The notes under the pieces are model-generated. The model was given only the letters and a program-made list of their open reading frames with translations. It was not told where the DNA came from and made no database searches. From contig NZ_CP007139.1 of the NCBI RefSeq assembly GCF_000724625.1, positions 248,001 through 312,000 on the forward strand: a DNA stretch of 64,000 nt, read 5' to 3'. Positions 1 to 64,000 of this stretch are shown here, piece by piece. This stretch comes from Fimbriimonas ginsengisoli Gsoil 348 (lineage in GTDB: Bacteria; Armatimonadota; Fimbriimonadia; Fimbriimonadales; Fimbriimonadaceae). A program made the position numbers and the translations under genes. The first letter of the stretch is position 1. The number at the start of each line of letters is the position of its first letter.

Positions 1-35
1 GCCGCCAGGGAGCACCCCGATAGATGCATATTATC

Positions 36-63
36 ACATCTTGCGGTCAGGACCGCAAGATGT
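36..63. terminator. Perfect 13-bp hairpin, possible terminator
   Basis: Two perfectly complementary 13-nt arms separated by AG. A short T-rich stretch (ATTTTT) follows five bases after the hairpin, so it may end transcription of a gene left of the window. It could also be a protein-binding palindrome. No gene is visible between position 1 and lexA. Confidence 0.35.
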
Positions 64-250
64 CGAGATTTTTCCATCAATCCGGAACAATTCCCGCTCA
101 AAACGTGAAAAGTTTGCCAGCAAATTTACTGGCTCATTCTTCGTTAACCGGGGTTAAATCGCCAAAATCCAGTTTGCCTGTACCTGGGCCGTTTCGGCGG
201 TTCAGCTTGGGGCCAAGGGCTAATGGTCATTGACAATTACTTTGTCTAAT

Positions 251-322
251 TTCACCCGTAGCCCGTGGCTTTAGCCGCGGTTCAAGGCTTTACCGGGGAT
301 AAATCCCCGGGCTACGGGTGAA
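251..322. repeat. Intergenic mosaic hairpin repeat
   Basis: Outer arms of 15 nt (starting TTCACCCGTAGCCCG) are perfectly complementary and enclose two smaller inverted repeats (around GTGGCTTTAGCCGCGG and CCGGGGATAAATCCCCGG). This type of nested 'tagcccgtggctttagcc' palindrome occurs between genes in several environmental phyla. It fills most of the gene-free stretch left of lexA; nothing else is seen there apart from the hairpin at 36-63. Confidence 0.7.
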
Positions 323-396
323 CCTGTTTTGTCAATCTATTTAATTGATGACCATCAACCCCCGGCTCCGGGACGGATCACATGGCGGCGGTAAGT

Positions 397-1026
397 CTAG
401 AAGGCCATGCCTTCGTAGTCACGGATCAGGCCCACGATCTTGCCGATAATGCGGGCGTCTTCCTGCGTTACGGGAATGGGCAGGTATGCCGGATTGCTTG
501 GCATCAGTTTGACGCCGTCGCTGGCGAAGTTGATGCGTTTCACCGTCGCCTCGTCTCCGAGCAGCGCGGCCACCAATTCTCCATGGTTAGCCGTCTGCTG
601 CGGCTTCACCACCACGAGGTCTCGAGGCATGATCCCTTCGCCGGTCATAGAGTCGCCTTTGATCCGCAGAAGGAAGGCTCCTTCCACGTTGCGAACCATC
701 TCGCTCGGGACCGGGATCATATCTTCGACATGCTCCTGGGCCTGAATGGGCGCGCCGGCGGCGATTACGCCGAGTAGCGGCAGCATCGTCGATCGGTTCG
801 TCGGCTGAAACGACGGGTGGATGACCTTGATGGAGCGCGGCGTATTCGAGCGGGAAATATATCCTTTCCGCTCCAGGGCGTCGAGGTGAACGGTGACTCC
901 CCGCAAAGATCCGATTTCAAAATCTCGGCCGATCTCTCGGATCGAGGGTGGATATCCCTCATTCTGCACGTAGTCAAGAATGTACTGCAGGATGAGCTGC
1001 TGCCGTTTTGTTAGTCCTTTCGCCAT
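397..1026 (-). CDS. lexA: LexA repressor, SOS response regulator
   Basis: A 209-aa LexA with the usual layout. The N-terminal winged helix covers roughly residues 1-65 (LTKRQQLILQYILDYV, then a recognition region at GSLRGVTVHLDALERKGYI). The linker is followed by the S24 peptidase domain. The self-cleavage bond is most likely Ala90-Gly91 in VIAAGAP. The catalytic dyad is Ser126 in GDSM and Lys163 in EATVKRI. It represses DNA-damage genes and is inactivated by RecA-stimulated self-cleavage. The start has a GGAGAG ribosome site just upstream. The promoter is readable, with -35 TTGACT and -10 TATAAT 17 bp apart, overlaid by a long perfect palindrome that fits autorepression. The gene is divergent from the PPIC chaperone gene. 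Confidence 0.95.
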   Translation of the reverse strand: MAKGLTKRQQLILQYILDYVQNEGYPPSIREIGRDFEIGSLRGVTVHLDALERKGYISRSNTPRSIKVIHPSFQPTNRSTMLPLLGVIAAGAPIQAQEHVEDMIPVPSEMVRNVEGAFLLRIKGDSMTGEGIMPRDLVVVKPQQTANHGELVAALLGDEATVKRINFASDGVKLMPSNPAYLPIPVTQEDARIIGKIVGLIRDYEGMAF

Positions 1027-1066
1027 TACTCTCCAATCGGAGGTTCCGCCCCGTCGGCGGCACCGG

Positions 1067-1094
1067 TAGACATATTATACGACTAATATGTCTA
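1067..1094. promoter_or_regulatory. Probable LexA operator
   Basis: Perfect inverted repeat: TAGACATATTA, a 6-nt spacer, TAATATGTCTA. It covers the -10 element and most of the spacer of the lexA promoter, where an autorepressor would bind. The sequence matches neither the E. coli nor the Bacillus LexA box, so it would be a lineage-specific one. Its role is inferred from position and symmetry. Confidence 0.75.
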
Positions 1095-1102
1095 CTAGTC
1101 AA
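1074..1102 (-). promoter_or_regulatory. lexA promoter
   Basis: On the minus strand, TTGACT (1097-1102) and TATAAT (1074-1079) are separated by exactly 17 bp, close to the sigma-70 consensus. The expected start site lies about 40 nt before the lexA ATG, which has its own Shine-Dalgarno sequence. Confidence 0.8.
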
Positions 1103-1225
1103 CCTGTAAAGTGTAATCGGGATGAAAGCGGCTCTCCATGCCATACTACAACGCTTTTAGCGACCTTTGGTGACCTCGGTGTCGATCTCAACATTCCAAG
1201 AAAACTATTCAAAGGCGGATGCGGC

Positions 1226-3028
1226 ATGGGCATCCTCCTCGCATGCGCTGCCGTGATGATCGGCGGCATGTTTTACACGTGGTCGATGAACCACAACAAC
1301 TCCGGCAACGGCTCAAACCGCGTCAGTAAAGTCGCCTTGCAAGTCGCCGGCAATCCCGTCGAGGATCGTCTGCTCGCCGACGCGATCAGCCAGCAGGCCA
1401 AAGGAGCGATCTCCGAGGGCGGCGATCCGGCCTTGAGCGAAATTGAGGCGACTCGGGCGGCGTTCAACAGCCTATTGGACTCGGCCGCCCAAAGCGGCCT
1501 CGTCCAGAAGCTCGGCATCAAGACCGACGACGCTACCCTTCTCGCGGACCTCAAGAAGAAGCTGGAAGACGACATCCTAAACGAGCGGCTCCAATTGATG
1601 GGACGCGGCCAGCTCAAGCCGAATGCGACGGACGCCGATTTTGAAAAGGTGCTCGGCCGGCCATTGGCACAGATCCGCGCGGATGCCGACAAGCGGAATA
1701 AGGAGATGGTGTCGACCCCCGAGGGACGCCGGACCGCCGTGCTGACGCTCGCGCCTACGCTTCTCACCGACTACTACAAGAACGTCACGAAGCCGACGGA
1801 CCAGGAGGTCAAGGACAGCTACAACCAGTACCAGTTCAAGCGCGTCCTCGTGCAGCCGCCGCTCGCAAACAAGCCTTCGATCGACGATCGGATTAAAGCC
1901 GCTCAGGCCGATATCGCCAAGAACGTTCCGTTCGAGCAGGTGATCGACAAGTATTCCGACGAACACCCGTTCACCGGGAAAAAAGCGCGCGACACCACGA
2001 TTCCGATGCTCCAGAGCGAGCTCTCGATGAACCCGGCATACAAGCCGCTGCTCGGGCTCAAGCCCGGCCAAGTTAGCCCGGTAATCACGGTTCCGGAAGG
2101 GAAGGCGATCTACAAGCTTCTCTCGGTCAAGAGCAACCTTCCGAACGATTTCGAGAAGAACAAGGAGCGGTATCGGCAGACCTACGTCGCCACCGCCGCC
2201 AGCCAGAAACAGATGGCAGACCTGGCGGAATACAAGAAGACCCCCGGTCTGATCGTCTTCAAGAGCCCGCCACTCAAGGCGTTCTACGACTTTATGCAGG
2301 CGACCGACAATTCGGCGGCCGCGGACGGCAAGTCGGAAGTCGACCGAGTGCGGGCGGCGTACGACGAGGCGGTTCAAGCGGAAGCTAAGAGCGACGGATT
2401 CAACACCCGTCCCGCCGTTCTCGCTCGCTACGCGGCAAGCAATTACCTCTGGGGAGCCCCCGGCTCCGATAAGGCGAAGCTAAGGCCCGAGCGGATCGAC
2501 ACGCTTCAGGCGGTGCTTCAAGATTCCGAGAGCTTCCAGGCTCGCAAGGACCTCTTCGACCTCTATATGGAAGAGAAGAAGTACGACGAAGCTTTCGGCC
2601 AGCTCCTGGAGGCGGCGAAGAACAACACCTCGTACGACCGAGCCGGTTTCCAGCGGTTCAACGACGTGCGAGACATGCTGAGCCGCCTGCAAAAGGCGAA
2701 CGGCATCAAGCCGGAGCAGGTCAAGCAGGTCGAAGCCGCCCAGCTCGATTGGAGCCGCGCCCGCGCCGAGAACGACAAGATGATGGAAGAGCAACGCAAG
2801 GAGCAGGCGAAGGCGGCGGCCGAGCAGCAAGCGTTGGAGGCCAAAGACAAGGCCGAAATGGCAAAGGCGATGAAAGCCGCCGAGAAGACGAAGGGGGGCA
2901 AGGCGCCGGCGGGCAAGCCGGGCGCTTCGACGACTCCTGGGACGACGCCCGCCCCCGGATCGTCGGTCAAATCGGGCGGCATCACGGCCACGATCGTTCC
3001 GCCCAAGACGGGCGCGCCGAAGAAATGA
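1226..3028 (+). CDS. Membrane-anchored PPIC-type peptidyl-prolyl isomerase / SurA-like chaperone
   Basis: An extracytoplasmic folding factor with one N-terminal membrane segment (MGILLACAAVMIGGMFYTW), a helical SurA/PrsA-like region, and a PPIC rotamase-like region. The latter reads from about FKRVLVQPP to KAIYKLLSVKS and includes FEQVIDKYSDEHPFTGKKARDT. Then comes an alpha-helical region and a C-terminal tail rich in Lys, Ala and Gly (from about EEQRKEQAKAAAEQ) that looks disordered. I chose ATG 1226, which has AAAGGCGG seven bases upstream. An in-frame ATG at 1088 adds 46 residues but lies inside the LexA-like palindrome, and the added stretch is less GC-rich. The stop overlaps the rsmI start (ATGA), so the two are probably translationally coupled. 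Family membership is good; activity is unproven because PPIC domains are often chaperone-only. Confidence 0.8.
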   Translation: MGILLACAAVMIGGMFYTWSMNHNNSGNGSNRVSKVALQVAGNPVEDRLLADAISQQAKGAISEGGDPALSEIEATRAAFNSLLDSAAQSGLVQKLGIKTDDATLLADLKKKLEDDILNERLQLMGRGQLKPNATDADFEKVLGRPLAQIRADADKRNKEMVSTPEGRRTAVLTLAPTLLTDYYKNVTKPTDQEVKDSYNQYQFKRVLVQPPLANKPSIDDRIKAAQADIAKNVPFEQVIDKYSDEHPFTGKKARDTTIPMLQSELSMNPAYKPLLGLKPGQVSPVITVPEGKAIYKLLSVKSNLPNDFEKNKERYRQTYVATAASQKQMADLAEYKKTPGLIVFKSPPLKAFYDFMQATDNSAAADGKSEVDRVRAAYDEAVQAEAKSDGFNTRPAVLARYAASNYLWGAPGSDKAKLRPERIDTLQAVLQDSESFQARKDLFDLYMEEKKYDEAFGQLLEAAKNNTSYDRAGFQRFNDVRDMLSRLQKANGIKPEQVKQVEAAQLDWSRARAENDKMMEEQRKEQAKAAAEQQALEAKDKAEMAKAMKAAEKTKGGKAPAGKPGASTTPGTTPAPGSSVKSGGITATIVPPKTGAPKK

Positions 3029-3717
3029 GCGAAACGGGGCGGCTGACGCTGGTCGCCACCCCGATCGGCAACCTTGCCGACCTATCTCCCCGAGCGATCG
3101 AAGCGCTTGGGGAGGCCGACATTTGGTTCGTGGAGGACACCCGCGTCAGCGGAAAGCTCGCCTCTCACCTCGGCCTTAAAAAGCCGATGCGGGTGCTGAA
3201 CGATCACACCTCGCCAAATCAGATCGAACGATACGCCCAAGAGCTTCGGAACGGGGCCAATGCCGCCCTTGTCACGGATGGCGGAGCTCCGGCGGTTAGC
3301 GATCCGGGAGCGATCCTAACCAATCTCTGCCACGAACACGGTGTCGCGGTAGCCGGCATTCCCGGCCCGAGCGCGCCCGTGCTCGCCCTTATGCTCAGCG
3401 GCTTTTTCGCCCAACGGTTCGCGTTTCTCGGATTCTTGGGCCGTAAGTCGGGCGCGATCCGCGGCGAGCTCGCCGCCTTCGCCGATTCGCCGCTCACTCT
3501 CGTCCTCTTCGAATCTTCCCACCGGCTCGAGCCGTTGCTCGCCACCGCTCACGAAGCGCTCGGCCCCCGCCGCTACGCCATTTGCCGCGAGCTGACGAAA
3601 CTGCACGAGCAGGTCTACCGGGAAACCCTTCCCCATATCCCCGACGAATCCGCCGTCCCCCGCAAAGGGGAGTTCACGATCGTCATCGAAGGGCGCCGCA
3701 AACGAGATCTAGATTAA
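3025..3717 (+). CDS. rsmI: 16S rRNA (cytidine-2'-O)-methyltransferase RsmI
   Basis: A 230-aa protein of the tetrapyrrole-methylase fold that 2'-O-methylates C1402 of 16S rRNA using S-adenosylmethionine. The hallmark N-terminus LTLVATPIGNLADLSPRA is present, followed by EDTRVSGKL, the loop VTDGGAPAVSDPG and the GIPGPSAP motif. The length is a little short of the usual 270-290 aa because the C-terminal helical extension is minimal. The ATG at 3025 overlaps the stop of the upstream chaperone gene by four bases, which fixes the start and points to coupling. It converges on the OsmC gene with a hairpin repeat filling the gap. Confidence 0.93.
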   Translation: MSETGRLTLVATPIGNLADLSPRAIEALGEADIWFVEDTRVSGKLASHLGLKKPMRVLNDHTSPNQIERYAQELRNGANAALVTDGGAPAVSDPGAILTNLCHEHGVAVAGIPGPSAPVLALMLSGFFAQRFAFLGFLGRKSGAIRGELAAFADSPLTLVLFESSHRLEPLLATAHEALGPRRYAICRELTKLHEQVYRETLPHIPDESAVPRKGEFTIVIEGRRKRDLD

Positions 3718-3718
3718 C

Positions 3719-3822
3719 GTGGCACTGGCATCTTGCCAGTGGGTCCCAAGGGCATCCTGCCCCTGGCCCTTTTCACACGACCAGGATGGTCGTGATGCAC
3801 ATGGGCTGGAAGCCCATGCCAC
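3719..3822. repeat. Mosaic hairpin repeat between convergent genes
   Basis: A chain of small hairpins (ACTGGCATCTTGCCAGT; AAGGGCATCCTGCCC; CACGACCAGGATGGTCGTG; CATGGGCTGGAAGCCCATG) bounded by GTGGCA and TGCCAC. It fits exactly between the rsmI and OsmC stops and may act as a two-way terminator. The reverse complement of a longer version lies at 31329-31485. Confidence 0.75.
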
Positions 3823-4245
3823 TTAGGTGCTTTCCTGAACCACATATTCCGACCGAACCGTCGGTGGCTGCCGCAGAGTCGCGATGACGGTGCAGTACTT
3901 CGTGTCGCTAAGCTCGACCGCCTTCGCGACCGCGTCCGGATCGAGCCCCTCGCCGACTAACACGTGCCGAACCGTAATCGAGAGAATGGGGCGCGGCCAA
4001 GTTCCGGGTGGGTCGCGCTGCCACTCCACCTCGATCCGATACCCGTTGACCTTTTGACGTTTCTTTTCGAGGATCCCGATCACATCCATCGCGCTGCAAG
4101 CGGCTGCCGAAGCTAAGAACGCCTCCACGGGCGACGGCCCTTTCCCCTCTCCCCCAAACTCGGGGATCGCATCCATCACAAATCGGTTTCCACTCGGCGG
4201 ATCCGCCTCGAACGCCATCCCGCCCTGCCAATTCACGACCAACAT
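3823..4245 (-). CDS. OsmC family protein
   Basis: A 140-aa OsmC/Ohr-fold protein, a class that includes thiol peroxidases acting on organic hydroperoxides. Both conserved cysteines are present: one in ASAAACSAMDVIG and one in DTKYCTVIATL. The order and spacing follow the OsmC family, with the GPSPVEAFLAS motif before the first cysteine. Subfamily assignment (OsmC-like rather than Ohr) is uncertain. The gene is convergent with rsmI. Confidence 0.88.
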   Translation of the reverse strand: MLVVNWQGGMAFEADPPSGNRFVMDAIPEFGGEGKGPSPVEAFLASAAACSAMDVIGILEKKRQKVNGYRIEVEWQRDPPGTWPRPILSITVRHVLVGEGLDPDAVAKAVELSDTKYCTVIATLRQPPTVRSEYVVQEST

Positions 4246-4354
4246 CTAATTTGGAACGTTACCCCCCACCAGAAACTAAGGCGCGTCGAAACGCGGATAC
4301 GAGCGTGCAAGCATCGGCGGGGCCGCCGACGCTACGATCAAAGGTGGAGTTTCT

Positions 4355-4927
4355 ATGATCCGCCACGAAGTCACCATCGCTTCCCCGCTGGCGGTTCCCG
4401 CCGCCCGCAGCTCGTTGATCGCGTGGAGCCAAGCGATCGGGTACCGGCTCGTGTCGCCGGCCTTCCTTTCTTCGATTCAAATGGAGCGCGGCTCCCTGAT
4501 GGGAAATATGGGTTCGCTCGGGCCGAAGACCTGGAGCGTCAAGTTTCATGCCACGTTTCAACCGGCCGAGACTGGCTGCATGGTCACGCTCGAGTGGGTC
4601 ATCAGCACCTTTGGGCAGATCGGCACTCGCAACGACATCGAGTTCTGGCGTAAAGAGGTCGCTTGGGCCATGGAGGCGTCCCAGGGGCATGTACTAGACG
4701 TGCCCGCTCATACCAAGGCGGCAAGCCAGGCCTATAACGGCAACGTTTGGCGCGCGCTGGCGCTCACCGGCGCCATCTTACTTCCGTTGTTCGGCGTCGC
4801 GGTCGTTACCGAGTCCATCCTCCTCAGCTTTCTCGCCGCGATCGTCGGTGGGACCGCGGCCGGCTTTGCTTTCCGCGCGCCCCGTTCTCTTAGCACCTTG
4901 AACCCTCCCGAAAACGAATCGTCCTAG
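4355..4927 (+). CDS. Uncharacterised protein, possible SRPBCC-like domain plus two TM helices
   Basis: I do not recognise a precise family. The first 125 residues read like a small lipid-binding or START-like (SRPBCC) domain (MIRHEVTIASPLAVPAARSS, later VTLEWVISTFGQIG). Two membrane helices follow (ALALTGAILLPLFGVAVV and ILLSFLAAIVGGTAAGFAF), and the C-terminus is short and polar. A GGTGGAG ribosome site sits before the ATG. Codon use resembles the neighbours. The fold assignment is a guess from pattern. Confidence 0.6.
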   Translation: MIRHEVTIASPLAVPAARSSLIAWSQAIGYRLVSPAFLSSIQMERGSLMGNMGSLGPKTWSVKFHATFQPAETGCMVTLEWVISTFGQIGTRNDIEFWRKEVAWAMEASQGHVLDVPAHTKAASQAYNGNVWRALALTGAILLPLFGVAVVTESILLSFLAAIVGGTAAGFAFRAPRSLSTLNPPENESS

Positions 4928-5018
4928 CGTCGCCGGGAGAGCCGATCCAAGGGTCCGGGGGCGTTCGAGCGGGAAAAAACAGAACCCGTAAAAACACCTG
5001 GCGGGTGCCGGGCGGAAT

Positions 5019-5041
5019 TATAGTAGAACTATGTCTACTAT
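5019..5041. promoter_or_regulatory. Palindromic operator over a leaderless promoter
   Basis: A -10-like TATAGT (5019-5024) stands six bases before the ATG at 5031. The arms ATAGTAGA (5020-5027) and TCTACTAT (5034-5041) form a perfect inverted repeat with a 6-nt spacer. The right half TATGTCTACTA is also present in the lexA operator region, with the same 6-nt spacer geometry, so it may be a second LexA site. Confidence 0.5.
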
Positions 5042-5324
5042 GGAGAACAGCCGCGCCTCCCATACGACCGATTCGATCCTTATCCGGCGAGAATGCTTTG
5101 CCATCTTCCGAAGCGCCGAGCTGACCGCTCGCCAAGCCTCGGTGGTGGCACAACGTCTAGACGGATTGACGTTTGACGAGATCGGAGCCGCCCGAGGTCA
5201 CACAAAACAAGGTGCTCACCGCATTTTTTGCCAAGCACTCAAGAAGATTGGCCATGCTCGAACCGTCTATCCGTACACTGGCCTTAGCGAGGTGTACCGC
5301 GGCGAGATCGGAAGAGTCTCGTAA
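5031..5324 (+). CDS. Small sigma-70 region-4-like DNA-binding protein
   Basis: A 97-aa protein whose middle part (LTARQASVVAQRLDGLTFDEIGAARGHTKQGAHRIFCQALKKI, described here by its two helices RQASVVAQRL and TKQGAHRIFCQAL) reads as a sigma-factor region 4 helix-turn-helix. There is no region 2, so it is not a complete sigma factor. It may be a regulator or an anti/co-sigma-type protein. The start at 5031 fits a leaderless message; ATG 5040 is an alternative. A palindrome resembling the lexA operator overlaps its promoter, so DNA-damage control is possible. Confidence 0.65.
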   Translation: MSTMENSRASHTTDSILIRRECFAIFRSAELTARQASVVAQRLDGLTFDEIGAARGHTKQGAHRIFCQALKKIGHARTVYPYTGLSEVYRGEIGRVS

Positions 5325-5400
5325 CGGCGCCTTGGTAGAATGCTGTGCGGACTAGACATCCGTCGCAGAGAACCGGGCCACCGAGGAGCACGACGACCGA

Positions 5401-6702
5401 ATGGTTTCATGCAAGCAATGCCAAACGCCGAATAGCCTTGACAGCACTTTTTGCAAGCGCTGTGGGACAGCCATCTCCGATATCGAACTTCAAGAGGCGC
5501 AAGCCAAGCTTGAAAAGCTCGTCGAAGAAGGAAATACCTTGTTCAACCAGGGCCGGATCGATGAAGCGCTCGCGGTTGCCGAAGCGGCGAACATCTCCAA
5601 CCCCTCCAGCATTTCCGCGCTTTCGCTCAAGACGCTCTGTCACGAGCGGCGCGGCGAGATCGCGGAAGCGCTCGAGTGCGCCGACCGGCTCGTAGAGCTG
5701 AATCCGGGTTCCGACTTCGACCGGATCCGCCGCGCGTCGCTTCGACAAAAGCTTCAAACGGACCTTTACGTTCCCGCCGCTCCCGACCGACGCCTTGCTG
5801 CCATCGGTGGCGCGGCGGCCGTCGTCCTGATGCTCTGCATCGGCGCCTTCGTCGCCAAGGTCGGCGCCAATTCGCCCCCCCGGACGGCGATGAACTCGAC
5901 CGCCAGTCCTCAGGGGGTCCAGGAACCAAACCAATTAACCGGAACAGGCGTTCAGAATCCGTCTAATAACCCGGTCGTGGGAACCACCGGCGGGACCGGT
6001 GAGACAAATTCCGGAACCTCCACGGTGACTCCTGGCTCCGTTGGCCCCCTGAAAAATGGCCGTGAGCAGCAAACCGAAGCGACGCCTCCTACAATCTCCA
6101 CCGAAAACCTCGGACTTCCTCATAGCAGTGGCCCCACCCTCCCCGCCGTCGGGTCGGAAGAAAGCAGCGTGAAACCGGTCGATCCCAAGGATCTCCGCGT
6201 GGAAACCTCGGGACCAGCGGTGCCGACGCCTACGTCGAACAATGTGAAGACCGACCAGAACGATCCACCGGTAGACAAACACATTGGCGAAGAGCCACCG
6301 AAGGCAAAGGCGCTCGAGGACCAGGGCGTGTACCAAATCAACGTCCGTCCCGGAACCAGCCGCCCACCTAACCGAACGAATGCAGGCGCGGAGCCGGTTG
6401 GCGTCACCGGACTAGAGGCGCTGGTGCGAGTAGGAAGCCAGCAGTTCCAGCTAGGCAATTACGCGGGAGCGGCGAAGTCTTACGAGCAAGCCGTCCGCGG
6501 TGGGGGCGATGGGGTGATCCTCAACCGCCGCCTTGCCCAGGCGTACGAGCGGTTGGGCCGGACGAGCGACGCCTCCGACGCCTATCGCCGATGCATCTCC
6601 GCTATCGATTCGGCGCTGGCTTCGGGTCGAGGCAATCGCGACAACCTGAGCAACACCCGCAGTCTGTGCGAACAGGCGCTGAAGGTTCTCCAGGGTGGGT
6701 AA
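5401..6702 (+). CDS. Zinc-ribbon and TPR membrane protein
   Basis: A 433-aa protein. It starts with a CxxC...CxxC zinc ribbon (MVSCKQCQTPNSLDSTFCKRCG), then TPR-like helices (GNTLFNQGRIDEALAVAEAANISNP and following). One membrane helix follows at about residues 136-155 (LAAIGGAAAVVLMLCIGAFVA), then a long Pro/Thr/Ser/Gly-rich low-complexity linker. The C-terminal TPR block is GSQQFQLGNYAGAAKSYEQA onward. The topology suggests a cytoplasmic zinc ribbon and an extracytoplasmic TPR scaffold. It overlaps the next TPR gene by eight bases, so the two are likely one operon. Function is unknown; a role as an assembly scaffold is inference. Confidence 0.7.
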   Translation: MVSCKQCQTPNSLDSTFCKRCGTAISDIELQEAQAKLEKLVEEGNTLFNQGRIDEALAVAEAANISNPSSISALSLKTLCHERRGEIAEALECADRLVELNPGSDFDRIRRASLRQKLQTDLYVPAAPDRRLAAIGGAAAVVLMLCIGAFVAKVGANSPPRTAMNSTASPQGVQEPNQLTGTGVQNPSNNPVVGTTGGTGETNSGTSTVTPGSVGPLKNGREQQTEATPPTISTENLGLPHSSGPTLPAVGSEESSVKPVDPKDLRVETSGPAVPTPTSNNVKTDQNDPPVDKHIGEEPPKAKALEDQGVYQINVRPGTSRPPNRTNAGAEPVGVTGLEALVRVGSQQFQLGNYAGAAKSYEQAVRGGGDGVILNRRLAQAYERLGRTSDASDAYRRCISAIDSALASGRGNRDNLSNTRSLCEQALKVLQGG

Positions 6703-8182
6703 CAACACGCTAACCAAACTCGCAGCCCTATCTCTTTTCGCGATACTGGCGGTCCCCGCTTTAGCGGTGCCGCGAATTCTCGTCGCCCAATCGCTGGCGC
6801 CCGCGACGCGCGACGGAGATCCAAACGTTCCGATCGCGAACTACATCGGGCAAGAGATCGACGACGGCGGCAAGCTCACGCCGGTCATCTGGAGCATGAG
6901 CGATCCGATCTTCCGCGAAGCCGCGCTTGGCGGGAAGCTCAAAGACATCCCCGACCATCCGAAGCTCGCCGACGCGCTGAGCTTTGCCCGCGTCGTAGGC
7001 GCGGACTACGTCCTCATTTGCGAGGCGGTTAAGTCCGGCAAAGAGGTCAAGTCGTCCGCACGCCTTTACCGGGGCACGAAGGAGATTTGGAAGGGGAGCG
7101 AATCGATGGGCGCGTCGCAAAACGGAACCGCCGATCCATTCTCATCCGCTCAATCGACCGCACGCACCATCGTCATCAAGATGTCCGCGGCCGCCCTTAA
7201 GGAGCTCACCGTTCAGGCGAAGGTGGTCACTCCCGAACCAGGCCGGGGCCAAGCTCCGGTGCCGACCACCGTCACGCCTCCTCCGGTGGCTAAATCGGAT
7301 AATTCCCAGCTCAAGATCGACCTTCAAGAGTTTCTGAAAGATAAGCACTATGCGAGCGCAGTCTCGCTTCTTCGCGACGCCATCGACGCGGAGCCGTTCG
7401 ACCCCGAGCGGCGCATGATGCTGGTCGACCTGCTCAAGGACCGGGACCCCGCCGCCGCCGCCGAGGAAGCCCGCCGAGCCGAAACCCTGATTCCGGACAA
7501 GCCCGAATTCCGCGTCGCCGCCGCCCGCGCGTTTATGAGTGCGGGCAAAACGAAAGAAGCGCTCGAGGAGCTTAACGAGGCGATCGCCCGCGCTCCCGAG
7601 GCGACCGCGACCCGGTTGCTCCTTGCCGAGCTCGCGCTTAGCGACGGCCAACCGGAAAAAGCGCTTCCCCACCTCGACGAGGCGATCAAGAACGAGCCTA
7701 CCGCTGAAGCGTATTTTCTCCGGTCGCTCTGCAGAGCCATGCTCGGAGGAGCGGACGGCGTCAAGCTCGACCTGGCCTCAATGGACAAGGCGAGTCCGGT
7801 GAAGTCTCCGGCCGACCTCGAACGAAGATACAAGATTGCGATTCCGAACCTGGACAAACTACTCCTTAAAAGTTTCGAGCAGGTTCGAGATTTGACCCAG
7901 CACGCCATCGTAAAGCCGAAAGATACCGACGTTCAAGACACCTTGGAGACGCTCCAACGCCTTACCGGCGCCCGGTTGGTGTTCCTTCAGGGGCTGGCCG
8001 TCCCGCCCGATTTTCAAAAGCTTCACGACCGCTGGCTTTTGTCTTACAAATTGCTGGCTCAGGCCCTGTCCGACCTGAAGACATTCACCGGAGGCGATGC
8101 CGACGCGCTCACCGACGCGAGAATGAACCTGGGGGAAGCGATCAAGCAAGCTACCCAAGCCCGAAGCGCCTCTGCCGGCTGA
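6695..8182 (+). CDS. Secreted TPR protein with CsgG/TolB-like N-terminal domain
   Basis: A 495-aa protein with a clear signal peptide (LTKLAALSLFAILAVPALA). The first domain (VPRILVAQSLAPATRDGDPNV to about residue 170) resembles the nucleotide-free alpha/beta domain of CsgG/TolB-type secreted proteins (ADYVLICEAVKSGKEVKSSARLY). At least four TPR units follow (YASAVSLLRDAIDAEPFDPERR; AGKTKEALEELNEAIARAPE; GQPEKALPHLDEAIKNEPTA), then a helical C-terminus. The eight-base overlap with the zinc-ribbon/TPR gene suggests that they work together in the envelope. The CsgG-like call is tentative. Confidence 0.7.
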   Translation: MGNNTLTKLAALSLFAILAVPALAVPRILVAQSLAPATRDGDPNVPIANYIGQEIDDGGKLTPVIWSMSDPIFREAALGGKLKDIPDHPKLADALSFARVVGADYVLICEAVKSGKEVKSSARLYRGTKEIWKGSESMGASQNGTADPFSSAQSTARTIVIKMSAAALKELTVQAKVVTPEPGRGQAPVPTTVTPPPVAKSDNSQLKIDLQEFLKDKHYASAVSLLRDAIDAEPFDPERRMMLVDLLKDRDPAAAAEEARRAETLIPDKPEFRVAAARAFMSAGKTKEALEELNEAIARAPEATATRLLLAELALSDGQPEKALPHLDEAIKNEPTAEAYFLRSLCRAMLGGADGVKLDLASMDKASPVKSPADLERRYKIAIPNLDKLLLKSFEQVRDLTQHAIVKPKDTDVQDTLETLQRLTGARLVFLQGLAVPPDFQKLHDRWLLSYKLLAQALSDLKTFTGGDADALTDARMNLGEAIKQATQARSASAG

Positions 8183-8203
8183 AACCGACCCATCAAACGC
8201 AAA

Positions 8204-8240
8204 CCGCCCCCGCTTTTTAGGACGGAGGCGGCGGGTCTTT
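8204..8240 (+). terminator. Possible terminator after the TPR operon
   Basis: CCGCCCCCG and CGGAGGCGG form a nine-bp stem with one mismatch around a T-rich loop, followed by GGGTCTTTCT. The T run is weak, so this is only a candidate. Confidence 0.35.
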
Positions 8241-8368
8241 CTCCGGTGGTTAACCTTTGAATGTCCCTGAGGGAAGGAGGATATGCGTCACCTTTTAAGA
8301 CGCCGACTTTCAATTCCCCGTTCCCGGAAGTATTAACTTTCGTTCGGGGTAAAGCGTCAACGCCAAGG

Positions 8369-8374
8369 TATCGT
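8369..8374 (+). promoter_or_regulatory. -10 element of leaderless gcvT message
   Basis: TATCGT stands seven bases before the gcvT ATG and no Shine-Dalgarno sequence is present, so transcription would begin at or next to the start codon. Confidence 0.55.
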
Positions 8375-8381
8375 CTTTCCC

Positions 8382-9470
8382 ATGTCCGACACCCTCCTTC
8401 GCACTCCGCTTTATGACAAGCACGTTGAAGCCGGAGGCCGAATGGTCCCGTTCGCCGGCTACTCGATGCCCGTTCAATACGCGAGCATCATCGCCGAATC
8501 CAAGGCGGTGCGTGAGGGGGCCGGGATGTTCGATGTGAGCCATATGGCGCGGCTCACCTTGCGCGGCGACAAGGTTCTCCAGTTTCTGGAGCGCGTCACC
8601 TCGAACGACGTCGCCAAGCTCCAAGACGGAGCCGGCCAATATTCCCTACTTCCCAACGAGCAGGGCGGGACCGTGGACGACATCATCGTCTATCGGATCT
8701 CGGACACCGAATTTCGCATGGTCGTGAACGCCGACAACCACGCGAAGGACGTTGCCTGGCTCCGCGCCCACAACGAGGAAGGGGTGGAGATCACCGACCA
8801 AACCGACGAGACGGCGATGATCGCGGTGCAGGGGCCGACGGCGGTAGAGACCCTCGCCGGGATCAGCGATGTGCCCGATCTCCTCCGCACCGCCCCCGCT
8901 TTCGGCATCGTGGAAGGACGGATCGGCGGGGTTCAGTGCTTCTCCGCGCGCTCCGGCTATACCGGCGAGGATGGCTACGAGCTGATCTGCGCCGCCAGTG
9001 ACGCGACCAGGCTCTGGGACGCCCTTCTGGCGGCCGGAGTCGCCGCTTGCGGGCTCGGAGCCCGAGACACCCTGCGCGTAGAAGCGGGACTTCCCCTCTA
9101 CGGACACGAGCTCCGGGACGATGTCAGCCCGATCGCCGCCGGCCTCGGTTGGGTTATCAGTAAAACCAAGAGCTTCATCGGCAGCGACCCGGTCAACGCG
9201 GCCCGCGCCAACGGCACCCCGCGCAAGCTCCTCGGCGTCCGCCTCGAAACCAAGCGCCTGATTACGCCCGGTATGAAGGTGCTGGTCGACGGCCGAGAAG
9301 TCGGCGAGGTCACCAGCGGCGTCGTTTCGCCCCTTCTCGACCGCGGTATCGCCTTCGCGCTCATCGACAGCTCGCTCAAGCCCGAGGTCCCCTGCGCCAT
9401 TGACGTTCGGGGCAAACAGGAACCCGGCACCATCGTCAACAAGCGCTTCTTCGTCCGGAAGAAAGCCTAG
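8382..9470 (+). CDS. gcvT: Glycine cleavage system T protein (aminomethyltransferase)
   Basis: A 362-aa GcvT that transfers the methylene group from the H-protein-bound aminomethyl to tetrahydrofolate, releasing ammonia. Typical landmarks are TPLYDKHVEAGGRMVPFAGYSMPVQY at the N-terminus (read as separate motifs), GMFDVSHM, SNDVAKL, GQYSLLPNEQGGTVDDIIVYR, the folate site region ARSGYTGEDGYEL, and ARDTLRVEAGLPLYGHE. The length is normal. No gcvH or gcvP is in the window, so the system is split. The start fits a TATCGT -10 only seven bases upstream. Confidence 0.96.
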   Translation: MSDTLLRTPLYDKHVEAGGRMVPFAGYSMPVQYASIIAESKAVREGAGMFDVSHMARLTLRGDKVLQFLERVTSNDVAKLQDGAGQYSLLPNEQGGTVDDIIVYRISDTEFRMVVNADNHAKDVAWLRAHNEEGVEITDQTDETAMIAVQGPTAVETLAGISDVPDLLRTAPAFGIVEGRIGGVQCFSARSGYTGEDGYELICAASDATRLWDALLAAGVAACGLGARDTLRVEAGLPLYGHELRDDVSPIAAGLGWVISKTKSFIGSDPVNAARANGTPRKLLGVRLETKRLITPGMKVLVDGREVGEVTSGVVSPLLDRGIAFALIDSSLKPEVPCAIDVRGKQEPGTIVNKRFFVRKKA

Positions 9471-9479
9471 CTCAGAGTC

Positions 9480-9575
9480 CCTACGACGAAGTCGTGTAGC
9501 CGCAGGTTGGCTCGTACCGGGCCTGGTGTACCTTCGGTACACCAGATCATCGGCGGGGACGCCGGCGCTACACTT
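9480..9575. repeat. Mosaic hairpin repeat
   Basis: It contains the hairpins CTACGACGAAGTCGTGTAG and CTGGTGTACC-TTC-GGTACACCAG. The 25-nt stretch at 9494-9518 matches an arm of the long inverted repeat at 19493-19594, so both loci carry members of one intergenic family. Confidence 0.65.
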
Positions 9576-9609
9576 GAACAACTTGGAATCGCCAGAGTCA
9601 AAGCCTTCC

Positions 9610-10734
9610 GTGAGCCTTCCCCAAGAGCCAGCGAGCCCACCGGCCAGATCGACCTGGTCGTTCCGATTGATGTCGGTTGCCGGCATCCCGATTCGTATCC
9701 ACTTCACGTTCGTTCTCTTCCTCGTTTGGATTGCGACGATCGGAAGTGGGTTCCTGTGGACCGGGCTCGTTCTCGCCGTCTTCGCGTGCGTCTTGCTGCA
9801 CGAGCTCGGCCACGCGCTGGTAGCGCGCCGGTTCGGGATCGAGACGCGCGACATCACTCTCTATCCGATCGGCGGCGTGGCGATGCTCGACGGCCGTCCC
9901 CGCCCTCGGCAGGAACTATGGATCTCGTTGGCCGGGCCAATGGTGAACGTCGTTCTCGCCATCATCCTTGCGCTCGTCCTACTCATCCGGGACGGCGCCC
10001 TTCCGAGCTTCAGCCTCAGTCTTAACGGCAGCTCGTTCTTGGGTGCGCTCTTCGTGGCGAACGTCTCGCTGGCGATCTTCAATATGATCCCTGCCTTCCC
10101 GATGGACGGTGGCCGGGTCCTGCGCGGCTCACTGGCACTTGCGATGCCGGAAACCCGCGCGACCCAAATCGCCGGTACGATCGGGCAAGGGCTGGCCATC
10201 CTCATCGGCCTTTGGGGCATCCTGCATCAAAGCCCCATCCTCGTGCTTGTGGCATTCTTCGTCTTTCTTGGAGCGGGCCAAGAGGTGAGCGCGACGATCA
10301 CGCGTTCTTTCCTGGCCGGCCACGCCCTTCACGATGCGATGCAGAAGCGATACCGCACCATCAACAGTGGGGCGACTCTGGAAGCGGCGGCGCGGATGCT
10401 CATCGAAGGCTCGCAACACGACTTTCCCGTAGTGGCCGGCGACGAGGGGGAGGTGATCGGCGTTCTCACCCGCAACGCCATCGCCCACGGACTGGCTACC
10501 GAGGGCCCCACCGGCTACGTGGCTGCCCATATGCGCCGAGAGTACAAGACCGCCCACCCAAACGCCCCTCTGGAGGCGGCGATCGAAATGTTCTCCCAGG
10601 AAGATCCCTCGCCGATCATCGTCCTCGACGACGGGCAAATGGTCGGCATGGTCACTCAGGACAATCTGAGCGAGTTCATCATGCTCGAGCACGCCCGTCA
10701 ACAAGGGACGCGATCCTATGGATACACCGGCTGA
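9610..10734 (+). CDS. Site-2-type (M50) intramembrane metalloprotease with two CBS domains
   Basis: A polytopic membrane protease of the M50 family. The zinc site HELGHA lies in the second membrane segment, and the second motif NMIPAFPMDGGRVLRG supplies the third metal ligand (Asp). Membrane segments span about the first 230 residues. The C-terminus carries a CBS pair (DAMQKRYRTINSGATLEAAARML and VAAHMRREYKTAHPNAPLEAAIEMF) that likely senses adenine nucleotides. The conserved N-terminal TWSFRLMSVAGIPIRIH supports the GTG at 9610; ATG 9670 would cut into this region. Substrate is unknown. It follows gcvT but is separated from it by a repeat. Confidence 0.88.
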   Translation: MSLPQEPASPPARSTWSFRLMSVAGIPIRIHFTFVLFLVWIATIGSGFLWTGLVLAVFACVLLHELGHALVARRFGIETRDITLYPIGGVAMLDGRPRPRQELWISLAGPMVNVVLAIILALVLLIRDGALPSFSLSLNGSSFLGALFVANVSLAIFNMIPAFPMDGGRVLRGSLALAMPETRATQIAGTIGQGLAILIGLWGILHQSPILVLVAFFVFLGAGQEVSATITRSFLAGHALHDAMQKRYRTINSGATLEAAARMLIEGSQHDFPVVAGDEGEVIGVLTRNAIAHGLATEGPTGYVAAHMRREYKTAHPNAPLEAAIEMFSQEDPSPIIVLDDGQMVGMVTQDNLSEFIMLEHARQQGTRSYGYTG

Positions 10735-10757
10735 CGATGCCGGCTCACCAGAGCCGG

Positions 10758-10763
10758 TACCCT
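10758..10763 (+). promoter_or_regulatory. -10 element of leaderless gltX message
   Basis: TACCCT stands seven bases before the gltX ATG, with no usable Shine-Dalgarno sequence. The same hexamer at the same distance precedes the gene starting at 15269. Confidence 0.55.
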
Positions 10764-10770
10764 TTAGGGA

Positions 10771-12324
10771 ATGTCCGTTCGAGTCCGATTTGCTCCGAGC
10801 CCAACCGGGATGCTGCACGTAGGCGCATTGCGCACCGTGCTGTTCGACCACCTGTTCGCTAAACACCTCGGCGGCCAGCACATCCTGCGGATCGAAGACA
10901 CGGACCGGACGCGATACAACGAGGAGAGCGAGCGTGAGTTTGTCGAGACCCTCCATTGGGTCGGGATCGACTTCGACGAGGGCCCCCACGTCGGCGGCCC
11001 GCACGCCCCGTACCGCCAAAGCGAGCGAAAGGAGGCCGGCATCTACGCCGAGCAGATCCAGATTCTGCTCGCGAACGGTCACGCCTATAAGGCGTTCGAG
11101 ACGCCTGAAGAGCTCGACGAGATGCGCGAGTACCAAAAGATCAATAAGCTCTCGACCGGCTACTACGGGGGCAAATGGCGCGACGCCACGCCCGAGCAAG
11201 TCTCGGAGGCGGAGGCGAGCGGAAAGCCGTACGTGATCCGGCAGCGGATGCCGCGCGACGTCAAGATCGTCACCCAAGACGCCATTCGCGGGCGGGTCGA
11301 GGTCGACTCGAACCTGCTCACCGATCCGGTCCTCATCAAGGCCGACGGTATGCCGACTTACCACTTCGCGGCGATGGTCGACGACCACCTGATGAAGATC
11401 ACCCACGTTCTGCGGGGGGACGAGTGGCTGCCGAGCTTCCCGATGCACTGGACCCTTTACGAGCAATTCGGTTGGGAGAAGCCGGTCTTCGTCCACTGCC
11501 CGGTGATCGTCGGAACCGACGGCAAGAAGCTCTCTAAGCGCCACGGCGCCACCCGGGTGCTGGATTATGGCGCTCAGGGGTACACGAAGGACGCGCTCAA
11601 GAACTTCATCGCGCTCATCGGCTGGTCCCCCGGCGACGAGCGCGAGGTGATGACCGAAGCAGAGCTAATCGAGGCGTTTTCGCTCGACGGTATGCAGCCT
11701 TCGCCCGGCCAGTTCGACATCGAGAAGCTTCGATGGCTCAACGGACACCGGATTCGCAAGATGGATCCGAACGACCTGCTGGACGCCCTCCTCTCGTTCG
11801 CGCGGGACCCTTACACCGAGAGCTATTGGGCGACCTTCGTGGACGAGAACCCGGTTCCAAACAAGCCGCCGATCGACGGTAAGGAGATTCTCCGCAAGCT
11901 CAAGCTGATCTCCGACACCGCAACCAACGACCGACCTTACGTGCTGGCCGCTCTCAAAGAGGAGCAGCAGCGGGTGCAAACGCTCGCCGATTTCGGAGAG
12001 GCGATGGAGTTTTTCCTGGTGGAAGAGCCCGAGATGGACGAGAAGGCGATCGCCAAGTGGTTCAAGGAGCCCCATGTACCCGAGTTGTTCGACTGGATCT
12101 TGGCCAAGCTCGACGAGTCCAGAGTCGAGACGGCGGAGCATTACGAGACAATCGTGAAAGCTTTCCAAAGCCACAAAGGGCTCGAGAAACTCGGCCCGGT
12201 GGTCCACCCCACGCGGGTCGCCTTGACCGGCAAAACCGCCGGCCCCGGTCTCTTCGAGCTAATGGCCGTCCTCGGCCATGACCGTATCGAGCGGCGAATC
12301 CGCCGTGCCCAGGGGATGCTGTGA
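10771..12324 (+). CDS. gltX: Glutamyl-tRNA synthetase
   Basis: A 517-aa class I synthetase that charges tRNA-Glu (or tRNA-Glu/Gln if nondiscriminating). The HIGH-type motif is in VRFAPSPTGMLHVGALR, and the KMSKS-type motif is KKLSKRHGA. The Rossmann core, the acceptor-binding insertion (IRQRMPRDVKIVTQDAIRGRV) and the C-terminal anticodon-binding helices are all present at normal length. The upstream TACCCT at seven bases suggests a leaderless message. Confidence 0.97.
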   Translation: MSVRVRFAPSPTGMLHVGALRTVLFDHLFAKHLGGQHILRIEDTDRTRYNEESEREFVETLHWVGIDFDEGPHVGGPHAPYRQSERKEAGIYAEQIQILLANGHAYKAFETPEELDEMREYQKINKLSTGYYGGKWRDATPEQVSEAEASGKPYVIRQRMPRDVKIVTQDAIRGRVEVDSNLLTDPVLIKADGMPTYHFAAMVDDHLMKITHVLRGDEWLPSFPMHWTLYEQFGWEKPVFVHCPVIVGTDGKKLSKRHGATRVLDYGAQGYTKDALKNFIALIGWSPGDEREVMTEAELIEAFSLDGMQPSPGQFDIEKLRWLNGHRIRKMDPNDLLDALLSFARDPYTESYWATFVDENPVPNKPPIDGKEILRKLKLISDTATNDRPYVLAALKEEQQRVQTLADFGEAMEFFLVEEPEMDEKAIAKWFKEPHVPELFDWILAKLDESRVETAEHYETIVKAFQSHKGLEKLGPVVHPTRVALTGKTAGPGLFELMAVLGHDRIERRIRRAQGML

Positions 12325-12327
12325 AGG

Positions 12328-12392
12328 ACCGCTGCTCTCCAGAGCGGCTTTCGCAGGAGCGGCTTCCAGATGCCGCTCTGAAGAGCAGCGGT
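12328..12392. repeat. Long hairpin between gltX and hisD
   Basis: Outer arms ACCGCTGCTCT/AGAGCAGCGGT and inner arms AGAGCGGC/GCCGCTCT are each perfect, with a two-base mismatch between them. It belongs to the same general class of intergenic hairpins as the others here. Confidence 0.65.
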
Positions 12393-12406
12393 TCTGGGGA
12401 GGATCA

Positions 12407-13711
12407 ATGATCCGCATCCTTGACACCACGACCCACGACGACGTTCTGCAAATCCTCCGTCAACGGTCGGTCCACCGAGACGACCAGACCGAGAGCGTCG
12501 TGAAGCAGATCATCGCCGACGTCCGTCAACGCGGCGACGCCGCGCTGCTAGAGAATGCGCGCCGGTTCGATGCGCAGGGGTTAGAGTCTCTGGTGGTGAG
12601 CGAAGAGGAGATCGCGTCTGCCGTAGTGCCTGCTCATCATGAGCTAGCGATACGTACGGCATACGAGAGGGTGCTTGGGTTCCACCAGACCCAACTCGCC
12701 CGGATCACCGAGGGTTGGATCGGATCGAAAAATCAGTTTCGTTGGTCGAAGGGCGATGATCCAGGGATCGGCCAGCGGCTATTGCCGGTTAGTTCGGCGG
12801 GGGTCTACGTACCGGGTGGCAACGCCACTTATCCCAGCTCGGTCATCATGAACGCCGCTCCCGGATTCGCGGCAAACGTTTCCGACATCGCGGTGACCAC
12901 CCCGGCGCGAGCCGACGGCACCCTGGCCGATTCCGTCCTCCTGGCGCTTCGAACCGTGGGAGTAAAGCGCGCCTACAAGATCGGCGGAGCGGCCGCGATC
13001 GCCGCGCTTGCGCTCGGAACCGAGACGATCAAGCGAGTCGACAAGATCGTAGGCCCCGGCAACCGGTTCGTCAATGAGGCAAAGCACCAACTCTGGGGCC
13101 AAGTCGGCTTAGACGGCTATGCCGGACCGAGCGAGGTGTGCGTCCTGGCCGACGATGCGGCGGACCCCAGGTTTGCCGCCGCCGACCTCCTGACCCAGAT
13201 CGAGCACGCGCCGGACAACGCCGGATTCCTCGTCACCCTAAGTCGGGCGAAGCTGGATCAAATCCTTCAAGAAGCGGAGGCGCAGCTCAAAGGGGCTCCG
13301 AGGGAAGCGACGATGCGCCAGGCACTAAGGGAACAGAGTCTCGCCATCGTGGCCCGAGACTTGACGGAGGCGCTGGATCTCGTGAACGAGATCGCTCCCG
13401 AGCATTTGACCCTCGCCGTCAAAGATCCGGCCGCCGCGATGGAAGGGGTGCAAAACGCGGGCTGCATCTTGCTCGGCGAACAGACGCCGGAGAGCGCGGG
13501 CGATTTCTGCCTTGGCGCCTCGCACACGCTCCCCACCAGCGGGGCTGCCCGCTGGCAGAGTCCGGTCAACGTCCTAGATTTCTTGAAGCTCCAAAGTGTT
13601 GCGAGGCTCTCTTCGGAAGCGCTTCAACCGCTCATCCCGGTTATTGAGGCATTCGGCGAGATGGAAGGATTTCCCACCCACGGGTTCGGAGCGTCGATCC
13701 GACGGACGTAA
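12407..13711 (+). CDS. hisD: Histidinol dehydrogenase
   Basis: A 434-aa HisD that oxidises L-histidinol to histidine in two NAD-dependent steps. Family landmarks include the hallmark segment QRLLPVSSAGVYVPGGNATYPSS, KIGGAAAIAALALGTETI, the zinc-ligand region VDKIVGPGNRFVNEAK, DLLTQIEHAP with the catalytic Glu/His, and NAGCILLGEQTPESAGDF with SHTLPTSGAAR. The ATG at 12407 has GGGGAGGAT directly upstream. No other his genes are in the window. Confidence 0.96.
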   Translation: MIRILDTTTHDDVLQILRQRSVHRDDQTESVVKQIIADVRQRGDAALLENARRFDAQGLESLVVSEEEIASAVVPAHHELAIRTAYERVLGFHQTQLARITEGWIGSKNQFRWSKGDDPGIGQRLLPVSSAGVYVPGGNATYPSSVIMNAAPGFAANVSDIAVTTPARADGTLADSVLLALRTVGVKRAYKIGGAAAIAALALGTETIKRVDKIVGPGNRFVNEAKHQLWGQVGLDGYAGPSEVCVLADDAADPRFAAADLLTQIEHAPDNAGFLVTLSRAKLDQILQEAEAQLKGAPREATMRQALREQSLAIVARDLTEALDLVNEIAPEHLTLAVKDPAAAMEGVQNAGCILLGEQTPESAGDFCLGASHTLPTSGAARWQSPVNVLDFLKLQSVARLSSEALQPLIPVIEAFGEMEGFPTHGFGASIRRT

Positions 13712-13721
13712 GCGGCCTTGG

Positions 13722-13934
13722 CTACTTCTTTCCAGTGGCGCCCGGCTTCCCTTTTAGGCTTCCCCTCTCCGGTGCATCCGGTCCTCCGCCTAGATTGACA
13801 CCTTCTTTCTCTTTAACCGGAGGCGGTGAAGAAGCGTACTTGTCGGGTTCGGACGCGGCGGTGCCGCCGGAACATCCGGCAACCAGGGCGGTCGCCAGAA
13901 CCGGAAGAACTAAGTTCAAAACGATCTTTTTCAT
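13722..13934 (-). CDS. Small lipoprotein, partner of the pseudopilin gene
   Basis: A 70-aa protein with a type II signal peptide (MKKIVLNLVLPVLATALVAGC). The lipobox is LVAGC, followed by a short Pro, Gly and Lys-rich tail (SSPPPVKEKEGVNLGGGP). It lies 167 bases downstream of a DUF1559 pseudopilin gene. A very similar small lipoprotein follows the second DUF1559 gene at 19672-19854. The function is not known. Confidence 0.75.
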   Translation of the reverse strand: MKKIVLNLVLPVLATALVAGCSGGTAASEPDKYASSPPPVKEKEGVNLGGGPDAPERGSLKGKPGATGKK

Positions 13935-14101
13935 ATCGGTAATTTCTAATCGACGTGTCGGCAATCTCGTAACGGAATAACCGAGCACGAATAGGCGGCA
14001 AAGTGAGTTCCCTAAAGGCATTGAGAACATGCCTCTAGGGAAATACCACGGGCAGCCAAATTGCCCGTGGTAAGACGATCGCCAACGCATCCGGAATTTG
14101 T

Positions 14102-15061
14102 CTAGAGATCCGGAACCCAGTATGGGTAGTAGTTGCTAGCGTTGGTACTGGAATTAATCGCCCATGTCCCACCGCCGGGAACGGGAGTGCACCGCTCGGC
14201 TTGCGTGAACTTCAGCGCCTTGCTGTGCCCGTCCATGAAGGCGAAGACCGCGAAACCCTGATAGTTAGGGTTCAACGTCGCCCGAAGGTTGGGGTCGCCG
14301 CTGTAACCTCCGGATTTGCCGTTGTGAACGTATCTCGTCCACCCTTCGGCGCCGCTGGACCAGCAGGGGCTGTTCGGCATGGAAGGCCACACCGCGCCGT
14401 TTCCGAGTCCGTTGCTGACCGAAACTCCCCAGTCCCAGGCGCTTTCCGCAACGAACATAAAGACCTCGGCCGGGCGGGCCACCTGACCGAGCCGTCCGCG
14501 AGGGCCGCCCGGGCGCTGATTAAAGCCGGTGGTACCGCGAGGGCCGTAGTCGATGGCTAGCATGTTGATCGCCATCTGCCCCATGGTGTTGTAGTAATAC
14601 GGCTCGTCGGCCTTCTTGTAGCCTGCGTCCGGCGGAGTAACGCCCGATTGGTTGGCCGTGCTAAAGACGCTAGCCCAGTTCGTGGCTCCGATCTGAGGAC
14701 AGATCGACATCTGAATGTTTTTGATGTACGGCTGCAATGCGCCGAAGTACATCACGTTCATGCCCGTGTTCACGTCTCCGCCCGCAGGGAAGCGGAAATC
14801 ACCCCAGTCAGGAGTTGCACAAGGGTTTTCGCCGTAAAGGCAAGAGCCATTGTTGTCGTGACGGGGCAAAATGTCGTCGGCGTCTCCGGCATACATCAAA
14901 CCGGCGAGCGCGGTCTGCTTCGTATTACTGACGCATTGGGTCTTCTTGGCCGCTTCCTTGGCCTGTGCGAACACAGGGAACAGAATAGCGGCCAGGATGG
15001 CGATGATCGCGATCACCACCAAGAGTTCGATAAGCGTAAAGGCTAGATTTCGGATGCGCAT
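14102..15061 (-). CDS. DUF1559 pseudopilin-like protein, copy 1
   Basis: A 319-aa protein with a type IV prepilin-like N-terminus ([21 protein letters not shown]) whose cleavage/methylation site precedes the Phe. The rest is a DUF1559-type C-terminal region ending in a conserved [17 protein letters not shown] motif (the H-x-DG type signature), and cysteines occur in pairs. ATG 15061 is chosen because GGAGG lies seven bases upstream; a longer reading to 15082 lacks this. Such proteins are abundant in Planctomycetes and Armatimonadota and are thought to be substrates of a type II/IV pilus-like secretion machine. No assembly ATPase or prepilin peptidase is in the window. Confidence 0.88.
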
Positions 15062-15255
15062 TGGCAACCTCCAAATAAACAAAGTGAACTAGGCCACAGC
15101 GCCCACTTCCAAATGCATCTTAACGAATTTTTGGGAAATAACCAAGTAATTTTCCAGGACCGATGCCAGCCTATCTAGTAGAGCAGTATATGATTCCGCT
15201 AAATGTTTAGGGTAGCGTACAAGATCTGCGATTAGCATTCTCGAACCGGTTCAGG

Positions 15256-15261
15256 TACCCT
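15256..15261 (+). promoter_or_regulatory. -10 element of leaderless oxidoreductase message
   Basis: TACCCT lies seven bases before the GTG start at 15269, the same arrangement as at gltX. Confidence 0.5.
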
Positions 15262-15268
15262 CACCTTC

Positions 15269-16156
15269 GTGTCAGATGGGCGGTTGTCGCAGCGGCTTGG
15301 ATTCGTCGGTCTCGGTGTAATGGGCGGCCCGATGGCCGGCCACCTGGTGGAAGCGGGGCATCAAGTGACGGTATGGAACCGGTCGCCCGGCAAAGCCGAT
15401 CGGCTTCGCGAAAAAGGGGCCCGAGTGGCCGATTCGCTCGCCGACCTCGGCGGAGAATGCGAGGTCGTCTTTCTATGCGTCAGCCGTAGCGAAGACGTAC
15501 GCGACTGCCTCCACGCCCTCACCGAGACCGCACGTCCGGGAACGCTTTTCATCGACCACAGCACCATCGCTCCCCCGGCGGCCAAGGAGCTCCAAAGCGA
15601 GTTGTCCGAGCGCGGATTCCGGTTTGTAGACGCTCCGATCACCGGCGGCAGCGTCGGAGCGCAAAACGGGCAGCTCACGATCTTTCTCGGCGGAGACGAG
15701 GCCGACGTAGCTCGGGCACTTCCGCTCATTGCCCCCTACACCAAGCGCGCGGAGAGGGTCGGCGGCCCCGGCGCGGGACAGATGGCGAAGATGGCGAACC
15801 AGATCGCGGTGGGCGGCGCGCTCCTCGCTCTCTGCGAAAGCCTGAGCTTCGCGCATAAGGCCGGTCTCGACGTCGCGCAGATCCGATCGCTCGTCGGCGG
15901 CGGCGCCGGCGGAAGCTGGGCGTACGAAAACTACGGCGCGAAGATCTTGGCTCACGACTGGAGCCCCGGCTTCAGCATCAAGAATCAGCGAAAAGATTTC
16001 GCCTACTGCGACGAGGCCGCCCGGGAGATCGACGCGGCGATTCCGGGAACTCACTTGGTGGATAAGCTCCTCGCGAGACTGCAAGAGGGCGGGCATGGCG
16101 AGTGGACCACCGCCGCGCTTTACGAGGAGATGCTGGCAATGGGTGCTGCCGGTTGA
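15269..16156 (+). CDS. NAD(P)-dependent beta-hydroxyacid dehydrogenase family protein
   Basis: A 295-aa enzyme of the 3-hydroxyisobutyrate dehydrogenase / 6-phosphogluconate dehydrogenase-like class. The dinucleotide site is GFVGLGVMGGPMAGHL, the substrate motif is DAPITGGSVGAQNGQLTIF (read in parts), and the catalytic Lys is in GQMAKMANQ. A GTG start at 15269 follows a TACCCT element. The last bases overlap the TTG start of the ABC ATPase gene, so it is probably the first gene of the transporter operon. The substrate is uncertain: tartronate semialdehyde, hydroxyisobutyrate and others are all possible. Confidence 0.88.
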   Translation: MSDGRLSQRLGFVGLGVMGGPMAGHLVEAGHQVTVWNRSPGKADRLREKGARVADSLADLGGECEVVFLCVSRSEDVRDCLHALTETARPGTLFIDHSTIAPPAAKELQSELSERGFRFVDAPITGGSVGAQNGQLTIFLGGDEADVARALPLIAPYTKRAERVGGPGAGQMAKMANQIAVGGALLALCESLSFAHKAGLDVAQIRSLVGGGAGGSWAYENYGAKILAHDWSPGFSIKNQRKDFAYCDEAAREIDAAIPGTHLVDKLLARLQEGGHGEWTTAALYEEMLAMGAAG

Positions 16157-17649
16157 AGGCGGTCCGCCTGCTCGGGGTCACCCAACGCTTCGGCGCGGTG
16201 ACCGCGCTGGACAATGTCGACCTGGAAGTCGAGAGCGGGGCGATCCACGCCGTGGTCGGTGAGAACGGCGCCGGCAAGACGACGCTGATGCGAATCCTCT
16301 ACGGCGCGCTCAAACCAACCGCCGGCCAAATAGAGATCGACGAAAAGCCGGTCTCGTTCAACGATTCCAAAGCGGCGCTAGCGGCGGGAATCGGGATGGT
16401 GAGCCAACACTACGGCATCATTCCCGAGCTGACCTGTATTCAAAACTTGATCCTTGGGGCCGAAGGGGCTCCGATTCTGAACGATCGAACGGCGATCGAA
16501 CGAGCGGAGCAGTTGGCCCGGCGGATGGGGTTCCATTTCGACTGGCCGCGCGACGCGTCGACGCTGAGCCCGGGCGATACTCAAAAGCTGGAGATCTTAA
16601 GACTGCTCTGGCGGAATGCCCGAATCATGATTTTGGACGAGCCGACCGCGATGCTCTCGCCCGCCGACGGGGCGGCGCTGTTCGCCTCCATGACGCAGCT
16701 TGCGTCGGAGGGCGCCACCGTCATCCTCGTCACTCACCGGCTGCCCGAAGTGATGGAGTACTGTTCTCGGGTGACCGTTCTACGCGGCGGTAAGCGAGTG
16801 GCGGAAAAGGTGGTCGCCGAGACCTCGCCCGCCGAGCTGGCCAAGCTGATCGTGGGTGGCGACATCGTCCCTCACGAGCGCCCGCCCGCCAAGCCTCCGG
16901 GAGAACCTGGGTTGACCGTGGCCGGCTTAGTGGTTCGGGGAGAGCGAGGCGAAGACAAGCTTAAGAACGTGTCGCTCACTGCCCGCAAGGGTGAAATCGT
17001 CGGAATCGCCGGCGTCGACGGAAGCGGTCAACGCGAGCTGTTTCAAGCGATCGCCGGCATCGCGACCCCACGAGCCGGCTCGATCTCGATCGACGGCAAA
17101 GAGATTACCGACGCACCGGCGGCAGCTCGCATCGAAGCCGGCCTGCGAGTGATCCCCGAAGACCGCCATGCGGAGGGGGTCATCGAGAGCTGGTCGCTCG
17201 AAGAGAATTCGATACTGGGACTTCAACGGCTCGCCCCGATCTCGAAAGGCAGGAGCCTCGATAAGCGGGAACGGCACTCGTGGGCGGAACGGGTCGCCGC
17301 GCGGTTTCATACCCGTCACGGAGGTTTGAATCTGCCGATGGCGAGCCTCAGTGGAGGCAATCAGCAGCGCTTTGTCGCCGCTCGGGCGCTCGAATTTCGG
17401 CCGTCGCTCATCCTGGCCTTTCAACCTGCGCGAGGACTCGACCTAGGAGGAACCGCGGACGTGTACGAGGCGATCCGCGACCGGGTCGAAGAGGACGCGG
17501 CCGCGATCGTCGTCAGCTTCGATCTCGACGAGCTGTTGGAGCACTGCGACCGGATCGTTGTGATGAACGGCGGACTTCTCTACGAGCCTCCGCCCGGCAA
17601 GCAGAAAGATCGCGAGGCAATCGGGCGCCTCATGGTGGGCGCCGCTTGA
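16153..17649 (+). CDS. BMP-type nucleoside/sugar ABC transporter, double ATPase subunit
   Basis: A 498-aa tandem ATPase in the YufO/NupO class. The first half has Walker A GENGAGKTT, signature LSPGDTQKLEI and Walker B IMILDEPTA. The second half has a degenerate Walker A GVDGSGQRE, signature LSGGNQQRF and a degenerate Walker B-like ILAFQPARGLD, as is normal for this family. It energises uptake through the two permeases that follow. The start is TTG at 16153, overlapping the previous stop as TTGA; no ATG or GTG is available at the right place. It is part of an operon in which all three transporter genes use TTG. Confidence 0.92.
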   Translation: MKAVRLLGVTQRFGAVTALDNVDLEVESGAIHAVVGENGAGKTTLMRILYGALKPTAGQIEIDEKPVSFNDSKAALAAGIGMVSQHYGIIPELTCIQNLILGAEGAPILNDRTAIERAEQLARRMGFHFDWPRDASTLSPGDTQKLEILRLLWRNARIMILDEPTAMLSPADGAALFASMTQLASEGATVILVTHRLPEVMEYCSRVTVLRGGKRVAEKVVAETSPAELAKLIVGGDIVPHERPPAKPPGEPGLTVAGLVVRGERGEDKLKNVSLTARKGEIVGIAGVDGSGQRELFQAIAGIATPRAGSISIDGKEITDAPAAARIEAGLRVIPEDRHAEGVIESWSLEENSILGLQRLAPISKGRSLDKRERHSWAERVAARFHTRHGGLNLPMASLSGGNQQRFVAARALEFRPSLILAFQPARGLDLGGTADVYEAIRDRVEEDAAAIVVSFDLDELLEHCDRIVVMNGGLLYEPPPGKQKDREAIGRLMVGAA

Positions 17650-18650
17650 GCCGAGACAATTGGCGTCTCGTTGCGCTGATCGTAGCCGCGCTGGGCATCC
17701 TCGCGGGGGCGATCCTCGTCGCCGGCGCAAGCCCGGGGATGGCGGTTTCTACGCTACTCAAGGGGAGTCTCGGCACGCCGGGCGCGATCGCTCGCACCTT
17801 ACGCGAAACCACTCCGCTCCTCATCGCGGGCCTCGCCGTCTTCCTCGCTCTGAGGGCGGGACTGTTCAACATCGGCGTCGAAGGGCAGCTTTTGGTTGGC
17901 GCATGCGCCTGCGCGGCAGTCGCGGTCAAGGTGTCGGGAGTACCGGGGATTTTGCTCGGGACGCTCGCCGCGATGGCGGCAGGCGCGCTCTGGGCGTTGC
18001 CGGCCGGACTTATCCGGGCGTATCGGAACGGCCACGAGGTGATCACCACGATCATGCTGAACAACGTGGCGAACCTGCTCACCTCGGCGCTCGTCGCCGG
18101 AGTCTTGCGGGCCCCGGGGCAGGAGAGCCCAACGACCGCCGAGATATCCAAGTCGACCCGGTTGCCGGATCTGTATAGCCATCCGCCGTTCGCCTTGAAC
18201 AGCGGGCTCGTCGTCGGCATCGTATTGTCGGTCGCGCTGGCGTTGTGGCTGCGCCGGACGGTAGCGGGTTACGAGCTTCAAGCGGTCGGCGCCAACGCCC
18301 GCGCCGCCCGCTTCGCGGGTGTTCGCCCGGAACGAGTCATGGTTCGGGCGATGCTCGCTTCCGGCGCGATCGCCGGGCTGGGGGGCGCGATCCAAGTTTT
18401 GGCTTACGAAGGGCGTTTCTACTCCGGCTTCTCGCCCGGGTACGGGTTCGACGGCCTGGGCATCGCGCTGCTGGCCGGTAGCTCCGCGTACGGGGTTATT
18501 CCCGCAAGTTTCCTCTTCGGGATCCTCGCCCAAGGGAGCGTCGCTCTCGGCATCGCCCATATTCCCAAGGGGATCACCACGGTGGTGCTGGGGCTCATCA
18601 TTTTGGTCGCCGCGGCGATCCGGTATCGGAAGGTGAAGACGGTTGCTTAA
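17646..18650 (+). CDS. BMP-type ABC transporter permease, subunit 1
   Basis: A 334-aa membrane permease (YufP class) with eight or more hydrophobic segments. Family motifs are TTPLLIAGLAVFLALRAGLFNIGVEGQ (as parts), NGHEVITTIMLNN, RTVAGYELQAVGANARAARFAG and GRFYSGFSPGYGFDGLGIALL. The TTG at 17646 overlaps the ATPase stop (TTGA), which fixes the start despite its rarity. With the following subunit it forms the heterodimeric channel of the transporter. Confidence 0.9.
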   Translation: MSRDNWRLVALIVAALGILAGAILVAGASPGMAVSTLLKGSLGTPGAIARTLRETTPLLIAGLAVFLALRAGLFNIGVEGQLLVGACACAAVAVKVSGVPGILLGTLAAMAAGALWALPAGLIRAYRNGHEVITTIMLNNVANLLTSALVAGVLRAPGQESPTTAEISKSTRLPDLYSHPPFALNSGLVVGIVLSVALALWLRRTVAGYELQAVGANARAARFAGVRPERVMVRAMLASGAIAGLGGAIQVLAYEGRFYSGFSPGYGFDGLGIALLAGSSAYGVIPASFLFGILAQGSVALGIAHIPKGITTVVLGLIILVAAAIRYRKVKTVA

Positions 18651-19479
18651 CTTCATCGCACTTGTCGTCGTCCTCTCCACCCCGCTCCTGTTGGCGGCGA
18701 TGGGAGGGTTCACTAGCGAACGCGCCGGCGTCATCAACATCGGCCTCGAGGGGATGATGCTGATGTCGGCGTGCGTCGCCGCCCTTGTCGGCGTGAAAAT
18801 GGGCGCGGTAGGAGGCCTCGCGGCGGGGATCGGCAGTGGGATCGTGATGGCGATGATCCACTGGGTGGCGACCCAGGTGTACCGCATCGACCATGTGATC
18901 TCGGGCATGGCGATCAACGCGCTGGCGGCAGGGGGCACGAACTTCCTCTTCGAACGCTTCACCGATCCCAACCGAACCGGGTCCGTGCCCGTGCTGCCGA
19001 TGGCGTTCTACGATTGGCTCGCCTTCTTGGTCCCCGTGGCGCTTTGGCTCTACGTCCGCAAGACGCGCGGCGGGTTGAGGCTACTGGCGGTCGGCAGCGA
19101 TCCAGAGAAGTCGCGCCTCATGGGGGTTCAGCCGCTCCGCGTCCGCTTCTTCGGCCTTCTGGCTACGGGAGTTTTGACGGGGCTTGCCGGCGTCGCCTTG
19201 GTCACCGACACCGGCGTCTTCACCGATAACATGACCGCCGGCCGAGGCTACATCGCCCTCGCCGCGCTCGTGCTGGGCGGATGGCGACCGATTCCGGCGA
19301 TGCTTGCTTGCGTCGGCTTCGGCTTCTTCAGCGCCCTGCGGCTTCAGTTGGAAGGAAACCCACATCTGCCGAACCTGCCGACCGAGGCTTGGGCGGCCCT
19401 GCCCTACGTGGTCACCGTGATCGCATTAGCCGGCTTCCTCGGCCGAAGTCGGACCCCGGCCGGGCTCGGCAAAGCATGA
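18643..19479 (+). CDS. BMP-type ABC transporter permease, subunit 2
   Basis: A 278-aa permease (YufQ class) with the family motif LAAMGGFTSERAGVINIGLEGMML (as parts), then DHVISGMAINALAAGGTNF, GGLRLLAVGSDPEKSRLMGV and ITDNMTAGRGYIALAALV-like sequence. The TTG start at 18643 lies eight bases inside the previous gene. No substrate-binding lipoprotein (BmpA/YufN type) is encoded nearby, so the transporter must take its binding protein from elsewhere in the genome. The gene ends at a long inverted repeat that may mark the end of the operon. Confidence 0.9.
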   Translation: MLNFIALVVVLSTPLLLAAMGGFTSERAGVINIGLEGMMLMSACVAALVGVKMGAVGGLAAGIGSGIVMAMIHWVATQVYRIDHVISGMAINALAAGGTNFLFERFTDPNRTGSVPVLPMAFYDWLAFLVPVALWLYVRKTRGGLRLLAVGSDPEKSRLMGVQPLRVRFFGLLATGVLTGLAGVALVTDTGVFTDNMTAGRGYIALAALVLGGWRPIPAMLACVGFGFFSALRLQLEGNPHLPNLPTEAWAALPYVVTVIALAGFLGRSRTPAGLGKA

Positions 19480-19492
19480 CTACGGCGCAGCC

Positions 19493-19594
19493 GTGTAGAC
19501 GCAGGTTGGCTCGTACCTGCGACCCAAACGATCCACAAGTTTCGTTGCAAAGAGACACGCTCTCGCGCAGGTACGAACCAACCTGCGGCTACAC
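19493..19594. repeat. Long inverted repeat (29-nt arms)
   Basis: Arms 19493-19521 and 19566-19594 are complementary at 27 of 29 positions, with a 44-nt loop. The left arm is nearly the same as 9494-9518. It follows the transporter operon and could end its transcription. Confidence 0.7.
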
Positions 19595-19629
19595 GCCCGA
19601 GGCGTAGGGACACGATACGAGTAGCGCAC

Positions 19630-19664
19630 AAAAAGACAGCGAGCCCCGGACGGGGCTCGCTGTC
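19630..19664 (-). terminator. Rho-independent terminator of the lipoprotein/pseudopilin operon
   Basis: Perfect 14-bp GC-rich stem (arms start GACAGCGAGCCCCG) with a two-base loop. On the minus strand it is followed by TTTTT, directly downstream of the lipoprotein stop at 19672. Confidence 0.88.
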
Positions 19665-19671
19665 GATTGGT

Positions 19672-19854
19672 CTACTTGCGGCCTTTGCCGCCCTTCACCA
19701 TGCCGGCCGGCAGATCGCTGGGAGGCGGAATGGAGCCCGGCTTGATGGGCGGAGGAGAGTTCGACGGCTCCTCCGCTGGTTGGCATCCTCCCGCCGCCAC
19801 CATTGACAGCACGAGGATTCCAACCGAGATGACCCACTGTTTCCGGAGCTTCAT
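19672..19854 (-). CDS. Small lipoprotein, partner of pseudopilin copy 2
   Basis: A 60-aa protein with a lipobox-type signal peptide (VGILVLSMVAAGGC). The short tail is rich in Pro and Ser (NSPPPIKPGSIPPPSDLP) and ends in a Gly-Lys-rich stretch (KGGKGRK). The start codon overlaps the stop of the DUF1559 gene by one base (TAATG), a sign of translational coupling. It resembles the 70-aa lipoprotein at 13722-13934 in length, layout and context. Function is unknown. Confidence 0.78.
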   Translation of the reverse strand: MKLRKQWVISVGILVLSMVAAGGCQPAEEPSNSPPPIKPGSIPPPSDLPAGMVKGGKGRK

Positions 19855-20828
19855 TAGAGCTCAGGCGTCCAATACGGATACCACTTGGACATCGTTTGAA
19901 CGTGTCCCGGTGAACCCATCTGCCAGCCGCCCGCGGGAGCGTCGACGCATTTCTCCGCCTGGGAGAACTTCATCGATTTTGCGTGTCCGTCGGTGAAGCT
20001 AAAGACGGCGTAACCTCTTAGTTGAGGGTTGAACGCCTCTTGGTTGTTCGGGCCGCTACCGGTAGGCACACCATTTTGACCCTTGTGCGGGTATTTGGTG
20101 AATCCCTCTTGCCAATAGTGGTCGCACTGGCTGTTGTATTGAGACGGCCAAGTGACGCCGTTTCCGAGACCGGCGCCAACCGAGGGACCCCAATCCCAAG
20201 TGCTCTCCGCAATGAACTGGATCACTTCCGCGGGACGCGCGACGCCGCCAAGGTTGCCCTTGACCGCTCCGGGTCGGTTATTCGAATCCCACTGGCCCCA
20301 ATTGGCCGAGACTGGAAGGCCCCAGTCGATCAGGTACTCGTTGAGTGCCATCTGGCTGAGGGTGTGCTGGTAGTAAGCCTCGTCGGCTTTGTTGTATCCG
20401 CCAGCCGGCGCGGCGATGCCGTAAGTGCCGGGGCTGCTCATCACCGCACCCCAATTGGTGGCGCCTAGCGCAGGGCAGACGCCGATCTGGTCGTTCTTAA
20501 CGTATGGCTGAATGACTCCGAAGTACATTACGTCCCGAGGGCCGCCTTTGCTTGGGAATCGGAAATCGCCCCAGTCCGGCTGATCGCATGGGCTCTCGCC
20601 GTATCCGCAAGCGCCGTTGTTGTCGTGCCGGGGAAGCGTGTCGTCGTTGTCGCCCGCGTACATGATGCCGCCCAAGCCGAGTTGCTTGGTGTTGCTCACA
20701 CACTGGGTCTGCTTTGCTGAGTCTTTCGCCTGGGCGAAGACGGGGAATAGAATTGCGGCCAAGATCGCAATGATGGCGATCACTACTAGGAGCTCGATGA
20801 GCGTAAATCCGTAGCTTAATTTTTTCAT
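19854..20828 (-). CDS. DUF1559 pseudopilin-like protein, copy 2
   Basis: A 324-aa paralogue of the protein at 14102-15061, with the same pilin N-terminus ([19 protein letters not shown]) and a strongly similar C-terminal region: [52 protein letters not shown] and the [19 protein letters not shown] motif. ATG 20828 is preceded by TTGGAG; the upstream in-frame stretch to 20882 is less likely. It is coupled to the lipoprotein gene that follows and closed by a strong terminator. It is probably exported and assembled, or processed, by a pilus-like machine encoded elsewhere. Confidence 0.88.
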
Positions 20829-20933
20829 TCTGGCTACTCCAAGAGCAAGATGTAAAAGCTCGGAGGCAAAGTGCCACCGCACTCTTCATTCTGCAGCCGA
20901 TTTCTGAAAATGCCAATAGACGAGTACGCCACT

Positions 20934-22157
20934 CTATAAAGAATTGCCGGAACGGGTCTCTCGTACCCGCCGAGAGAGAAAGCGCCGCTCCGCTTCGTTA
21001 CCGGCGAGTTTCAACGCGGTTTCGTATTCGAGCCGGGCCTCTGCCCTCCGTCCGAGCTTCTCCAAAAACCGGCCGCGAGTAGCGGCGAAAAGATAGTAGC
21101 TTTCCAACTTCTCTTTAGCAACGATCGATTCCATACTTTGGAGCGCGCACGCGTACCCGTGAACCATGGCTACGGCGACGGCCCGGTTCAGCGCCGCGAT
21201 TCCGCTCGGCGCCAACGACACGAGGTCGTCGTAGTGGGCCAACACCTCACGCCAATCCGTCTCCGAAAACGTCGGTGCGCACGCGTGACAGGCGGCGATC
21301 GCCGCCTCGCAATGGTACGGTGTCATCCGATCCCCGTTCGCGGACCGGCCAAGCATCTCCAAACCCATCGCGATGCGCTCCCTGTCCCACTGCGACCGGT
21401 CCTGGTCCTCGAGCAGGCACAGTGCCCCATCGCCGTCCACTCGGGCTGGCAAGCGGCTGGAGTGTAAGAGCATCAGAGCGAGCAGAGCGCGTACCTCGGG
21501 CCGGTCTCCCAATTTCGTGCTCGCTAACCGGTGGGTTAGGAGAATCGCCTCGTCGCAAATCTCGGAGTTCGTCAGCTCCGACCCTGACGCCGCCAGATAA
21601 CCTTCGTTGAAGAGAAGATACAGAACCCGCAACGCGGTTCCGAGCCTCGCCTCGGGATCGGGTGGCATTTCGAAGGCAACATTGGCTTCGCGAAGCGTGT
21701 TCTTGGCGCGCACGAGCCGTTGCGCCACCGCCGTCTCGCTGGAGAGCAAACCCTTGGCGATCTCCCCCACGCCGAGGCCGCAGACCGCCTTGAGCGTCAA
21801 CGCGATCTGCGCCTCCGCCGCCAAGGCCGGGTGCCCACACATCAAGAGCATCGCGAGCTCGTCGTCCATCATCGCCGGCTCGGCCGGGTCGACGGTCGCG
21901 AATTGCAGTGCCCCGTCACCCGCGTACAACCCTTCCCTTCGCAGCCGGTCGAGCGCCAAATTACGCGCAACCTTGGTCAGCCAAGCCGATGGATTAGGAG
22001 GCGTGCCCTTGAGCGACCACTCGTGGATCGCCCGAATAAACGTCTCCTGCACCACATCCTCGGCGAGAGTCAGACGCGCCGGTCCGAACGCACGGGTAAG
22101 GCCGGCGGTCAGACGCGCCGACTCGCGCCGGAACGTGGTGTCGAAGTCGAGCGTCAT
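20934..22157 (-). CDS. ECF sigma factor of the ECF42 type (TPR-like C-terminus)
   Basis: A 407-aa sigma factor. Region 2 (EDVVQETFIRAIHEWSLKGTPPNPSAWLTKVARNLALDRLRRE, seen as several motifs) and region 4 (LTLKAVCGLGVGEIAKGLLSSETAVAQRLVRAKNTL) are complete. A long C-terminal helical extension follows, typical of the ECF42/DUF6596 class (VLYLLFNEGYLAASG; VHGYACALQSMESI). ECF42 factors have no anti-sigma; the extension and a DGPF/YCII protein control them. That partner lies directly upstream on the same strand. I chose ATG 22157 because the region-2 pattern begins there; a longer form to 22238 is possible. Confidence 0.88.
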   Translation of the reverse strand: MTLDFDTTFRRESARLTAGLTRAFGPARLTLAEDVVQETFIRAIHEWSLKGTPPNPSAWLTKVARNLALDRLRREGLYAGDGALQFATVDPAEPAMMDDELAMLLMCGHPALAAEAQIALTLKAVCGLGVGEIAKGLLSSETAVAQRLVRAKNTLREANVAFEMPPDPEARLGTALRVLYLLFNEGYLAASGSELTNSEICDEAILLTHRLASTKLGDRPEVRALLALMLLHSSRLPARVDGDGALCLLEDQDRSQWDRERIAMGLEMLGRSANGDRMTPYHCEAAIAACHACAPTFSETDWREVLAHYDDLVSLAPSGIAALNRAVAVAMVHGYACALQSMESIVAKEKLESYYLFAATRGRFLEKLGRRAEARLEYETALKLAGNEAERRFLSRRVRETRSGNSL

Positions 22158-22271
22158 CGTGAAATCAGGCCTCCCATCGGCGTGGTTCGTTGTCCGGCGC
22201 CAAAGTGATACGTTACGCCCCCCGCCGGAGGTTTTCACAAGGGCGGGCTGCCCGTGCCACGTTTTTGGCGG

Positions 22272-22613
22272 TTAGGAATAGTCGGCGATGGGGCGAATCT
22301 CGATCGCTCCACCGTAGGCGAGGGTGGGGCAATCGCGACCGATCGCGACCGCCTCTTCGAGGTCGGCGGCGTTGTAGATGTAGTAGCCGCCGATCATTTC
22401 CTTGGTCTCCATAAACGGACCGTCGGTGATAACGCCGTCCACTCCAACGAGCACCCGCCCCGCGCGGTCGAGCGGCTCGGCATCGAGAAGGCGTCCCTCT
22501 TCCCTAAGCCGTTTCGCCCAAGCGCTGTACTTCTTAATCGTCTCTTCCATCTGCGCGGGCGACATTTTGTCCCACTCGCCCTCGCCGCGAATCAACAGCA
22601 TAAACTTCTTCAT
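22272..22613 (-). CDS. YCII/DGPF-domain protein, ECF42 partner
   Basis: A 113-aa YCII-related protein (MKKFMLLIRGEGEWDKMSPAQ at the N-terminus) with the hallmark DGPF in VITDGPFMETKEMIGGYYI and a C-terminal GAIEIRPIADYS. YCII domains are ferredoxin-like folds; DGPF members are the constant genetic neighbours of ECF42 sigma factors. ATG 22613 has AGAGGA upstream. It is 114 bases before the sigma gene and on the same strand, so they likely form one unit. Confidence 0.88.
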   Translation of the reverse strand: MKKFMLLIRGEGEWDKMSPAQMEETIKKYSAWAKRLREEGRLLDAEPLDRAGRVLVGVDGVITDGPFMETKEMIGGYYIYNAADLEEAVAIGRDCPTLAYGGAIEIRPIADYS

Positions 22614-22726
22614 CTTGGTTCCTCTTCGCAGCCCCATATTAAGAGCTCGCACGGAGATAACGAACGGCACGGCGAGTAATCGACACCCTCGAAAGAAATA
22701 GTTGCGGCCCCCCCGAGTCGCCCCGG

Positions 22727-23362
22727 ATGCCAAGTTACACGAATACGCCTACCCAATCCGGGGGTCCCATCCGTCAGAATGCTTCAGTGAGTGAGATCCT
22801 AGTCCTTATCCGGGTGCGCATCAATGAGCTCGATGCTTCCGGAGTGGAGGACTACTTCCTGGCCTGCCGGGCGCGCCTCGAAACCGTCGATGGGAGTTTT
22901 GGACATAGCCTCTGGCGCAACACCATCGATCACGAACAATTGCTCGTCGCCTTCGAGTACCGGGATCTACAAGCGGCGGAGAGAGGGCTGCAGGCCCTGG
23001 CCGGAATCCGGCTCCTCGCCGAGTCGCAGTCGGCCGACTATCATCCGGCGGACGTCCTCCGGGTCCAAGTGCAGGGCCGCAGCGGTCTCCGAATTTTTGA
23101 GTCGCCAAAGCCCGGCTATCTTTCGATGAGCGTACGGGTGGCCGATCCCGGGCGCGCTCAGGATCTCTTGGACGAGATCGGGGCGATCTTCCAGGGGCTG
23201 GAGTTTATCAAAGGGTGCTGCGGCTCGGTCTTCGGCAATTCCGACAAGCTGGAAGAAGAGGTCATCGGCATCGTGACCTGGAAAACGGTGGTTGCGTTCG
23301 CTTCCTCGCTCCCTCCGGGAGACGCACCGTATGAGATCGTGCTGTACGAACGGGTGTACTAG
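22727..23362 (+). CDS. Uncharacterised protein, possible dimeric alpha/beta-barrel (ABM-like)
   Basis: A 211-aa protein I cannot name. Two stretches (ILVLIRVRINELDASGVEDYF and YLSMSVRVADPGRAQDLLDEI) look like two copies of a ferredoxin-like fold of the antibiotic-biosynthesis-monooxygenase type, one per half. There is no signal peptide or membrane helix. The start could be ATG 22727 or GTG 22787; the first 20 residues of the longer form are low in predicted structure. It lies 22 bases before pheT on the same strand, but pheT has its own promoter-like TAAACT, so co-transcription is uncertain. Confidence 0.5.
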   Translation: MPSYTNTPTQSGGPIRQNASVSEILVLIRVRINELDASGVEDYFLACRARLETVDGSFGHSLWRNTIDHEQLLVAFEYRDLQAAERGLQALAGIRLLAESQSADYHPADVLRVQVQGRSGLRIFESPKPGYLSMSVRVADPGRAQDLLDEIGAIFQGLEFIKGCCGSVFGNSDKLEEEVIGIVTWKTVVAFASSLPPGDAPYEIVLYERVY

Positions 23363-23384
23363 GCCAGTAAACTAGCCGTTCGCA

Positions 23385-25433
23385 ATGAAGTTCCCCCACT
23401 CGATGCTGCTCGACTTCGTCCAGACCGATCTGGACGCCAACGCTATCGGCGATCTGCTGACCATGGCGGGGTTTGAGCTCGAGGGGATCGAAGAAGTCGA
23501 AGGGGAGCCGGTGCTCGACATCAAAGTCATGAGCAATCGGGGCGACGGTCTTTCCGTCTTCGGCCTCAGCCGCGAGGTTCTCGCGAAAGATTCGAAGGCG
23601 AAGGCGACCGACCTTTACCAGCGAGCCGCCGCCCGTTTCGTCGATGAGAACCGGCACGACTTCGAATTAGAATCGAACGTCGCCACCATCGAAGCCGAGG
23701 AGTGCAACCGGTTTGCCTGCCGCGCCTTCGTCGGCGTTCTGGGACATGGAGAATCCCCCGCTTGGATGCAAAAGCGACTTCGCCAGACCGGCATGCGTCC
23801 GATTTCGCTGCTCGTCGACCTTACCAACTACGTGATGCTGGAGCTGGGACAGCCGCTCCACGCATTCGACCGCGAGAAGCTCCATGGAGGCGGCATCGTC
23901 GTCCGGTACGCCCGCCCGGGTGATCGGCTGACCACGCTCAACGGCGAAGAGCACGAGCTGAATGGGCAGATGATGATCTGCGACGCCGAGCGCCCGGTGG
24001 GCGTCCCCGGCGTGATGGGCGGGCTCGAAACCGAGGTCACCGCCTCGACGAAGACTGTCCTGCTCGAATCGGCCAATTTCCGAAACACGACGGTACGGAA
24101 GACGCGGAAGCAGCTTGGGCTCGCGACCGAAGCGTCTTACCGTTTCGAGAGGTCGGTCGATCCGGACGGCGTGGTCGCCGCGATCCACCGCTTCAGCGAG
24201 CTGCTGGCCGCCTCGGCGCCGGACGTGAAGCTATCGAACATCGTCGATCTGTACCCGCGCCCTCCCGAGAGACGATCGATCGTTCTGCGATCCTCCCGGG
24301 CCAGCCGACTGCTGGGTATGGAAATCACCTCAGAGCAGGCGCAAAGCTACCTCGCCCGCCTCGGGTTCGAAGTTCGTCCCATGGCCGAGCCCGGCACGTT
24401 CGAAGTAACGATGCCGTCCTGGCGGCCGGATATCCTTCGTGAGGAAGACCTCGTCGAAGAGCTTGGCCGGGTGCATGGGTATGAGCGGATTCCCGAGCGG
24501 CTGCCGGAAGGGACGACCACCCTGGGCGGCCCTCATGGCGAATACCTGGCCTACGATCGGCTGCGAGAGACGGCAGTCAAAGCCGGGTTCATCCAGATCG
24601 TTAGCCATTCGCTTCGCGACTTCCATCCTTTGGAGCGGTCCGATAAGGACCGGATCGGCCCGCGAGTGGTCGCTTCCCCGGAGCACGCTATTCTCCGCGA
24701 TTCACTATTACCGTCGCTCGCCGACGCCGCCAGCGAAACGGGGGGGCGAAACCTCCATCTGGTGGAGATGGGGCAGGTTTTCTGGCGTGAGGGGTCGGCT
24801 TACTCGGAGCGGCGGCGGCTCGCGTTGCTGAGCACCGGCGAGCTGCTCCCAAGCGACCGGAAGGGGGCGGAGTCGAGGCACGCCGACTTCTTCAGCCTCA
24901 AAGGGTCGCTCCAAGCGATTCTCGGTGGCGTGAACGTCCACGTTTCCTTCGTGCCAAAGGGAGACGACCCGAGGTTTCATCCCACCCTTCAAGCAGAAAT
25001 CGTAGCGGGCAGCCGGTCAGCCGGAGTGATCGGCCAGATCCACCCGGATGTCGCCGAGGCGCTCAAGCTGCCTGCGGCGACGTTCCTTGCCGAGATCGAC
25101 GTTGTCGATGCGCTGAAGAACGGTTCCGAAGATATCCATGTTCGCAGCATCAGCCGTAACCCGGCGGTTCGGCGTGACATGGCGGTGTTGGTCGACAAGT
25201 CGGTTCCGTACGAGCGGGTTGCCGCCGCGATCGCGAAGGCGGCAGGCGACGTGTTGGAGCGGCAGTGGCTGTTCGATGTGTTCGAGGGCGCCGGCATCCC
25301 GGCCGGTAAGCATTCCCTCGGAATCGCGCTGCAACTGCGCAAAGCGGGCGAGAACTTTACGGACGAGGAAGCGAACCAGGTGCGGGATCGGGCCGTGGCG
25401 GCGCTTGCCGAGTTTGGGGCGACCACGCGTTAG
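23385..25433 (+). CDS. pheT: Phenylalanyl-tRNA synthetase beta subunit lacking the tRNA-binding OB domain
   Basis: A 682-aa PheT. The N-terminal B1 segment (MKFPHSMLLDFVQTDLDANAIGDLLTMAGFELEG) runs straight into LDIKVMSNRGDGLSVFGLSREV, so the inserted EMAP/OB-fold domain of about 110 residues, normal in bacterial PheT (~790 aa), is missing. B3/B4 editing (HAFDREKL; GGLETEVTASTKTVLLESANF), B5 (SEQAQSYLARLGFEV), the catalytic-like B6/B7 and the C-terminal FDX-ACB domain (RNPAVRRDMAVLVDKSVPYERV) are all present. The alpha subunit, pheS, is not adjacent. The start fits a TAAACT element 11 bases upstream. Confidence 0.93.
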   Translation: MKFPHSMLLDFVQTDLDANAIGDLLTMAGFELEGIEEVEGEPVLDIKVMSNRGDGLSVFGLSREVLAKDSKAKATDLYQRAAARFVDENRHDFELESNVATIEAEECNRFACRAFVGVLGHGESPAWMQKRLRQTGMRPISLLVDLTNYVMLELGQPLHAFDREKLHGGGIVVRYARPGDRLTTLNGEEHELNGQMMICDAERPVGVPGVMGGLETEVTASTKTVLLESANFRNTTVRKTRKQLGLATEASYRFERSVDPDGVVAAIHRFSELLAASAPDVKLSNIVDLYPRPPERRSIVLRSSRASRLLGMEITSEQAQSYLARLGFEVRPMAEPGTFEVTMPSWRPDILREEDLVEELGRVHGYERIPERLPEGTTTLGGPHGEYLAYDRLRETAVKAGFIQIVSHSLRDFHPLERSDKDRIGPRVVASPEHAILRDSLLPSLADAASETGGRNLHLVEMGQVFWREGSAYSERRRLALLSTGELLPSDRKGAESRHADFFSLKGSLQAILGGVNVHVSFVPKGDDPRFHPTLQAEIVAGSRSAGVIGQIHPDVAEALKLPAATFLAEIDVVDALKNGSEDIHVRSISRNPAVRRDMAVLVDKSVPYERVAAAIAKAAGDVLERQWLFDVFEGAGIPAGKHSLGIALQLRKAGENFTDEEANQVRDRAVAALAEFGATTR

Positions 25434-26715
25434 CCGTGAGCTCGAGGGCGATCCAAGCCAGCACGGCCACGAAAAGCGATCGGAGCGCCAGCGGCCAGTA
25501 ATGGTAATGCTCGAATTGCTTGACCCAGGCCATGGGTAGAAACGCCAGGAAGCTCATCCCAAGTCCCGCAAACGCCAGCACCCACCGGCGGCGAGCCTGA
25601 ACGAACGTGGTCACATCCGTGGCCACTTCCAAGAGCGCCAACCATGGAGCATCCGTAAACAGGGAGATCGGCAGACTGGAGACCCAGGCCGAAGCCGTCA
25701 TCAGGGTGAAGACGGAAGGGATCGTGTACCCGCTCAGTGAGATCCAAACTCCCGGTCCCTTCCGGAATTGCTGCAACTGATAGTGGGAGGGGTCGGATGG
25801 GACGAACGCATGTCGAAGCGCCATGTACCCGACAAGGGCGCTCCAAAACGCTGCCTGCCATCCCCAACGAACCCGGTAACCCTGCCAACGCATGGTACAG
25901 GCGGTCGCCAGCAAGATGGCCGGAAGCATAACCGCTTGCTCGTATGCGCCGAGGGCGAGCGCGGTGCAAAAGATACTCAGGATGGGCCAGATCCAGACTC
26001 CGCGATGGGTCGCCTTGGCTTGGGTCGTACTGCGGGTCGCGGGAGGATCGAGCGGAGTCGGATCCGGGAGGCGGCGCTCCGCGCTCAATCGCTCGTATCG
26101 GGCGTAAGTGGCCAGCGCGGCGAGCGCGAAGAGCGCCATCACCGACGCGGTCCGGCCAGGAAGCCAGCCGATCACGCGGTACGAGAGCGGCTGAGCGATC
26201 CGAAGCTGGATCGCCACCTCGTACGCCACAAACGCGGCCGGGAGCCAATTTCGGACCTTAAGCCGATGGCGAATCAATCCGCCGACGATCGCCGCTAGCG
26301 CGACGATTTGGGCCGCCTGAATGAGCCAGAAGGTTTCTCCGGTTTGCCAACACACGAAGATGAAGGTGGAGGCGCCAGTGAGAAGCGGGCGATCGGTCAG
26401 CTCCCGGAGATACCAGAACAGCAGCAGAGTGCACGCGACGCACAGTAGCGCGTTCGTCAGGCCATATCCCCACGCGGCGCTTCCGTACAGCCGGTTGTCG
26501 AGCTCGAACGCCAGAGTGGAGATCGGACGGTAGAAGTGATTTCCCAAGGGCCAGTCGCCGGTAAACCAGCTAAACGGCGCGTGGCGCTCTCGAATCGTGG
26601 CTAAAAGCACCCTCGTGTCGGTGTCTTGAAGCAATCCGGGGTCCGACGAACGTTGAAGGAAGATGAGAACGCAGCCGAGGAGCGTGACAATCAATGCTCC
26701 GACCCAGCGTTTCAC
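25357..26715 (-). CDS. Polytopic membrane protein, GT-C glycosyltransferase-like
   Basis: A 452-aa membrane protein with about nine hydrophobic segments. The early loop (QDTDTR, then NHFYRPISTLAFELDNRLYG) is typical of the GT-C/PMT-like family, which transfers sugars from lipid carriers at the outer membrane face. A long cytoplasmic or periplasmic loop holds Pro/Thr-rich sequence (RLPDPTPLDPPATRSTTQAK). Its last 77 bases overlap the end of pheT on the opposite strand, so the two genes converge and share coding DNA. The activity is inferred from topology and weak motifs. Confidence 0.65.
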   Translation of the reverse strand: MKRWVGALIVTLLGCVLIFLQRSSDPGLLQDTDTRVLLATIRERHAPFSWFTGDWPLGNHFYRPISTLAFELDNRLYGSAAWGYGLTNALLCVACTLLLFWYLRELTDRPLLTGASTFIFVCWQTGETFWLIQAAQIVALAAIVGGLIRHRLKVRNWLPAAFVAYEVAIQLRIAQPLSYRVIGWLPGRTASVMALFALAALATYARYERLSAERRLPDPTPLDPPATRSTTQAKATHRGVWIWPILSIFCTALALGAYEQAVMLPAILLATACTMRWQGYRVRWGWQAAFWSALVGYMALRHAFVPSDPSHYQLQQFRKGPGVWISLSGYTIPSVFTLMTASAWVSSLPISLFTDAPWLALLEVATDVTTFVQARRRWVLAFAGLGMSFLAFLPMAWVKQFEHYHYWPLALRSLFVAVLAWIALELTANAWSPQTRQAPPRPDPAPGSLPRP

Positions 26716-26785
26716 GCCAGAATTATGCCTGTGCCGCGCTCAGATAGATAGCCGTCCGAGTCGATAACAGAGGAGAACCGAACGA

Positions 26786-27280
26786 ATGACCAAGACCAAG
26801 ATTTTCACCGCCCTCGCCACCCTCGCCCTTACCGCCGTTGGATTCTCCAGCGGCGTTCAAGACCTTAAGGGGAAGGCGGTTCCCGCCTTCAAGCTAAAGC
26901 GGGTCGGCGGCGGCACGTTCAACAGCCAGGATCTAAAAGGCAAGGTCGTCATCCTCGACTTCTGGGCAACTTGGTGCGGCCCCTGCAAAGCGGCGTCTCC
27001 GACGATGGACAAGCTGTACAAGACTTACGGCAAGAAAGGGCTGGTCGTGATCGGCGCCAACGTCAGCGACACCGATGCCGCAGTCGCCACCTACGCAAAG
27101 GACCACTCCTATCCGTTCGCCGCCGCCACCGGCTACGCCGCCAAGCTCGGCGTCGAGGCGCTCCCGGTATTCCTCTTCATCGACCGAAAGGGAGTGGTGC
27201 AGCGAGTCGACACCGGCTTCAGCGGCTCCAGCCCCGCAAGCTGGGAAGGAACGGTCAAGAAGCTGGTCGCCAAGAAGTAG
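26786..27280 (+). CDS. TlpA-type secreted thioredoxin-fold protein
   Basis: A 164-aa exported thiol-disulfide protein. The signal peptide is MTKTKIFTALATLALTAVGFSS, and the redox motif is W63-C64-G65-P66-C67 in FWATWCGPCKAASP. The later PVFLFIDRKGVVQR strand with its cis-Pro is typical. The class includes TlpA/ResA proteins, which reduce cytochrome c or extracytoplasmic disulfides. AGAGGAG stands upstream of the ATG. A long hairpin follows. Confidence 0.92.
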   Translation: MTKTKIFTALATLALTAVGFSSGVQDLKGKAVPAFKLKRVGGGTFNSQDLKGKVVILDFWATWCGPCKAASPTMDKLYKTYGKKGLVVIGANVSDTDAAVATYAKDHSYPFAAATGYAAKLGVEALPVFLFIDRKGVVQRVDTGFSGSSPASWEGTVKKLVAKK

Positions 27281-27289
27281 GTTCGAAAG

Positions 27290-27364
27290 CCCCCTCCTCC
27301 TGCCGTCGCGGCGATCTTGTCTCACAGGCCAACCTAGCAGATCGCGAACGGGAGGAGGAGGGGG
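27290..27364. terminator. Long hairpin after tlpA-like gene
   Basis: CCCCCTCCTCCTGCC and GGGAGGAGGAGGGGG are complementary at 14 of 15 positions. It lies ten bases after the thioredoxin stop and before a G/T-rich stretch. It probably ends transcription. A REP-like hairpin (GGGCGGGACGCCC, around 27417) follows before the next gene. Confidence 0.5.
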
Positions 27365-27469
27365 TTTGGGGGTGGAGGTTTCCAGGCATTCCGTCTTGCC
27401 TGCCCGTATTTGGAATGGGCGGGACGCCCATGGCCCTGGCGGCGCACGGGGACATCCGCGCTCCGGGTG

Positions 27470-27874
27470 TTATTGTGGCTCAGGCTGCCGGCGCTCGCGG
27501 GCTCGGCGCACGAGCTCTTGCGGCAGGTTGGATGCGAGTAGGAGATATAAGGCGGCTGCCGTGAGATAGCCGTATTGAATGCCCGAGCGGTGGTGCCAGG
27601 CTCCTACGGCGGCGGCGATCATGCCAACGGCGCCCAAGATCGAGCCTAAGCGGTCGGACACCTCTTTACCCTTGGGCCGGATTACGGCAAGGAGCGATAT
27701 GGCGCCGCAAGCGAATGAGGTCCATACCACGACCGGAGCGGCGGGCGGAGTCGAAGTCAAGCCATCCCAGCCCGAGATCAGGAAGACGACGCCGTTGACG
27801 ACGTAGATGAGGCGACCCAATCGTTGTCGGCGCGCGAGACGAGCTTCGCGAGAGAAGGGGGCAGGCGCTTTCAC
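27470..27874 (-). CDS. Small membrane protein downstream of the AAA ATPase
   Basis: A 134-aa protein with three to four hydrophobic segments (LIYVVNGVVFLISGWDGL; APVVVWTSFACGAISLLAVI; ILGAVGMIAAAVGAWHH; YLTAAALYLLLASN) and basic ends. It starts with GTG two bases after the AAA ATPase stop, so it is in the same operon. I do not recognise a family. Confidence 0.65.
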   Translation of the reverse strand: MKAPAPFSREARLARRQRLGRLIYVVNGVVFLISGWDGLTSTPPAAPVVVWTSFACGAISLLAVIRPKGKEVSDRLGSILGAVGMIAAAVGAWHHRSGIQYGYLTAAALYLLLASNLPQELVRRARERRQPEPQ

Positions 27875-27876
27875 GG

Positions 27877-29379
27877 CTATTCGTCGTCGCGCTTGCTTGC
27901 CGGGCGGGTGCGGAGCTTGGCCCAGCTTCGCAGCTCATCGATCTCTTCCGCCATCATCACGCTGAGCGGAACGACGTTTTTCGCTTCGGTGAGGAGGTCC
28001 TTCTGCTGAAGCTCCCGTCCGGCGTCGAACGCGACGAACAGCGCTCCAACCACTACCTGCTCGATCTCCGCTCCGCTAAAGCCGTCGGTGGCCTTCGACA
28101 AGGTTTTCAGGTTGTACTTGGACACATCCCGCTTTCGTTTGCCGAGATGGATGGAGAAGATCTGCTCGCGCTCCGGGCCATCCGGGAGGTCGACGAAGAA
28201 GATCTCGTCGAAACGGCCCTTCCGCAACATCTCGGGCGGGAGCGCGGAGACGTCGTTCGCAGTTGCGATCAGGAAAACCGGTGCGGTTTTCTCGCTCATC
28301 CAGGTAAGGAACGTGGCGAAGACCCGTGAGGTGGTCCCGCTGTCACTGACGCCGCCCGACACGCCGGCAAACCCCTTCTCAAGCTCATCGGCCCAGAGGA
28401 CGCAGGGGGCAACCGACTCGGCGACCTTGATCGCTTTGCGGATGTTCTCCTCGCTTTGCCCAACCAGCGAGCCGAAGATGCGGCCCACATCGAGCCGCAG
28501 GAGCGGAAGGTTCCACTGAGCCGCGATCGCCTTGGCGGCAAGCGACTTGCCGCAACCCTGGACCCCGAGGAGCAAAACCCCTTTCGGCGCCGGGAGGCCG
28601 AATTGGCGCGCATCGTCGGTGAAGCTCTTCGTCCGCTTATCCAGCCACCCCTTAAGCAGCTCCAGTCCGCCAACGTCCTTCAGCGCGGCTTCCGGGGCGT
28701 AGTATTCCAGCAGGCCGGACTTCCGGATGATCTGTTTTTTCTCGCCGAGAATCGAGTCGATGTCGAATTTCCGGCTTTCCACGAGCGAACGAGCGAAGAC
28801 CGATTCGATCTCGTCTTGCGTGAGGCCTTGGGCGGATTTGACCAGTAGCTCGCGCTGCAGCGGCTCCAGTTTGGTGTCGAGGTTCGGATTGTCCTTCACT
28901 GCCTCCAGCACCTTGTCCAGAGTCGCTTCGATGTCCGCCTGCTCGGGCAGTCCGAAATCGACGAGCGTGACATCCTTCTCCAAGTCGTTCGGCAAGCTGA
29001 GAGTGGGGGCGGTGAGGATGATCGTCTGTCGCTTATCCCGGAGCTGCTGGGCGAGGTCGCGGAGGAGCCGGATGACCCGGTAGTCCTTCATATAGGGGTG
29101 GAAATCGCGGAGGAGGAAGACGGTCGACTCCGGGGCCTCGTGAACGAGCGCGAGCGCCTCGAGCTCTCCCGGTAACGTCGTCGGCTTCACCGGCCCGGTG
29201 GATCGGTTGACCGGCGGGCGCATGCCCTGCGTGATCGACCAGGTGTGGAGGGTGCGGTTGAGCCCTCGGCAAACGGTAGCGACGGTTTCGGCGACCCGCC
29301 GCTCCTCCCAGGAAACGATGTAAAGGATGGGATATTTGGCGCGGATCAGCACCTCGATCTCGTGGGGGGCGGACGACAT
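27877..29379 (-). CDS. Ycf46-like AAA+ ATPase
   Basis: A 500-aa protein. The N-terminal domain starts EIEVLIRAKYPILYIVSWEERRV, typical of the Ycf46 family. The single AAA module has Walker A GVQGCGKS, Walker B CVLWADELEKG, sensor 1 FLIATANDVSALPPEMLRKGRFDEIF (arginine finger included in RKGRF) and sensor 2 in FSGAEIEQVV. Ycf46 proteins are found in cyanobacteria and many other phyla; a link to stress or carbon-uptake control has been proposed, but the molecular role is not settled. It forms an operon with a small membrane protein. Confidence 0.88.
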   Translation of the reverse strand: MSSAPHEIEVLIRAKYPILYIVSWEERRVAETVATVCRGLNRTLHTWSITQGMRPPVNRSTGPVKPTTLPGELEALALVHEAPESTVFLLRDFHPYMKDYRVIRLLRDLAQQLRDKRQTIILTAPTLSLPNDLEKDVTLVDFGLPEQADIEATLDKVLEAVKDNPNLDTKLEPLQRELLVKSAQGLTQDEIESVFARSLVESRKFDIDSILGEKKQIIRKSGLLEYYAPEAALKDVGGLELLKGWLDKRTKSFTDDARQFGLPAPKGVLLLGVQGCGKSLAAKAIAAQWNLPLLRLDVGRIFGSLVGQSEENIRKAIKVAESVAPCVLWADELEKGFAGVSGGVSDSGTTSRVFATFLTWMSEKTAPVFLIATANDVSALPPEMLRKGRFDEIFFVDLPDGPEREQIFSIHLGKRKRDVSKYNLKTLSKATDGFSGAEIEQVVVGALFVAFDAGRELQQKDLLTEAKNVVPLSVMMAEEIDELRSWAKLRTRPASKRDDE

Positions 29380-29452
29380 GGTCTTAGGTTACTGGGAACG
29401 GAGCGATTTGGTTGCCTCGAGTGGGCCTCGTCATCGGCGACGCCCCACAGAG

Positions 29453-29458
29453 TAGGCT
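29453..29458 (+). promoter_or_regulatory. -10-like element before modA
   Basis: TAGGCT lies nine bases before the GTG start of modA. No Shine-Dalgarno sequence is visible. Confidence 0.35.
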
Positions 29459-29467
29459 GTCTCCGTC

Positions 29468-30535
29468 GTGCTAGGAATTCTCGCAGCCTTTGTGATGCGG
29501 CCGGAAGCGGGTCAGACACGAACTCTGAACGTCTTCGCGGCGGCCTCGCTAAAGGAGTCGTTTACCGAATTGGCCCGAAAGTACGAGGCTGCCCATCCGG
29601 GTTTGAGCATCAGGCTCAGCTTCGCCGGGTCGCAAGCTCTTGCGGCCCAGATCGGCCACGGAGCGCCCGCCGACGTCTTCGCGAGCGCGTCCGCCAAGAA
29701 CCTGGAGAGCGTCTCTTACGACAAATCCAGCTACCGGGTGTTCGTGCTTAACAAGCTGGAGATCGCGGTTCGAAAGGGGCTCCCCGGGATCCGGACCGTC
29801 TCCGATCTCGCCCGAGTCCGAAACCTGGTCGTGGCCGACCCGGCCGTCCCGGTCGGAGGCTATACCGAATCGTTTCTGGCCAAAGCGGGCGCGGCGTATG
29901 GTTCCGGCTGGGAGCAGTCGGTACGGTCGCACATCGTGTCGAGAGAGGCCGATGTAAAGTCGGTACTAGCCAAAGTCCGTCTGGGGGAGGCGGATGCGGG
30001 CATCGTTTACGCCAGCGATGTGAGATCGGCGCGGGGACAGTTGGGAGAGATTGGCATCCCTGGCAACCTTAACGAGACGGCTAAGTATCCCGTCGCCATT
30101 CCATCGTCGGCGGAGAACCGGAACGACGCGAAGCACTTCATCCACTTCATCTTGGATGCCGACGCGCAGAGGGTTCTCGAGCTGAACGGCTTTGTTTCCT
30201 TCTCGCGGCCCGTATCCCGTCTGGCAATCCAGGGGAAGAACTATCCTTTACCGCTTTCGAAGCATTACCGATCCGCACTGATGAAGGCGACCGATGAGAA
30301 GAACCAAACCAAAGCCTATTTCGGAGTGCTCGCGTCCGCGCTGCCGGGCGTCTCGAAGGCAAAGTCGGCAACATTCATTGGGGCCGACGGGTACTGGCAA
30401 ACGGTTTCGGTCGCCGACCTCGTGAAGCACAGAGCGGTGTTGGTCCGGTCCGCCGATGGAAACTACCAACTCGTCGTTCCGGGCCTTAAGCCGAGTACAT
30501 GGGTGAATTGGCTCCGAAGAATCGAGTTTCGATAG
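29468..30535 (+). CDS. modA: Molybdate-binding protein ModA with C-terminal SUOX-like extension
   Basis: A 355-aa protein. The ModA part reads LNVFAAASLKESFTELARKYE, FAGSQALAAQIGHGAPADVFASAS, ADAGIVYASDV, and IHFILDADAQRVLELNGFVSF, covering about residues 18-240 after a short signal sequence. The last ~110 residues are not part of normal ModA. They end TFIGADGYWQTVSVADL ... [24 protein letters not shown], which resembles the closing segment of the sulfite-oxidase (SUOX) Mo-cofactor fold, though the cofactor cysteine of that family is not seen. It overlaps modB by 37 bases. The GTG start was taken because the signal peptide begins there. Confidence 0.85.
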   Translation: MLGILAAFVMRPEAGQTRTLNVFAAASLKESFTELARKYEAAHPGLSIRLSFAGSQALAAQIGHGAPADVFASASAKNLESVSYDKSSYRVFVLNKLEIAVRKGLPGIRTVSDLARVRNLVVADPAVPVGGYTESFLAKAGAAYGSGWEQSVRSHIVSREADVKSVLAKVRLGEADAGIVYASDVRSARGQLGEIGIPGNLNETAKYPVAIPSSAENRNDAKHFIHFILDADAQRVLELNGFVSFSRPVSRLAIQGKNYPLPLSKHYRSALMKATDEKNQTKAYFGVLASALPGVSKAKSATFIGADGYWQTVSVADLVKHRAVLVRSADGNYQLVVPGLKPSTWVNWLRRIEFR

Positions 30536-31326
30536 CGTCCTGGGCATTTACGGGCGGCGCGCTCCTCCTGGGCGCGCCGCTCCTGCTGCTGGTCGTACTC
30601 TCGGTGGCGGCGCTGGTGTTGGGTACCTCTCCCAGCGAGGTGGCGGCCCAGCTTCACGAGGAAACCGCGCGCCAGGCGATCTTGCTAAGCCTCAAAACGA
30701 CGCTCATCAGCCTGGCGCTGGTCGTGGTGTTTGGTACGGGGCTTGCGGTGGCGATCCATCGCGCGCCGCCATGGCTGGCCGGAATCCTCGAAATCATTGT
30801 CACGCTCCCGGCGATCATGCCCCCGTCGGTAGCGGGGATCGCCCTACTCCTCGCGTTCGGTCGCCAGGGTCTGCTCGGCTCGCACTTCGACGCTCTCGGA
30901 ATCCGGATCGCGTTTACGCCGATCGCCGTTGTCATGGCCCAGGCCTTTGTGGCGACCCCGTTTTTCGTCCGAGAATTGGCAAACGGCCTCCAGGCGACCC
31001 ATCCAGCCCTGCTGGAGGCCGCCCGAATCGACGGGGCGGGAAACTTGCGGGCGGCGACGTCGATTCTGCTACCGATCAGCTCCCCTTTCCTCCTCGGCGG
31101 CGCCGCCCTTGCGTGGGCTCGGGCCGTGGGTGAGTTTGGGGCGACGATTCTATTCGCGGGAAACCTGGCGGGGGTCACGCAGACGATGCCGCTGGCGATC
31201 TACCTCGGGTTCGAGACGAACCTGTCGCAAGCAAAAGCGTTGGCGCTTCTCCTTCTCGGCTTCGCGGTTTGCGTGCTGGTGTTGATGAAGGTCGTTTTCC
31301 GGCGCCACCTGGCGCTTGCGCACTGA
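30499..31326 (+). CDS. modB: Molybdate ABC transporter permease ModB
   Basis: A 275-aa permease with five to six membrane segments and the conserved cytoplasmic EAA loop ([22 protein letters not shown]). It imports molybdate delivered by ModA. The start lies inside the end of modA (37-base overlap), so translation is coupled. The expected ATPase gene modC does not follow; a mosaic repeat and icd come next. Either modC is elsewhere or another ATPase serves this permease. Confidence 0.92.
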
Positions 31327-31328
31327 GA

Positions 31329-31485
31329 GTGGCACGGGCTTCCAGCCCGTGTGTATCACGACCATCCTGGTCGTGTGAACGTAGCATCGGCTCCCAGCCG
31401 ATGAAGCCTCCCAGCCAGGACGGTCTTGAGAAAATGGCCAAGGGCAGGATGCCCTTGGGACCCACTGGCTGGAAGCCAGTGCCAC
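31329..31485. repeat. Mosaic hairpin repeat, long form
   Basis: The reverse complement is homologous to the element at 3719-3822 but carries extra hairpin units, including one read as CATCGGCTCCCAGCCGATG. It lies between modB and icd and, like the first copy, is bounded by GTGGCA and TGCCAC. Confidence 0.75.
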
Positions 31486-31532
31486 GTGCGGCGGTGCTAG
31501 TGGGGGCGGTCCCAGGTAACCTCTTTCGCGAA

Positions 31533-32786
31533 ATGGGCAACCCCATCACCATGACGAGCCAGGGGCTGCAAGTCCCGAATGATCCTGTTATTCCGTATAT
31601 CGAAGGCGACGGCACCGGCCCCGATATTTGGCGCGCGAGCGTCCAGGTTTTTGATGCCGCGGTGGAGAAAGCGTACGGCGGAAGCCGCAAAATCGAGTGG
31701 CGCGAGACGCTTGCCGGCGAGAAGGCGTTCAACAAGACCGGCAGTTGGCTGCCCGACGAAACGCTGGCCGACTTCAATAAGTACCTGATCGGCATCAAGG
31801 GTCCGCTGACCACGCCAGTCGGCGGCGGCATCCGGTCGCTGAACGTCGCCTTGCGGCAAATGCTCGACCTGTACGTGTGCCTACGCCCGGTTCGCTGGTT
31901 CACCGGCGTCCCGTCCCCAGTGAAGGACCCGGGTGCGGTCGACATGGTGATCTTTCGCGAGAACACCGAAGACATCTACGCGGGCATCGAGTTCGCGGCG
32001 GGAACTGAGGAATCGAAGAAGCTACTCGATTTTCTTCAGGCGACCTACCCCAAGATGTTCGATAAGATTCGGTTCGGAACCGAGGAGAAAAGCGGCGGTC
32101 CGATCGAGGTCGGGCTCGGCATCAAGCCGGTTAGCCGCTTGGGCTCTCAGCGCTTGATCCGATCTGCCATCGAGTACGCCATCGCCAATAATCGCAAGAG
32201 CGTGACGCTGGTCCACAAGGGGAACATCATGAAGTTCACCGAGGGATCGTTCCGCGACTGGGGTTACGAGCTGGCCAAATCGGAGTTCGGCGCGGTGGAG
32301 ATCGACGGCGGCCCTTGGTGTCAGATTCCGGCCGGGAAGCCGGGCTCGGGGATCGTCATCAAAGACGCGATTGCGGACATCACCCTGCAGCAGGTCCTGA
32401 CACGGCCCAAGGACTTCGAGGTCATCGCAACGCTGAACTTGAACGGCGACTACCTGAGCGACGCGTTGGCGGCCCAGGTCGGAGGAATCGGCATCGCGCC
32501 GGGCGCGAACATCAACTATCTCACCGGGCATGCGATCTTTGAGGCGACCCACGGCACCGCGCCGAAGTACGCGAACCTCGACAAGGTAAACCCCTCGTCG
32601 GTGGTTTTGAGCGGCGAGATGATGCTGCGATACCTGGGTTGGTCGGAAGCCGCCGACCTGATCCTGAAGGGGGTCGAAGCCGCGATTGCGTCGAAGACCG
32701 TCACTTACGACTTCGCTCGCCTCATGGAGGGCGCGACCGAAGTCAAGTGCTCGGAGTTCGGCGACGCCATCATAGCGAACATGTAG
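31533..32786 (+). CDS. icd: NADP-dependent isocitrate dehydrogenase
   Basis: A 417-aa TCA-cycle enzyme that converts isocitrate to 2-oxoglutarate and CO2. Landmarks are [34 protein letters not shown] (Ser phosphorylation-loop region), [62 protein letters not shown] and [22 protein letters not shown] 31533 gives the normal length; an in-frame upstream extension runs through the repeat and is unlikely. ATG 31551 is a weaker alternative. Confidence 0.96.
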
Positions 32787-32800
32787 GCGCCGCTCGGTCA

Positions 32801-32844
32801 AACCCTCTCCCCACTGCCATTCGCGCTAGGCGGGGCAGAGGGTT
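32801..32844 (+). terminator. Possible terminator hairpin after icd
   Basis: AACCCTCT and AGAGGGTT pair perfectly, with CCCC/GGGG stacked inside. There is no T run, so factor-dependent termination or mere structure are both possible. Confidence 0.35.
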
Positions 32845-32852
32845 ATGCCCGC

Positions 32853-32950
32853 CATCGCCCCAAGGGGGCGACATCCTACAGCCCAGGTGCAGCGTAGCGG
32901 AATCCTGGGTAGAGGCCGGCCATCCCTTACAGCCCTGAAGGGGCGGCATC
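32853..32950. repeat. Mosaic hairpin repeat of the 'cagccc...gggcggcat' type
   Basis: Stem units include ATCGCCCCAAGGGGGCGA, a CAGG/CCTG-type pair around AGCCCAGG and CCTGGGTAG, and AGCCCTGAAGGGGCGGCAT. Such units are common between genes in Planctomycetes and Verrucomicrobia. The gap 32787-33023 holds nothing else. Confidence 0.6.
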
Positions 32951-33023
32951 AACCTAAGCATAGAGCCATCACTTTCTTAGAATGAAAGCAGAGTTTCGCC
33001 CGAAGCTATAGTAGGTCCGCCTG

Positions 33024-34091
33024 ATGTCCCCTTTGATCGAACCTGTGCTTAGCCGAACCGCGATGGAGGACGCCGCCCTCCGGTGGCGCGAGCGGTCGGC
33101 GCAGCGCGAAGCGCGGCTTCGCCTTGTCCGGCAGGGACGGTACATAGAGGCCGAGGGGATAGAGCGGCTCTTGGCGCGAATGGCTTACCAAGGGTTCGAC
33201 TCGGCAAGCCTGAGCGAGTTGACCGACGAAGGGTTTATCTCGCTTCAGAGGGAGACCCTTGCCGCCGATTTCCTGGAGCGAGCTCAACGCTCCTCGAAAG
33301 CGGTTGGGCGGGTCGTCGTCAGCTCTCGGCATGGCGTTACGAAGGTCGGGACCGGGTTCATGATCTCACCGAAATTGATGCTGACGACCAGCGACGTGCT
33401 CCCTTCGGCGGAGGCCGCCGAAGGGGCAATGTTTGAGCTGGGCCTGCCCCATGCCCTGCAACCCGAACGCTACTTTTACGCCAATCACGAGCTCGGATTT
33501 ACGGCCGTTGCGATCGAGGGGGCGTCGTCCCATTGGTGCAAGCTGGCGGAACAAGAGATCGCCACGGCGATCGGCCATCCGGTGAACCTCGTTCACTATC
33601 CCTTGGGAAAGGAGAAAGAGGTCATCGTGCGCAACACGGAGGTGGTCGATCTTCTCTCCGAGGCGGTTCAGTACCGAGGGGTGACCGCGCCCGGATCCTC
33701 GGGCGCGCCGGTGTTTAACGACGAATGGAAGGTGATTGCCATTCAGCGCACCGGCATTCCTCGAACGGATCTCCGAGGGAATTATATGCGGCGGTCCAGC
33801 GGCATTTGGGAGCCGGGCGACGACCCTGCCGACCTGGATTGGATCGCTAACGAAGGGATCGCGGCTTGGACAATCTTGAGCCGCCTGAGAGGCGCCGAGA
33901 ATCACGACCTATTTGCAGAAATGTTCGAGCCTATCGTCGTGACCGAGGAGGTGGAGGAAGAGCCGCCCATCGTGGAGACGCCGGCACCCGCGCCGCCCCC
34001 ACCGGCTCCGGCGAATACCGGAACGACCATTCGGCTGAATATCCCTCTTAAGATCACGGTGGAGATCGACGGAACCATCGGGTCGCTTTAG
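33024..34091 (+). CDS. Trypsin-like serine protease homologue with degenerate catalytic triad
   Basis: A 355-aa protein. A helical N-terminal domain (residues 1-85) is followed by a trypsin-like domain of the type found in actinobacterial multi-domain effectors: VGTGFMISPKLMLTTSDVLPSAE, VNLVHYPLGKEKEVIVRNTEVVDLL (as parts), TAPGSSGAPVFND and VIAIQRTGIPRTDLRGN. The family normally reads NHHV or NNHV where this protein has TSDV, so the catalytic His is Asp124; the family LDFALV is LGFTAV here, so the catalytic Asp is Gly158; only Ser226 remains. A Pro-rich linker and a short beta tail end the protein. A TATAGT element stands 11 bases upstream. It lies two bases before a GNAT gene. Confidence 0.75.
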   Translation: MSPLIEPVLSRTAMEDAALRWRERSAQREARLRLVRQGRYIEAEGIERLLARMAYQGFDSASLSELTDEGFISLQRETLAADFLERAQRSSKAVGRVVVSSRHGVTKVGTGFMISPKLMLTTSDVLPSAEAAEGAMFELGLPHALQPERYFYANHELGFTAVAIEGASSHWCKLAEQEIATAIGHPVNLVHYPLGKEKEVIVRNTEVVDLLSEAVQYRGVTAPGSSGAPVFNDEWKVIAIQRTGIPRTDLRGNYMRRSSGIWEPGDDPADLDWIANEGIAAWTILSRLRGAENHDLFAEMFEPIVVTEEVEEEPPIVETPAPAPPPPAPANTGTTIRLNIPLKITVEIDGTIGSL

Positions 34092-34093
34092 CC

Positions 34094-34837
34094 ATGGCGA
34101 TCGGCATTCCCGAGGCGATCCAAGCGTTTGGGCGAGGCTTTACGTTCACCAGAAGCTTTACCCACCCTTACGAGTTCGTTCAGGTCGGCCCCCTGTGGGT
34201 GATGCGGGACGGCCCCCGAAGACGGGGACCTTATCGCGGTGAGGAGATCCTCGCCCACGGAATCTCCCCCGAGGAGGTCGCGGAGGCAATTCGGGAGTAT
34301 GCGCCGGAGCGGTATGCCGTCTGCGCGATCGAGGGTATGGACACCGACCTAGAGGCGCTGAAGGATCGCTACAAGGAGCTGGGGTTTCGACTCCTGCGCC
34401 GGGAGCCGATGATGGTTCGTCCCCTTCGCGCCGAAGATCAGCTCGCTCGGCATCCTTCGGTAGTGCGGATCAACCACCGGGAGGAGGCCGACCGGGTAGC
34501 GGTGGCGGCCGGCGGAAGGCAGATTCTTCCCTTGCACCTCGGCCTCGACGATTCTCCTTTGCGGCTGTATGCCTGGATGCAAGAGGACGTTCCGGTGGGG
34601 TGGGTGCGCAGCATCCGGTGCGGGGAGGCGGCGTGGGTTTCCAATATGTACGTCCATCCGAACCATCGCCGCAAGGGCATCGCCACTCACCTCCTTTCGG
34701 CGATGTTGTTCGATGATCGCCGGTTGGGAATCGCCAATAGCGTCCTTCTTGCGAGTAATGCCGGCTCGAAGCTGTACCCCAGCCTGGGTTACGAGCAGAT
34801 CGGGCTGCTGCAGCTCTTCGTGCCTAAGAAGAAGTAG
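34094..34837 (+). CDS. GNAT-family N-acetyltransferase
   Basis: A 247-aa protein. The C-terminal half is a GNAT fold with the acetyl-CoA motif VSNMYVHPNHRRKGIATHLLSAML (as parts) and the tail NAGSKLYPSLGYEQIG. The N-terminal half (IPEAIQAFGRGFTFTRSFTHPYEF; LWVMRDGPRRRGPYRGEEI) may be a second, diverged GNAT domain that tests substrate. It starts two bases after the inactive-protease gene, so the two are likely co-expressed. The substrate is unknown. Its stop abuts the stop of the next, opposite-strand gene. Confidence 0.82.
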   Translation: MAIGIPEAIQAFGRGFTFTRSFTHPYEFVQVGPLWVMRDGPRRRGPYRGEEILAHGISPEEVAEAIREYAPERYAVCAIEGMDTDLEALKDRYKELGFRLLRREPMMVRPLRAEDQLARHPSVVRINHREEADRVAVAAGGRQILPLHLGLDDSPLRLYAWMQEDVPVGWVRSIRCGEAAWVSNMYVHPNHRRKGIATHLLSAMLFDDRRLGIANSVLLASNAGSKLYPSLGYEQIGLLQLFVPKKK

Positions 34838-35407
34838 CTACAGGGGGAGCGACCAGATAAGCTTCGCCTCGTCTAAATCGGGTCCGTAGGCCCCGAGCTC
34901 GACGGAATGGAGGTGGCAACCGATCGCGGCATAGAACCGGCAGGCGCCCACGTTTACGTCCTGGGTTTCCACCCTGAGCTCTTTACATCCTCGCTCCTTC
35001 GCCCACTTAGCCGCCTCGGAGAAGAGAGCGCGACCGATGGCGCGGCCTCTCGCCTCGTGCGCGACTCGGAGGTCGAATACGACGGCTAGATCCGATCGCC
35101 CTTCCAACATGTCGCAGCCCGGCGAGTTCCAGGCAACGATGGCTCCGCCTACCCGGCGGTCCGCTTCGAATGCGGCGAAAAGCCGCCAATTGTCCGTCTG
35201 GAAGTGTCGGGGCAGCGCGGAGGGACGGGAGTCGGGGTCCTGATCGTAGTCCTTTAAGTACGGCACCCCCAAGCGGACCACGATAAACCGACCCTCGGAC
35301 GCCTTCAGCTCCTCCAGGTCCACCCGGCCGACCACTTCGAAACCGATAGGGACCTGCTCGTATGCTTCGAGTTCGGTAAGCGGGCCTTGTTCGATTCGTA
35401 GCGCCAT
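34838..35407 (-). CDS. GNAT-family N-acetyltransferase
   Basis: A 189-aa acetyltransferase with the acetyl-CoA loop VFDLRVAHEARGRAIGRALFSEAAKWAKERG (as parts) and RVETQDVNVGACRFYAAIGCHLHS, typical of the GNAT fold. It follows the GT2 gene with no gap, and its stop codon abuts that of the opposite-strand GNAT. The target is unknown. Confidence 0.85.
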   Translation of the reverse strand: MALRIEQGPLTELEAYEQVPIGFEVVGRVDLEELKASEGRFIVVRLGVPYLKDYDQDPDSRPSALPRHFQTDNWRLFAAFEADRRVGGAIVAWNSPGCDMLEGRSDLAVVFDLRVAHEARGRAIGRALFSEAAKWAKERGCKELRVETQDVNVGACRFYAAIGCHLHSVELGAYGPDLDEAKLIWSLPL

Positions 35408-36451
35408 TTAGTAAGTCCGTCCCTTCCAAACCACGGTGCCCCGACGTCGCCAGACGATGGATCGAACCATGGTGTAGGCGCCGATGGTGAGGGCGAGGGG
35501 CATCGTAAAGATGAGGATCGCATATCCGAGCGGCTTCGCGCGGACCAAGGCCGCGCAAGCAAGACCGCTGAGCACGAAAAGGATATAGGATGCCGGCGCC
35601 AGCAGCCAACCCCAGCCGATGAAGAGCATGAACAGTGCGAGGCCGTAGCTACCGGCGGCGTTGTTGGCGACTTCGAACGAGTTCTTGGACATGCCGTCTA
35701 GTGTCTCGCGCCAGGTCTCGTACATTTTCACTCGGAGAAACTTGGACACATTCGCCACTTCCACCGGGATTCCCGCTTTGGCCAGCAGCCGGCCCATCAT
35801 CACGTCCTCCATGATGTGCCCCTTCGCCGCCTCGTTCGGCCAGAGGCGGGTGTAGACGTCGCGCCGCCAGACGTGGAACTGGCCGTTGGTGAAGCGGTTG
35901 TGGCCGCTATGGGTCCGGCTGACGATGCCGAATGGGTTGGTGCTAAGCAGGATCCAGCCGACCCACGCCAGGAAAAGCGGCTCGATGCCGCGGCCGGGGA
36001 CGATGGTCGGGAAGCCGGTGATGACGCCGCACCCGTCGCCGGTCTTCGCGATCAGATCTCGGACGGCGTCCAGGAAATCGGGAGTGGGGCGGACGTCGGC
36101 ATCGAGGAATAGAAACCAGTCCTCCGTCGCGGCTTTGCCAAGCTCGTGGCACGCCCGGTTCTTGCCGGTCCAGCCCTTCGGCAGCGTTTCTTTGGGGCGG
36201 ATGACGACCGCTCCCAGAGTGGCCGCGACCTCCCCGGTGCCGTCGTCCGACTCGTCGTCGAAGACGTAAACCTTGGCTTTTCCTACCAGGAGGGGCAGCA
36301 GCTCGCGAAGGTTTTCGGCTTCGTTTCGGGCGGGGATGAGGACGGCGATCTCCGGCCCATCGGGGCGGCGGCCGGGTCGGCGCATGAGCAGCAGGTTCGT
36401 CACGGCGACGAAGGCGAAGAGGCCGTAGAAGATTGCGAGGGCGACGGCCAC
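35408..36451 (-). CDS. Membrane glycosyltransferase family 2
   Basis: A 347-aa GT2 enzyme. One N-terminal membrane helix (ALAIFYGLFAFVAVTNLLLM) precedes the catalytic domain EIAVLIPARNEAENLRELL, with the metal site FLFLDADVRPTPDF and an acceptor-region motif (EDVMMGRLLAKAG). Three C-terminal helices follow. It resembles carotenoid or diapocarotenoid glycosyltransferases (CrtQ-like) more than dolichyl-phosphate synthases. It is coupled without a gap to the GNAT at 34838-35407. Confidence 0.82.
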   Translation of the reverse strand: MAVALAIFYGLFAFVAVTNLLLMRRPGRRPDGPEIAVLIPARNEAENLRELLPLLVGKAKVYVFDDESDDGTGEVAATLGAVVIRPKETLPKGWTGKNRACHELGKAATEDWFLFLDADVRPTPDFLDAVRDLIAKTGDGCGVITGFPTIVPGRGIEPLFLAWVGWILLSTNPFGIVSRTHSGHNRFTNGQFHVWRRDVYTRLWPNEAAKGHIMEDVMMGRLLAKAGIPVEVANVSKFLRVKMYETWRETLDGMSKNSFEVANNAAGSYGLALFMLFIGWGWLLAPASYILFVLSGLACAALVRAKPLGYAILIFTMPLALTIGAYTMVRSIVWRRRGTVVWKGRTY

Positions 36452-36477
36452 GGTTTGATTCTGAACGGTGAGCGCTA

Positions 36478-36557
36478 AGCCCGGCAGGATGCCGGGGGGA
36501 CACTGGAGAAGATGCCGCCTGGGAAGGCGGCACTACAGCCGGTGGGAACCGGCGACC
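36478..36557. repeat. Mosaic hairpin repeat
   Basis: Contains the hairpins CCCGGC-AGGAT-GCCGGG, TGCCGCC-TGGGAA-GGCGGCA and GCCGG-TGGGAA-CCGGC. The loops AGGAT and TGGGAA match those of the elements at 3719 and 31329. It lies between divergent genes. Confidence 0.65.
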
Positions 36558-36582
36558 GGCGGTGATCCGTAACCGGGCTGGG

Positions 36583-37920
36583 ATGCGTTTCTTTGTTTTT
36601 CTTGCCGTTACCCTCGTCGCCGTTTCGGCTTTCGCCAGCCCACTTCCCCGCCGCGGGACGCTGCGGGTACCGCTGAAGCCGCTCGCCCCCGAGGTGCTGC
36701 AAAGGCTAAAACGGAAACCTCAGACGGCGATCCAAATCGTGGCGCCGGGGGCCGAGCTGCCGGGGACGGTGAAGGATGGCGACATCATCGTTGCCCTCAA
36801 CGGGCGTTCGTTCTCATCCTTTGGCGAGTTTAACGACCTGGTGCGCGGGTTGCCGGTGGGGAGCGACGCCAAATTGAAGGTCTTGGTTGACGGCAAAGAG
36901 GCCGAGCGGACTCTTCCGATCGTCGAGCGGGTGCGGGAAGTTTCGGACAAGTACGAGGTGATCTACGACCAGGTGGTGAGTCATGGGCACCGGATCCGGA
37001 CGATCGTTACTCGTCCCAAGGCAGCCGGGCGGTACCCGGTGCTGTTCTGGATCCAAGGGATCAACGCCTCGACCATCGACTCTCCTCTTTCCTCCAACAA
37101 CTACATCGCGAACGCGATGCGGCCGTTCGCGGAGGACGGTTTTGTCACCGTTCGAGTAGAGAAGCCCGGAGTGGGGGACAGCGAGGGCGGACCGGCGATC
37201 GAAGTAGGTTTCGATGAGGAAAACGACATTTATCGGCAAGCATTGAAAGCGCTGCCGGGTTACGACTTTGTCGATCCTCAAAGGATTTTCATCTTTGGGC
37301 ACAGCATGGGCGGGTGCCACGCGCCGATCATCGCCTCGGAGTTCCCGGTGCGCGGAATCATCACTTATGGCACGGTCTCCGACAGTTGGCTGGAGTGGGA
37401 GATCAAATCGCCAAGGATCCAGGGTCCGCTTGCGGGCGACTCGCTGGCCACCGTCGACGGGAAGGTGCGAAAGGCAACGGCGTTCTACCACTACCTGTTC
37501 AACGAGAAACGGTCAATCGCGTGGATCAAGGCGAACCACCCTGAGCTTCGGGCGATCGCCGACGACGAGTCACCCGACGGCAAGACGCTCAATCCCCGCT
37601 CGATCCGCTACATGCAGGAGTGCAACGACCGGAACTACTGCGCCTATTGGGCCAACACCGGCAATGCCCGCGTACTGGCGCTCTTCGGCGAGAACGACTG
37701 GATCTCTCTGGAGCCGGACCAGCACCAGGTGGCGGCGGCGGTGAACGCGGCGCATCCGGGCTACGGCACGTTCATGTACGTGCCGGGGGCGGACCATCTG
37801 TTCAGCAAGTGCACCTCCATGGCCGACAGCTACGCCCGCTTTGGCAAAGGGGTCCCGGAGTTCAATCCCGAGCTGGTGCGGATCACGCGGGCTTGGATCG
37901 ACAAAATCTCGGCGGGTTAA
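36583..37920 (+). CDS. Secreted alpha/beta hydrolase with PDZ-like N-terminal domain
   Basis: A 445-aa exported protein. The signal peptide is MRFFVFLAVTLVAVSAFA. A PDZ-like domain (ELPGTVKDGDIIVALNGRSFSSFGEFNDLV) precedes an alpha/beta-hydrolase domain with nucleophile elbow FGHSMGGCHAPI (Ser in GHSMG). The acid and His are likely in LFGENDWISLEP and VPGADHLFSKC. The start at 36583 gives the clean signal peptide. Esterase or peptidase activity is plausible; the substrate is unknown. PDZ plus hydrolase is an uncommon pairing. Confidence 0.8.
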   Translation: MRFFVFLAVTLVAVSAFASPLPRRGTLRVPLKPLAPEVLQRLKRKPQTAIQIVAPGAELPGTVKDGDIIVALNGRSFSSFGEFNDLVRGLPVGSDAKLKVLVDGKEAERTLPIVERVREVSDKYEVIYDQVVSHGHRIRTIVTRPKAAGRYPVLFWIQGINASTIDSPLSSNNYIANAMRPFAEDGFVTVRVEKPGVGDSEGGPAIEVGFDEENDIYRQALKALPGYDFVDPQRIFIFGHSMGGCHAPIIASEFPVRGIITYGTVSDSWLEWEIKSPRIQGPLAGDSLATVDGKVRKATAFYHYLFNEKRSIAWIKANHPELRAIADDESPDGKTLNPRSIRYMQECNDRNYCAYWANTGNARVLALFGENDWISLEPDQHQVAAAVNAAHPGYGTFMYVPGADHLFSKCTSMADSYARFGKGVPEFNPELVRITRAWIDKISAG

Positions 37921-37957
37921 ACGCGCGAAGCGCCTCGGTCGCGCTTTCCCCCGCGCC

Positions 37958-37986
37958 TTGACTTCCCCGTCCCCACCCGCCATAAT
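37958..37986 (+). promoter_or_regulatory. tRNA-Val promoter
   Basis: TTGACT (37958-37963) and CATAAT (37981-37986) are 17 bp apart, about 50 bases before the tRNA. This is close to the sigma-70 consensus. Confidence 0.75.
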
Positions 37987-38037
37987 GATTGACTCAAGAG
38001 CGCGGTCAACTCGGGCGGTTAGCCCGGACGTTTCCTC

Positions 38038-38112
38038 GGGCGGTTAGCTCAGTGGTAGAGCACTACAATGACACTGTAGGGGTCACAGGTTCAAGTCCTG
38101 TACCGCCCACCA
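38038..38112 (+). tRNA. tRNA-Val (GAC)
   Basis: A complete cloverleaf. Acceptor GGGCGGT pairs with ACCGCCC. The D arm is GCTC/GAGC, the anticodon arm is CTACA-ATGACAC-TGTAG with anticodon GAC, and the T arm is ACAGG-TTCAAGT-CCTGT. The discriminator is A and CCA is encoded. The bases TCGGGCGGTTAGC just before the tRNA 5' end also occur 25 bases upstream. Confidence 0.95.
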
Positions 38113-38136
38113 TTTTCCAATCGGATAATCCCGTTT

Positions 38137-38193
38137 TAGAGCATCCCGATCTCATCGGGAGGGTCACAGATTCAAATCCTGTATCGCCCACCA
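38137..38193 (+). pseudogene. Partial tRNA (3' half), possibly tRNA-Glu(CTC)-like
   Basis: The 3' half of a tRNA. The D-arm end TAGAGC is followed by an intact anticodon arm TCCCG-ATCTCAT-CGGGA (anticodon CTC), then a T arm with one mismatch (ACAGA/CCTGT), ATCGCCC and CCA. The 5' acceptor strand and D stem are missing or decayed, so it cannot fold as a normal tRNA. It begins 24 bases after tRNA-Val and looks like a duplicated end from an insertion. Confidence 0.7.
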
Positions 38194-38207
38194 CATTTTT
38201 GAATCAG

Positions 38208-38239
38208 GGAATCCACCTTCTGGTGGCTTCCGTGCTTTT
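38208..38239 (+). terminator. Terminator after the tRNA pair
   Basis: GGAATCCACC-TTCT-GGTGGCTTCC forms a ten-bp stem with one mismatch, followed by GTGCTTTTA. It would end the tRNA transcript. Confidence 0.65.
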
Positions 38240-38293
38240 AGCGTCCCCGGCTGCTTCATTTGTGCCTCAATTGTCCGCTGCTTAGTGGCTCAC

Positions 38294-38899
38294 TTATTCA
38301 ACTGGTCCGAGTTCATCTGCCTCCACGGATCGACCCGGCACATCGACACCCTCGCTTTTGTGGTCCTGCCGCTGCCCCTTGGAAAGGCTGATCGGCATTG
38401 GATTGCGACTAAACGTAGCATCAACTCCTTCGAATCGGCCGAATTCCTCGAGCAGCTTCATCAACTGGGTGAGATCGGTAGCTCTACCTTCGGTCCTACT
38501 GAGACAAATGAGCAAATATGCCTTTAGAAGGGAGGCCTTATGGGAAGTTTTGGATATTGCCACTGCTGTGGGCACATGCAGAATTTTCAACCCTACCGTG
38601 AGGGCTAGCGTAAGAAGCGAGATCAGTAGTGCTCCCGGTCCGGCCTTCGATAGAAACGAGGTCCAGGAGACCGTATCGTTCTGTCCAGCCGCGACGAGAT
38701 CCATTGTTAGGAACGCAATCCTTATGATCGCGGCGGCGAAGGCAATCAAGATGAGAGCGATCGCCACAGCCACCCAGGTAATGTTGCGCTCACTCTTTTC
38801 GAGGTGAAGAATCTCGTCGACCAAAAATCGTTCAACTTCGGTGGGCGGTTGAGCGAATGTCCGATTTCGCTTCGCTTTGTACTCCGAGCCAGGCTCCAT
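38294..38899 (-). CDS. Two-TM membrane protein of unknown function
   Basis: A 201-aa protein with a polar helical N-terminus (PPTEVERFLVDEILHLEKSERN). The first strong membrane helix is ITWVAVAIALILIAFAAAIIRIAF (two parts), and the second is GALLISLLTLALTVGLKILH. A soluble C-terminal region of ~90 residues is rich in Lys, Leu and Glu. It lies between the tRNA pseudo-copies at 38.15 and 39.17 kb, in DNA less GC-rich than the chromosomal core. I do not recognise the family. Membrane proteins in such islets often belong to defence or toxin modules, but nothing in the sequence proves this. Confidence 0.6.
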   Translation of the reverse strand: MEPGSEYKAKRNRTFAQPPTEVERFLVDEILHLEKSERNITWVAVAIALILIAFAAAIIRIAFLTMDLVAAGQNDTVSWTSFLSKAGPGALLISLLTLALTVGLKILHVPTAVAISKTSHKASLLKAYLLICLSRTEGRATDLTQLMKLLEEFGRFEGVDATFSRNPMPISLSKGQRQDHKSEGVDVPGRSVEADELGPVE

Positions 38900-39552
38900 G
38901 CCGATTCAGTCTACTTTGCATTACTATGTATTCACAAAGAAATTGTATGCGCAAAGCAGCCTGACAATTTCTACGCTGTATCACGGCTTAGTTGAGGAAT
39001 GTTCAGAGACGCTAGGCAAAATAGATTAGTGACCATTCTCGAACATATGGCATCCATGTGTTCGATTTCACCTCAGGCACTCAAATGAGAGAGACAATCC
39101 TGGAAAATTTGAGACGGCTGTGGACTAAGGACTTGCGGTCTTCACATGAATAAATCCTGTGACACTGTAGGGGTCACAGGTTCAAATCCTGTCCTTGCCT
39201 TCCCTATCTCCTACACTCACTTCACCGACAACGATTTTGGTCGTGTAGGATTACTGTTTCCGCCCTTGAATGGGCCATCTTCGTTCTGTGCTGCTTCCCA
39301 GCGATTGTAACGCCACCGAGATGTTCAATGAAGAATCGGGAGTTTGGTGCGTGCCTCTTGACGACGGAGGAAGAGTAGCCATCCTACAACGAGTTTAGAG
39401 GGAAGCTGTCCCAACGCAACCACTTCCTCATCTCGGTTGGTGCCCTCGGAGAATCTTCCCCTCATTGGCTACTTGGATATCCTGCCAGCGACTTCAATGT
39501 GAATACAAAGCGACGCCGCACCAGACGAGCGGCTATCCGAACGAATCCAGTT
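38900..39552. other. AT-richer gene-free stretch in the island
   Basis: I see no convincing coding sequence in either strand. The only clear element is the tRNA-Val fragment at 39160-39192. Confidence 0.6.
39160..39192 (+). repeat. Direct repeat of tRNA-Val 3' half
   Basis: Thirty-three bases (starting TGACACTGTAGGGG) match tRNA-Val positions 38069-38101 with one mismatch. They cover the end of the anticodon loop through the T arm. The copy lacks the acceptor end. It is the kind of scar left by site-specific insertion into a tRNA gene, and brackets a 1.1-kb islet with the tRNA itself. Confidence 0.8.
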
Positions 39553-40533
39553 CTACTCACCCTGCGCTAGCCGCAGATCGTCGCGAATCGACTCAAAGCC
39601 CGATAGAATCTCGTCGAACGTGGGGAACTTGCCGTAACAGAGGTTTCCGGCCTCGCGCCGGTACGCGCGCTCAAGTATTGGGCGGAGTTCGGCCGTCGGG
39701 AACAATGCTGGGCTTTCCGAGAGGTCCATCCCCTCCGGCAGGAACTTAACTTGCCCCGAATAAAACTCCGCCGTAATAGCGCGGTACTGCCCGCAGATAG
39801 CCCGATATTCGGGCGTCTCAAGCATCTTTCGGGTCTCCTCTTTCTCAAGGAGCATCGCAAGGTCGTAGTAGTGCCTGGCGTCGCGCTCGAGCTCTCGATT
39901 TTGTCTAACGACGCGCTCCACCCGAGAGTGGAGCGTGAAGAGCTTCTCGACGAAGGTGCGGCGAAAGTGGAGAAGCCTCATCCGAAACGGCCTCCGGTCG
40001 TCGGTCCCCGTATCGGCTCCCTCTTCGTCTAGGACCTGGCTAAGAATGGAAGTGAGGTCTCGACTTTCCGTCGGCTGGTCGGCGCTCTGGATTCCGGCCT
40101 CGAGCAGCACGTTGGGGCGAATGCCCCCTATGGCCGGGACCTTATTTTCGTAGACGAACTCCTCGGTCCAAGCGTTCCACGTCCCTTCCTTGTCAGTTCG
40201 GCCCTCACGGCGCGCAAAGCCCGGAAAGGAACCCACCGCGTCGGCGATCGCTCGGAAACGATCGAGGGTTTCGTCCTCGTTGCCGACGCGCGCGACGTAG
40301 AGGTCGATGTCCTCTGAGAACCGATCGATAAGGTTCCAGCCTTTAGAAAGGCTCGTGCCTCCTTTGAAGATGACCACCTCGCCAAAGTCCCGAGCCAGGA
40401 TGCGCAGCACCTCGGTGACGAAGTAGTCCTTCTCGACGATCGCCGGGTTGGGGATGCTCTTTCGCTCCGCGGCCTGCTGAATCAGATCGGCGAAGTCGCC
40501 CCTTTCGTACAGGCAGCTCATTTGGCCTGCCAT
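39553..40533 (-). CDS. AbiEii/AbiGii-family nucleotidyltransferase toxin
   Basis: A 326-aa protein of the DNA-polymerase-beta-like nucleotidyltransferase superfamily. The signature FKGGTSLSKGWNLIDRFSEDIDLYVA holds the GG[ST]xL motif and the metal-binding DxD, near residues 57-82. AbiEii proteins are toxins of type IV toxin-antitoxin systems that add nucleotides to tRNA or otherwise block growth and give abortive infection. It overlaps the AbiEi antitoxin-like gene by 16 bases, the usual order (antitoxin first). The island setting supports a defence role. The exact activity is unproven. Confidence 0.85.
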   Translation of the reverse strand: MAGQMSCLYERGDFADLIQQAAERKSIPNPAIVEKDYFVTEVLRILARDFGEVVIFKGGTSLSKGWNLIDRFSEDIDLYVARVGNEDETLDRFRAIADAVGSFPGFARREGRTDKEGTWNAWTEEFVYENKVPAIGGIRPNVLLEAGIQSADQPTESRDLTSILSQVLDEEGADTGTDDRRPFRMRLLHFRRTFVEKLFTLHSRVERVVRQNRELERDARHYYDLAMLLEKEETRKMLETPEYRAICGQYRAITAEFYSGQVKFLPEGMDLSESPALFPTAELRPILERAYRREAGNLCYGKFPTFDEILSGFESIRDDLRLAQGE

Positions 40534-41249
40534 TCGAGAGCGTTCGGAAGCTCTCGGAGAAGGCCGAAGTCGAACTTGGAGAGCGGATTGAGGGACTTCC
40601 TTAGCGGCTCGAACAGGCTCTTTGAGAGCCCCGTGTGCTCAAACAGAGCGCCGAGCACCGCCCGGACGCGCGGAGGCTCATCTTGGGCTGCGTCGCGAAG
40701 CTCCCTTAGCCGCGATTCGCTAAGCTCGGACTTAAGAAGCCTTCCCAGGCGCTTGAGGGTCTCCTCGCCGCCAGTCTGCGCGTACGCCCCGCGGTCGCGA
40801 AGAAACTCGAGCAAAGCCCCCTCGAGCTCCGTCAAAGGGTGAGACCGGGCACCGCGCCGAAGATGGACGCGCGCCCCGTAAGCGTCCGCGGGAAGGTTGC
40901 TTCCGAACACGACAAGCTGAGGACGGGCTGGCACCTGCGTGCTAAGTCCCAAGAGGTTCGCGGCGGACGCGCCGGTGGGCCGCGTCTTGTCCTTCAGCGT
41001 TCTTCGGACCATAGCGGCTGCCGAGGGCTTGCTCGCTCCAAGCGGGGTCTTCTTCAGCGAGTGGTAGACGCCCTTGGCCACCCGCTTCAGTTTCCCCTGC
41101 TCCGCGAGGCGAGACAGGGCTTTGCTCGCGGCGGCCGGAGTGACGCCTTGAATGTCCTCCACTCGCACTAGGGAGTCCGAAGCCGAGGCAGCCTTGCGAA
41201 GCGCAAGCTCAGTCGCACTCCTCCCTCGTTTTCGCTTCATCTCACTCAT
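40518..41249 (-). CDS. AbiEi-type antitoxin / transcriptional regulator
   Basis: A 243-aa protein with an N-terminal winged helix-turn-helix (VRVEDIQGVTPAAASKALSRLAEQGKLKRVAKGVYH, seen as parts), a DUF6088/AbiEi pattern. The C-terminal domain includes FGSNLPADAYGARVHLRRGA and LTELEGALLEFLRDRG. AbiEi antitoxins silence their AbiEii partner and repress their own promoter by binding inverted repeats. The gene precedes and overlaps the toxin gene. The two 32-bp palindromes lie 129 and 215 bases upstream of its ATG. Confidence 0.82.
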   Translation of the reverse strand: MSEMKRKRGRSATELALRKAASASDSLVRVEDIQGVTPAAASKALSRLAEQGKLKRVAKGVYHSLKKTPLGASKPSAAAMVRRTLKDKTRPTGASAANLLGLSTQVPARPQLVVFGSNLPADAYGARVHLRRGARSHPLTELEGALLEFLRDRGAYAQTGGEETLKRLGRLLKSELSESRLRELRDAAQDEPPRVRAVLGALFEHTGLSKSLFEPLRKSLNPLSKFDFGLLRELPNALEWQAK

Positions 41250-41377
41250 AGGTGATATTATGCCCCAAGGAACCTAAAATGTCTCGTAAATAAGTTAGAA
41301 AAACTTGACGAATAATTTTCGACCCATGCTTTGAAATATCAGATCTTCGCAGACATTACGCGCAGAAGCATCATGTT

Positions 41378-41409
41378 GCTTCATCTCTGTATATATACAG
41401 AGATGAAGC
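41378..41409. repeat. Perfect 32-bp palindrome, copy 1
   Basis: Sixteen-base arms with no spacer. The central core is CTGTATATATACAG; the outer parts are GCTTCATCT and AGATGAAGC. It lies in the region between two divergent AbiEi-like genes. Confidence 0.85.
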
Positions 41410-41463
41410 CTCATGACCGGAATCTCACAAAGCGGGCACCAAAATAGATAAGAAACTCATGGC

Positions 41464-41495
41464 AGTGGCGTCCTGTATATATACAGGACGCCACT
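41464..41495. repeat. Perfect 32-bp palindrome, copy 2
   Basis: The same 14-bp core CTGTATATATACAG is flanked by unrelated but again perfectly complementary arms (AGTGGCGTC and GACGCCACT). Centres of the two palindromes are 86 bp apart. It ends 57 bases before the ATG at 41553. Confidence 0.85.
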
Positions 41496-41552
41496 CACAC
41501 GAGGGACCGCCCGTTTTCCAGTCCAGCACGATGCGATCGGCAGCCAAAGACC

Positions 41553-42458
41553 ATGAGGCAAGATAGGTTTTCCCAGCGGCTCGAAGAGATCTGCGCCTAC
41601 TTCGAGTCATACCCGCAACGCGTGTTCTCGAAGCCCGAAATAACCGGACTTCTCTTGGCCTTGCAGCCGGAATGGAGCCTGCCGAGACGAATGACAACCG
41701 ACGTCTTCCTGCTTCGGATGAGCGAGAAGACTCCCCTAATGCACGTCCCCGTGGCGTTTCCCCGCCGCACGCACAACTACTGGACTTGGGGAGAGGTCGA
41801 CCCGCTAGACCTACTGATGCATCTCGACTCCCGATGTTTCGCCTCGCACCTAACCGCGGCAGAGTTTCACGGCCTCACAAACTCGCCTTCGGAAAGCCTC
41901 TACATCAACATCGAGCAGCCCAAGGGAAGCGATACTGACGCAAGCCTTGAGCAATACCGGATCGACGCGGCGTTCAAGCGGCCGCCAAGGGTCTCCAACA
42001 CATTTGGCGAACTCGATGGAAAGAGGGTCTACCTCCTGAACGGCAAGAACACGAACCAGTATGGCGTCGAAACCCTGGAGCACAAGGACTCAAAGGGCGA
42101 GCGCACCTACAAACTCAAGGTTACGAACCTCGAACGAACCTTGATCGACATGACCGTGCGGCCGCAGTACTCGGGAGGCGTCGATGGATGCTTGGAAGCG
42201 TTTAAGAACGCGGCACTCAGACTATCGGTCCCGAAGCTCTGCGACGCTCTCGCGAGAATTGGCCACGTCTATCCCTATCACCAGTCGGTCGGCTTCTACA
42301 TGGAAGCGAGCGGCAGGTACGGCGCCAACGATTTGAGGCTTCTCAAGGAGTTCCCACAAGAATTCGACTTCTATCTGGACAATCAGATCGAAGACCCTCA
42401 TTACGTCCCCGAGTGGAGGCTGCACGTTCCCTCGCGCTTTACGAACCTCGGCCATTGA
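41553..42458 (+). CDS. Lone AbiEi-like antitoxin/regulator
   Basis: A 301-aa protein. The C-terminal signature (YKLKVTNLERTLIDMTVRPQYSGG) is the AbiEi hallmark, and an N-terminal helical region (FSKPEITGLLLALQPEW) likely binds DNA. No AbiEii partner follows it; the next element is a hairpin and a nuclease remnant. It is divergent from the AbiEi-AbiEii pair. Either it is the survivor of a second system, or it controls or complements the first one. Confidence 0.75.
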   Translation: MRQDRFSQRLEEICAYFESYPQRVFSKPEITGLLLALQPEWSLPRRMTTDVFLLRMSEKTPLMHVPVAFPRRTHNYWTWGEVDPLDLLMHLDSRCFASHLTAAEFHGLTNSPSESLYINIEQPKGSDTDASLEQYRIDAAFKRPPRVSNTFGELDGKRVYLLNGKNTNQYGVETLEHKDSKGERTYKLKVTNLERTLIDMTVRPQYSGGVDGCLEAFKNAALRLSVPKLCDALARIGHVYPYHQSVGFYMEASGRYGANDLRLLKEFPQEFDFYLDNQIEDPHYVPEWRLHVPSRFTNLGH

Positions 42459-42603
42459 AGCCATGTGATCGGATAATCAGAGAAGGCGGGTTTCTCACAG
42501 GGACCGCCTTCGCTCCGAACTCGCGATCGCCCTTGTGCAACTTGTATATGTTGTTGTGTTATTGTAGTATCTGATCCGCCACTCGGTGCCGCATTGAACC
42601 TGT

Positions 42604-42637
42604 GTAGATACAGGATCAAATCCTGTATCTACCACCA
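42604..42637 (+). repeat. Perfect 13-bp hairpin with a tRNA-like end
   Basis: GTAGATACAGGAT-CAA-ATCCTGTATCTAC is a perfect stem with a three-base loop. The inner part plus the following ACCACCA resembles a tRNA T arm and CCA end (compare the pseudo-tRNA at 38137-38193), so it may derive from a tRNA attachment site that later became a hairpin. It could also be a terminator. Confidence 0.5.
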
Positions 42638-42650
42638 TTCCAAGACCCGA

Positions 42651-42740
42651 ATATTCTGGACCTACATTCTCCAAAGCGAATCGACCGGCAGATTCTACGT
42701 CGGCCAACCCAGACCTCGGCACGAGGCGCAGAATCTATGA
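42651..42740 (+). pseudogene. GIY-YIG nuclease remnant
   Basis: In this frame the DNA reads IFWTYILQSESTGRFYVGQ, matching the N-terminus of GIY-YIG nucleases (F-x-Y-I-L ... G-x-x-Y-V-G). The start has ATA in place of ATG, and a stop (TGA 42738) follows 29 codons later, so only about a third of the domain survives. It directly follows the tRNA-like hairpin. Confidence 0.65.
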
Positions 42741-42786
42741 CCGCCGGTTTGCAAAAACCGAAGCGAAGGACGATAATTGCCTCAGG

Positions 42787-43299
42787 ATGACTTGGGGGGA
42801 TTGGGGCGCGTATCTATTCGTCGGCCTTTTGGTCGTCTTCGCCATGTGGGTCGTCTACACGATGACCCGGGATCCTTCTAGGAACATGCGCCCACCGCCG
42901 AAGTCCGCCCCAACGAAACCCAGCCGAGAGGTCGAGAACGAGTTCGGCCTCTTCACTTACGACCCTCGGTTCGAAAACTGGACCGTCGGCGTCGACCACC
43001 CCTTCCGTACGGACGACGTGGTCGAGGTGACCCTCGAAGATGTAAACGGTAACCCGGACCCCGCGATCGTCCCCTACATTCCCCGCATCACGGCGAATCT
43101 TCCGGATTACGTGAAGCAGGCGATCAAGCTCGCGAAGGGCAACGAGTTCGTGAGCGGCGAGTTTCTGCAGAGCGTCGCGATGTCAGGCGACCCGGAGACG
43201 ATGACCTTGGCCTTCTACGACTCCGATAGCGACGACGAAACGATGATCCACATCGAAATCGAGAAGGGCAAGGCGGCAGACATGACCGTTATGCATTAG
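42787..43299 (+). CDS. Uncharacterised membrane-anchored protein
   Basis: A 170-aa protein with one N-terminal membrane helix (GAYLFVGLLVVFAMWVVYTM), a short basic linker, and a soluble domain (ENEFGLFTYDPRFENWTVGVDHPFRTDDVVEVTLEDVNG as parts; MTLAFYDSDSDDETMIHIEIEKGK). The soluble part is mostly beta with an acidic character. I do not recognise a family. It is the first gene with chromosomal base composition after the island. Confidence 0.6.
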   Translation: MTWGDWGAYLFVGLLVVFAMWVVYTMTRDPSRNMRPPPKSAPTKPSREVENEFGLFTYDPRFENWTVGVDHPFRTDDVVEVTLEDVNGNPDPAIVPYIPRITANLPDYVKQAIKLAKGNEFVSGEFLQSVAMSGDPETMTLAFYDSDSDDETMIHIEIEKGKAADMTVMH

Positions 43300-43487
43300 G
43301 CGCAGGTCTATCCGACTCGCTGTACTGCATACTGCGTGACGAGCACATCGGGCCAAGCCTCACTTCCTCTCGATTCGACTCATCCTAATTCTGCTCCGAA
43401 GATATGCGTGCAAAAGCGGTTTGATTGAGTAAAACTGAGTTGCCAAGCCTTGTTCGGATTCGATCAAAATCGAGATAGACTTCGCAA

Positions 43488-44342
43488 GTGTTGCCGCTTC
43501 CATCCGATCTCGCTCAGCAGGTCGCAACTGCCTTGGCTGAGGACATCGGAGGCGGTGATATCACCGCTCAACTGGTCCCCGCCGCACAGCGGGTCACGGG
43601 AAAAGTCATCACCCGCGAGGAGGCGACCTTATGCGGCCGCCCTTGGGTGACTGAGGTATTCCGTCAGCTGGATCCGGCTGTCCAATTGACTTGGCATGCC
43701 GACGACGGCGAGCGCGTTACTGCGAATCAAACTCTGTTTGAGATCGCAGGCTTGGCCCGCCCCGTTCTCACGGGTGAGCGCACTGCGCTCAACTTCCTCC
43801 AGCTCCTTTCCGCGACTGCGACCGCGACTCGCCTCTATGTAGATGCGATCGTGGGAACCCGCTGCGCAATTCTGGATACTCGAAAGACAGTCCCAGGACT
43901 ACGGACGGCGCAGAAATACGCGGTTGTGTGCGGCGGTGGCCATAACTACCGCATCGGGCTCTTTGATCAGGTGCTGATCAAGGAAAACCACATCGCCGCA
44001 GCCGGCTCCCTGACAGCCGCAGTGGCAGCAGCCCGCCGCGCAACCGGTTCGCGCAAAGTGGCAGTGGATGTGGAGGTGGAAACGATGGAGGAGTTTGAGG
44101 AGGCGTTGCGCGCAGGCCCGGACATCGTCATGCTCGACGAATTCAGCCTGGCCGACATGAGAGCCGCAGTAGCGCTGAACAACTCTACTGGCCATCGGGT
44201 CGCAGTCGAAGCATCGGGTAGCGTAACGCTCGATAACGTCCGCAGCGTCGCAGAAACCGGCGTCGACTACATCTCAATCGGTAGCATTACCAAACACGTC
44301 CGCGCGGTGGATCTGTCGATGCGGTTTGCATTCGCCTCTTAG
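43488..44342 (+). CDS. nadC: Nicotinate-nucleotide pyrophosphorylase (carboxylating)
   Basis: A 284-aa NadC that makes nicotinate mononucleotide from quinolinate and PRPP in NAD synthesis. Motifs are [67 protein letters not shown] (as parts), IKENHI and [29 protein letters not shown] (as parts). The start is GTG at 43488. NadA and NadB are not in the window. Confidence 0.96.
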
Positions 44343-44426
44343 GCAACAGCCGACTTAATACCCGTTGAGGCTGGGCCGAACGCTAAGAGGCTCATCCCGC
44401 CGTCAGCGAGACGTTTTTTGGTGCGA

Positions 44427-44579
44427 TCACTCTGGGCGACTATGGCGCGCGTCCGACCATAGAAACAGCACGCCGAGAGCGGTAAACAAGCAGGCTTCGG
44501 GCCAGTTGCGCCTTTGCAAAGCCTCAATGAGCGCTATGCCGAAGAAGAGGATGAATACTGCGAATCCGCTGAACTTCAT
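44427..44579 (-). CDS. Small membrane protein, 50 aa
   Basis: A short gene reading MKFSGFAVFILFFGIALIEA, then LQRRNWPEACLFTALGVLFLW and a polar end. It has two hydrophobic segments joined by a basic loop. No good Shine-Dalgarno is visible, so the call rests on composition alone. Function unknown. Confidence 0.45.
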   Translation of the reverse strand: MKFSGFAVFILFFGIALIEALQRRNWPEACLFTALGVLFLWSDARHSRPE

Positions 44580-45019
44580 TTTTTTGCCGGCTGATATTGC
44601 CGGACCCTAAATTAGTGTGCGCCCGATTTGTCCCTGAGCCAGTCATTCGTTTCAAGTCCAATGTTTCCTGGACGACCGATGCCAGTGGTTGACTAACGAC
44701 CCAGCCCGAAGTCCTTGGACGAAACGGACAGATTGTATGGGGAGGCGGAACTCCGGAAGTAAAGAGCGCCCGTATCGGCGTTCGCCGACTTTCCAATTGT
44801 TGAACTCCGGTGCTGCAGAAACCCAATTGTTTGAGGTCGTGTTCAGGTCACAAAAGACGATCGACAGGTCACTATTTCCGTTAACCGTTAGGATGAAGTT
44901 CCCCACTTTCTCTCGGTATCCCGTTGACCCGTGGGCAACTGCGCTTCGACGGCGACCTCATCGTCATCGATTGGCCGTCCGTGTGGAGTTCGGTGGGCGG
45001 GTGCGGGTGGTCCGAAAAG
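44580..45019. other. Gene-free stretch
   Basis: No convincing coding sequence, RNA or repeat seen here. Confidence 0.5.
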
Positions 45020-46390
45020 CTATTTCGTGAACATCCACCAATCAATGGCGAAGAGCTTGGCTGCGGGCTTGCCGCGGAACACGAGGAAGAGATCGTGGAC
45101 GCCCTTGGCCCCAGAAATCTGGGCGGACTCGGTTCGCCAATTCTCCGGGCCATCGACGTTGCCTATGCGGACTTGACCAATCAGAGGACCGTCCGTTGCG
45201 TCGAGACGGAGTTCGAGGGTGCCGCCCATACCCGACGCTACCCTTGCGGAGAACCCCTTAGCACCTCGGCCGAAATCGACGTTTCTCACCTTGATTGAGT
45301 CGCCATCGTCGATGTCCGAGACCTGCATCCCGCCCGCGCGACACGGTTCGGTCTCGACGCCAGATGCCCAGGCGATGGTTTCCGCTTCGTTGCGGACGTA
45401 GGGGTTGAGCCTGGCGACAGGCGCCGGCCCTTCCTTCGTCATGTCCATCGGCAGGATCGCGCCGTCCGGCCCAAACCGCATCTCATCGACGCAGACCGAG
45501 CGGGTAAAGCCGCCGCCGCCCGGCAGAGCACCGTTGTGATAGAAGAGGTACGTCCGCCCCTTGTAGTCGACCACACCGGGGTGATTGGTGAAGCTCCCGC
45601 CCTGCGTGGACATGATCTCGCCACCGTACTTCCAGGGTCCCGCCGGCTTGGAGGCCGTCGCGTAGGCTAGGTGCTCGGGAACCGGCCCGCCTGCGTAAAC
45701 CAAATAGTAGAGATCCTTGCGTCGATAAAGCCAGGGCCCCTCCTCGTAGGCCGTCGCGCGGTCGGCCGTCCGCCGCTTGCCAAACGCCTCCACCGTCATC
45801 GGTCCCCGAAAGATCCCCCGGTCGCCGATGCCCGTGTCGTACGAGACCATGTCTTGGTTCAGCCGAACGTATTTGTAAGTGGGGTTCCCCCAGCCGAGGT
45901 AGGCCTGTCCGTCGCGATCGATGAACACGCACGGGTCGATGTCGCCAAACTGGTCGAACACCAGCGGCTTGTCGATCGCATCTCGGAAAGGGCCTTCCGG
46001 GCGGTCGGCGACGGCAACGCCGATCGCCATCCCGCCTTCCTTCCGGTTCATGGGGACGTACCAGTAGAACTTGCCGTTGCGCTCGATGCACTGTCCCGCC
46101 CAAGCGTCGGACTTCGCCCACGGGAAATCCTTCACGGAGAGCGGCGACCCGAGATCGGTCCAGTTCACCATGTCCTTGGTGGCGTAGCACCGCCAGTCCC
46201 GCATCACGAACGTGGTGGATTTGTCCTCGTCGTGCCCCGTGTAGACGTAGAGCGTTCCCTTGTGGACCAGCGGCGCGGGGTCGGCGGTGTAGACCGTTTG
46301 GACGATGGGGTTCTGCGCCGGAAGGGCCACCATGATAAGGAGCCCGCCCAGAACGGCGAGCGGACGCGCGAATAACGAGAGGAGAGACAT
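45020..46390 (-). CDS. Secreted GH43 glycosidase with CBM6-like domain
   Basis: A 456-aa exported enzyme. The signal peptide is ARPLAVLGGLLIMVALPA. The five-blade GH43 domain has catalytic candidates Asp in VYTADPAPLVHKG, Asp in FGDIDPCVFIDRDG, and Glu in AYEEGPWLYRRKD. The C-terminal domain (NEAETIAWASGVETEPC ... LRLDATDGPLIGQVRI ... FAIDWWMF) is CBM6-like and should bind xylan- or arabinan-type chains. The substrate is likely arabinose- or xylose-containing plant polysaccharide. The next GH43 gene lies directly upstream on the same strand. Confidence 0.88.
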   Translation of the reverse strand: MSLLSLFARPLAVLGGLLIMVALPAQNPIVQTVYTADPAPLVHKGTLYVYTGHDEDKSTTFVMRDWRCYATKDMVNWTDLGSPLSVKDFPWAKSDAWAGQCIERNGKFYWYVPMNRKEGGMAIGVAVADRPEGPFRDAIDKPLVFDQFGDIDPCVFIDRDGQAYLGWGNPTYKYVRLNQDMVSYDTGIGDRGIFRGPMTVEAFGKRRTADRATAYEEGPWLYRRKDLYYLVYAGGPVPEHLAYATASKPAGPWKYGGEIMSTQGGSFTNHPGVVDYKGRTYLFYHNGALPGGGGFTRSVCVDEMRFGPDGAILPMDMTKEGPAPVARLNPYVRNEAETIAWASGVETEPCRAGGMQVSDIDDGDSIKVRNVDFGRGAKGFSARVASGMGGTLELRLDATDGPLIGQVRIGNVDGPENWRTESAQISGAKGVHDLFLVFRGKPAAKLFAIDWWMFTK

Positions 46391-46538
46391 GGCGATTCAG
46401 GCGTATCCTGTTGACGTTAACACTACCCGAGGCGACCTCTCCTTTTGGCTCGACGACGATCCTCCGCGACCAGGCTCCTGTCCCCGTTTCCCTTAGCCGT
46501 CAATCGATAGGCCGGCAGGGAAACCTCCCCGTGCGCTT

Positions 46539-48194
46539 TCACGGAAGGGCAGTGATCTTATCGCTCAGGCGGAAGAAGTCGAAATCGACGAAGCCGCCCG
46601 CCGTCTTGGTTGCGAAGTTGAACAGGCCGAAGCGATAGCCCATAAAGTGCGGGATGTCGTAGACCATATGTAGCGACTCGCCGATGGCACTCCAGTCCTT
46701 TCCGTTGAGGCTGTAGTAGAAATACGCCTTGTCTGCACGGTCCTTGAAGTCGCAGTCGATCTTTAGGAAGACCGTCTTCTGCGCTAACGGAATGCTGGTG
46801 ATCTCTTCCGGCTTATTCGACTTGGCGCTGACCATGACGATTGAACGGGCATCGCCCGTCGCCTTGACGCCGACGAAGCCGTATTTCTTTTGAAACACCG
46901 TGAGTCCCGCGAAGTCACCATCTTTCATGTGGCTCACGTCGACCGCGGTCGTCGCCGAACTCTCGGGCCCAAAGGTTCTTTGGGTGAGCGTGTTGCGGGC
47001 TTGGCTCAACTCTGGATCCACGCGGCCGGCGGTCAAGCGCAGGCTGCCCGGGTGCGCGGCGAGCGACCAATTAGCGTTATCGGGATTGTGGTTCCACTGC
47101 CATGCCAAGGGCAGGGGCCGGTCGCCGGGCCTCCGATCGAACTCATCGGAAGCTACGATGCCGGAGACGCCGAGCTTGCTCGCCGGTAGGTTTAGCGTCG
47201 TCGGAGCTTTGCCATCGACACCGAGAACGGGCCAACCGTCAACCCACTTCACCGGCACGAGAAATGGAATGCGACCGACCGCGCCGTGATCTTGGAATAG
47301 ATAGGCGAACCAGTCTCCCTTCGGAGTATCGATCAGGCCGCCTTGGGCGATGCCTTGGTCATGGAATAGCACTCTGCCTTCGTAGGGACCGGTGAGCTGG
47401 TCGGCTCGGTGGATGATCTCGGTGCGCATGTCCCGCTTTGGCCAGACGATATTGCACAGGTAGTACTTGCCGTTGATCTTTCGGAATTGCGAGCCTTCAG
47501 CGGGCAAACCAACGATGCCTGGGGCCACTGTGCTGGCATTAGGGATGATTGCCTGATCCAATCCACCGGGCTGGACGCCGGTAAGGTCCGACTTGAGCTC
47601 GGTTATCCGCATTTGGCCATTGTTTCCGTGGACGATGTAAGCGCGACCATCGTCGTCGAAATACAGGGAGTGGTCACCGAAGAGTGGCGCAAACGAGGTT
47701 GCCTTCCAAGGGGTCTTGTTGGGGTTCTTGGTGCGGAAGATGTACGTCTTGCCGGTCGAGAGCGAGAACGTGGTGGCGTAAAACGTTCCGTCGTGGTACG
47801 CCAGGCTGCTGGCCCAGGAGCCTCTGCCGTAGTCGTTCTTTCCGCCCTTCAGGTTGAGCTCGTCCGTGTCGGCCAGCGTTTCGTACGCGTAGCTGGCAAT
47901 CTTCCAATTCACGAGGTCCGTCGATTTCATGATCGGCAGCCCCGGACTCATGTGCATCGTGGTGCTGCTCATGTAATAGGTGCGTCCCACGCGCACGATC
48001 GCCACGTCCGGAACATCCGCCCAAAGGATCGGATTTTGCGCCTTATGGGTCGAGTCTGTCTTCACGTGCCTCACCTTCGTCTTGAGCAAGTTGACGTCGT
48101 TCGCAACCGCCCCCGCGCTCCCGGAGATCATCAGGTGAAGCGCCAGGGCGGAACTCAGAAGTTTTGCGCTGTTACCATAACTTACTCTCTTCAT
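46539..48194 (-). CDS. Secreted GH43 beta-xylosidase/arabinofuranosidase-like enzyme
   Basis: A 551-aa exported GH43 enzyme. After the signal peptide (LLSSALALHLMISGSAGAVA), the catalytic domain shows Asp in NPILWADVPDVAIVRVG, Asp in FGDHSLYFDDDGRAYIVHG and Glu in LPAEGSQFRKINGKYYL. The C-terminal beta-sandwich (DEFDRRPGDRPLPLAWQWNHNPDNANW as parts; KIDCDFKDRADKAYFYYSLNG) is the second domain typical of GH43 subfamilies related to beta-xylosidases. It forms a likely operon with the GH43-CBM6 gene. Confidence 0.88.
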   Translation of the reverse strand: MKRVSYGNSAKLLSSALALHLMISGSAGAVANDVNLLKTKVRHVKTDSTHKAQNPILWADVPDVAIVRVGRTYYMSSTTMHMSPGLPIMKSTDLVNWKIASYAYETLADTDELNLKGGKNDYGRGSWASSLAYHDGTFYATTFSLSTGKTYIFRTKNPNKTPWKATSFAPLFGDHSLYFDDDGRAYIVHGNNGQMRITELKSDLTGVQPGGLDQAIIPNASTVAPGIVGLPAEGSQFRKINGKYYLCNIVWPKRDMRTEIIHRADQLTGPYEGRVLFHDQGIAQGGLIDTPKGDWFAYLFQDHGAVGRIPFLVPVKWVDGWPVLGVDGKAPTTLNLPASKLGVSGIVASDEFDRRPGDRPLPLAWQWNHNPDNANWSLAAHPGSLRLTAGRVDPELSQARNTLTQRTFGPESSATTAVDVSHMKDGDFAGLTVFQKKYGFVGVKATGDARSIVMVSAKSNKPEEITSIPLAQKTVFLKIDCDFKDRADKAYFYYSLNGKDWSAIGESLHMVYDIPHFMGYRFGLFNFATKTAGGFVDFDFFRLSDKITALP

Positions 48195-48475
48195 TTTTAG
48201 CCTTCATCCTAACGCCGACGGTCTAACCAATTGCCGCGCCTTTCCAAGCCACTGGCTGTCGTCTCCGATGGAAACCAAGTGCCCCCTAGGAACGCTAGAT
48301 CCGGTTCTACCTGCAATTTCTCCATGCGTCGGCAGGAGTTCGCAAGTTCAAGCCCGGTGCTGCACGGTCTCGTCGCGCGGATCGAAGCGGAAATCGAGTC
48401 TCCACCGACAAGAGCACCTTGCGGTCTAACAGGCGCCCAAAGCAGCAGAGTGGAACCGGATCGGGTTTCGCCTGA

Positions 48476-48481
48476 TACGAT
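48476..48481 (+). promoter_or_regulatory. -10 element of leaderless ankyrin gene
   Basis: TACGAT lies six bases before the ATG at 48488 and no Shine-Dalgarno is present. Confidence 0.55.
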
Positions 48482-48487
48482 GAAGAT

Positions 48488-49303
48488 ATGGGAAGGCTTC
48501 ATCGCTTGGTGCGCTGGGCTAAGCATGAAGATGTAAAGGCGGAGATTGAGCGCGGCGCGGATGTGAACGAAATCGCGGGCAACTTAACTCCCCTCGACCA
48601 TGCCATCAAGAATGACGATGTCGCGATGGTCGATATTCTCATTCGAGCCGGCGCCGACGTAAATCAGGGGCACCCGAAGACGGGCCGACGGCCGCTCCAC
48701 AGTGCGGCTTCTAGTCCGGACCTACGGATCTTGGAATTACTGCTCGAGGCCGGGGCTGACCTCGAGGGTTGCCGCGAGACTTCGACTCCGCTATGCTTTG
48801 CCGCGGCTTTCCGCAAACGGGAAGCTTACGATCGCCTGATCAAAGCCGGGGCGAATGCGCTGGCGACGATGAAAGGGAAGGTGGCCAGCGAATGGCTAAC
48901 GTCCGCAGCCGCCGCCGATGAATACATGCAGCAGCGCTGGGAGACGGATTCGAAGGAGAAAAGGCCGGACGAGTACGAGCCACTTCTCCGAAAAATGATG
49001 GGGGAGTATCCCACGGCAGAGGAGTACGCCGCGCATCGCGGCAACGATATCTTTGTGTTCAGCTTGGATCGAGGCGTCTTCACGGACCCTGAGGTGCAGA
49101 AGTGGGCACGGGACCTCGGCGAGATTCTTCGATCGCCCGAGCGACTCAAGGAGTGCGAAGAGCGGTTCCTAAGTGGCGCCGAACTGGCCAGAGCCCGCCG
49201 CGAGCGCAGGCACTTTGAGCGGCGACTCGCCCTCCAGGAAGGTCGAAAAGAACGCATTGCCCTTGCTGCCAGGGGAATCGCTTCGACGCATTTTGACCCG
49301 TAA
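48488..49303 (+). CDS. Ankyrin-repeat protein
   Basis: A 271-aa cytoplasmic protein. Three ankyrin repeats occupy the first half (NLTPLDHAIKNDDVAMVDILIRAGADVN; RRPLHSAASSPDLRILELLLEAGADLE; STPLCFAAAFRKREAYDRLIKAGAN). The second half is helical and basic, ending in RARRERRHFERRLALQEGRKERI, which could be a coiled coil or nucleic-acid-binding tail. There is no signal peptide. The start fits a leaderless message. A second ankyrin gene lies 2 kb downstream. Confidence 0.82.
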   Translation: MGRLHRLVRWAKHEDVKAEIERGADVNEIAGNLTPLDHAIKNDDVAMVDILIRAGADVNQGHPKTGRRPLHSAASSPDLRILELLLEAGADLEGCRETSTPLCFAAAFRKREAYDRLIKAGANALATMKGKVASEWLTSAAAADEYMQQRWETDSKEKRPDEYEPLLRKMMGEYPTAEEYAAHRGNDIFVFSLDRGVFTDPEVQKWARDLGEILRSPERLKECEERFLSGAELARARRERRHFERRLALQEGRKERIALAARGIASTHFDP

Positions 49304-49335
49304 GGCGGGCACGAACCGCCTTTCGCGTTCCCGCG

Positions 49336-49341
49336 TAAAAT
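49336..49341 (+). promoter_or_regulatory. -10 element of leaderless HExxH gene
   Basis: TAAAAT lies seven bases before the ATG at 49349. This decides between the two in-frame starts (49340 and 49349). Confidence 0.5.
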
Positions 49342-49348
49342 GGCCGAG

Positions 49349-50881
49349 ATGACGGCGCTTCTCTTTCTTGTATCGTCGGTACTCGGCGCAACGCTAACGC
49401 AAGGGAATCTGCCGCAGACTTCCTATGGGACCGCGATCGGTGCGGAAGCCCGGCAGCAGGCCGAAGCGTTTTTCCGGCAGAACGTCAATGGGGCCGTCAC
49501 CAGCGTAGAGCTGCGCGGAATGGCCGCTTACATCGAGTCCAGCCGTGCCTATCGGGCGCACGATTATAAGCATTGCGCCGATGTCCTCGACGAGCTATGG
49601 CGGGACCTTCCGATTTCGTCTCCCAAATGGTGGGAAGCCAACGATCCGACTCGAACCGTGAACCCCGGCTTCTCGGGCTACCCGGCCATGCTGATGCTGG
49701 ATGAAGCCGTCCGGTGGCGGCTCAATCCGGAGAGCGCCAAAGTCAAGGCCCGGCCGGTCCTCATGGAAGTGCTGCTCTTCGGTCACGCAGCGGGTTATCA
49801 GCCCAGAACAATGGGCCAATTGCTTGGCAACACCGGCGTGAGGACCGTCGTCAACCTCGACCCCTCGCTCGCCGCCAACGACTACGCCCTCCTGAGGAAC
49901 TGCCTTTGGCTCTTTCAAGAGTACATGTGGGCGGCAAGCAAGGGGCGCCTCCGGGTGAACCTCGATTTCACCACCCTGCCCGACCGAACCATCGACGTGG
50001 AATTTAAGGCCGATTCGAGGAAAGGCGCTTCCGGCACCCCCGCCGTCATCCTCGGTCTAAAGTCGCCCGCTTTCCAAGTCCAGCAAGACGAGATTGCCTC
50101 CCAATTGAAGGTTAAGCCCGACTGGTGGTGGTCGATCGTCCCTTCCCTGGTTCCGGACGCCGTGCCCGAGTTCCGCATCCAGGAGTTCGTTCCCGGCGGA
50201 ATGGGGCGCGGCCCCGACGTTCGGTCGCCAAACTTCATCATGGACGACCTTTGGGTGGTGCGCCGCCCCGGGCATCTCGGCCACGGCAAGTACACGCAGA
50301 CCGAGATCGAGATGTTCATGCCGCAATGGTTTCAGCACGAAATCAACCATTTCTTCTTCGCGAACTACCCCGAGTTCGGGCTGGAAAAGACCGGCCACAT
50401 GTGGCATCAGCTTTCGAATTGGCCGAAAGATTTCGTCGGCATCTTCGAGCCGGACTACTATCGCGAAGCGATGCACAAGCGCATCCAGCCGTTGGCGAAA
50501 CCGCCGCTCGACGTCATGATGCGATTCGCCGAGCCGACCGCCGCCGAGATCGCCCGCATCGAACCGCGAAAGATCCTCGGCCGCTACCAGCACGTCCCCA
50601 CCGATAACCCCTGGCTCGTCGGCGAGATCACCGTCGCCGAGCAAGATGCCGACGGAAGAACCCTCCTGAAGTGGACCAACGGCGCCAACGTCTCATGGCT
50701 CCTGGAACCCCATCTGGACGAAGGCGCTCTCCGCACCGGCTCCGACTGCCCGTACTTTAAGGAGCCGCTCCCCGGCGGCAAACAGTTCAAAATCATCCCC
50801 ACCCGAGACGCCAACGGCGAATACACAAACGATGTCGCGGGATTCGTTTTCCTCGGCAGCTTCTACGCGAAAGTACGGTAA
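49349..50881 (+). CDS. Secreted protein with HExxH zinc-protease-like motif
   Basis: A 510-aa exported protein with signal peptide MTALLFLVSSVLGATLT. It is otherwise unrelated to families I know. One clear motif is H330-E331-I-N-H334 in QWFQHEINHFFFANYP, followed by FGLEKTGHMWHQ, so a zinc metalloprotease fold with a downstream Glu or His ligand is possible. Other conserved-looking blocks are PKWWEANDPTRTVNPGFSGY and RSPNFIMDDLWVVRRPGHLG. The motif alone does not prove protease activity. It lies in a cluster with two ankyrin genes and a PH-like gene on the same strand. Confidence 0.65.
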   Translation: MTALLFLVSSVLGATLTQGNLPQTSYGTAIGAEARQQAEAFFRQNVNGAVTSVELRGMAAYIESSRAYRAHDYKHCADVLDELWRDLPISSPKWWEANDPTRTVNPGFSGYPAMLMLDEAVRWRLNPESAKVKARPVLMEVLLFGHAAGYQPRTMGQLLGNTGVRTVVNLDPSLAANDYALLRNCLWLFQEYMWAASKGRLRVNLDFTTLPDRTIDVEFKADSRKGASGTPAVILGLKSPAFQVQQDEIASQLKVKPDWWWSIVPSLVPDAVPEFRIQEFVPGGMGRGPDVRSPNFIMDDLWVVRRPGHLGHGKYTQTEIEMFMPQWFQHEINHFFFANYPEFGLEKTGHMWHQLSNWPKDFVGIFEPDYYREAMHKRIQPLAKPPLDVMMRFAEPTAAEIARIEPRKILGRYQHVPTDNPWLVGEITVAEQDADGRTLLKWTNGANVSWLLEPHLDEGALRTGSDCPYFKEPLPGGKQFKIIPTRDANGEYTNDVAGFVFLGSFYAKVR

Positions 50882-50954
50882 GGCCGGTGGAGAGGGCGCG
50901 GAGCGGCTTAACAATTTCGGAAACGGAATAAGATGGAGCGTGGGGAGAATCTAA

Positions 50955-51278
50955 GTGCCAACCGAAACCTTTAAAGCGAGCCGCTTGACGAAGGGAAACT
51001 TTCTGTTTCCTACGACGATCGAGGTTAGCGAGAAAGCGGTCACGCGTCGCAAGCGGTCTTGGTTCAGCCGCGACGAGATCAGTGTCAGCATCGGCAAGGT
51101 CGCTTCGGTTCACATCCAAACCGGCCTCATCTGGTCCACCATCCTCATCGAAAGCTCGGGCGGCGCCGACCCTCTCACGAGCCACGGCCACTCAAAAGGG
51201 GACGCCACGAGGATCAAAGAATTGATCGAGAACTACCAGGCCGAGCATGCGAACTTGGGCGACGAAGACCGACCGTAA
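50955..51278 (+). CDS. Small PH-domain-like protein
   Basis: A 107-aa protein starting with GTG. Alternating beta strands (LFPTTIEVSEKAVTRRKRSWFSRDEISVSIGKVASVHI as parts; WSTILIESSGG) and a C-terminal helix (SKGDATRIKELIENYQAEHA) fit the bacterial PH-like fold. No membrane helix or signal. Role unknown. Confidence 0.6.
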   Translation: MPTETFKASRLTKGNFLFPTTIEVSEKAVTRRKRSWFSRDEISVSIGKVASVHIQTGLIWSTILIESSGGADPLTSHGHSKGDATRIKELIENYQAEHANLGDEDRP

Positions 51279-51361
51279 AGGCTGCATCTTCTTGTGCCGG
51301 GATACGGGTTTGCCTCGGCGCGGCCGTGGGCCGATTTGCCTAACCTAGCCTCAGGTGAAAG

Positions 51362-51367
51362 TATCGT
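51362..51367 (+). promoter_or_regulatory. -10 element of leaderless ankyrin gene 2
   Basis: TATCGT lies six bases before the ATG at 51374, with no Shine-Dalgarno sequence. Confidence 0.55.
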
Positions 51368-51373
51368 TGCGAT

Positions 51374-52309
51374 ATGGCGTGGAGAGTCGCCTTCGGGGGA
51401 GCGGAATTGGACGGAGCCGCAGCGCGATTGGTGGACGCGGCGCATCGAGGAGATGCGGAAGGGGTGCGCACGGCGGTGCAAGAAGGCGCTAACCCGAACC
51501 TAACCTTTGCCGATGATGAGGGGTACTTCAACCTCACCCCTCTCATGATCGCCGCTCAAGGCGGCCATGTCGAGGCGATACGGGTCCTGCTGAAGGCGAA
51601 GGCAAAGGTTAAGGCCAAGAACAAGCACATCTCCCCGGAAGACGGAGGCGGCGAGACCGCGCTGGACTACGCCGTGGCCGGCAAACATCAAGAGGCGGCT
51701 CGACTGCTGTTGGAACACGGCGCCAATCTCGACGCCATCGAAAGCGGCAACACGCCCCTCATGCTGGCGGTGATGCGTGACGATGAGGAGCTCGTTCGCT
51801 TTCTGCTGGACCTGGGCGCCGACCCAAATGTCGCGAGCAAGGTCTGCTCCGCGCTCTACATGGCGGTCGACCGTGACCAGCCCGCAATCGCCCGTCTTCT
51901 GCTCGAGCGAGGCGCGGACCCCAATTGGGGCGACGCGCACTTTCATGCAACCTCTCTGATCAAAGCCTGCAAAAAAGGTCAGCTAGAATGCGTTCGCGCG
52001 CTGCTGCAGGGAGGCGCGGATCCGAACCGGCAAGATGATCTCCACCGGTTTCCGCTGTATGAAGCGGCTACCGGAGGCGTCATCTATCAACTCAAGACCG
52101 ACGAAGATTGGAAGCGGTATGGAAACGCCCTGAATCTCGCCGGCTCCTGCCTCCTGACCGACGAAAACGCCAAGGAGATCGTGGAACTTCTGCTTGAATA
52201 CGGCGCCGACGTCCACCGGCGCTCTCCCCGCTGGGGCACCGCCCTGGAGGGGGCAGAAAAGGCGGACCGAGGAGAAATTTACCGGCTCTTAGTGGCGGCG
52301 GGAGCCTAG
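51374..52309 (+). CDS. Ankyrin-repeat protein
   Basis: A 311-aa protein built almost entirely of ankyrin units: LTPLMIAAQGGHVEAIRVLLKAKAKVK, ETALDYAVAGKHQEAARLLLEHGANLD, NTPLMLAVMRDDEELVRFLLDLGADPN, VCSALYMAVDRDQPAIARLLLERGADPN, ATSLIKACKKGQLECVRALLQGGADPN and a last one near EIVELLLEYGADVH. There is no signal peptide, so it should bind a partner protein in the cytoplasm. The partner is unknown. Its organisation parallels the gene at 48488-49303. Confidence 0.88.
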   Translation: MAWRVAFGGAELDGAAARLVDAAHRGDAEGVRTAVQEGANPNLTFADDEGYFNLTPLMIAAQGGHVEAIRVLLKAKAKVKAKNKHISPEDGGGETALDYAVAGKHQEAARLLLEHGANLDAIESGNTPLMLAVMRDDEELVRFLLDLGADPNVASKVCSALYMAVDRDQPAIARLLLERGADPNWGDAHFHATSLIKACKKGQLECVRALLQGGADPNRQDDLHRFPLYEAATGGVIYQLKTDEDWKRYGNALNLAGSCLLTDENAKEIVELLLEYGADVHRRSPRWGTALEGAEKADRGEIYRLLVAAGA

Positions 52310-52590
52310 CCTTTCCGGATCGTCAATGAGAATTGGCCGGGCTCGCGGACCCTACGCCTATCCGTGTCTTCTGTACCGCCCAACACCCCATTAGGTTCCA
52401 AATCAAGCGTCGGTCGACGGGAACACGAACCAATTGGGCTCCGGCCAAGACCCAGAAGGCTTTGTCAAATGTAGATTGTTCATCCTAAAGCTCTCGCCGC
52501 CATGGTCGTTTTGACTTTCCGGGCGGTCAGAGTGATGCCAACCGGTGAGGTAAACCGAAGGGGTGCTGGTTCACGAGCAGGGGAGGACGC

Positions 52591-53232
52591 GTGGGTAAGG
52601 TTCGGGTTGCCGGGTTTGCGGTTTCGGTCGATGGGTTTGGGGCGGGGGCGGAGCAGAGTTTGGAGAATCCGTTAGGGAAACGGGGGCAAGAGTTACACAA
52701 TTGGTTCTACCCGACGCAAACCTTTCGATCGATGTTCGGGAAAGAGGGGGAAACGGAAGGGGCAGATGCTTGCTTCGCGAAGGCCTCGGCGGAAGGGTTC
52801 GGAGCGTTCATCCTCGGCCGCAATATGTTTGGGCCGGTCCGCGGCGAGTGGCCGGACGAGGAATGGAAGGGGTGGTGGGGCGACGATCCCCCTTATCACG
52901 CGCCGACCTTCATCCTCACCCACCACGCCCGGGCGCCGATTGTGATGGAGGGCGGGACGACCTTCTATTTCGTCACCGAAGGGATCGAGTCGGCGCTCGC
53001 CCAGGCCAAGGCCGCCGGGGGCGACCTGGACGTGAAGATCGGCGGCGGAGTCTCGACGGTCCGCCAGTACCTGCTCGCGGGAGCGATCGACGAGCTGCAC
53101 CTAGCGGTGTCGCCGGTCCTTCTCGGGCAGGGGGAATCGCTATTCGCCGGGATCGACCTGCCAGGGCTCGGGTATCGGGTGACGGAGGTGGTTCCGACGG
53201 AACGGGCGACCCACCTTGTGTTGACTCGGTGA
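52591..53232 (+). CDS. RibD C-terminal / dihydrofolate-reductase-fold protein
   Basis: A 213-aa NADPH-dependent reductase of the RibD_C family (VAGFAVSVDGFGAGAEQ; FGAFILGRNMFGPVRG; DVKIGGGVSTVRQYLLAGAIDELHLAVSPVLLGQGESLFAG as parts). The GTG start at 52591 is the only one upstream of the conserved first strand. Such stand-alone members are usually of unknown substrate; a role in riboflavin synthesis should not be assumed. A mosaic repeat follows. Confidence 0.85.
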   Translation: MGKVRVAGFAVSVDGFGAGAEQSLENPLGKRGQELHNWFYPTQTFRSMFGKEGETEGADACFAKASAEGFGAFILGRNMFGPVRGEWPDEEWKGWWGDDPPYHAPTFILTHHARAPIVMEGGTTFYFVTEGIESALAQAKAAGGDLDVKIGGGVSTVRQYLLAGAIDELHLAVSPVLLGQGESLFAGIDLPGLGYRVTEVVPTERATHLVLTR

Positions 53233-53289
53233 ATATCGGGGGTGGTGTCGCGGTTTTCGGGAGTCGGCCTACAGAGGGTTAGTACCTTC

Positions 53290-53372
53290 GGAAAAGGCGG
53301 CATGCGTAGGTGCCGGCTACACGGCTTCGCCGTAGCGGAGGCCGGTCTGGAGACCGGCGGTCCTTCCGGCTT
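53290..53372. repeat. Mosaic hairpin repeat
   Basis: Contains CGGCTTCGCCG-type and GCCGGTCTGGAGACCGGC-type hairpins between the reductase gene and the Lrp operator array. It is a member of the same loose hairpin class seen elsewhere in the window. Confidence 0.5.
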
Positions 53373-53427
53373 CGCCGTGGGGAGGTGGTGGCTTCTTCCC
53401 CGGAACTTGTCTCCTTTAACCTGCCCT

Positions 53428-53489
53428 GACGAATCGTCGATTTGCCGTTCGTCAGCCGGTCGAAAGTGGTTATTTTCTGACGATTCGTC
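53428..53489. promoter_or_regulatory. Palindromic operator array upstream of Lrp-type gene
   Basis: Two palindromes, GACGAATCGTC (53428-53438) and GACGATTCGTC (53479-53489), have centres 51 bp apart. A third half site, TTCGTCAG, lies between them (about 53445). Each is preceded by CT. The array stands 73 bases before the Lrp ATG and is probably bound by that regulator. Confidence 0.65.
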
Positions 53490-53561
53490 GGTATCTTTCC
53501 GTCGTGGCTTCACATCGTAAACTTCCCCGCCAGTAAGCCGTCATAAAGATAGGGAGGAGAA

Positions 53562-54059
53562 ATGACGATGGACAGGACGGATCGGGAGATAGTGAGGTTG
53601 CTACAGACGGATGGGCGGATGACGCATGAGCAGATTTCGAAGGAGATTAGCCTTTCGAGACCGGCGGTGCACGACCGGATTCGCCGGTTGGAGTCCGCCG
53701 GGGTGATTCGGGGCTACTCCGCGCAGGTGGATTGGGATGCGCTCGGGCTCTCCCTCTGCGCCTTCCTCTTCGTCCGCGTGACGGGAAACTGCGTGCCGAT
53801 CGCGCAGAAGATTTGGACGCTGGGTACCGAGGATGCGATGGTCCAAGAATGCCATCGGATCGCCGGCGACTGGTGTCTGCTCTTACAAACCCGCTCGGCT
53901 TCCACGGCCGCTCATCTACGGCTTCACGACGAAATAAGAGCGATCCCCGGGGTGCAGAACACGATGAATGTTATCGCTCTAGCCGAAGTCCTTCCAGACG
54001 AAAGTCGGGTCCCCGTCCCGGCTGACTTCCCGGCAACGTTAGCCACGAGGAGAAACTGA
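53562..54059 (+). CDS. Lrp/AsnC-family transcriptional regulator
   Basis: A 165-aa regulator. The N-terminal winged helix (RTDREIVRLLQTDGRMTHEQISKEISLSRPAVHDRIRRLESAGVIRGYSAQVDW as parts) is followed by the RAM effector-binding domain (LCAFLFVRVTGNC; VQECHRIAGDWCLLLQTRS; IPGVQNTMNVIALAE). Lrp-like proteins form dimers and octamers that wrap DNA and often autoregulate. The start has GGGAGGAG upstream. The DUF2917 gene follows after one base, so they form an operon. Confidence 0.92.
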   Translation: MTMDRTDREIVRLLQTDGRMTHEQISKEISLSRPAVHDRIRRLESAGVIRGYSAQVDWDALGLSLCAFLFVRVTGNCVPIAQKIWTLGTEDAMVQECHRIAGDWCLLLQTRSASTAAHLRLHDEIRAIPGVQNTMNVIALAEVLPDESRVPVPADFPATLATRRN

Positions 54060-54060
54060 A

Positions 54061-54324
54061 ATGACGATTACCTATCCCAATCGCTGGACGGAACAAGAGT
54101 CCTCGGTGTCGCTCAATTTGGACAAGGGCGCCCTCATCGACCTCCAGCCGCCGATGAACGGCGTGAAGATTCAAGTGGAATCCGGAAGCCTATGGGTGAC
54201 TCAAGAGGGCGATGCCTCGGACCACGTCATCGGTCCGGGCGAGAGCTTTGTGACCGCCGGCCGAGGCCTCATCGTGGTTCAGGCGCTACGTTGCTCCGCG
54301 TTCCGGGTGCCAGGGCAGGGGTAG
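54061..54324 (+). CDS. DUF2917-family protein
   Basis: An 87-aa, all-beta, cupin-like small protein with the family motif IQVESGSLWVTQEGDASDHVIGPGESF (as parts). It starts one base after the Lrp gene stop, so it is translated from the same message. DUF2917 has no assigned function; the strict pairing with an Lrp regulator suggests that it is the regulated partner or a co-factor of the regulator. Confidence 0.8.
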   Translation: MTITYPNRWTEQESSVSLNLDKGALIDLQPPMNGVKIQVESGSLWVTQEGDASDHVIGPGESFVTAGRGLIVVQALRCSAFRVPGQG

Positions 54325-54765
54325 GGAGCCTTCATTTGCCTCTTTCAGATGGAAGATTCTTATCTTCAGAGGGCATTAAGGAGTGGACTTTTGACGCTGA
54401 TGGACCGGAGTCCCTCTCCCCGGTTCGTGTTCGTGCCTGACGCTCACCTATCGCTCTCGCGAACAGAGAGGGCTTTCAGTCAGTTGGGGTTTCGAATCGT
54501 TTGCGGCCCCAGAGCCGCCTTCACCCTTGGCTTATTCCGCCCCTACAGGGCTTGATGGTCTGGGCGTTCTACTTACCAGGGCTTCGCCCTTCGCTTTTAG
54601 AGGTCGCGCTTTCAGCGCTGATTGGAGAGGTGTGGCCAGATGCATGGGAACGGAGCGCCGGCCCCAGCCAGCTTGCGTCGACGGGTTTTAGCCCGCGACG
54701 GGGGTGTCGACTGAAGTCGACACCGCATGCGAACTGAAGTTCGCGCTCCTGAGGGGCAAGTGCGC
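54325..54765. other. Gene-free stretch with one hairpin repeat
   Basis: No coding sequence is convincing here. Positions about 54681-54745 hold chained hairpins (GGTGTCGACT-GA-AGTCGACACC and GCGAACT-GA-AGTTCGC). Confidence 0.5.
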
Positions 54766-55203
54766 TCAGCGGAGCCCTTGGGCGAGGCCGATGAGGATGC
54801 CTTCGGGGCCGCGGATGTAGCAGAGGCGGTAGATGTCTTCGTACTGAACGACCTCGCCTACGAGCTGCGCGCCGCGCTTGCCAAGTCGCTCGAGCGTATC
54901 GTCGAGGTCGTCTACGGCGAACATAACGCGGAGGTAGCCAAGAGCGTTCACCGGGGCGTTGCGGTGATCGGCGACGATGGGAGGACGGAGGAAGCGGGAG
55001 AGTTCGAGCCGGCTATGGCCGTCCGGCGTGCGCATCATGGCGATCTCGACGTGCTGATCGCCCAGGCCGGTGATACGCCCCGCCCATTCACCTTCGATGG
55101 TGGCCCGGCCTTCGAGTTCTAGACCGAGTTCGAGAAAGAAATCGATCGTCGCTCCCAAGTCCTCGACGACGATTCCCACGTTGTCCATGCGTTTGACGGC
55201 CAT
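54766..55203 (-). CDS. VOC-family (glyoxalase-like) protein
   Basis: A 145-aa protein of the vicinal-oxygen-chelate fold: RMDNVGIVVEDLGATIDFFLELGLELEG, VEIAMMRTPDGHSRLELSRFLRP and LCYIRGPEGILIGLAQ. The metal-ligand positions (His/Glu) are less clear than in glyoxalase I, since the first strand has Asn-Val where glyoxalase I has His. Activity is unknown. Confidence 0.85.
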   Translation of the reverse strand: MAVKRMDNVGIVVEDLGATIDFFLELGLELEGRATIEGEWAGRITGLGDQHVEIAMMRTPDGHSRLELSRFLRPPIVADHRNAPVNALGYLRVMFAVDDLDDTLERLGKRGAQLVGEVVQYEDIYRLCYIRGPEGILIGLAQGLR

Positions 55204-55348
55204 ATGGACATTCTACGGAGTGTCGTATCCTCGCCGCCCCTCGGACAATCGAGACATTGCCAATCTCTCCCCCGACCGTCGCTTGAAGCCGCTTGGCAAC
55301 GCGGGCGAGAGAGTGTCCGAAGATCTGAGGTCGATTCGATAGTGGGGC

Positions 55349-56209
55349 TTACACTTTGGTCGCGAATCCGAGGTCGATTAGCCAGTCGGTCATTCTTTGC
55401 GGCCAGGTTTGGACGGAGATCAGCTTCTTCTCGCGGTTGCCGAGGTTGAAGCCGTGACCGCCGCCGCTGGTGATGTGCATCTCAGCGGATACCTTCGCCT
55501 TTCGGTACAGGTTCATGATGTCGATGGTGGGGCGGAGGTGGCCTTCGTCGTCGAAGGCACATAGCAGGAAAGCGGGGGGCAGGTTGGGGGTCGCGGGCGC
55601 TTCTTGCGGGATGGCGACGGGTCCGGTGTAGATCCACATGGCAAAGTCGGGGCGCCCGTTGACGGCGTCGATCGCGTCGGGCGACTTGACCGAGGGAACG
55701 TCGCCAAAGACGACGGAGGACACGACCTCTCCACCGGCGGAAAAACCGATGAAGCCGATTTTGGCGGGATCGATTCCGTAGTCCGCCGCCTTCGCCCGCA
55801 CGGTGCGCATGGCGCGGTAGCCGTCTTCTTTCGCGGATACGTCCACGGTGACCTTGGAGCCCGACTCACGCGAGAGGCGATATTTAAGAACGAAGGCGGT
55901 GATGCCAAGTTTGTTGAAGTAGGCCGCCGGCTGCTCCCCTTCCGGGCCGAAAACGTTCGACGTGAACCCCCCGCCAGGGGCGATGACGATCGCTACCCCG
56001 TTGGCTTTTCCCGCGGGCGGTCGAAAAACGGTCAGCGAGGGGTTCTGGATGTTCTTGATCGAATAGCTGTTCGGTCTCACTTCCGGCTCGTTCCGCCTCT
56101 CTTCCGAACCAGGCGCTCCGTTCGGCCAAAGTGTGATGACTTCCGGCGCTTGAACAAGCGAGCTATGCGCAATCGACGATGAGAGCAACAGCTTGAGGAG
56201 CAAGACCAT
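55349..56209 (-). CDS. Secreted alpha/beta hydrolase, esterase-like
   Basis: A 286-aa exported protein. A short signal sequence (LLLKLLLSSSIAHSSLV) precedes an alpha/beta-hydrolase domain with the oxyanion HGG-like motif APGGGFTSN and the nucleophile elbow IGFIGFSAGGEVVSS (GFSAG). The likely acid is in CAFDDEGHLRP and the His in GGGHGFNL. The pattern resembles carbohydrate esterases and BD-FAE-type enzymes that remove acetyl or feruloyl groups from plant cell-wall chains, which fits the GH43 genes, but other substrates are possible. Confidence 0.82.
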   Translation of the reverse strand: MVLLLKLLLSSSIAHSSLVQAPEVITLWPNGAPGSEERRNEPEVRPNSYSIKNIQNPSLTVFRPPAGKANGVAIVIAPGGGFTSNVFGPEGEQPAAYFNKLGITAFVLKYRLSRESGSKVTVDVSAKEDGYRAMRTVRAKAADYGIDPAKIGFIGFSAGGEVVSSVVFGDVPSVKSPDAIDAVNGRPDFAMWIYTGPVAIPQEAPATPNLPPAFLLCAFDDEGHLRPTIDIMNLYRKAKVSAEMHITSGGGHGFNLGNREKKLISVQTWPQRMTDWLIDLGFATKV

Positions 56210-56582
56210 TTGTCAACCCTACCTCCTTCCTTCTCGGCGAGTTCGGTCTAGACGGGATCGTTTAGGAGCGCCGGAGTTGTTTGGCGGTAGAAGCTTCCCC
56301 GCCAATGCCAATAGAACCACCCTGAACAGCCAACGTGGAACGACCGCGCGCCCAAAGCTCGCCGTACGCTGACGCTCGCGCTTCGCATCTCGGGCAATGC
56401 GGCGTAAACGCCGAGCTTCCTCCACGGCATTGCCAAGTTGCTTGGTAGGTTCCATTCTTCCCACGCGAGACGAAGCATGCGGCAGTCGGGATCGAATGGC
56501 CTCTCTACCCGTCGATCCGAGGCAAACTCAATCGACCAGTTTGCAGAGGCCGACGCGGACCTCGACGAAGGAGAATAGAACG
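56210..56582. other. Gene-free stretch
   Basis: Short open frames exist on the minus strand (around 56219-56478) but show no domain, no ribosome site and conflicting frames, so I do not call a gene. Confidence 0.45.
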
Positions 56583-56969
56583 ATGCGGGTAATGATCATT
56601 GCAAAAGCGACGCCTGAAACCGAGGTGGAGATGACGCCTACGCCCGAAATGATGGAGGCGTTTGAGGCGATGGAGCAATTCCAAAGGGAGCTAGAGGAAG
56701 CCGGGATTTTGGATATGCAGGGGTACGGGCTTCGGCCATCGTCACAAGGGAAACGGGTTCGATTCGACGGGTCGAAACGATCCGTCATCGATGGACCGTT
56801 TACCGAGACCAAAGAACTCCTGGCGGGGTTCTCGATATGGAAAGTCAAAGATATGGACGAGGCGGTGGAGTGGGTGAAGAAGGGTCCGAACCCGATCTTC
56901 AGTCCCAGCGAAGTCGAGATCCGGCCGATCTACGAATACGAAGACCTCGCCGATTTCGTGACGCCCTGA
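56583..56969 (+). CDS. YCII/DGPF-domain protein
   Basis: A 128-aa YCII-like protein (MRVMIIAKATPETEVEMTP; RSVIDGPFTETKELLAGFSI; VEIRPIYEYEDLADFV) with the DGPF motif. It resembles the partner of the ECF42 sigma factor at 22272-22613, but there is no sigma gene beside this one. The start is marked by GAAGGAG upstream. Confidence 0.85.
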   Translation: MRVMIIAKATPETEVEMTPTPEMMEAFEAMEQFQRELEEAGILDMQGYGLRPSSQGKRVRFDGSKRSVIDGPFTETKELLAGFSIWKVKDMDEAVEWVKKGPNPIFSPSEVEIRPIYEYEDLADFVTP

Positions 56970-56982
56970 AGAACCGGGGCAT

Positions 56983-57741
56983 TCATTCGCCAAGGATAGT
57001 CGCGAGGAATTCCCTCCCCCCTGGTGCGAGGCTCGCTTCTAACTTCCGAAAGCTTTCGGCTAGATTGCGCAGACCTTCTCCGCTGACAAGCTCCGGGGGA
57101 AAACGGGGGTTATGGCTGAGAAGCTGCACGACTTCGCCCGTGAGCTCCAACATGGCCGCATAGCAGCCGCGCGGAGAATCGGGCACTCCGATCTCGTCCA
57201 GCTTTTCGGCCAACACGGCGGCTTCGGCGTCGAGTCCCGAAACGCCGAAGAGGTCGCGCAAATACTCGGGAGCCGTTTCGAGATGGCCTCGAACGCACAC
57301 TCCTTCCATTAGATCGGCGTACCAACGAGCTCTTTCCAGTGCCCAAGGCAATGGCCACGCAGGTCGTAGGAAGGCGCCATTCACCATACGAAACCCGTCG
57401 ATCCACAGGGCGGAATTCAAACGCTCCTTCTGCATCCGATCCTTGGGTAGGAAGCCGGCAACGACGACCCAGGAGCTATCCCATGGATCTGTCATCGGCG
57501 TCATCCTCTGGCGTAGATCGTCGATCCGCGCATGTTGGACGGAGCTGGGCTCATAAAAGCTCAGGCGAGCGGCGCCCCTCCTGGTTAAGCTCCCTTCCGC
57601 GACCATCCGGGTGAGATAACTTTTGACGTTGGTCGCGGTCATCCCCAAGGGGGCGGCAAGTGCGATGATTTGCGGGGCCGTGAGTTCCCGCCCGGCGAAC
57701 ACCAAGATGCCCATGATTGCGGTACGGCCGGAGAGCTTCAT
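56983..57741 (-). CDS. PaaX-like transcriptional regulator
   Basis: About 252 aa. The N-terminal winged helix (ELTAPQIIALAAPLGMTATNVKSYLTRMVAEGSLTRRGAARLSFY as parts) and the middle GxxW-type domain (DSSWVVVAGFLPKDRMQKERLNSALWIDGFRMVNGAFLRP as parts) fit the PaaX family. PaaX represses phenylacetate catabolism, but none of those genes are present here, so the target is unknown. ATG 57741 is taken; ATG 57774 would add 11 residues. Confidence 0.78.
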   Translation of the reverse strand: MKLSGRTAIMGILVFAGRELTAPQIIALAAPLGMTATNVKSYLTRMVAEGSLTRRGAARLSFYEPSSVQHARIDDLRQRMTPMTDPWDSSWVVVAGFLPKDRMQKERLNSALWIDGFRMVNGAFLRPAWPLPWALERARWYADLMEGVCVRGHLETAPEYLRDLFGVSGLDAEAAVLAEKLDEIGVPDSPRGCYAAMLELTGEVVQLLSHNPRFPPELVSGEGLRNLAESFRKLEASLAPGGREFLATILGE

Positions 57742-57803
57742 CCTCTGGTTGCAAATAATGACACGGAGAGGCATTTTCGTGCAATCATATTTTTGGAGGT
57801 TCT

Positions 57804-58097
57804 ATGAACACAACATCAGGCGCAGATTGTCAGTCATGCGGCATGCCGCTCTCACGCGACGAACAGGGGGGCGGCACGAACGCGGACGGCAGCAAGAGCT
57901 CGACCTATTGTTCTCACTGCTACCAAGATGGGGCATTCACCCTGCCCGACCTTACATTGCAGCAGATGCAGGAGCGAGTCGGGGAGAAGCTGAAGCAGGT
58001 TGGAGTTCCGCCAAGCTTTGCCGAGGCTCAGATCCAAAAGTTGCCGCAGCTTCGCCGTTGGGCCGGGCAGGGTGATTCGTCCCAAAGCATGTCGTAA
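57804..58097 (+). CDS. Small zinc-ribbon protein
   Basis: A 97-aa protein with the ribbon CQSCGMPLSRDEQGGGTN ... STYCSHCYQDG (CxxC pair) and a helical C-terminus (LTLQQMQERVGEKLKQVG). GGAGG precedes the ATG. This family is often called 'putative zinc ribbon domain' and has no fixed role. The AlkD-like gene follows seven bases later. Confidence 0.8.
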   Translation: MNTTSGADCQSCGMPLSRDEQGGGTNADGSKSSTYCSHCYQDGAFTLPDLTLQQMQERVGEKLKQVGVPPSFAEAQIQKLPQLRRWAGQGDSSQSMS

Positions 58098-58104
58098 CTT
58101 GGCA

Positions 58105-58695
58105 ATGAGTGATCTGGACTCTATTCGTGAGCGGCTAAGGGCCGCCGGAACCGATGAAGGGCGCAAGGCGGCCCAGAAATTCGTGCCCACGGCCGATCGG
58201 ACCTACGGAGTTCGCGTGCCGATCCTCAACGAGCTCGCCCGGGAGCTCGACCATGCCGACTTGGAGATGGTTCTAGACCTGTGGAACTCGGGGATGTATG
58301 AGGAAAGGCTGCTCGCGGCGAAGCTGCTTGAACGTTTCGGAAGAAAGGAGCCGGATCAGACCTGGCGGACGGTACAGCGACTCGCAATGGATATCGCCGA
58401 TTGGGCAACCGGCGACACCTTGGCGACGGAAGCGGTGAGGCCGATCCTGAAGGCGTTGGGGCCGGAAGTTGCTGAGGCGGCCTCGCGCTATGTGGAAAGC
58501 GACGGCGAATGGACGCGCCGCTTCGGACTGGTGTTACTCACCCATTTCGTAAAAGATCCCGGTCAGCAGGCTCGGATAGAGGCAGCTCTGGCAAGTGCGT
58601 CGGTCGACCGTCGCACGTATGTCAAGAAAGCCGCCGAATGGCTACGAAGAGACGTCGCCAAGAGCAATTCGATCGCCGCGGACACAGCGGGTTAG
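58105..58695 (+). CDS. AlkD-like DNA-alkylation repair protein
   Basis: A 196-aa protein of the HEAT-like ALK-repeat fold: ADRTYGVRVPILNELAREL, NSGMYEERLLAAKLLERFG, MDIADWATGDTLATEAVRPIL, VESDGEWTRRFGLVLLTHFV and RRTYVKKAAEWLRRDVAK. AlkD enzymes remove bulky alkylated purines without flipping the base. The Trp and Asp active-site-like residues (WTRR; DWATGD) are present. The start ATG is at 58105. Its stop overlaps that of the opposite-strand PhyH-like gene. Confidence 0.82.
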   Translation: MSDLDSIRERLRAAGTDEGRKAAQKFVPTADRTYGVRVPILNELARELDHADLEMVLDLWNSGMYEERLLAAKLLERFGRKEPDQTWRTVQRLAMDIADWATGDTLATEAVRPILKALGPEVAEAASRYVESDGEWTRRFGLVLLTHFVKDPGQQARIEAALASASVDRRTYVKKAAEWLRRDVAKSNSIAADTAG

Positions 58696-59453
58696 CTTCC
58701 CTTCACTTTGGCTTGCCACGCCCGGTCGTCGGTGCCGTAGAAGCCATCGTGGAGGGTGGCACGTTTGGTATACGGAACGTAGGTTCCGATGTGCCATTGG
58801 CAGCTTCGGTAGAAGGCGCAGTCGCCGGCGAGCAGAGATACTTGCCGGGCTCCCGGCATCTGCCGAAGGTATTCGCCACAGATCAGCTCCCGCTCCTCGT
58901 TCGACTGGTCGTCGGTGAATGCGGGGGACGGAACCGGTACCTTGCCGAAGGCGGCGGCCTCCTCCGGCGTGTCGTCCCGATCGTGGCTGCCAGGTACTAC
59001 CCATAGCGAGTGGTCGTCCCATAAGGCGGCATTGAACTGGTTGAACATGAGCGGATTCCGCATGAGTTGGGAAAACTCGATCGGATCGATCTTGGAGTTG
59101 TGATGCACCCAATCGCGGTGCCAATTGGTGGCCCACGGCTTTCCCGCCGGCTCTAGGAGGACGCCCATAATGTCGCTTTGCGGATGGTCGAGGCCGAGAA
59201 TTCCATGCACCGTCTTCACGAACTCCGGCAGGTTCAAGAAGTCGCGAAAGCGCCCGTGATCGAGCTCCGGATAGGCGTAAACCGGCTGCAGCCGCTGGGT
59301 CTGGGGACCGCCTTTCTCCCGGGCGATGACACGGGCCCTGTCGGTCTCCCGCCTTAAGTCGGCTAATAAGGAGGCGGGAATCAGGCCCGGCAAGATCGTG
59401 AATCCGTCGCGAAAATACTCCTCGCGATTCTGGTCGGTGTATCGGTAAGACAT
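58692..59453 (-). CDS. Phytanoyl-CoA dioxygenase-like (PhyH) protein
   Basis: A 253-aa Fe(II)/2-oxoglutarate-dependent oxygenase-like protein: YFRDGFTILPGLIPASLLADLR, NWHRDWVHHNSK (the H-x-D metal pair), LWVVPGSHDRDDTPEE, and a later His in QWHIGTYVPYTKR, with RATLHDGFY near the end. The start ATG 59453 gives the family N-terminus; a longer in-frame reading is less good. Substrate unknown. It converges on the AlkD-like gene. Confidence 0.82.
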   Translation of the reverse strand: MSYRYTDQNREEYFRDGFTILPGLIPASLLADLRRETDRARVIAREKGGPQTQRLQPVYAYPELDHGRFRDFLNLPEFVKTVHGILGLDHPQSDIMGVLLEPAGKPWATNWHRDWVHHNSKIDPIEFSQLMRNPLMFNQFNAALWDDHSLWVVPGSHDRDDTPEEAAAFGKVPVPSPAFTDDQSNEERELICGEYLRQMPGARQVSLLAGDCAFYRSCQWHIGTYVPYTKRATLHDGFYGTDDRAWQAKVKGS

Positions 59454-59703
59454 GGCACTCAATGCTACAGGGACCGGCGGGATCAGTGCGTGTTGCCGAC
59501 GAACGAAAGCGCAATCGTGGCGAACCGACATCTCCGTGCTGGGCAATCATCAGGGTCGTCTTCGTGGAGCGATGGAGAGCTTTTGCCCCTGCATTTTATC
59601 AGGGCATCGTCTACACCAACCCATCTCGGATTGTTGACAAACGGTAGGAATGTAGATTGTCGTTCTCCTAGACACCTACTTGTCGCTGTTCAGGAGTGAA
59701 TTT

Positions 59704-60774
59704 ATGGTTCCGAGGTATGACAAGAAAGTGCGTATTTTGTTGAACCCGCGCTCTCGGCCTGTATACGGGCAGGACTTCATGGCGAGACAGAGCCTTGAGC
59801 AATTCAAGATCGGGTTGTACGACGCCGACCAAGGATCTTTCCCTAGCCCGCTTGCACGCCCTTCTCTGATTGTGTCCCAGAACCCAGATAGCGAAGCTGA
59901 ATCTATATTCCTTGCCGAAGTAGAAGCCGATCGACGAGTAATCCACTGCCACCTTCAATGGCCGTACCTTGATCCATTCCAAAAGTATTGGCTTACGCAA
60001 TCCGCGCATGTAGCCGACGTTCGAATAACACCAGCTGAATTCCTGGCGAAAAGATTACGAGAGGAGACCGGCGTTGATTGGGTAACGGTGCAAAACGTAG
60101 TGGATGGGAGCCGATTTTATCCGAGCAAAAGAGCAGAACGACTTGCTTTTAGAAGCAAACACGGTATCTCCGAGTCGGAATTCGTTGTGATTGTGGTTGG
60201 GCGCATCGAGTCAGCCAAAGGACTTCAAGTGATCCGATCTTTGGCGAAGAAGCTGATTACCGGCCTCCGCCTCCTTGTACAATACCCGCACGAAAGATTT
60301 GATAAGTTGGCTGAAAGCATCAAGGCTCAAAACCCAAATCAGGTCACCCTTCTAAGAGATGGAGATGGCGATTTAGACAGACCTATCAGGCACGCAGACC
60401 TGCTTCTGAGTCCATCACTAATGGAAGTCGCACCACTCGTGGCACTCGAATCTCTGGCTTCCGGGGTGCGAGTGGTGGCGACGGATTCAACACCGTTCTA
60501 TAGTGACGAGGCTTCGTTTGCAGTTGCCTCGGACGATCTTGCGCTAGTTCCATTTGTTGAACCTGTTCGTTCGTTATTGAAGCGGTGCTCACGGTGTGAG
60601 TTGGCGTTGCCCGAAGTTGAAGTGGAGCGGCTTGCCCAGACAATTCTTGGAGAAATTGTTATTCGCGCTGGGTCGTGGGATGATTTGGACCGCCAGGGCC
60701 TCGCAGCAAGAGCGAGCCGCTACGCAGATTTGGATGGCCACAGACAATCCCTCAGCAACCTATACGGTATGTAG
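59704..60774 (+). CDS. Glycosyltransferase family 4-like (GT-B)
   Basis: A 356-aa GT-B glycosyltransferase. The N-terminal acceptor domain is PVYGQDFMARQSLEQFKIGLYDADQG (as parts), the donor half starts ESEFVVIVVGRIESAKGLQVI, and the nucleotide-sugar site is LLLSPSLMEVAPLVALESLASGVRVVATDSTPF (as parts; the EVAPLVALE motif). AGGAG lies seven bases before the ATG at 59704, which decides against the earlier TTG at 59680. The DNA is visibly less GC-rich than its neighbours, so recent transfer is likely. Target unknown; capsule or surface glycan is plausible. Confidence 0.85.
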   Translation: MVPRYDKKVRILLNPRSRPVYGQDFMARQSLEQFKIGLYDADQGSFPSPLARPSLIVSQNPDSEAESIFLAEVEADRRVIHCHLQWPYLDPFQKYWLTQSAHVADVRITPAEFLAKRLREETGVDWVTVQNVVDGSRFYPSKRAERLAFRSKHGISESEFVVIVVGRIESAKGLQVIRSLAKKLITGLRLLVQYPHERFDKLAESIKAQNPNQVTLLRDGDGDLDRPIRHADLLLSPSLMEVAPLVALESLASGVRVVATDSTPFYSDEASFAVASDDLALVPFVEPVRSLLKRCSRCELALPEVEVERLAQTILGEIVIRAGSWDDLDRQGLAARASRYADLDGHRQSLSNLYGM

Positions 60775-61160
60775 CGACCGCAGCAATTGAAGATGATGTG
60801 ATTCCCAGGTGGGTCGCGCGGCATTCTTCGGCGTCGCAAGCGGGTAATGATGAGGGGTACACATTCGCAGATTGCTTAGTTGCAAAAAATGGTACGCACA
60901 ATATTTAGCTAGTTGAGCGCACCGCACATAGGCTTGTTTACGAACGACTGTCTTGGAAGTAAGCATCGATGTCGTGGAATAGGTCCGGCGCAGTTTGGCC
61001 GCGTGTTCGCAGGAGCGTCGGCAGCCGGGTTTCGGCGCATGCGGGTTACTATGTCTCGGAAGCAAATCTGGCCAGTTGACCGTGTGATCTTGGGCTGGGA
61101 TGATGGAAGGGCTTCACGATGCGTTCTTCCGCAGACGGACGATAGTCAAGGCCTGTTAAA
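60775..61160. other. AT-richer gene-free stretch
   Basis: I see no convincing gene or RNA. It follows the lower-GC glycosyltransferase gene and may be part of the same transferred block. Confidence 0.5.
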
Positions 61161-61964
61161 TTAGCCCTTTGGAAGTAAGTTGCGAACTGAATGCTTCGTA
61201 TCAGGGCCGGGGAATCGGATGGCGCGGGGGCTGGCGCCTTTCTCTCGGTGGATGAGGCGGTTGAATTGTTGGAGGTCGGGGACGCCGACAGTTTTGGCGA
61301 TGGTTTTTATCGGCAACGTCGTCGATCGGAGAAGGTGCTCGGCTTGGTCGGCGCGACGGCGACGAACATAGTCGGACACCGGTAGGCCGAGCCAGACCTT
61401 GAAGAGGCGGGTTAGGTAGCCGTAGGAGACGCCGACTTCCGAGCAAAGCTGGCTCACGGACAAGGGGCCGCTTAGGCGTTGCTCGATATGGCGGATCGCC
61501 ATGTTTACGAGGGGATGACCGTTATCGGCAGTGTCGTCGCCGAGGCTGGCCGACTCCCAAAGAAGGGTCCAAAGGGCGGAAGTCGCATAGGTTAGGTTGC
61601 TCGCTCCAAGGCCGACGGCTTGTCTGGCCCGAATGTCCATAGACTCGTAGTGGTCACCCAGGTCGAAGACCACCGGAACCTCCACCATACGCAATCCGAC
61701 ATCGTGCTTGAAATGAAAGTAAACATGCTCACTCGGCCCGATGTAGCGATACACCATGCGAACTCCAGGCGGCACAAGGCTGGCATAGCCGGGGCGAATC
61801 AAAACCGGAGCCCCGTCGAGTTCGATAGTCGCTTGGTAGCTGTAGATGTGAAAGCACCAGTGTTCCGGCAAGAGATAGTTGTCAGACCGGGTTGCCTCGC
61901 CATGTCGAGGAATTCCCATCGCGCTGATCCGCGGCGGCGACTCGAGACAAATTCTCGATACCAT
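61161..61964 (-). CDS. AraC-family transcriptional regulator
   Basis: A 267-aa regulator. An N-terminal cupin-like sensor domain (LPEHWCFHIYSYQATIELDGAPVLIRPGYASLVPPG as parts) leads into a C-terminal double helix-turn-helix (LSVSQLCSEVGVSYGYLTRLFKVWLGLPVSDYVRRRR and IKTIAKTVGVPDLQQFNRLIHREKGASPRAIR as parts). AraC members of this kind respond to sugars. It is divergent from the GH2 gene with about 106 bp between, so it most likely controls it. Confidence 0.88.
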   Translation of the reverse strand: MVSRICLESPPRISAMGIPRHGEATRSDNYLLPEHWCFHIYSYQATIELDGAPVLIRPGYASLVPPGVRMVYRYIGPSEHVYFHFKHDVGLRMVEVPVVFDLGDHYESMDIRARQAVGLGASNLTYATSALWTLLWESASLGDDTADNGHPLVNMAIRHIEQRLSGPLSVSQLCSEVGVSYGYLTRLFKVWLGLPVSDYVRRRRADQAEHLLRSTTLPIKTIAKTVGVPDLQQFNRLIHREKGASPRAIRFPGPDTKHSVRNLLPKG

Positions 61965-62070
61965 TCGCTCAGCTTATCTCCTGCACAAACAAACTTGACT
62001 CTAAGTGGACACAAGCGGCGCAAAAGTCGGCTAAGGAAACCACCATCGGTATTCTTTATCGAACTTGCCA

Positions 62071-64000
62071 ATGATCGGTTTACGCTCGCTTCTTATCCTA
62101 ATCGCCGCTATTTCAACGCTGGTGGTGACCTCGTGGGCGGCTACCCAGTCTCCGCGCCAGCACCTCTTGCTCGACGCTAACTGGAAGTTTCATCTGGGCG
62201 ACGAGTGGCCGGAGGCGCTGCATTTAGAAAGCTCCGGCACGGGCGCCGGGCCGGCAAGCGAGGGATTCGACGACACTTTTTGGCGGACCGTGGACCTGCC
62301 GCACGACTGGGCGATCGAACTTCCATTCGATGCGGCCGCCGATGGTGGCCACGGATTTAAGGCGCTTGGCGCGAAGTATCAAGCCAACAGCATCGGTTGG
62401 TACCGCCGAACTCTGACATTGACCGAGGCCGATAAGGGGAAGCGGATCTGGCTCACCTTCGACGGCGTGTTCCGAGATGCCAGCGTGTGGGTGAACGGCT
62501 GGTTCGTGAGGCATCACGAAAGCGGCTACTACCCCTTCCGCGAGGACATAACGGACCTGGTGCGTTTCGGTAAGGGAAACACGATCGCGGTGCGCGTCGA
62601 TGCCACCAAGCCCGAGGGGTGGTTCTACGAAGGAGCGGGCATCTATCGTCACGTGTGGCTAGACAAGACCGCTCCGATTGCGATCGCCCCCAACGGCGTC
62701 TTCGTGCGCACCCTATTCGAGAAGAACGTTCCAAATAATCACCCCACGATAGTCGTGGAAGCGAGATTGCTCAATTCGACAGGTAGCGGCTCGAAAGTGA
62801 CCGTTCGCGGCCAGATCGTGTCACCGGAAGGCAAGGAGATAGGCGCGTTTTCAAAGACGGCAAGCCTCGCACGCCAATCCGCGGGCATCGTGAACCTGAC
62901 CTCCAAGATCGCCTCACCGATTTTCTGGTCTCCCGAATCGCCAAAGCTCTACGAACTTGTAACAACCGTTTCGACGGGCGGAGTGGTGGTCGACCGGCAA
63001 AGAACCGCCTTCGGAATTCGGACGGTAGGATTCGATCCCAATCGGGGCTTCTTACTTAACGGCAAGCCATATGTCTTACACGGCACCTGTAACCATCAAG
63101 ACCATGCCGGCGTGGGCGCGGCAATGCCAGACGCGCTGCAAGAGTTCCGCGTTCGGCGGCTTAAAGATTTCGGCTGTAACGCCTATCGAACCTCTCACAA
63201 TCCTCCCACCCCGGAATTGCTGGATGCCTGCGATCGTCTGGGCATGTTGGTTATGGACGAAAGCCGGCTCATGGGCAGCGATTCGGAAAACATGACGAAG
63301 TTGGATGAAAACATCCGACGTGATCGCAATCATCCTTGCGTCGCCATCTGGAACATCGCCAACGAGCAGTTCTTTGTGCAGGATACGCCGCAGGCCGCCA
63401 ACGTGGCCCGCACGATGCAGGATTACATCAAACGGCTCGACGGAACTCGGCCCGTCACCTACGCCGCGCCGGAGGGGAACACGTATCGGGGAGTTAACTC
63501 GGTCATCGAGGTGCGCGGGTGGAACTATCACTACGGGCCGGAAATGGATCGATACCATGCCGAGCATCCTTTTCAGCCAAACGTTGGGACTGAGCAGGCA
63601 AGCGTGGTGGGCACCCGCGGTATTTACACCAACGACTCGAAGCGTGGATATGTTTCCGCCTACGACGTGGTCTGGCCGGGATGGACCACTACGGCCGAAA
63701 GCTGGTGGAGCTTCTTCGCCGACCGACCTTGGCTATCGGGAGGCTTCGTCTGGACCGGCTTTGACTATCGTGGCGAGCCGACGCCGTACTGGTGGCCCTG
63801 CATAAATTCCCACTTCGGCATTCTCGATACATGTGGGTTTCCCAAAGACGCTTTTTATTACTACAAATCGTGGTGGACGGCAGCCCCCGTACTCCACGTG
63901 CTGCCTCATTGGAACTGGCCAGGGCGCGAGGGGCAATCGGTGCTCGTTGAAGTCTTCAGCAATTGCCCGCAGGTAGAGCTGTTTCTGAATGGACGGTCTC
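62071..64000 (+). CDS. GH2 family beta-galactosidase-type glycosidase (3' end cut by window)
   Basis: The gene runs off the window; 643 codons are visible. A signal peptide (SLLILIAAISTLVVTSWAA) leads a sugar-binding domain (WRTVDLPHDWAIE; SVWVNGWFVRHHESGYYPF), an Ig-like domain, and the TIM-barrel catalytic domain (GFLLNGKPYVLHGTCNHQDH). The acid/base is likely E432 in WNIANEQ, and the nucleophile E508 in VGTEQAS. The exact substrate (galactoside, mannoside or glucuronide) cannot be told from sequence alone. An AraC gene is divergent just upstream. Confidence 0.93.
   Translation, partial: MIGLRSLLILIAAISTLVVTSWAATQSPRQHLLLDANWKFHLGDEWPEALHLESSGTGAGPASEGFDDTFWRTVDLPHDWAIELPFDAAADGGHGFKALGAKYQANSIGWYRRTLTLTEADKGKRIWLTFDGVFRDASVWVNGWFVRHHESGYYPFREDITDLVRFGKGNTIAVRVDATKPEGWFYEGAGIYRHVWLDKTAPIAIAPNGVFVRTLFEKNVPNNHPTIVVEARLLNSTGSGSKVTVRGQIVSPEGKEIGAFSKTASLARQSAGIVNLTSKIASPIFWSPESPKLYELVTTVSTGGVVVDRQRTAFGIRTVGFDPNRGFLLNGKPYVLHGTCNHQDHAGVGAAMPDALQEFRVRRLKDFGCNAYRTSHNPPTPELLDACDRLGMLVMDESRLMGSDSENMTKLDENIRRDRNHPCVAIWNIANEQFFVQDTPQAANVARTMQDYIKRLDGTRPVTYAAPEGNTYRGVNSVIEVRGWNYHYGPEMDRYHAEHPFQPNVGTEQASVVGTRGIYTNDSKRGYVSAYDVVWPGWTTTAESWWSFFADRPWLSGGFVWTGFDYRGEPTPYWWPCINSHFGILDTCGFPKDAFYYYKSWWTAAPVLHVLPHWNWPGREGQSVLVEVFSNCPQVELFLNGRS

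Follow-up and report, generated by a model that had tools for sequence, protein, structure and literature searches.

The modA gene at positions 29468-30535 (+ strand) of the window, the stretch of 64,000 nucleotides from Fimbriimonas ginsengisoli Gsoil 348 analysed here, encodes a ModA protein whose C-terminal tail is almost certainly a domain of the sulfite oxidase (SUOX) fold devoid of the molybdenum-ligand cysteine. The description that fits the tail best is that of a minimal, Cys-less, PruR-like domain, after the periplasmic SUOX-fold protein PruR, in which a tryptophan replaces the Mo-ligand cysteine (PMC13259868). Each of the two parts is known; their combination appears to be new, and no report of a ModA-SUOX fusion was found in the papers that we searched. 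The tail is probably not a catalyst but a binding domain for a related small molecule or a partner protein, and its sequence gives no reason to expect an enzyme activity.

According to the window ORF listing, the gene starts with GTG and comprises 355 codons plus a stop, encoding a protein of 355 amino acids. Residues 18-244 (29519-30199, + strand) form an ordinary ModA molybdate-binding domain: PF13531 matches residues 20-242 (6e-44; 150.9 bits for a Pfam cut-off of 25), TIGR01256 matches residues 25-238 (2e-37; 129 bits for an NCBIfam cut-off of 62.5), and the ModA 3r26 can be aligned with residues 20-242. The preceding hydrophobic stretch (residues 1-17, 29468-29518, + strand) is a probable short signal peptide, of which residues 1-10 are modelled with low confidence (pLDDT 42). 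The gene product would thus be an extracytoplasmic molybdate-binding protein, as export and molybdate binding are both predicted from membership of the ModA family. The next gene is modB, as expected for this family. However, an ordinary ModA stops around residue 244, whereas the window protein continues in the same frame for about 106 residues that make up a second domain. These extra residues were already pointed out in the initial annotation, and both stretches that it quoted are found in the tail: ADGY at 306-309 and the last 18 residues, at 338-355. No annotated family of Pfam or NCBIfam matches residues 245-355 above threshold.

Does this tail adopt a SUOX fold? The initial annotation had noted a resemblance to the end of a SUOX domain and had stated that a predicted structure without a SUOX-like fold would refute it. 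We ran AlphaFold2 with the six fusion sequences described below as input rows, both on the whole protein (mean pLDDT 91.3, pTM 0.83) and on the tail alone (mean pLDDT 90.6, pTM 0.83), and the tail model has the SUOX fold. When this model was compared with the PDB using Foldseek, a probability of 1.00 was reached only with SUOX-family enzymes and PruR, the high-probability matches being structures of sulfite oxidase, sulfite dehydrogenase, the Mo domain of nitrate reductase, YedY and PruR. Structural Z-scores (VIA) were 13.0 with chicken sulfite oxidase, 12.8 with PruR 7kom/7kp2 and 12.3 with PruR 7kos/7rkb, and chains outside the SUOX family scored 3.9 at most, except for the integrative model 9a64_A (Z 7.8). 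The alignments with Z of 12-13 span 106-110 of the 110 tail residues, and the resemblance noted earlier therefore extends over the whole tail, not its end alone. In the model, the SUOX fold is complete in a compact form (residues 250-355, 30215-30532, + strand): the tail has 110 residues, against about 135-140 spanned in PruR and about 160 in sulfite oxidase. The pTM of the whole-protein model suggests a defined orientation of the two domains; from this value alone, we infer that the tail may pack on ModA in a defined way.

Profile comparisons point in the same direction. The C-terminal end of PF00174, the Moco domain of sulfite oxidase and YedY-type enzymes, matches the window tail with 12.5 bits (E 0.11) and the tail of genome G017 with 18.4 bits (E 0.0017), both below the gathering score of 24, and a PruR-type homologue itself obtains only 25.2 bits with this family. 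A PDB search with the single tail sequence returned nothing significant, 7kos being among the weak matches, while a profile of the six tails retrieved two PruR-type chains as its best hits (7kos, E 0.015; 7kom, E 0.039). With hhalign, the tail profile aligns to PruR with an E-value of 4e-6 and to the three PF00174 proteins of the window's own genome with an E-value of 6e-5, each as a single comparison. The corresponding scores, 39.5 for PruR and 32.0 for SUOX, were compared with those of 150 column shuffles, the best of which reached 22.7 and 17.6, respectively; the reversed profile did not attain them either. Because the fusion is present in six genomes, the shuffles were beaten in 150 of 150 cases and the structural Z-scores lie at 12-13, the SUOX resemblance is real and above chance. 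The tail also shares with sulfite oxidase and YedY-type domains the C-terminal motif P...W..W.R.I, which aligns without gaps to SoxC (2xts). It differs from these domains by the absence of the Cys ligand and of the GGPxR segment, and by a size of about two thirds.

The three PF00174 proteins of the window's own genome (L001-L003; G000 C1 4504214, 5092718 and 1356226) are canonical, each with the aligned cysteine. This count exceeds that of each of the 11 relatives compared.

The initial annotation had also proposed searching for the same fusion elsewhere. We scanned 101 relatives and, with the tail alone and again with a profile, 291 genomes of the phylum, and found the fusion in five Armatimonadota genomes besides the window's own: four of the same genus (G004, G012, G017 and G019) and one from another genus of the same family (G163). 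All six fusions are encoded by a single open frame with no stop or frame break. We therefore rejected readthrough, frame-shifted neighbour genes and an assembly artefact as explanations, since the fusion recurs across these genomes with tails that are only 19-42% identical to that of the window (45-54% for the ModA core). Two weak matches in the phylum are of another kind: the one in G252 looks like the end of a regular SUOX protein, not like a fusion, and the one in G103 is a single broken frame. When 84,980 species were scanned with sequence patterns, only the fusions of G017 and G163, the two nearest, were recovered; the patterns are strict, and more distant fusions may have been missed. 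No tail homologue was found in plasmids or in PHROGs.

Several near relatives (G032, G005, G050, G035, G060 and G034) possess a ModA without the tail. In G032, the ModA core is 58% identical and ModB 74% identical to those of the window, and the absence of the tail is clean, as it is in G005. Since the tail is repeatedly absent in near relatives, it appears to be dispensable for molybdate import. A maximum-likelihood tree built from the ModA core shows a patchy distribution of the tail: five state changes are needed, and a grouping of all tail-bearers in one clade is rejected (p-AU 4e-4). Across the 15 pairs of the six fusions, which are not independent, tail and core identities are correlated (Pearson 0.74). 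Because of this correlation, the simplest reading is a single origin: most likely, the fusion arose once, in an ancestral member of this Armatimonadota family, and several clean losses followed. Several separate fusions, with repeated gains or swaps, may also account for the history of these six sequences. The patchy tree and the clean absences in G032 and G005 would suit a remnant of an old fusion that is decaying and no longer has any role. We find this improbable, however, as all six tails remain open and keep the same eight residues at identities as low as 19-42%, and the window tail is predicted to fold with high confidence.

These eight residues, G286, D307, Y309, N332, P338, W345, W348 and R350, are the only positions invariant in all six tails. 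What do they tell us about the pocket? In PruR, Tyr104 and Trp160 are among the residues that contact the pterin; a further one, Asn102 (Asp in certain groups), is considered relevant to pterin specificity (PMC13259868). We linked the numbering of 7KOS to these published residues through its sequence. In both hhalign and MAFFT alignments, D307-G-Y309 (30386-30394, + strand), with D and Y invariant, is equivalent to the pterin-contacting N/D102-x-Y104. In the segment W345-V-N-W348 (30500-30511, + strand), where both tryptophans are invariant, W348 falls on W160 of PruR, a correspondence that relies on a one-residue gap. The invariant N332 (30461-30463, + strand) is followed by a deletion: in six of six tails, nine residues are missing between N332 and P338 that correspond to YMTVREKGP in PruR and to the GGPVR region in SUOX, so that the GPx/GGPxR segment is absent. 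The window tail contains no cysteine at all, in agreement with the earlier remark that the Mo ligand is missing, and the other five tails have none at the Mo-ligand place; an equivalent of PruR W70, the Trp that occupies this place, is absent from all six.

PruR (7KOS, 7KOM, 7KP2, 7RKB) thus resembles the tail in its fold, its lack of a Mo-ligand Cys, its N/D-x-Y motif and its C-terminal Trp, as well as in its extracytoplasmic location, which for the ModA tail is presumed. However, PruR is a standalone protein of about 170 residues paired with the diguanylate cyclase/phosphodiesterase DcpA, whereas the tail is fused to ModA; PruR also has Trp70 at the Cys place and a GPL segment, while the tail lacks this Trp and nine residues of the segment. 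The initial annotation had called a molybdate importer with a cofactor-fold domain outside the membrane unexpected. The extracytoplasmic place by itself is no surprise, as PruR proteins, which have a SUOX fold without the Cys, reside in the periplasm (PMC13259868). The term 'cofactor-fold' itself holds for the fold, but should not be taken to mean cofactor binding, given a pocket segment shorter even than that of PruR.

Moco catalysis by the tail is very unlikely because the Mo-ligand Cys, the PruR Trp and the nine-residue pocket segment are all lacking. For the same reasons, the full cofactor is a very unlikely ligand, whereas a smaller pterin could be bound. The fold and the three canonical PF00174 proteins of the host genome could be taken to suggest that the tail holds full Moco, as a carrier or an enzyme mounted on ModA, yet we give this idea hardly any credence: besides the missing Cys and GGPxR-type segment, some 106 residues stand where sulfite oxidase spans about 160. 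Moreover, SUOX-fold enzymes usually receive their Moco in the cytoplasm, while Sec is the normal export route of ModA.

Our favoured explanation, which we put forward tentatively, is that the tail is an accessory domain that would bind a pterin-type ligand and tune molybdate delivery. ModA would have gained a Cys-less PruR-type SUOX domain at its C-terminus, most likely once. A small pterin-type ligand, either a reduced pterin or a metal-free cofactor fragment, would sit in the remaining D-x-Y/W pocket, and the tail, packed on ModA, would alter the closing of ModA on molybdate or its docking on ModB, thereby linking molybdate import to pterin or cofactor state. We infer the ligand class, the packing on ModA and the effect on transport. 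The position of the invariant D, Y and one W on PruR pterin-contact residues supports a pterin ligand. Counting against it, D-x-Y and W also occur in ordinary PF00174 proteins (for example L084, with ADGY and RW), and so may be kept for folding, and the pocket segment (GPL/GGPVR), the Cys and W70 are missing in all six tails. Neither a pterin gene nor a DcpA-type regulator adjoins the window modA gene, and the tail is lost in near relatives. In addition, G163 has the tail, but no PF00174 protein was found in its genome, which makes a function connected with SUOX-family enzymes less likely.

Alternatively, the tail could be a SUOX-derived, ligand-free module that docks on ModB, on an envelope protein or on another ModA, with the conserved D, Y, W and R acting as folding or interface residues. 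We consider this nearly as likely as pterin binding, because the conserved residues occur in ordinary PF00174 proteins and the pocket segment is deleted. Such docking would fit the loss of that segment in six of six tails together with Cys and W70, the faster divergence of the tail than of the ModA core (19-42% as opposed to 45-54% identity to the window protein) and the high pTM, which suggests packing on ModA. On the other hand, pure surface docking does not predict that the few invariant residues align with the pterin-contact loops of PruR, and the 84 kb that separate modA from modB in G017 speak against a strict pairing with ModB through an operon.

A bolder proposal, which we regard as rather unlikely, is that the tail enables ModA itself to sense a pterin or molybdopterin-type compound on the outer side of the membrane and thereby to gate molybdate import by cofactor or pterin status. 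Sensing of pterins outside the cytoplasm would then have a second route, in addition to PruR-DcpA. Molybdate import is known to be controlled at transcription and within the transporter; a binding protein with such a tail would place a possible sensor of the product on the very first import step. Cys-less SUOX-fold (PruR-like) domains, so far standalone partners of c-di-GMP enzymes, are here joined to a transporter, and what they recognise could be examined in a simple binding assay with the ModA fusion.

The modA-tail gene has modB, Iso_dh and an AAA protein as neighbours. The modB permease gene (30499-31326, + strand) starts in another frame and overlaps the end of the tail by 37 nucleotides; its scores are slightly below the cut-offs of TIGR01581 (2e-60; 204 bits against 210.3) and TIGR02141 (8e-52; 175.9 bits against 182.6). 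The locus departs from ordinary ModA loci in having no adjacent modC: none accompanies modAB at 29468-31326 or in the relatives. No protein of the window's own genome exceeds the ModC cut-off (best score 165 bits against 285), and among the ORFs of the neighbourhoods examined none was found to encode an ABC ATPase combining the Walker A motif with the signature motif. The ModB permease may borrow a shared ATPase. In G017 (L042, contig C54), the modA-tail gene (117746-118774) and the molybdate-type permease gene (33706-34299) are on the same contig. No Moco or Tuco riboswitch, nor any other Rfam family, was detected above cut-off near modA. Downstream of the isocitrate dehydrogenase gene, at 32856-32909 on the minus strand, there is a sub-threshold match to the Acido-Lenti-1 RNA (RF01687), with 24.4 bits for a gathering score of 37 and an E-value of 0.026.
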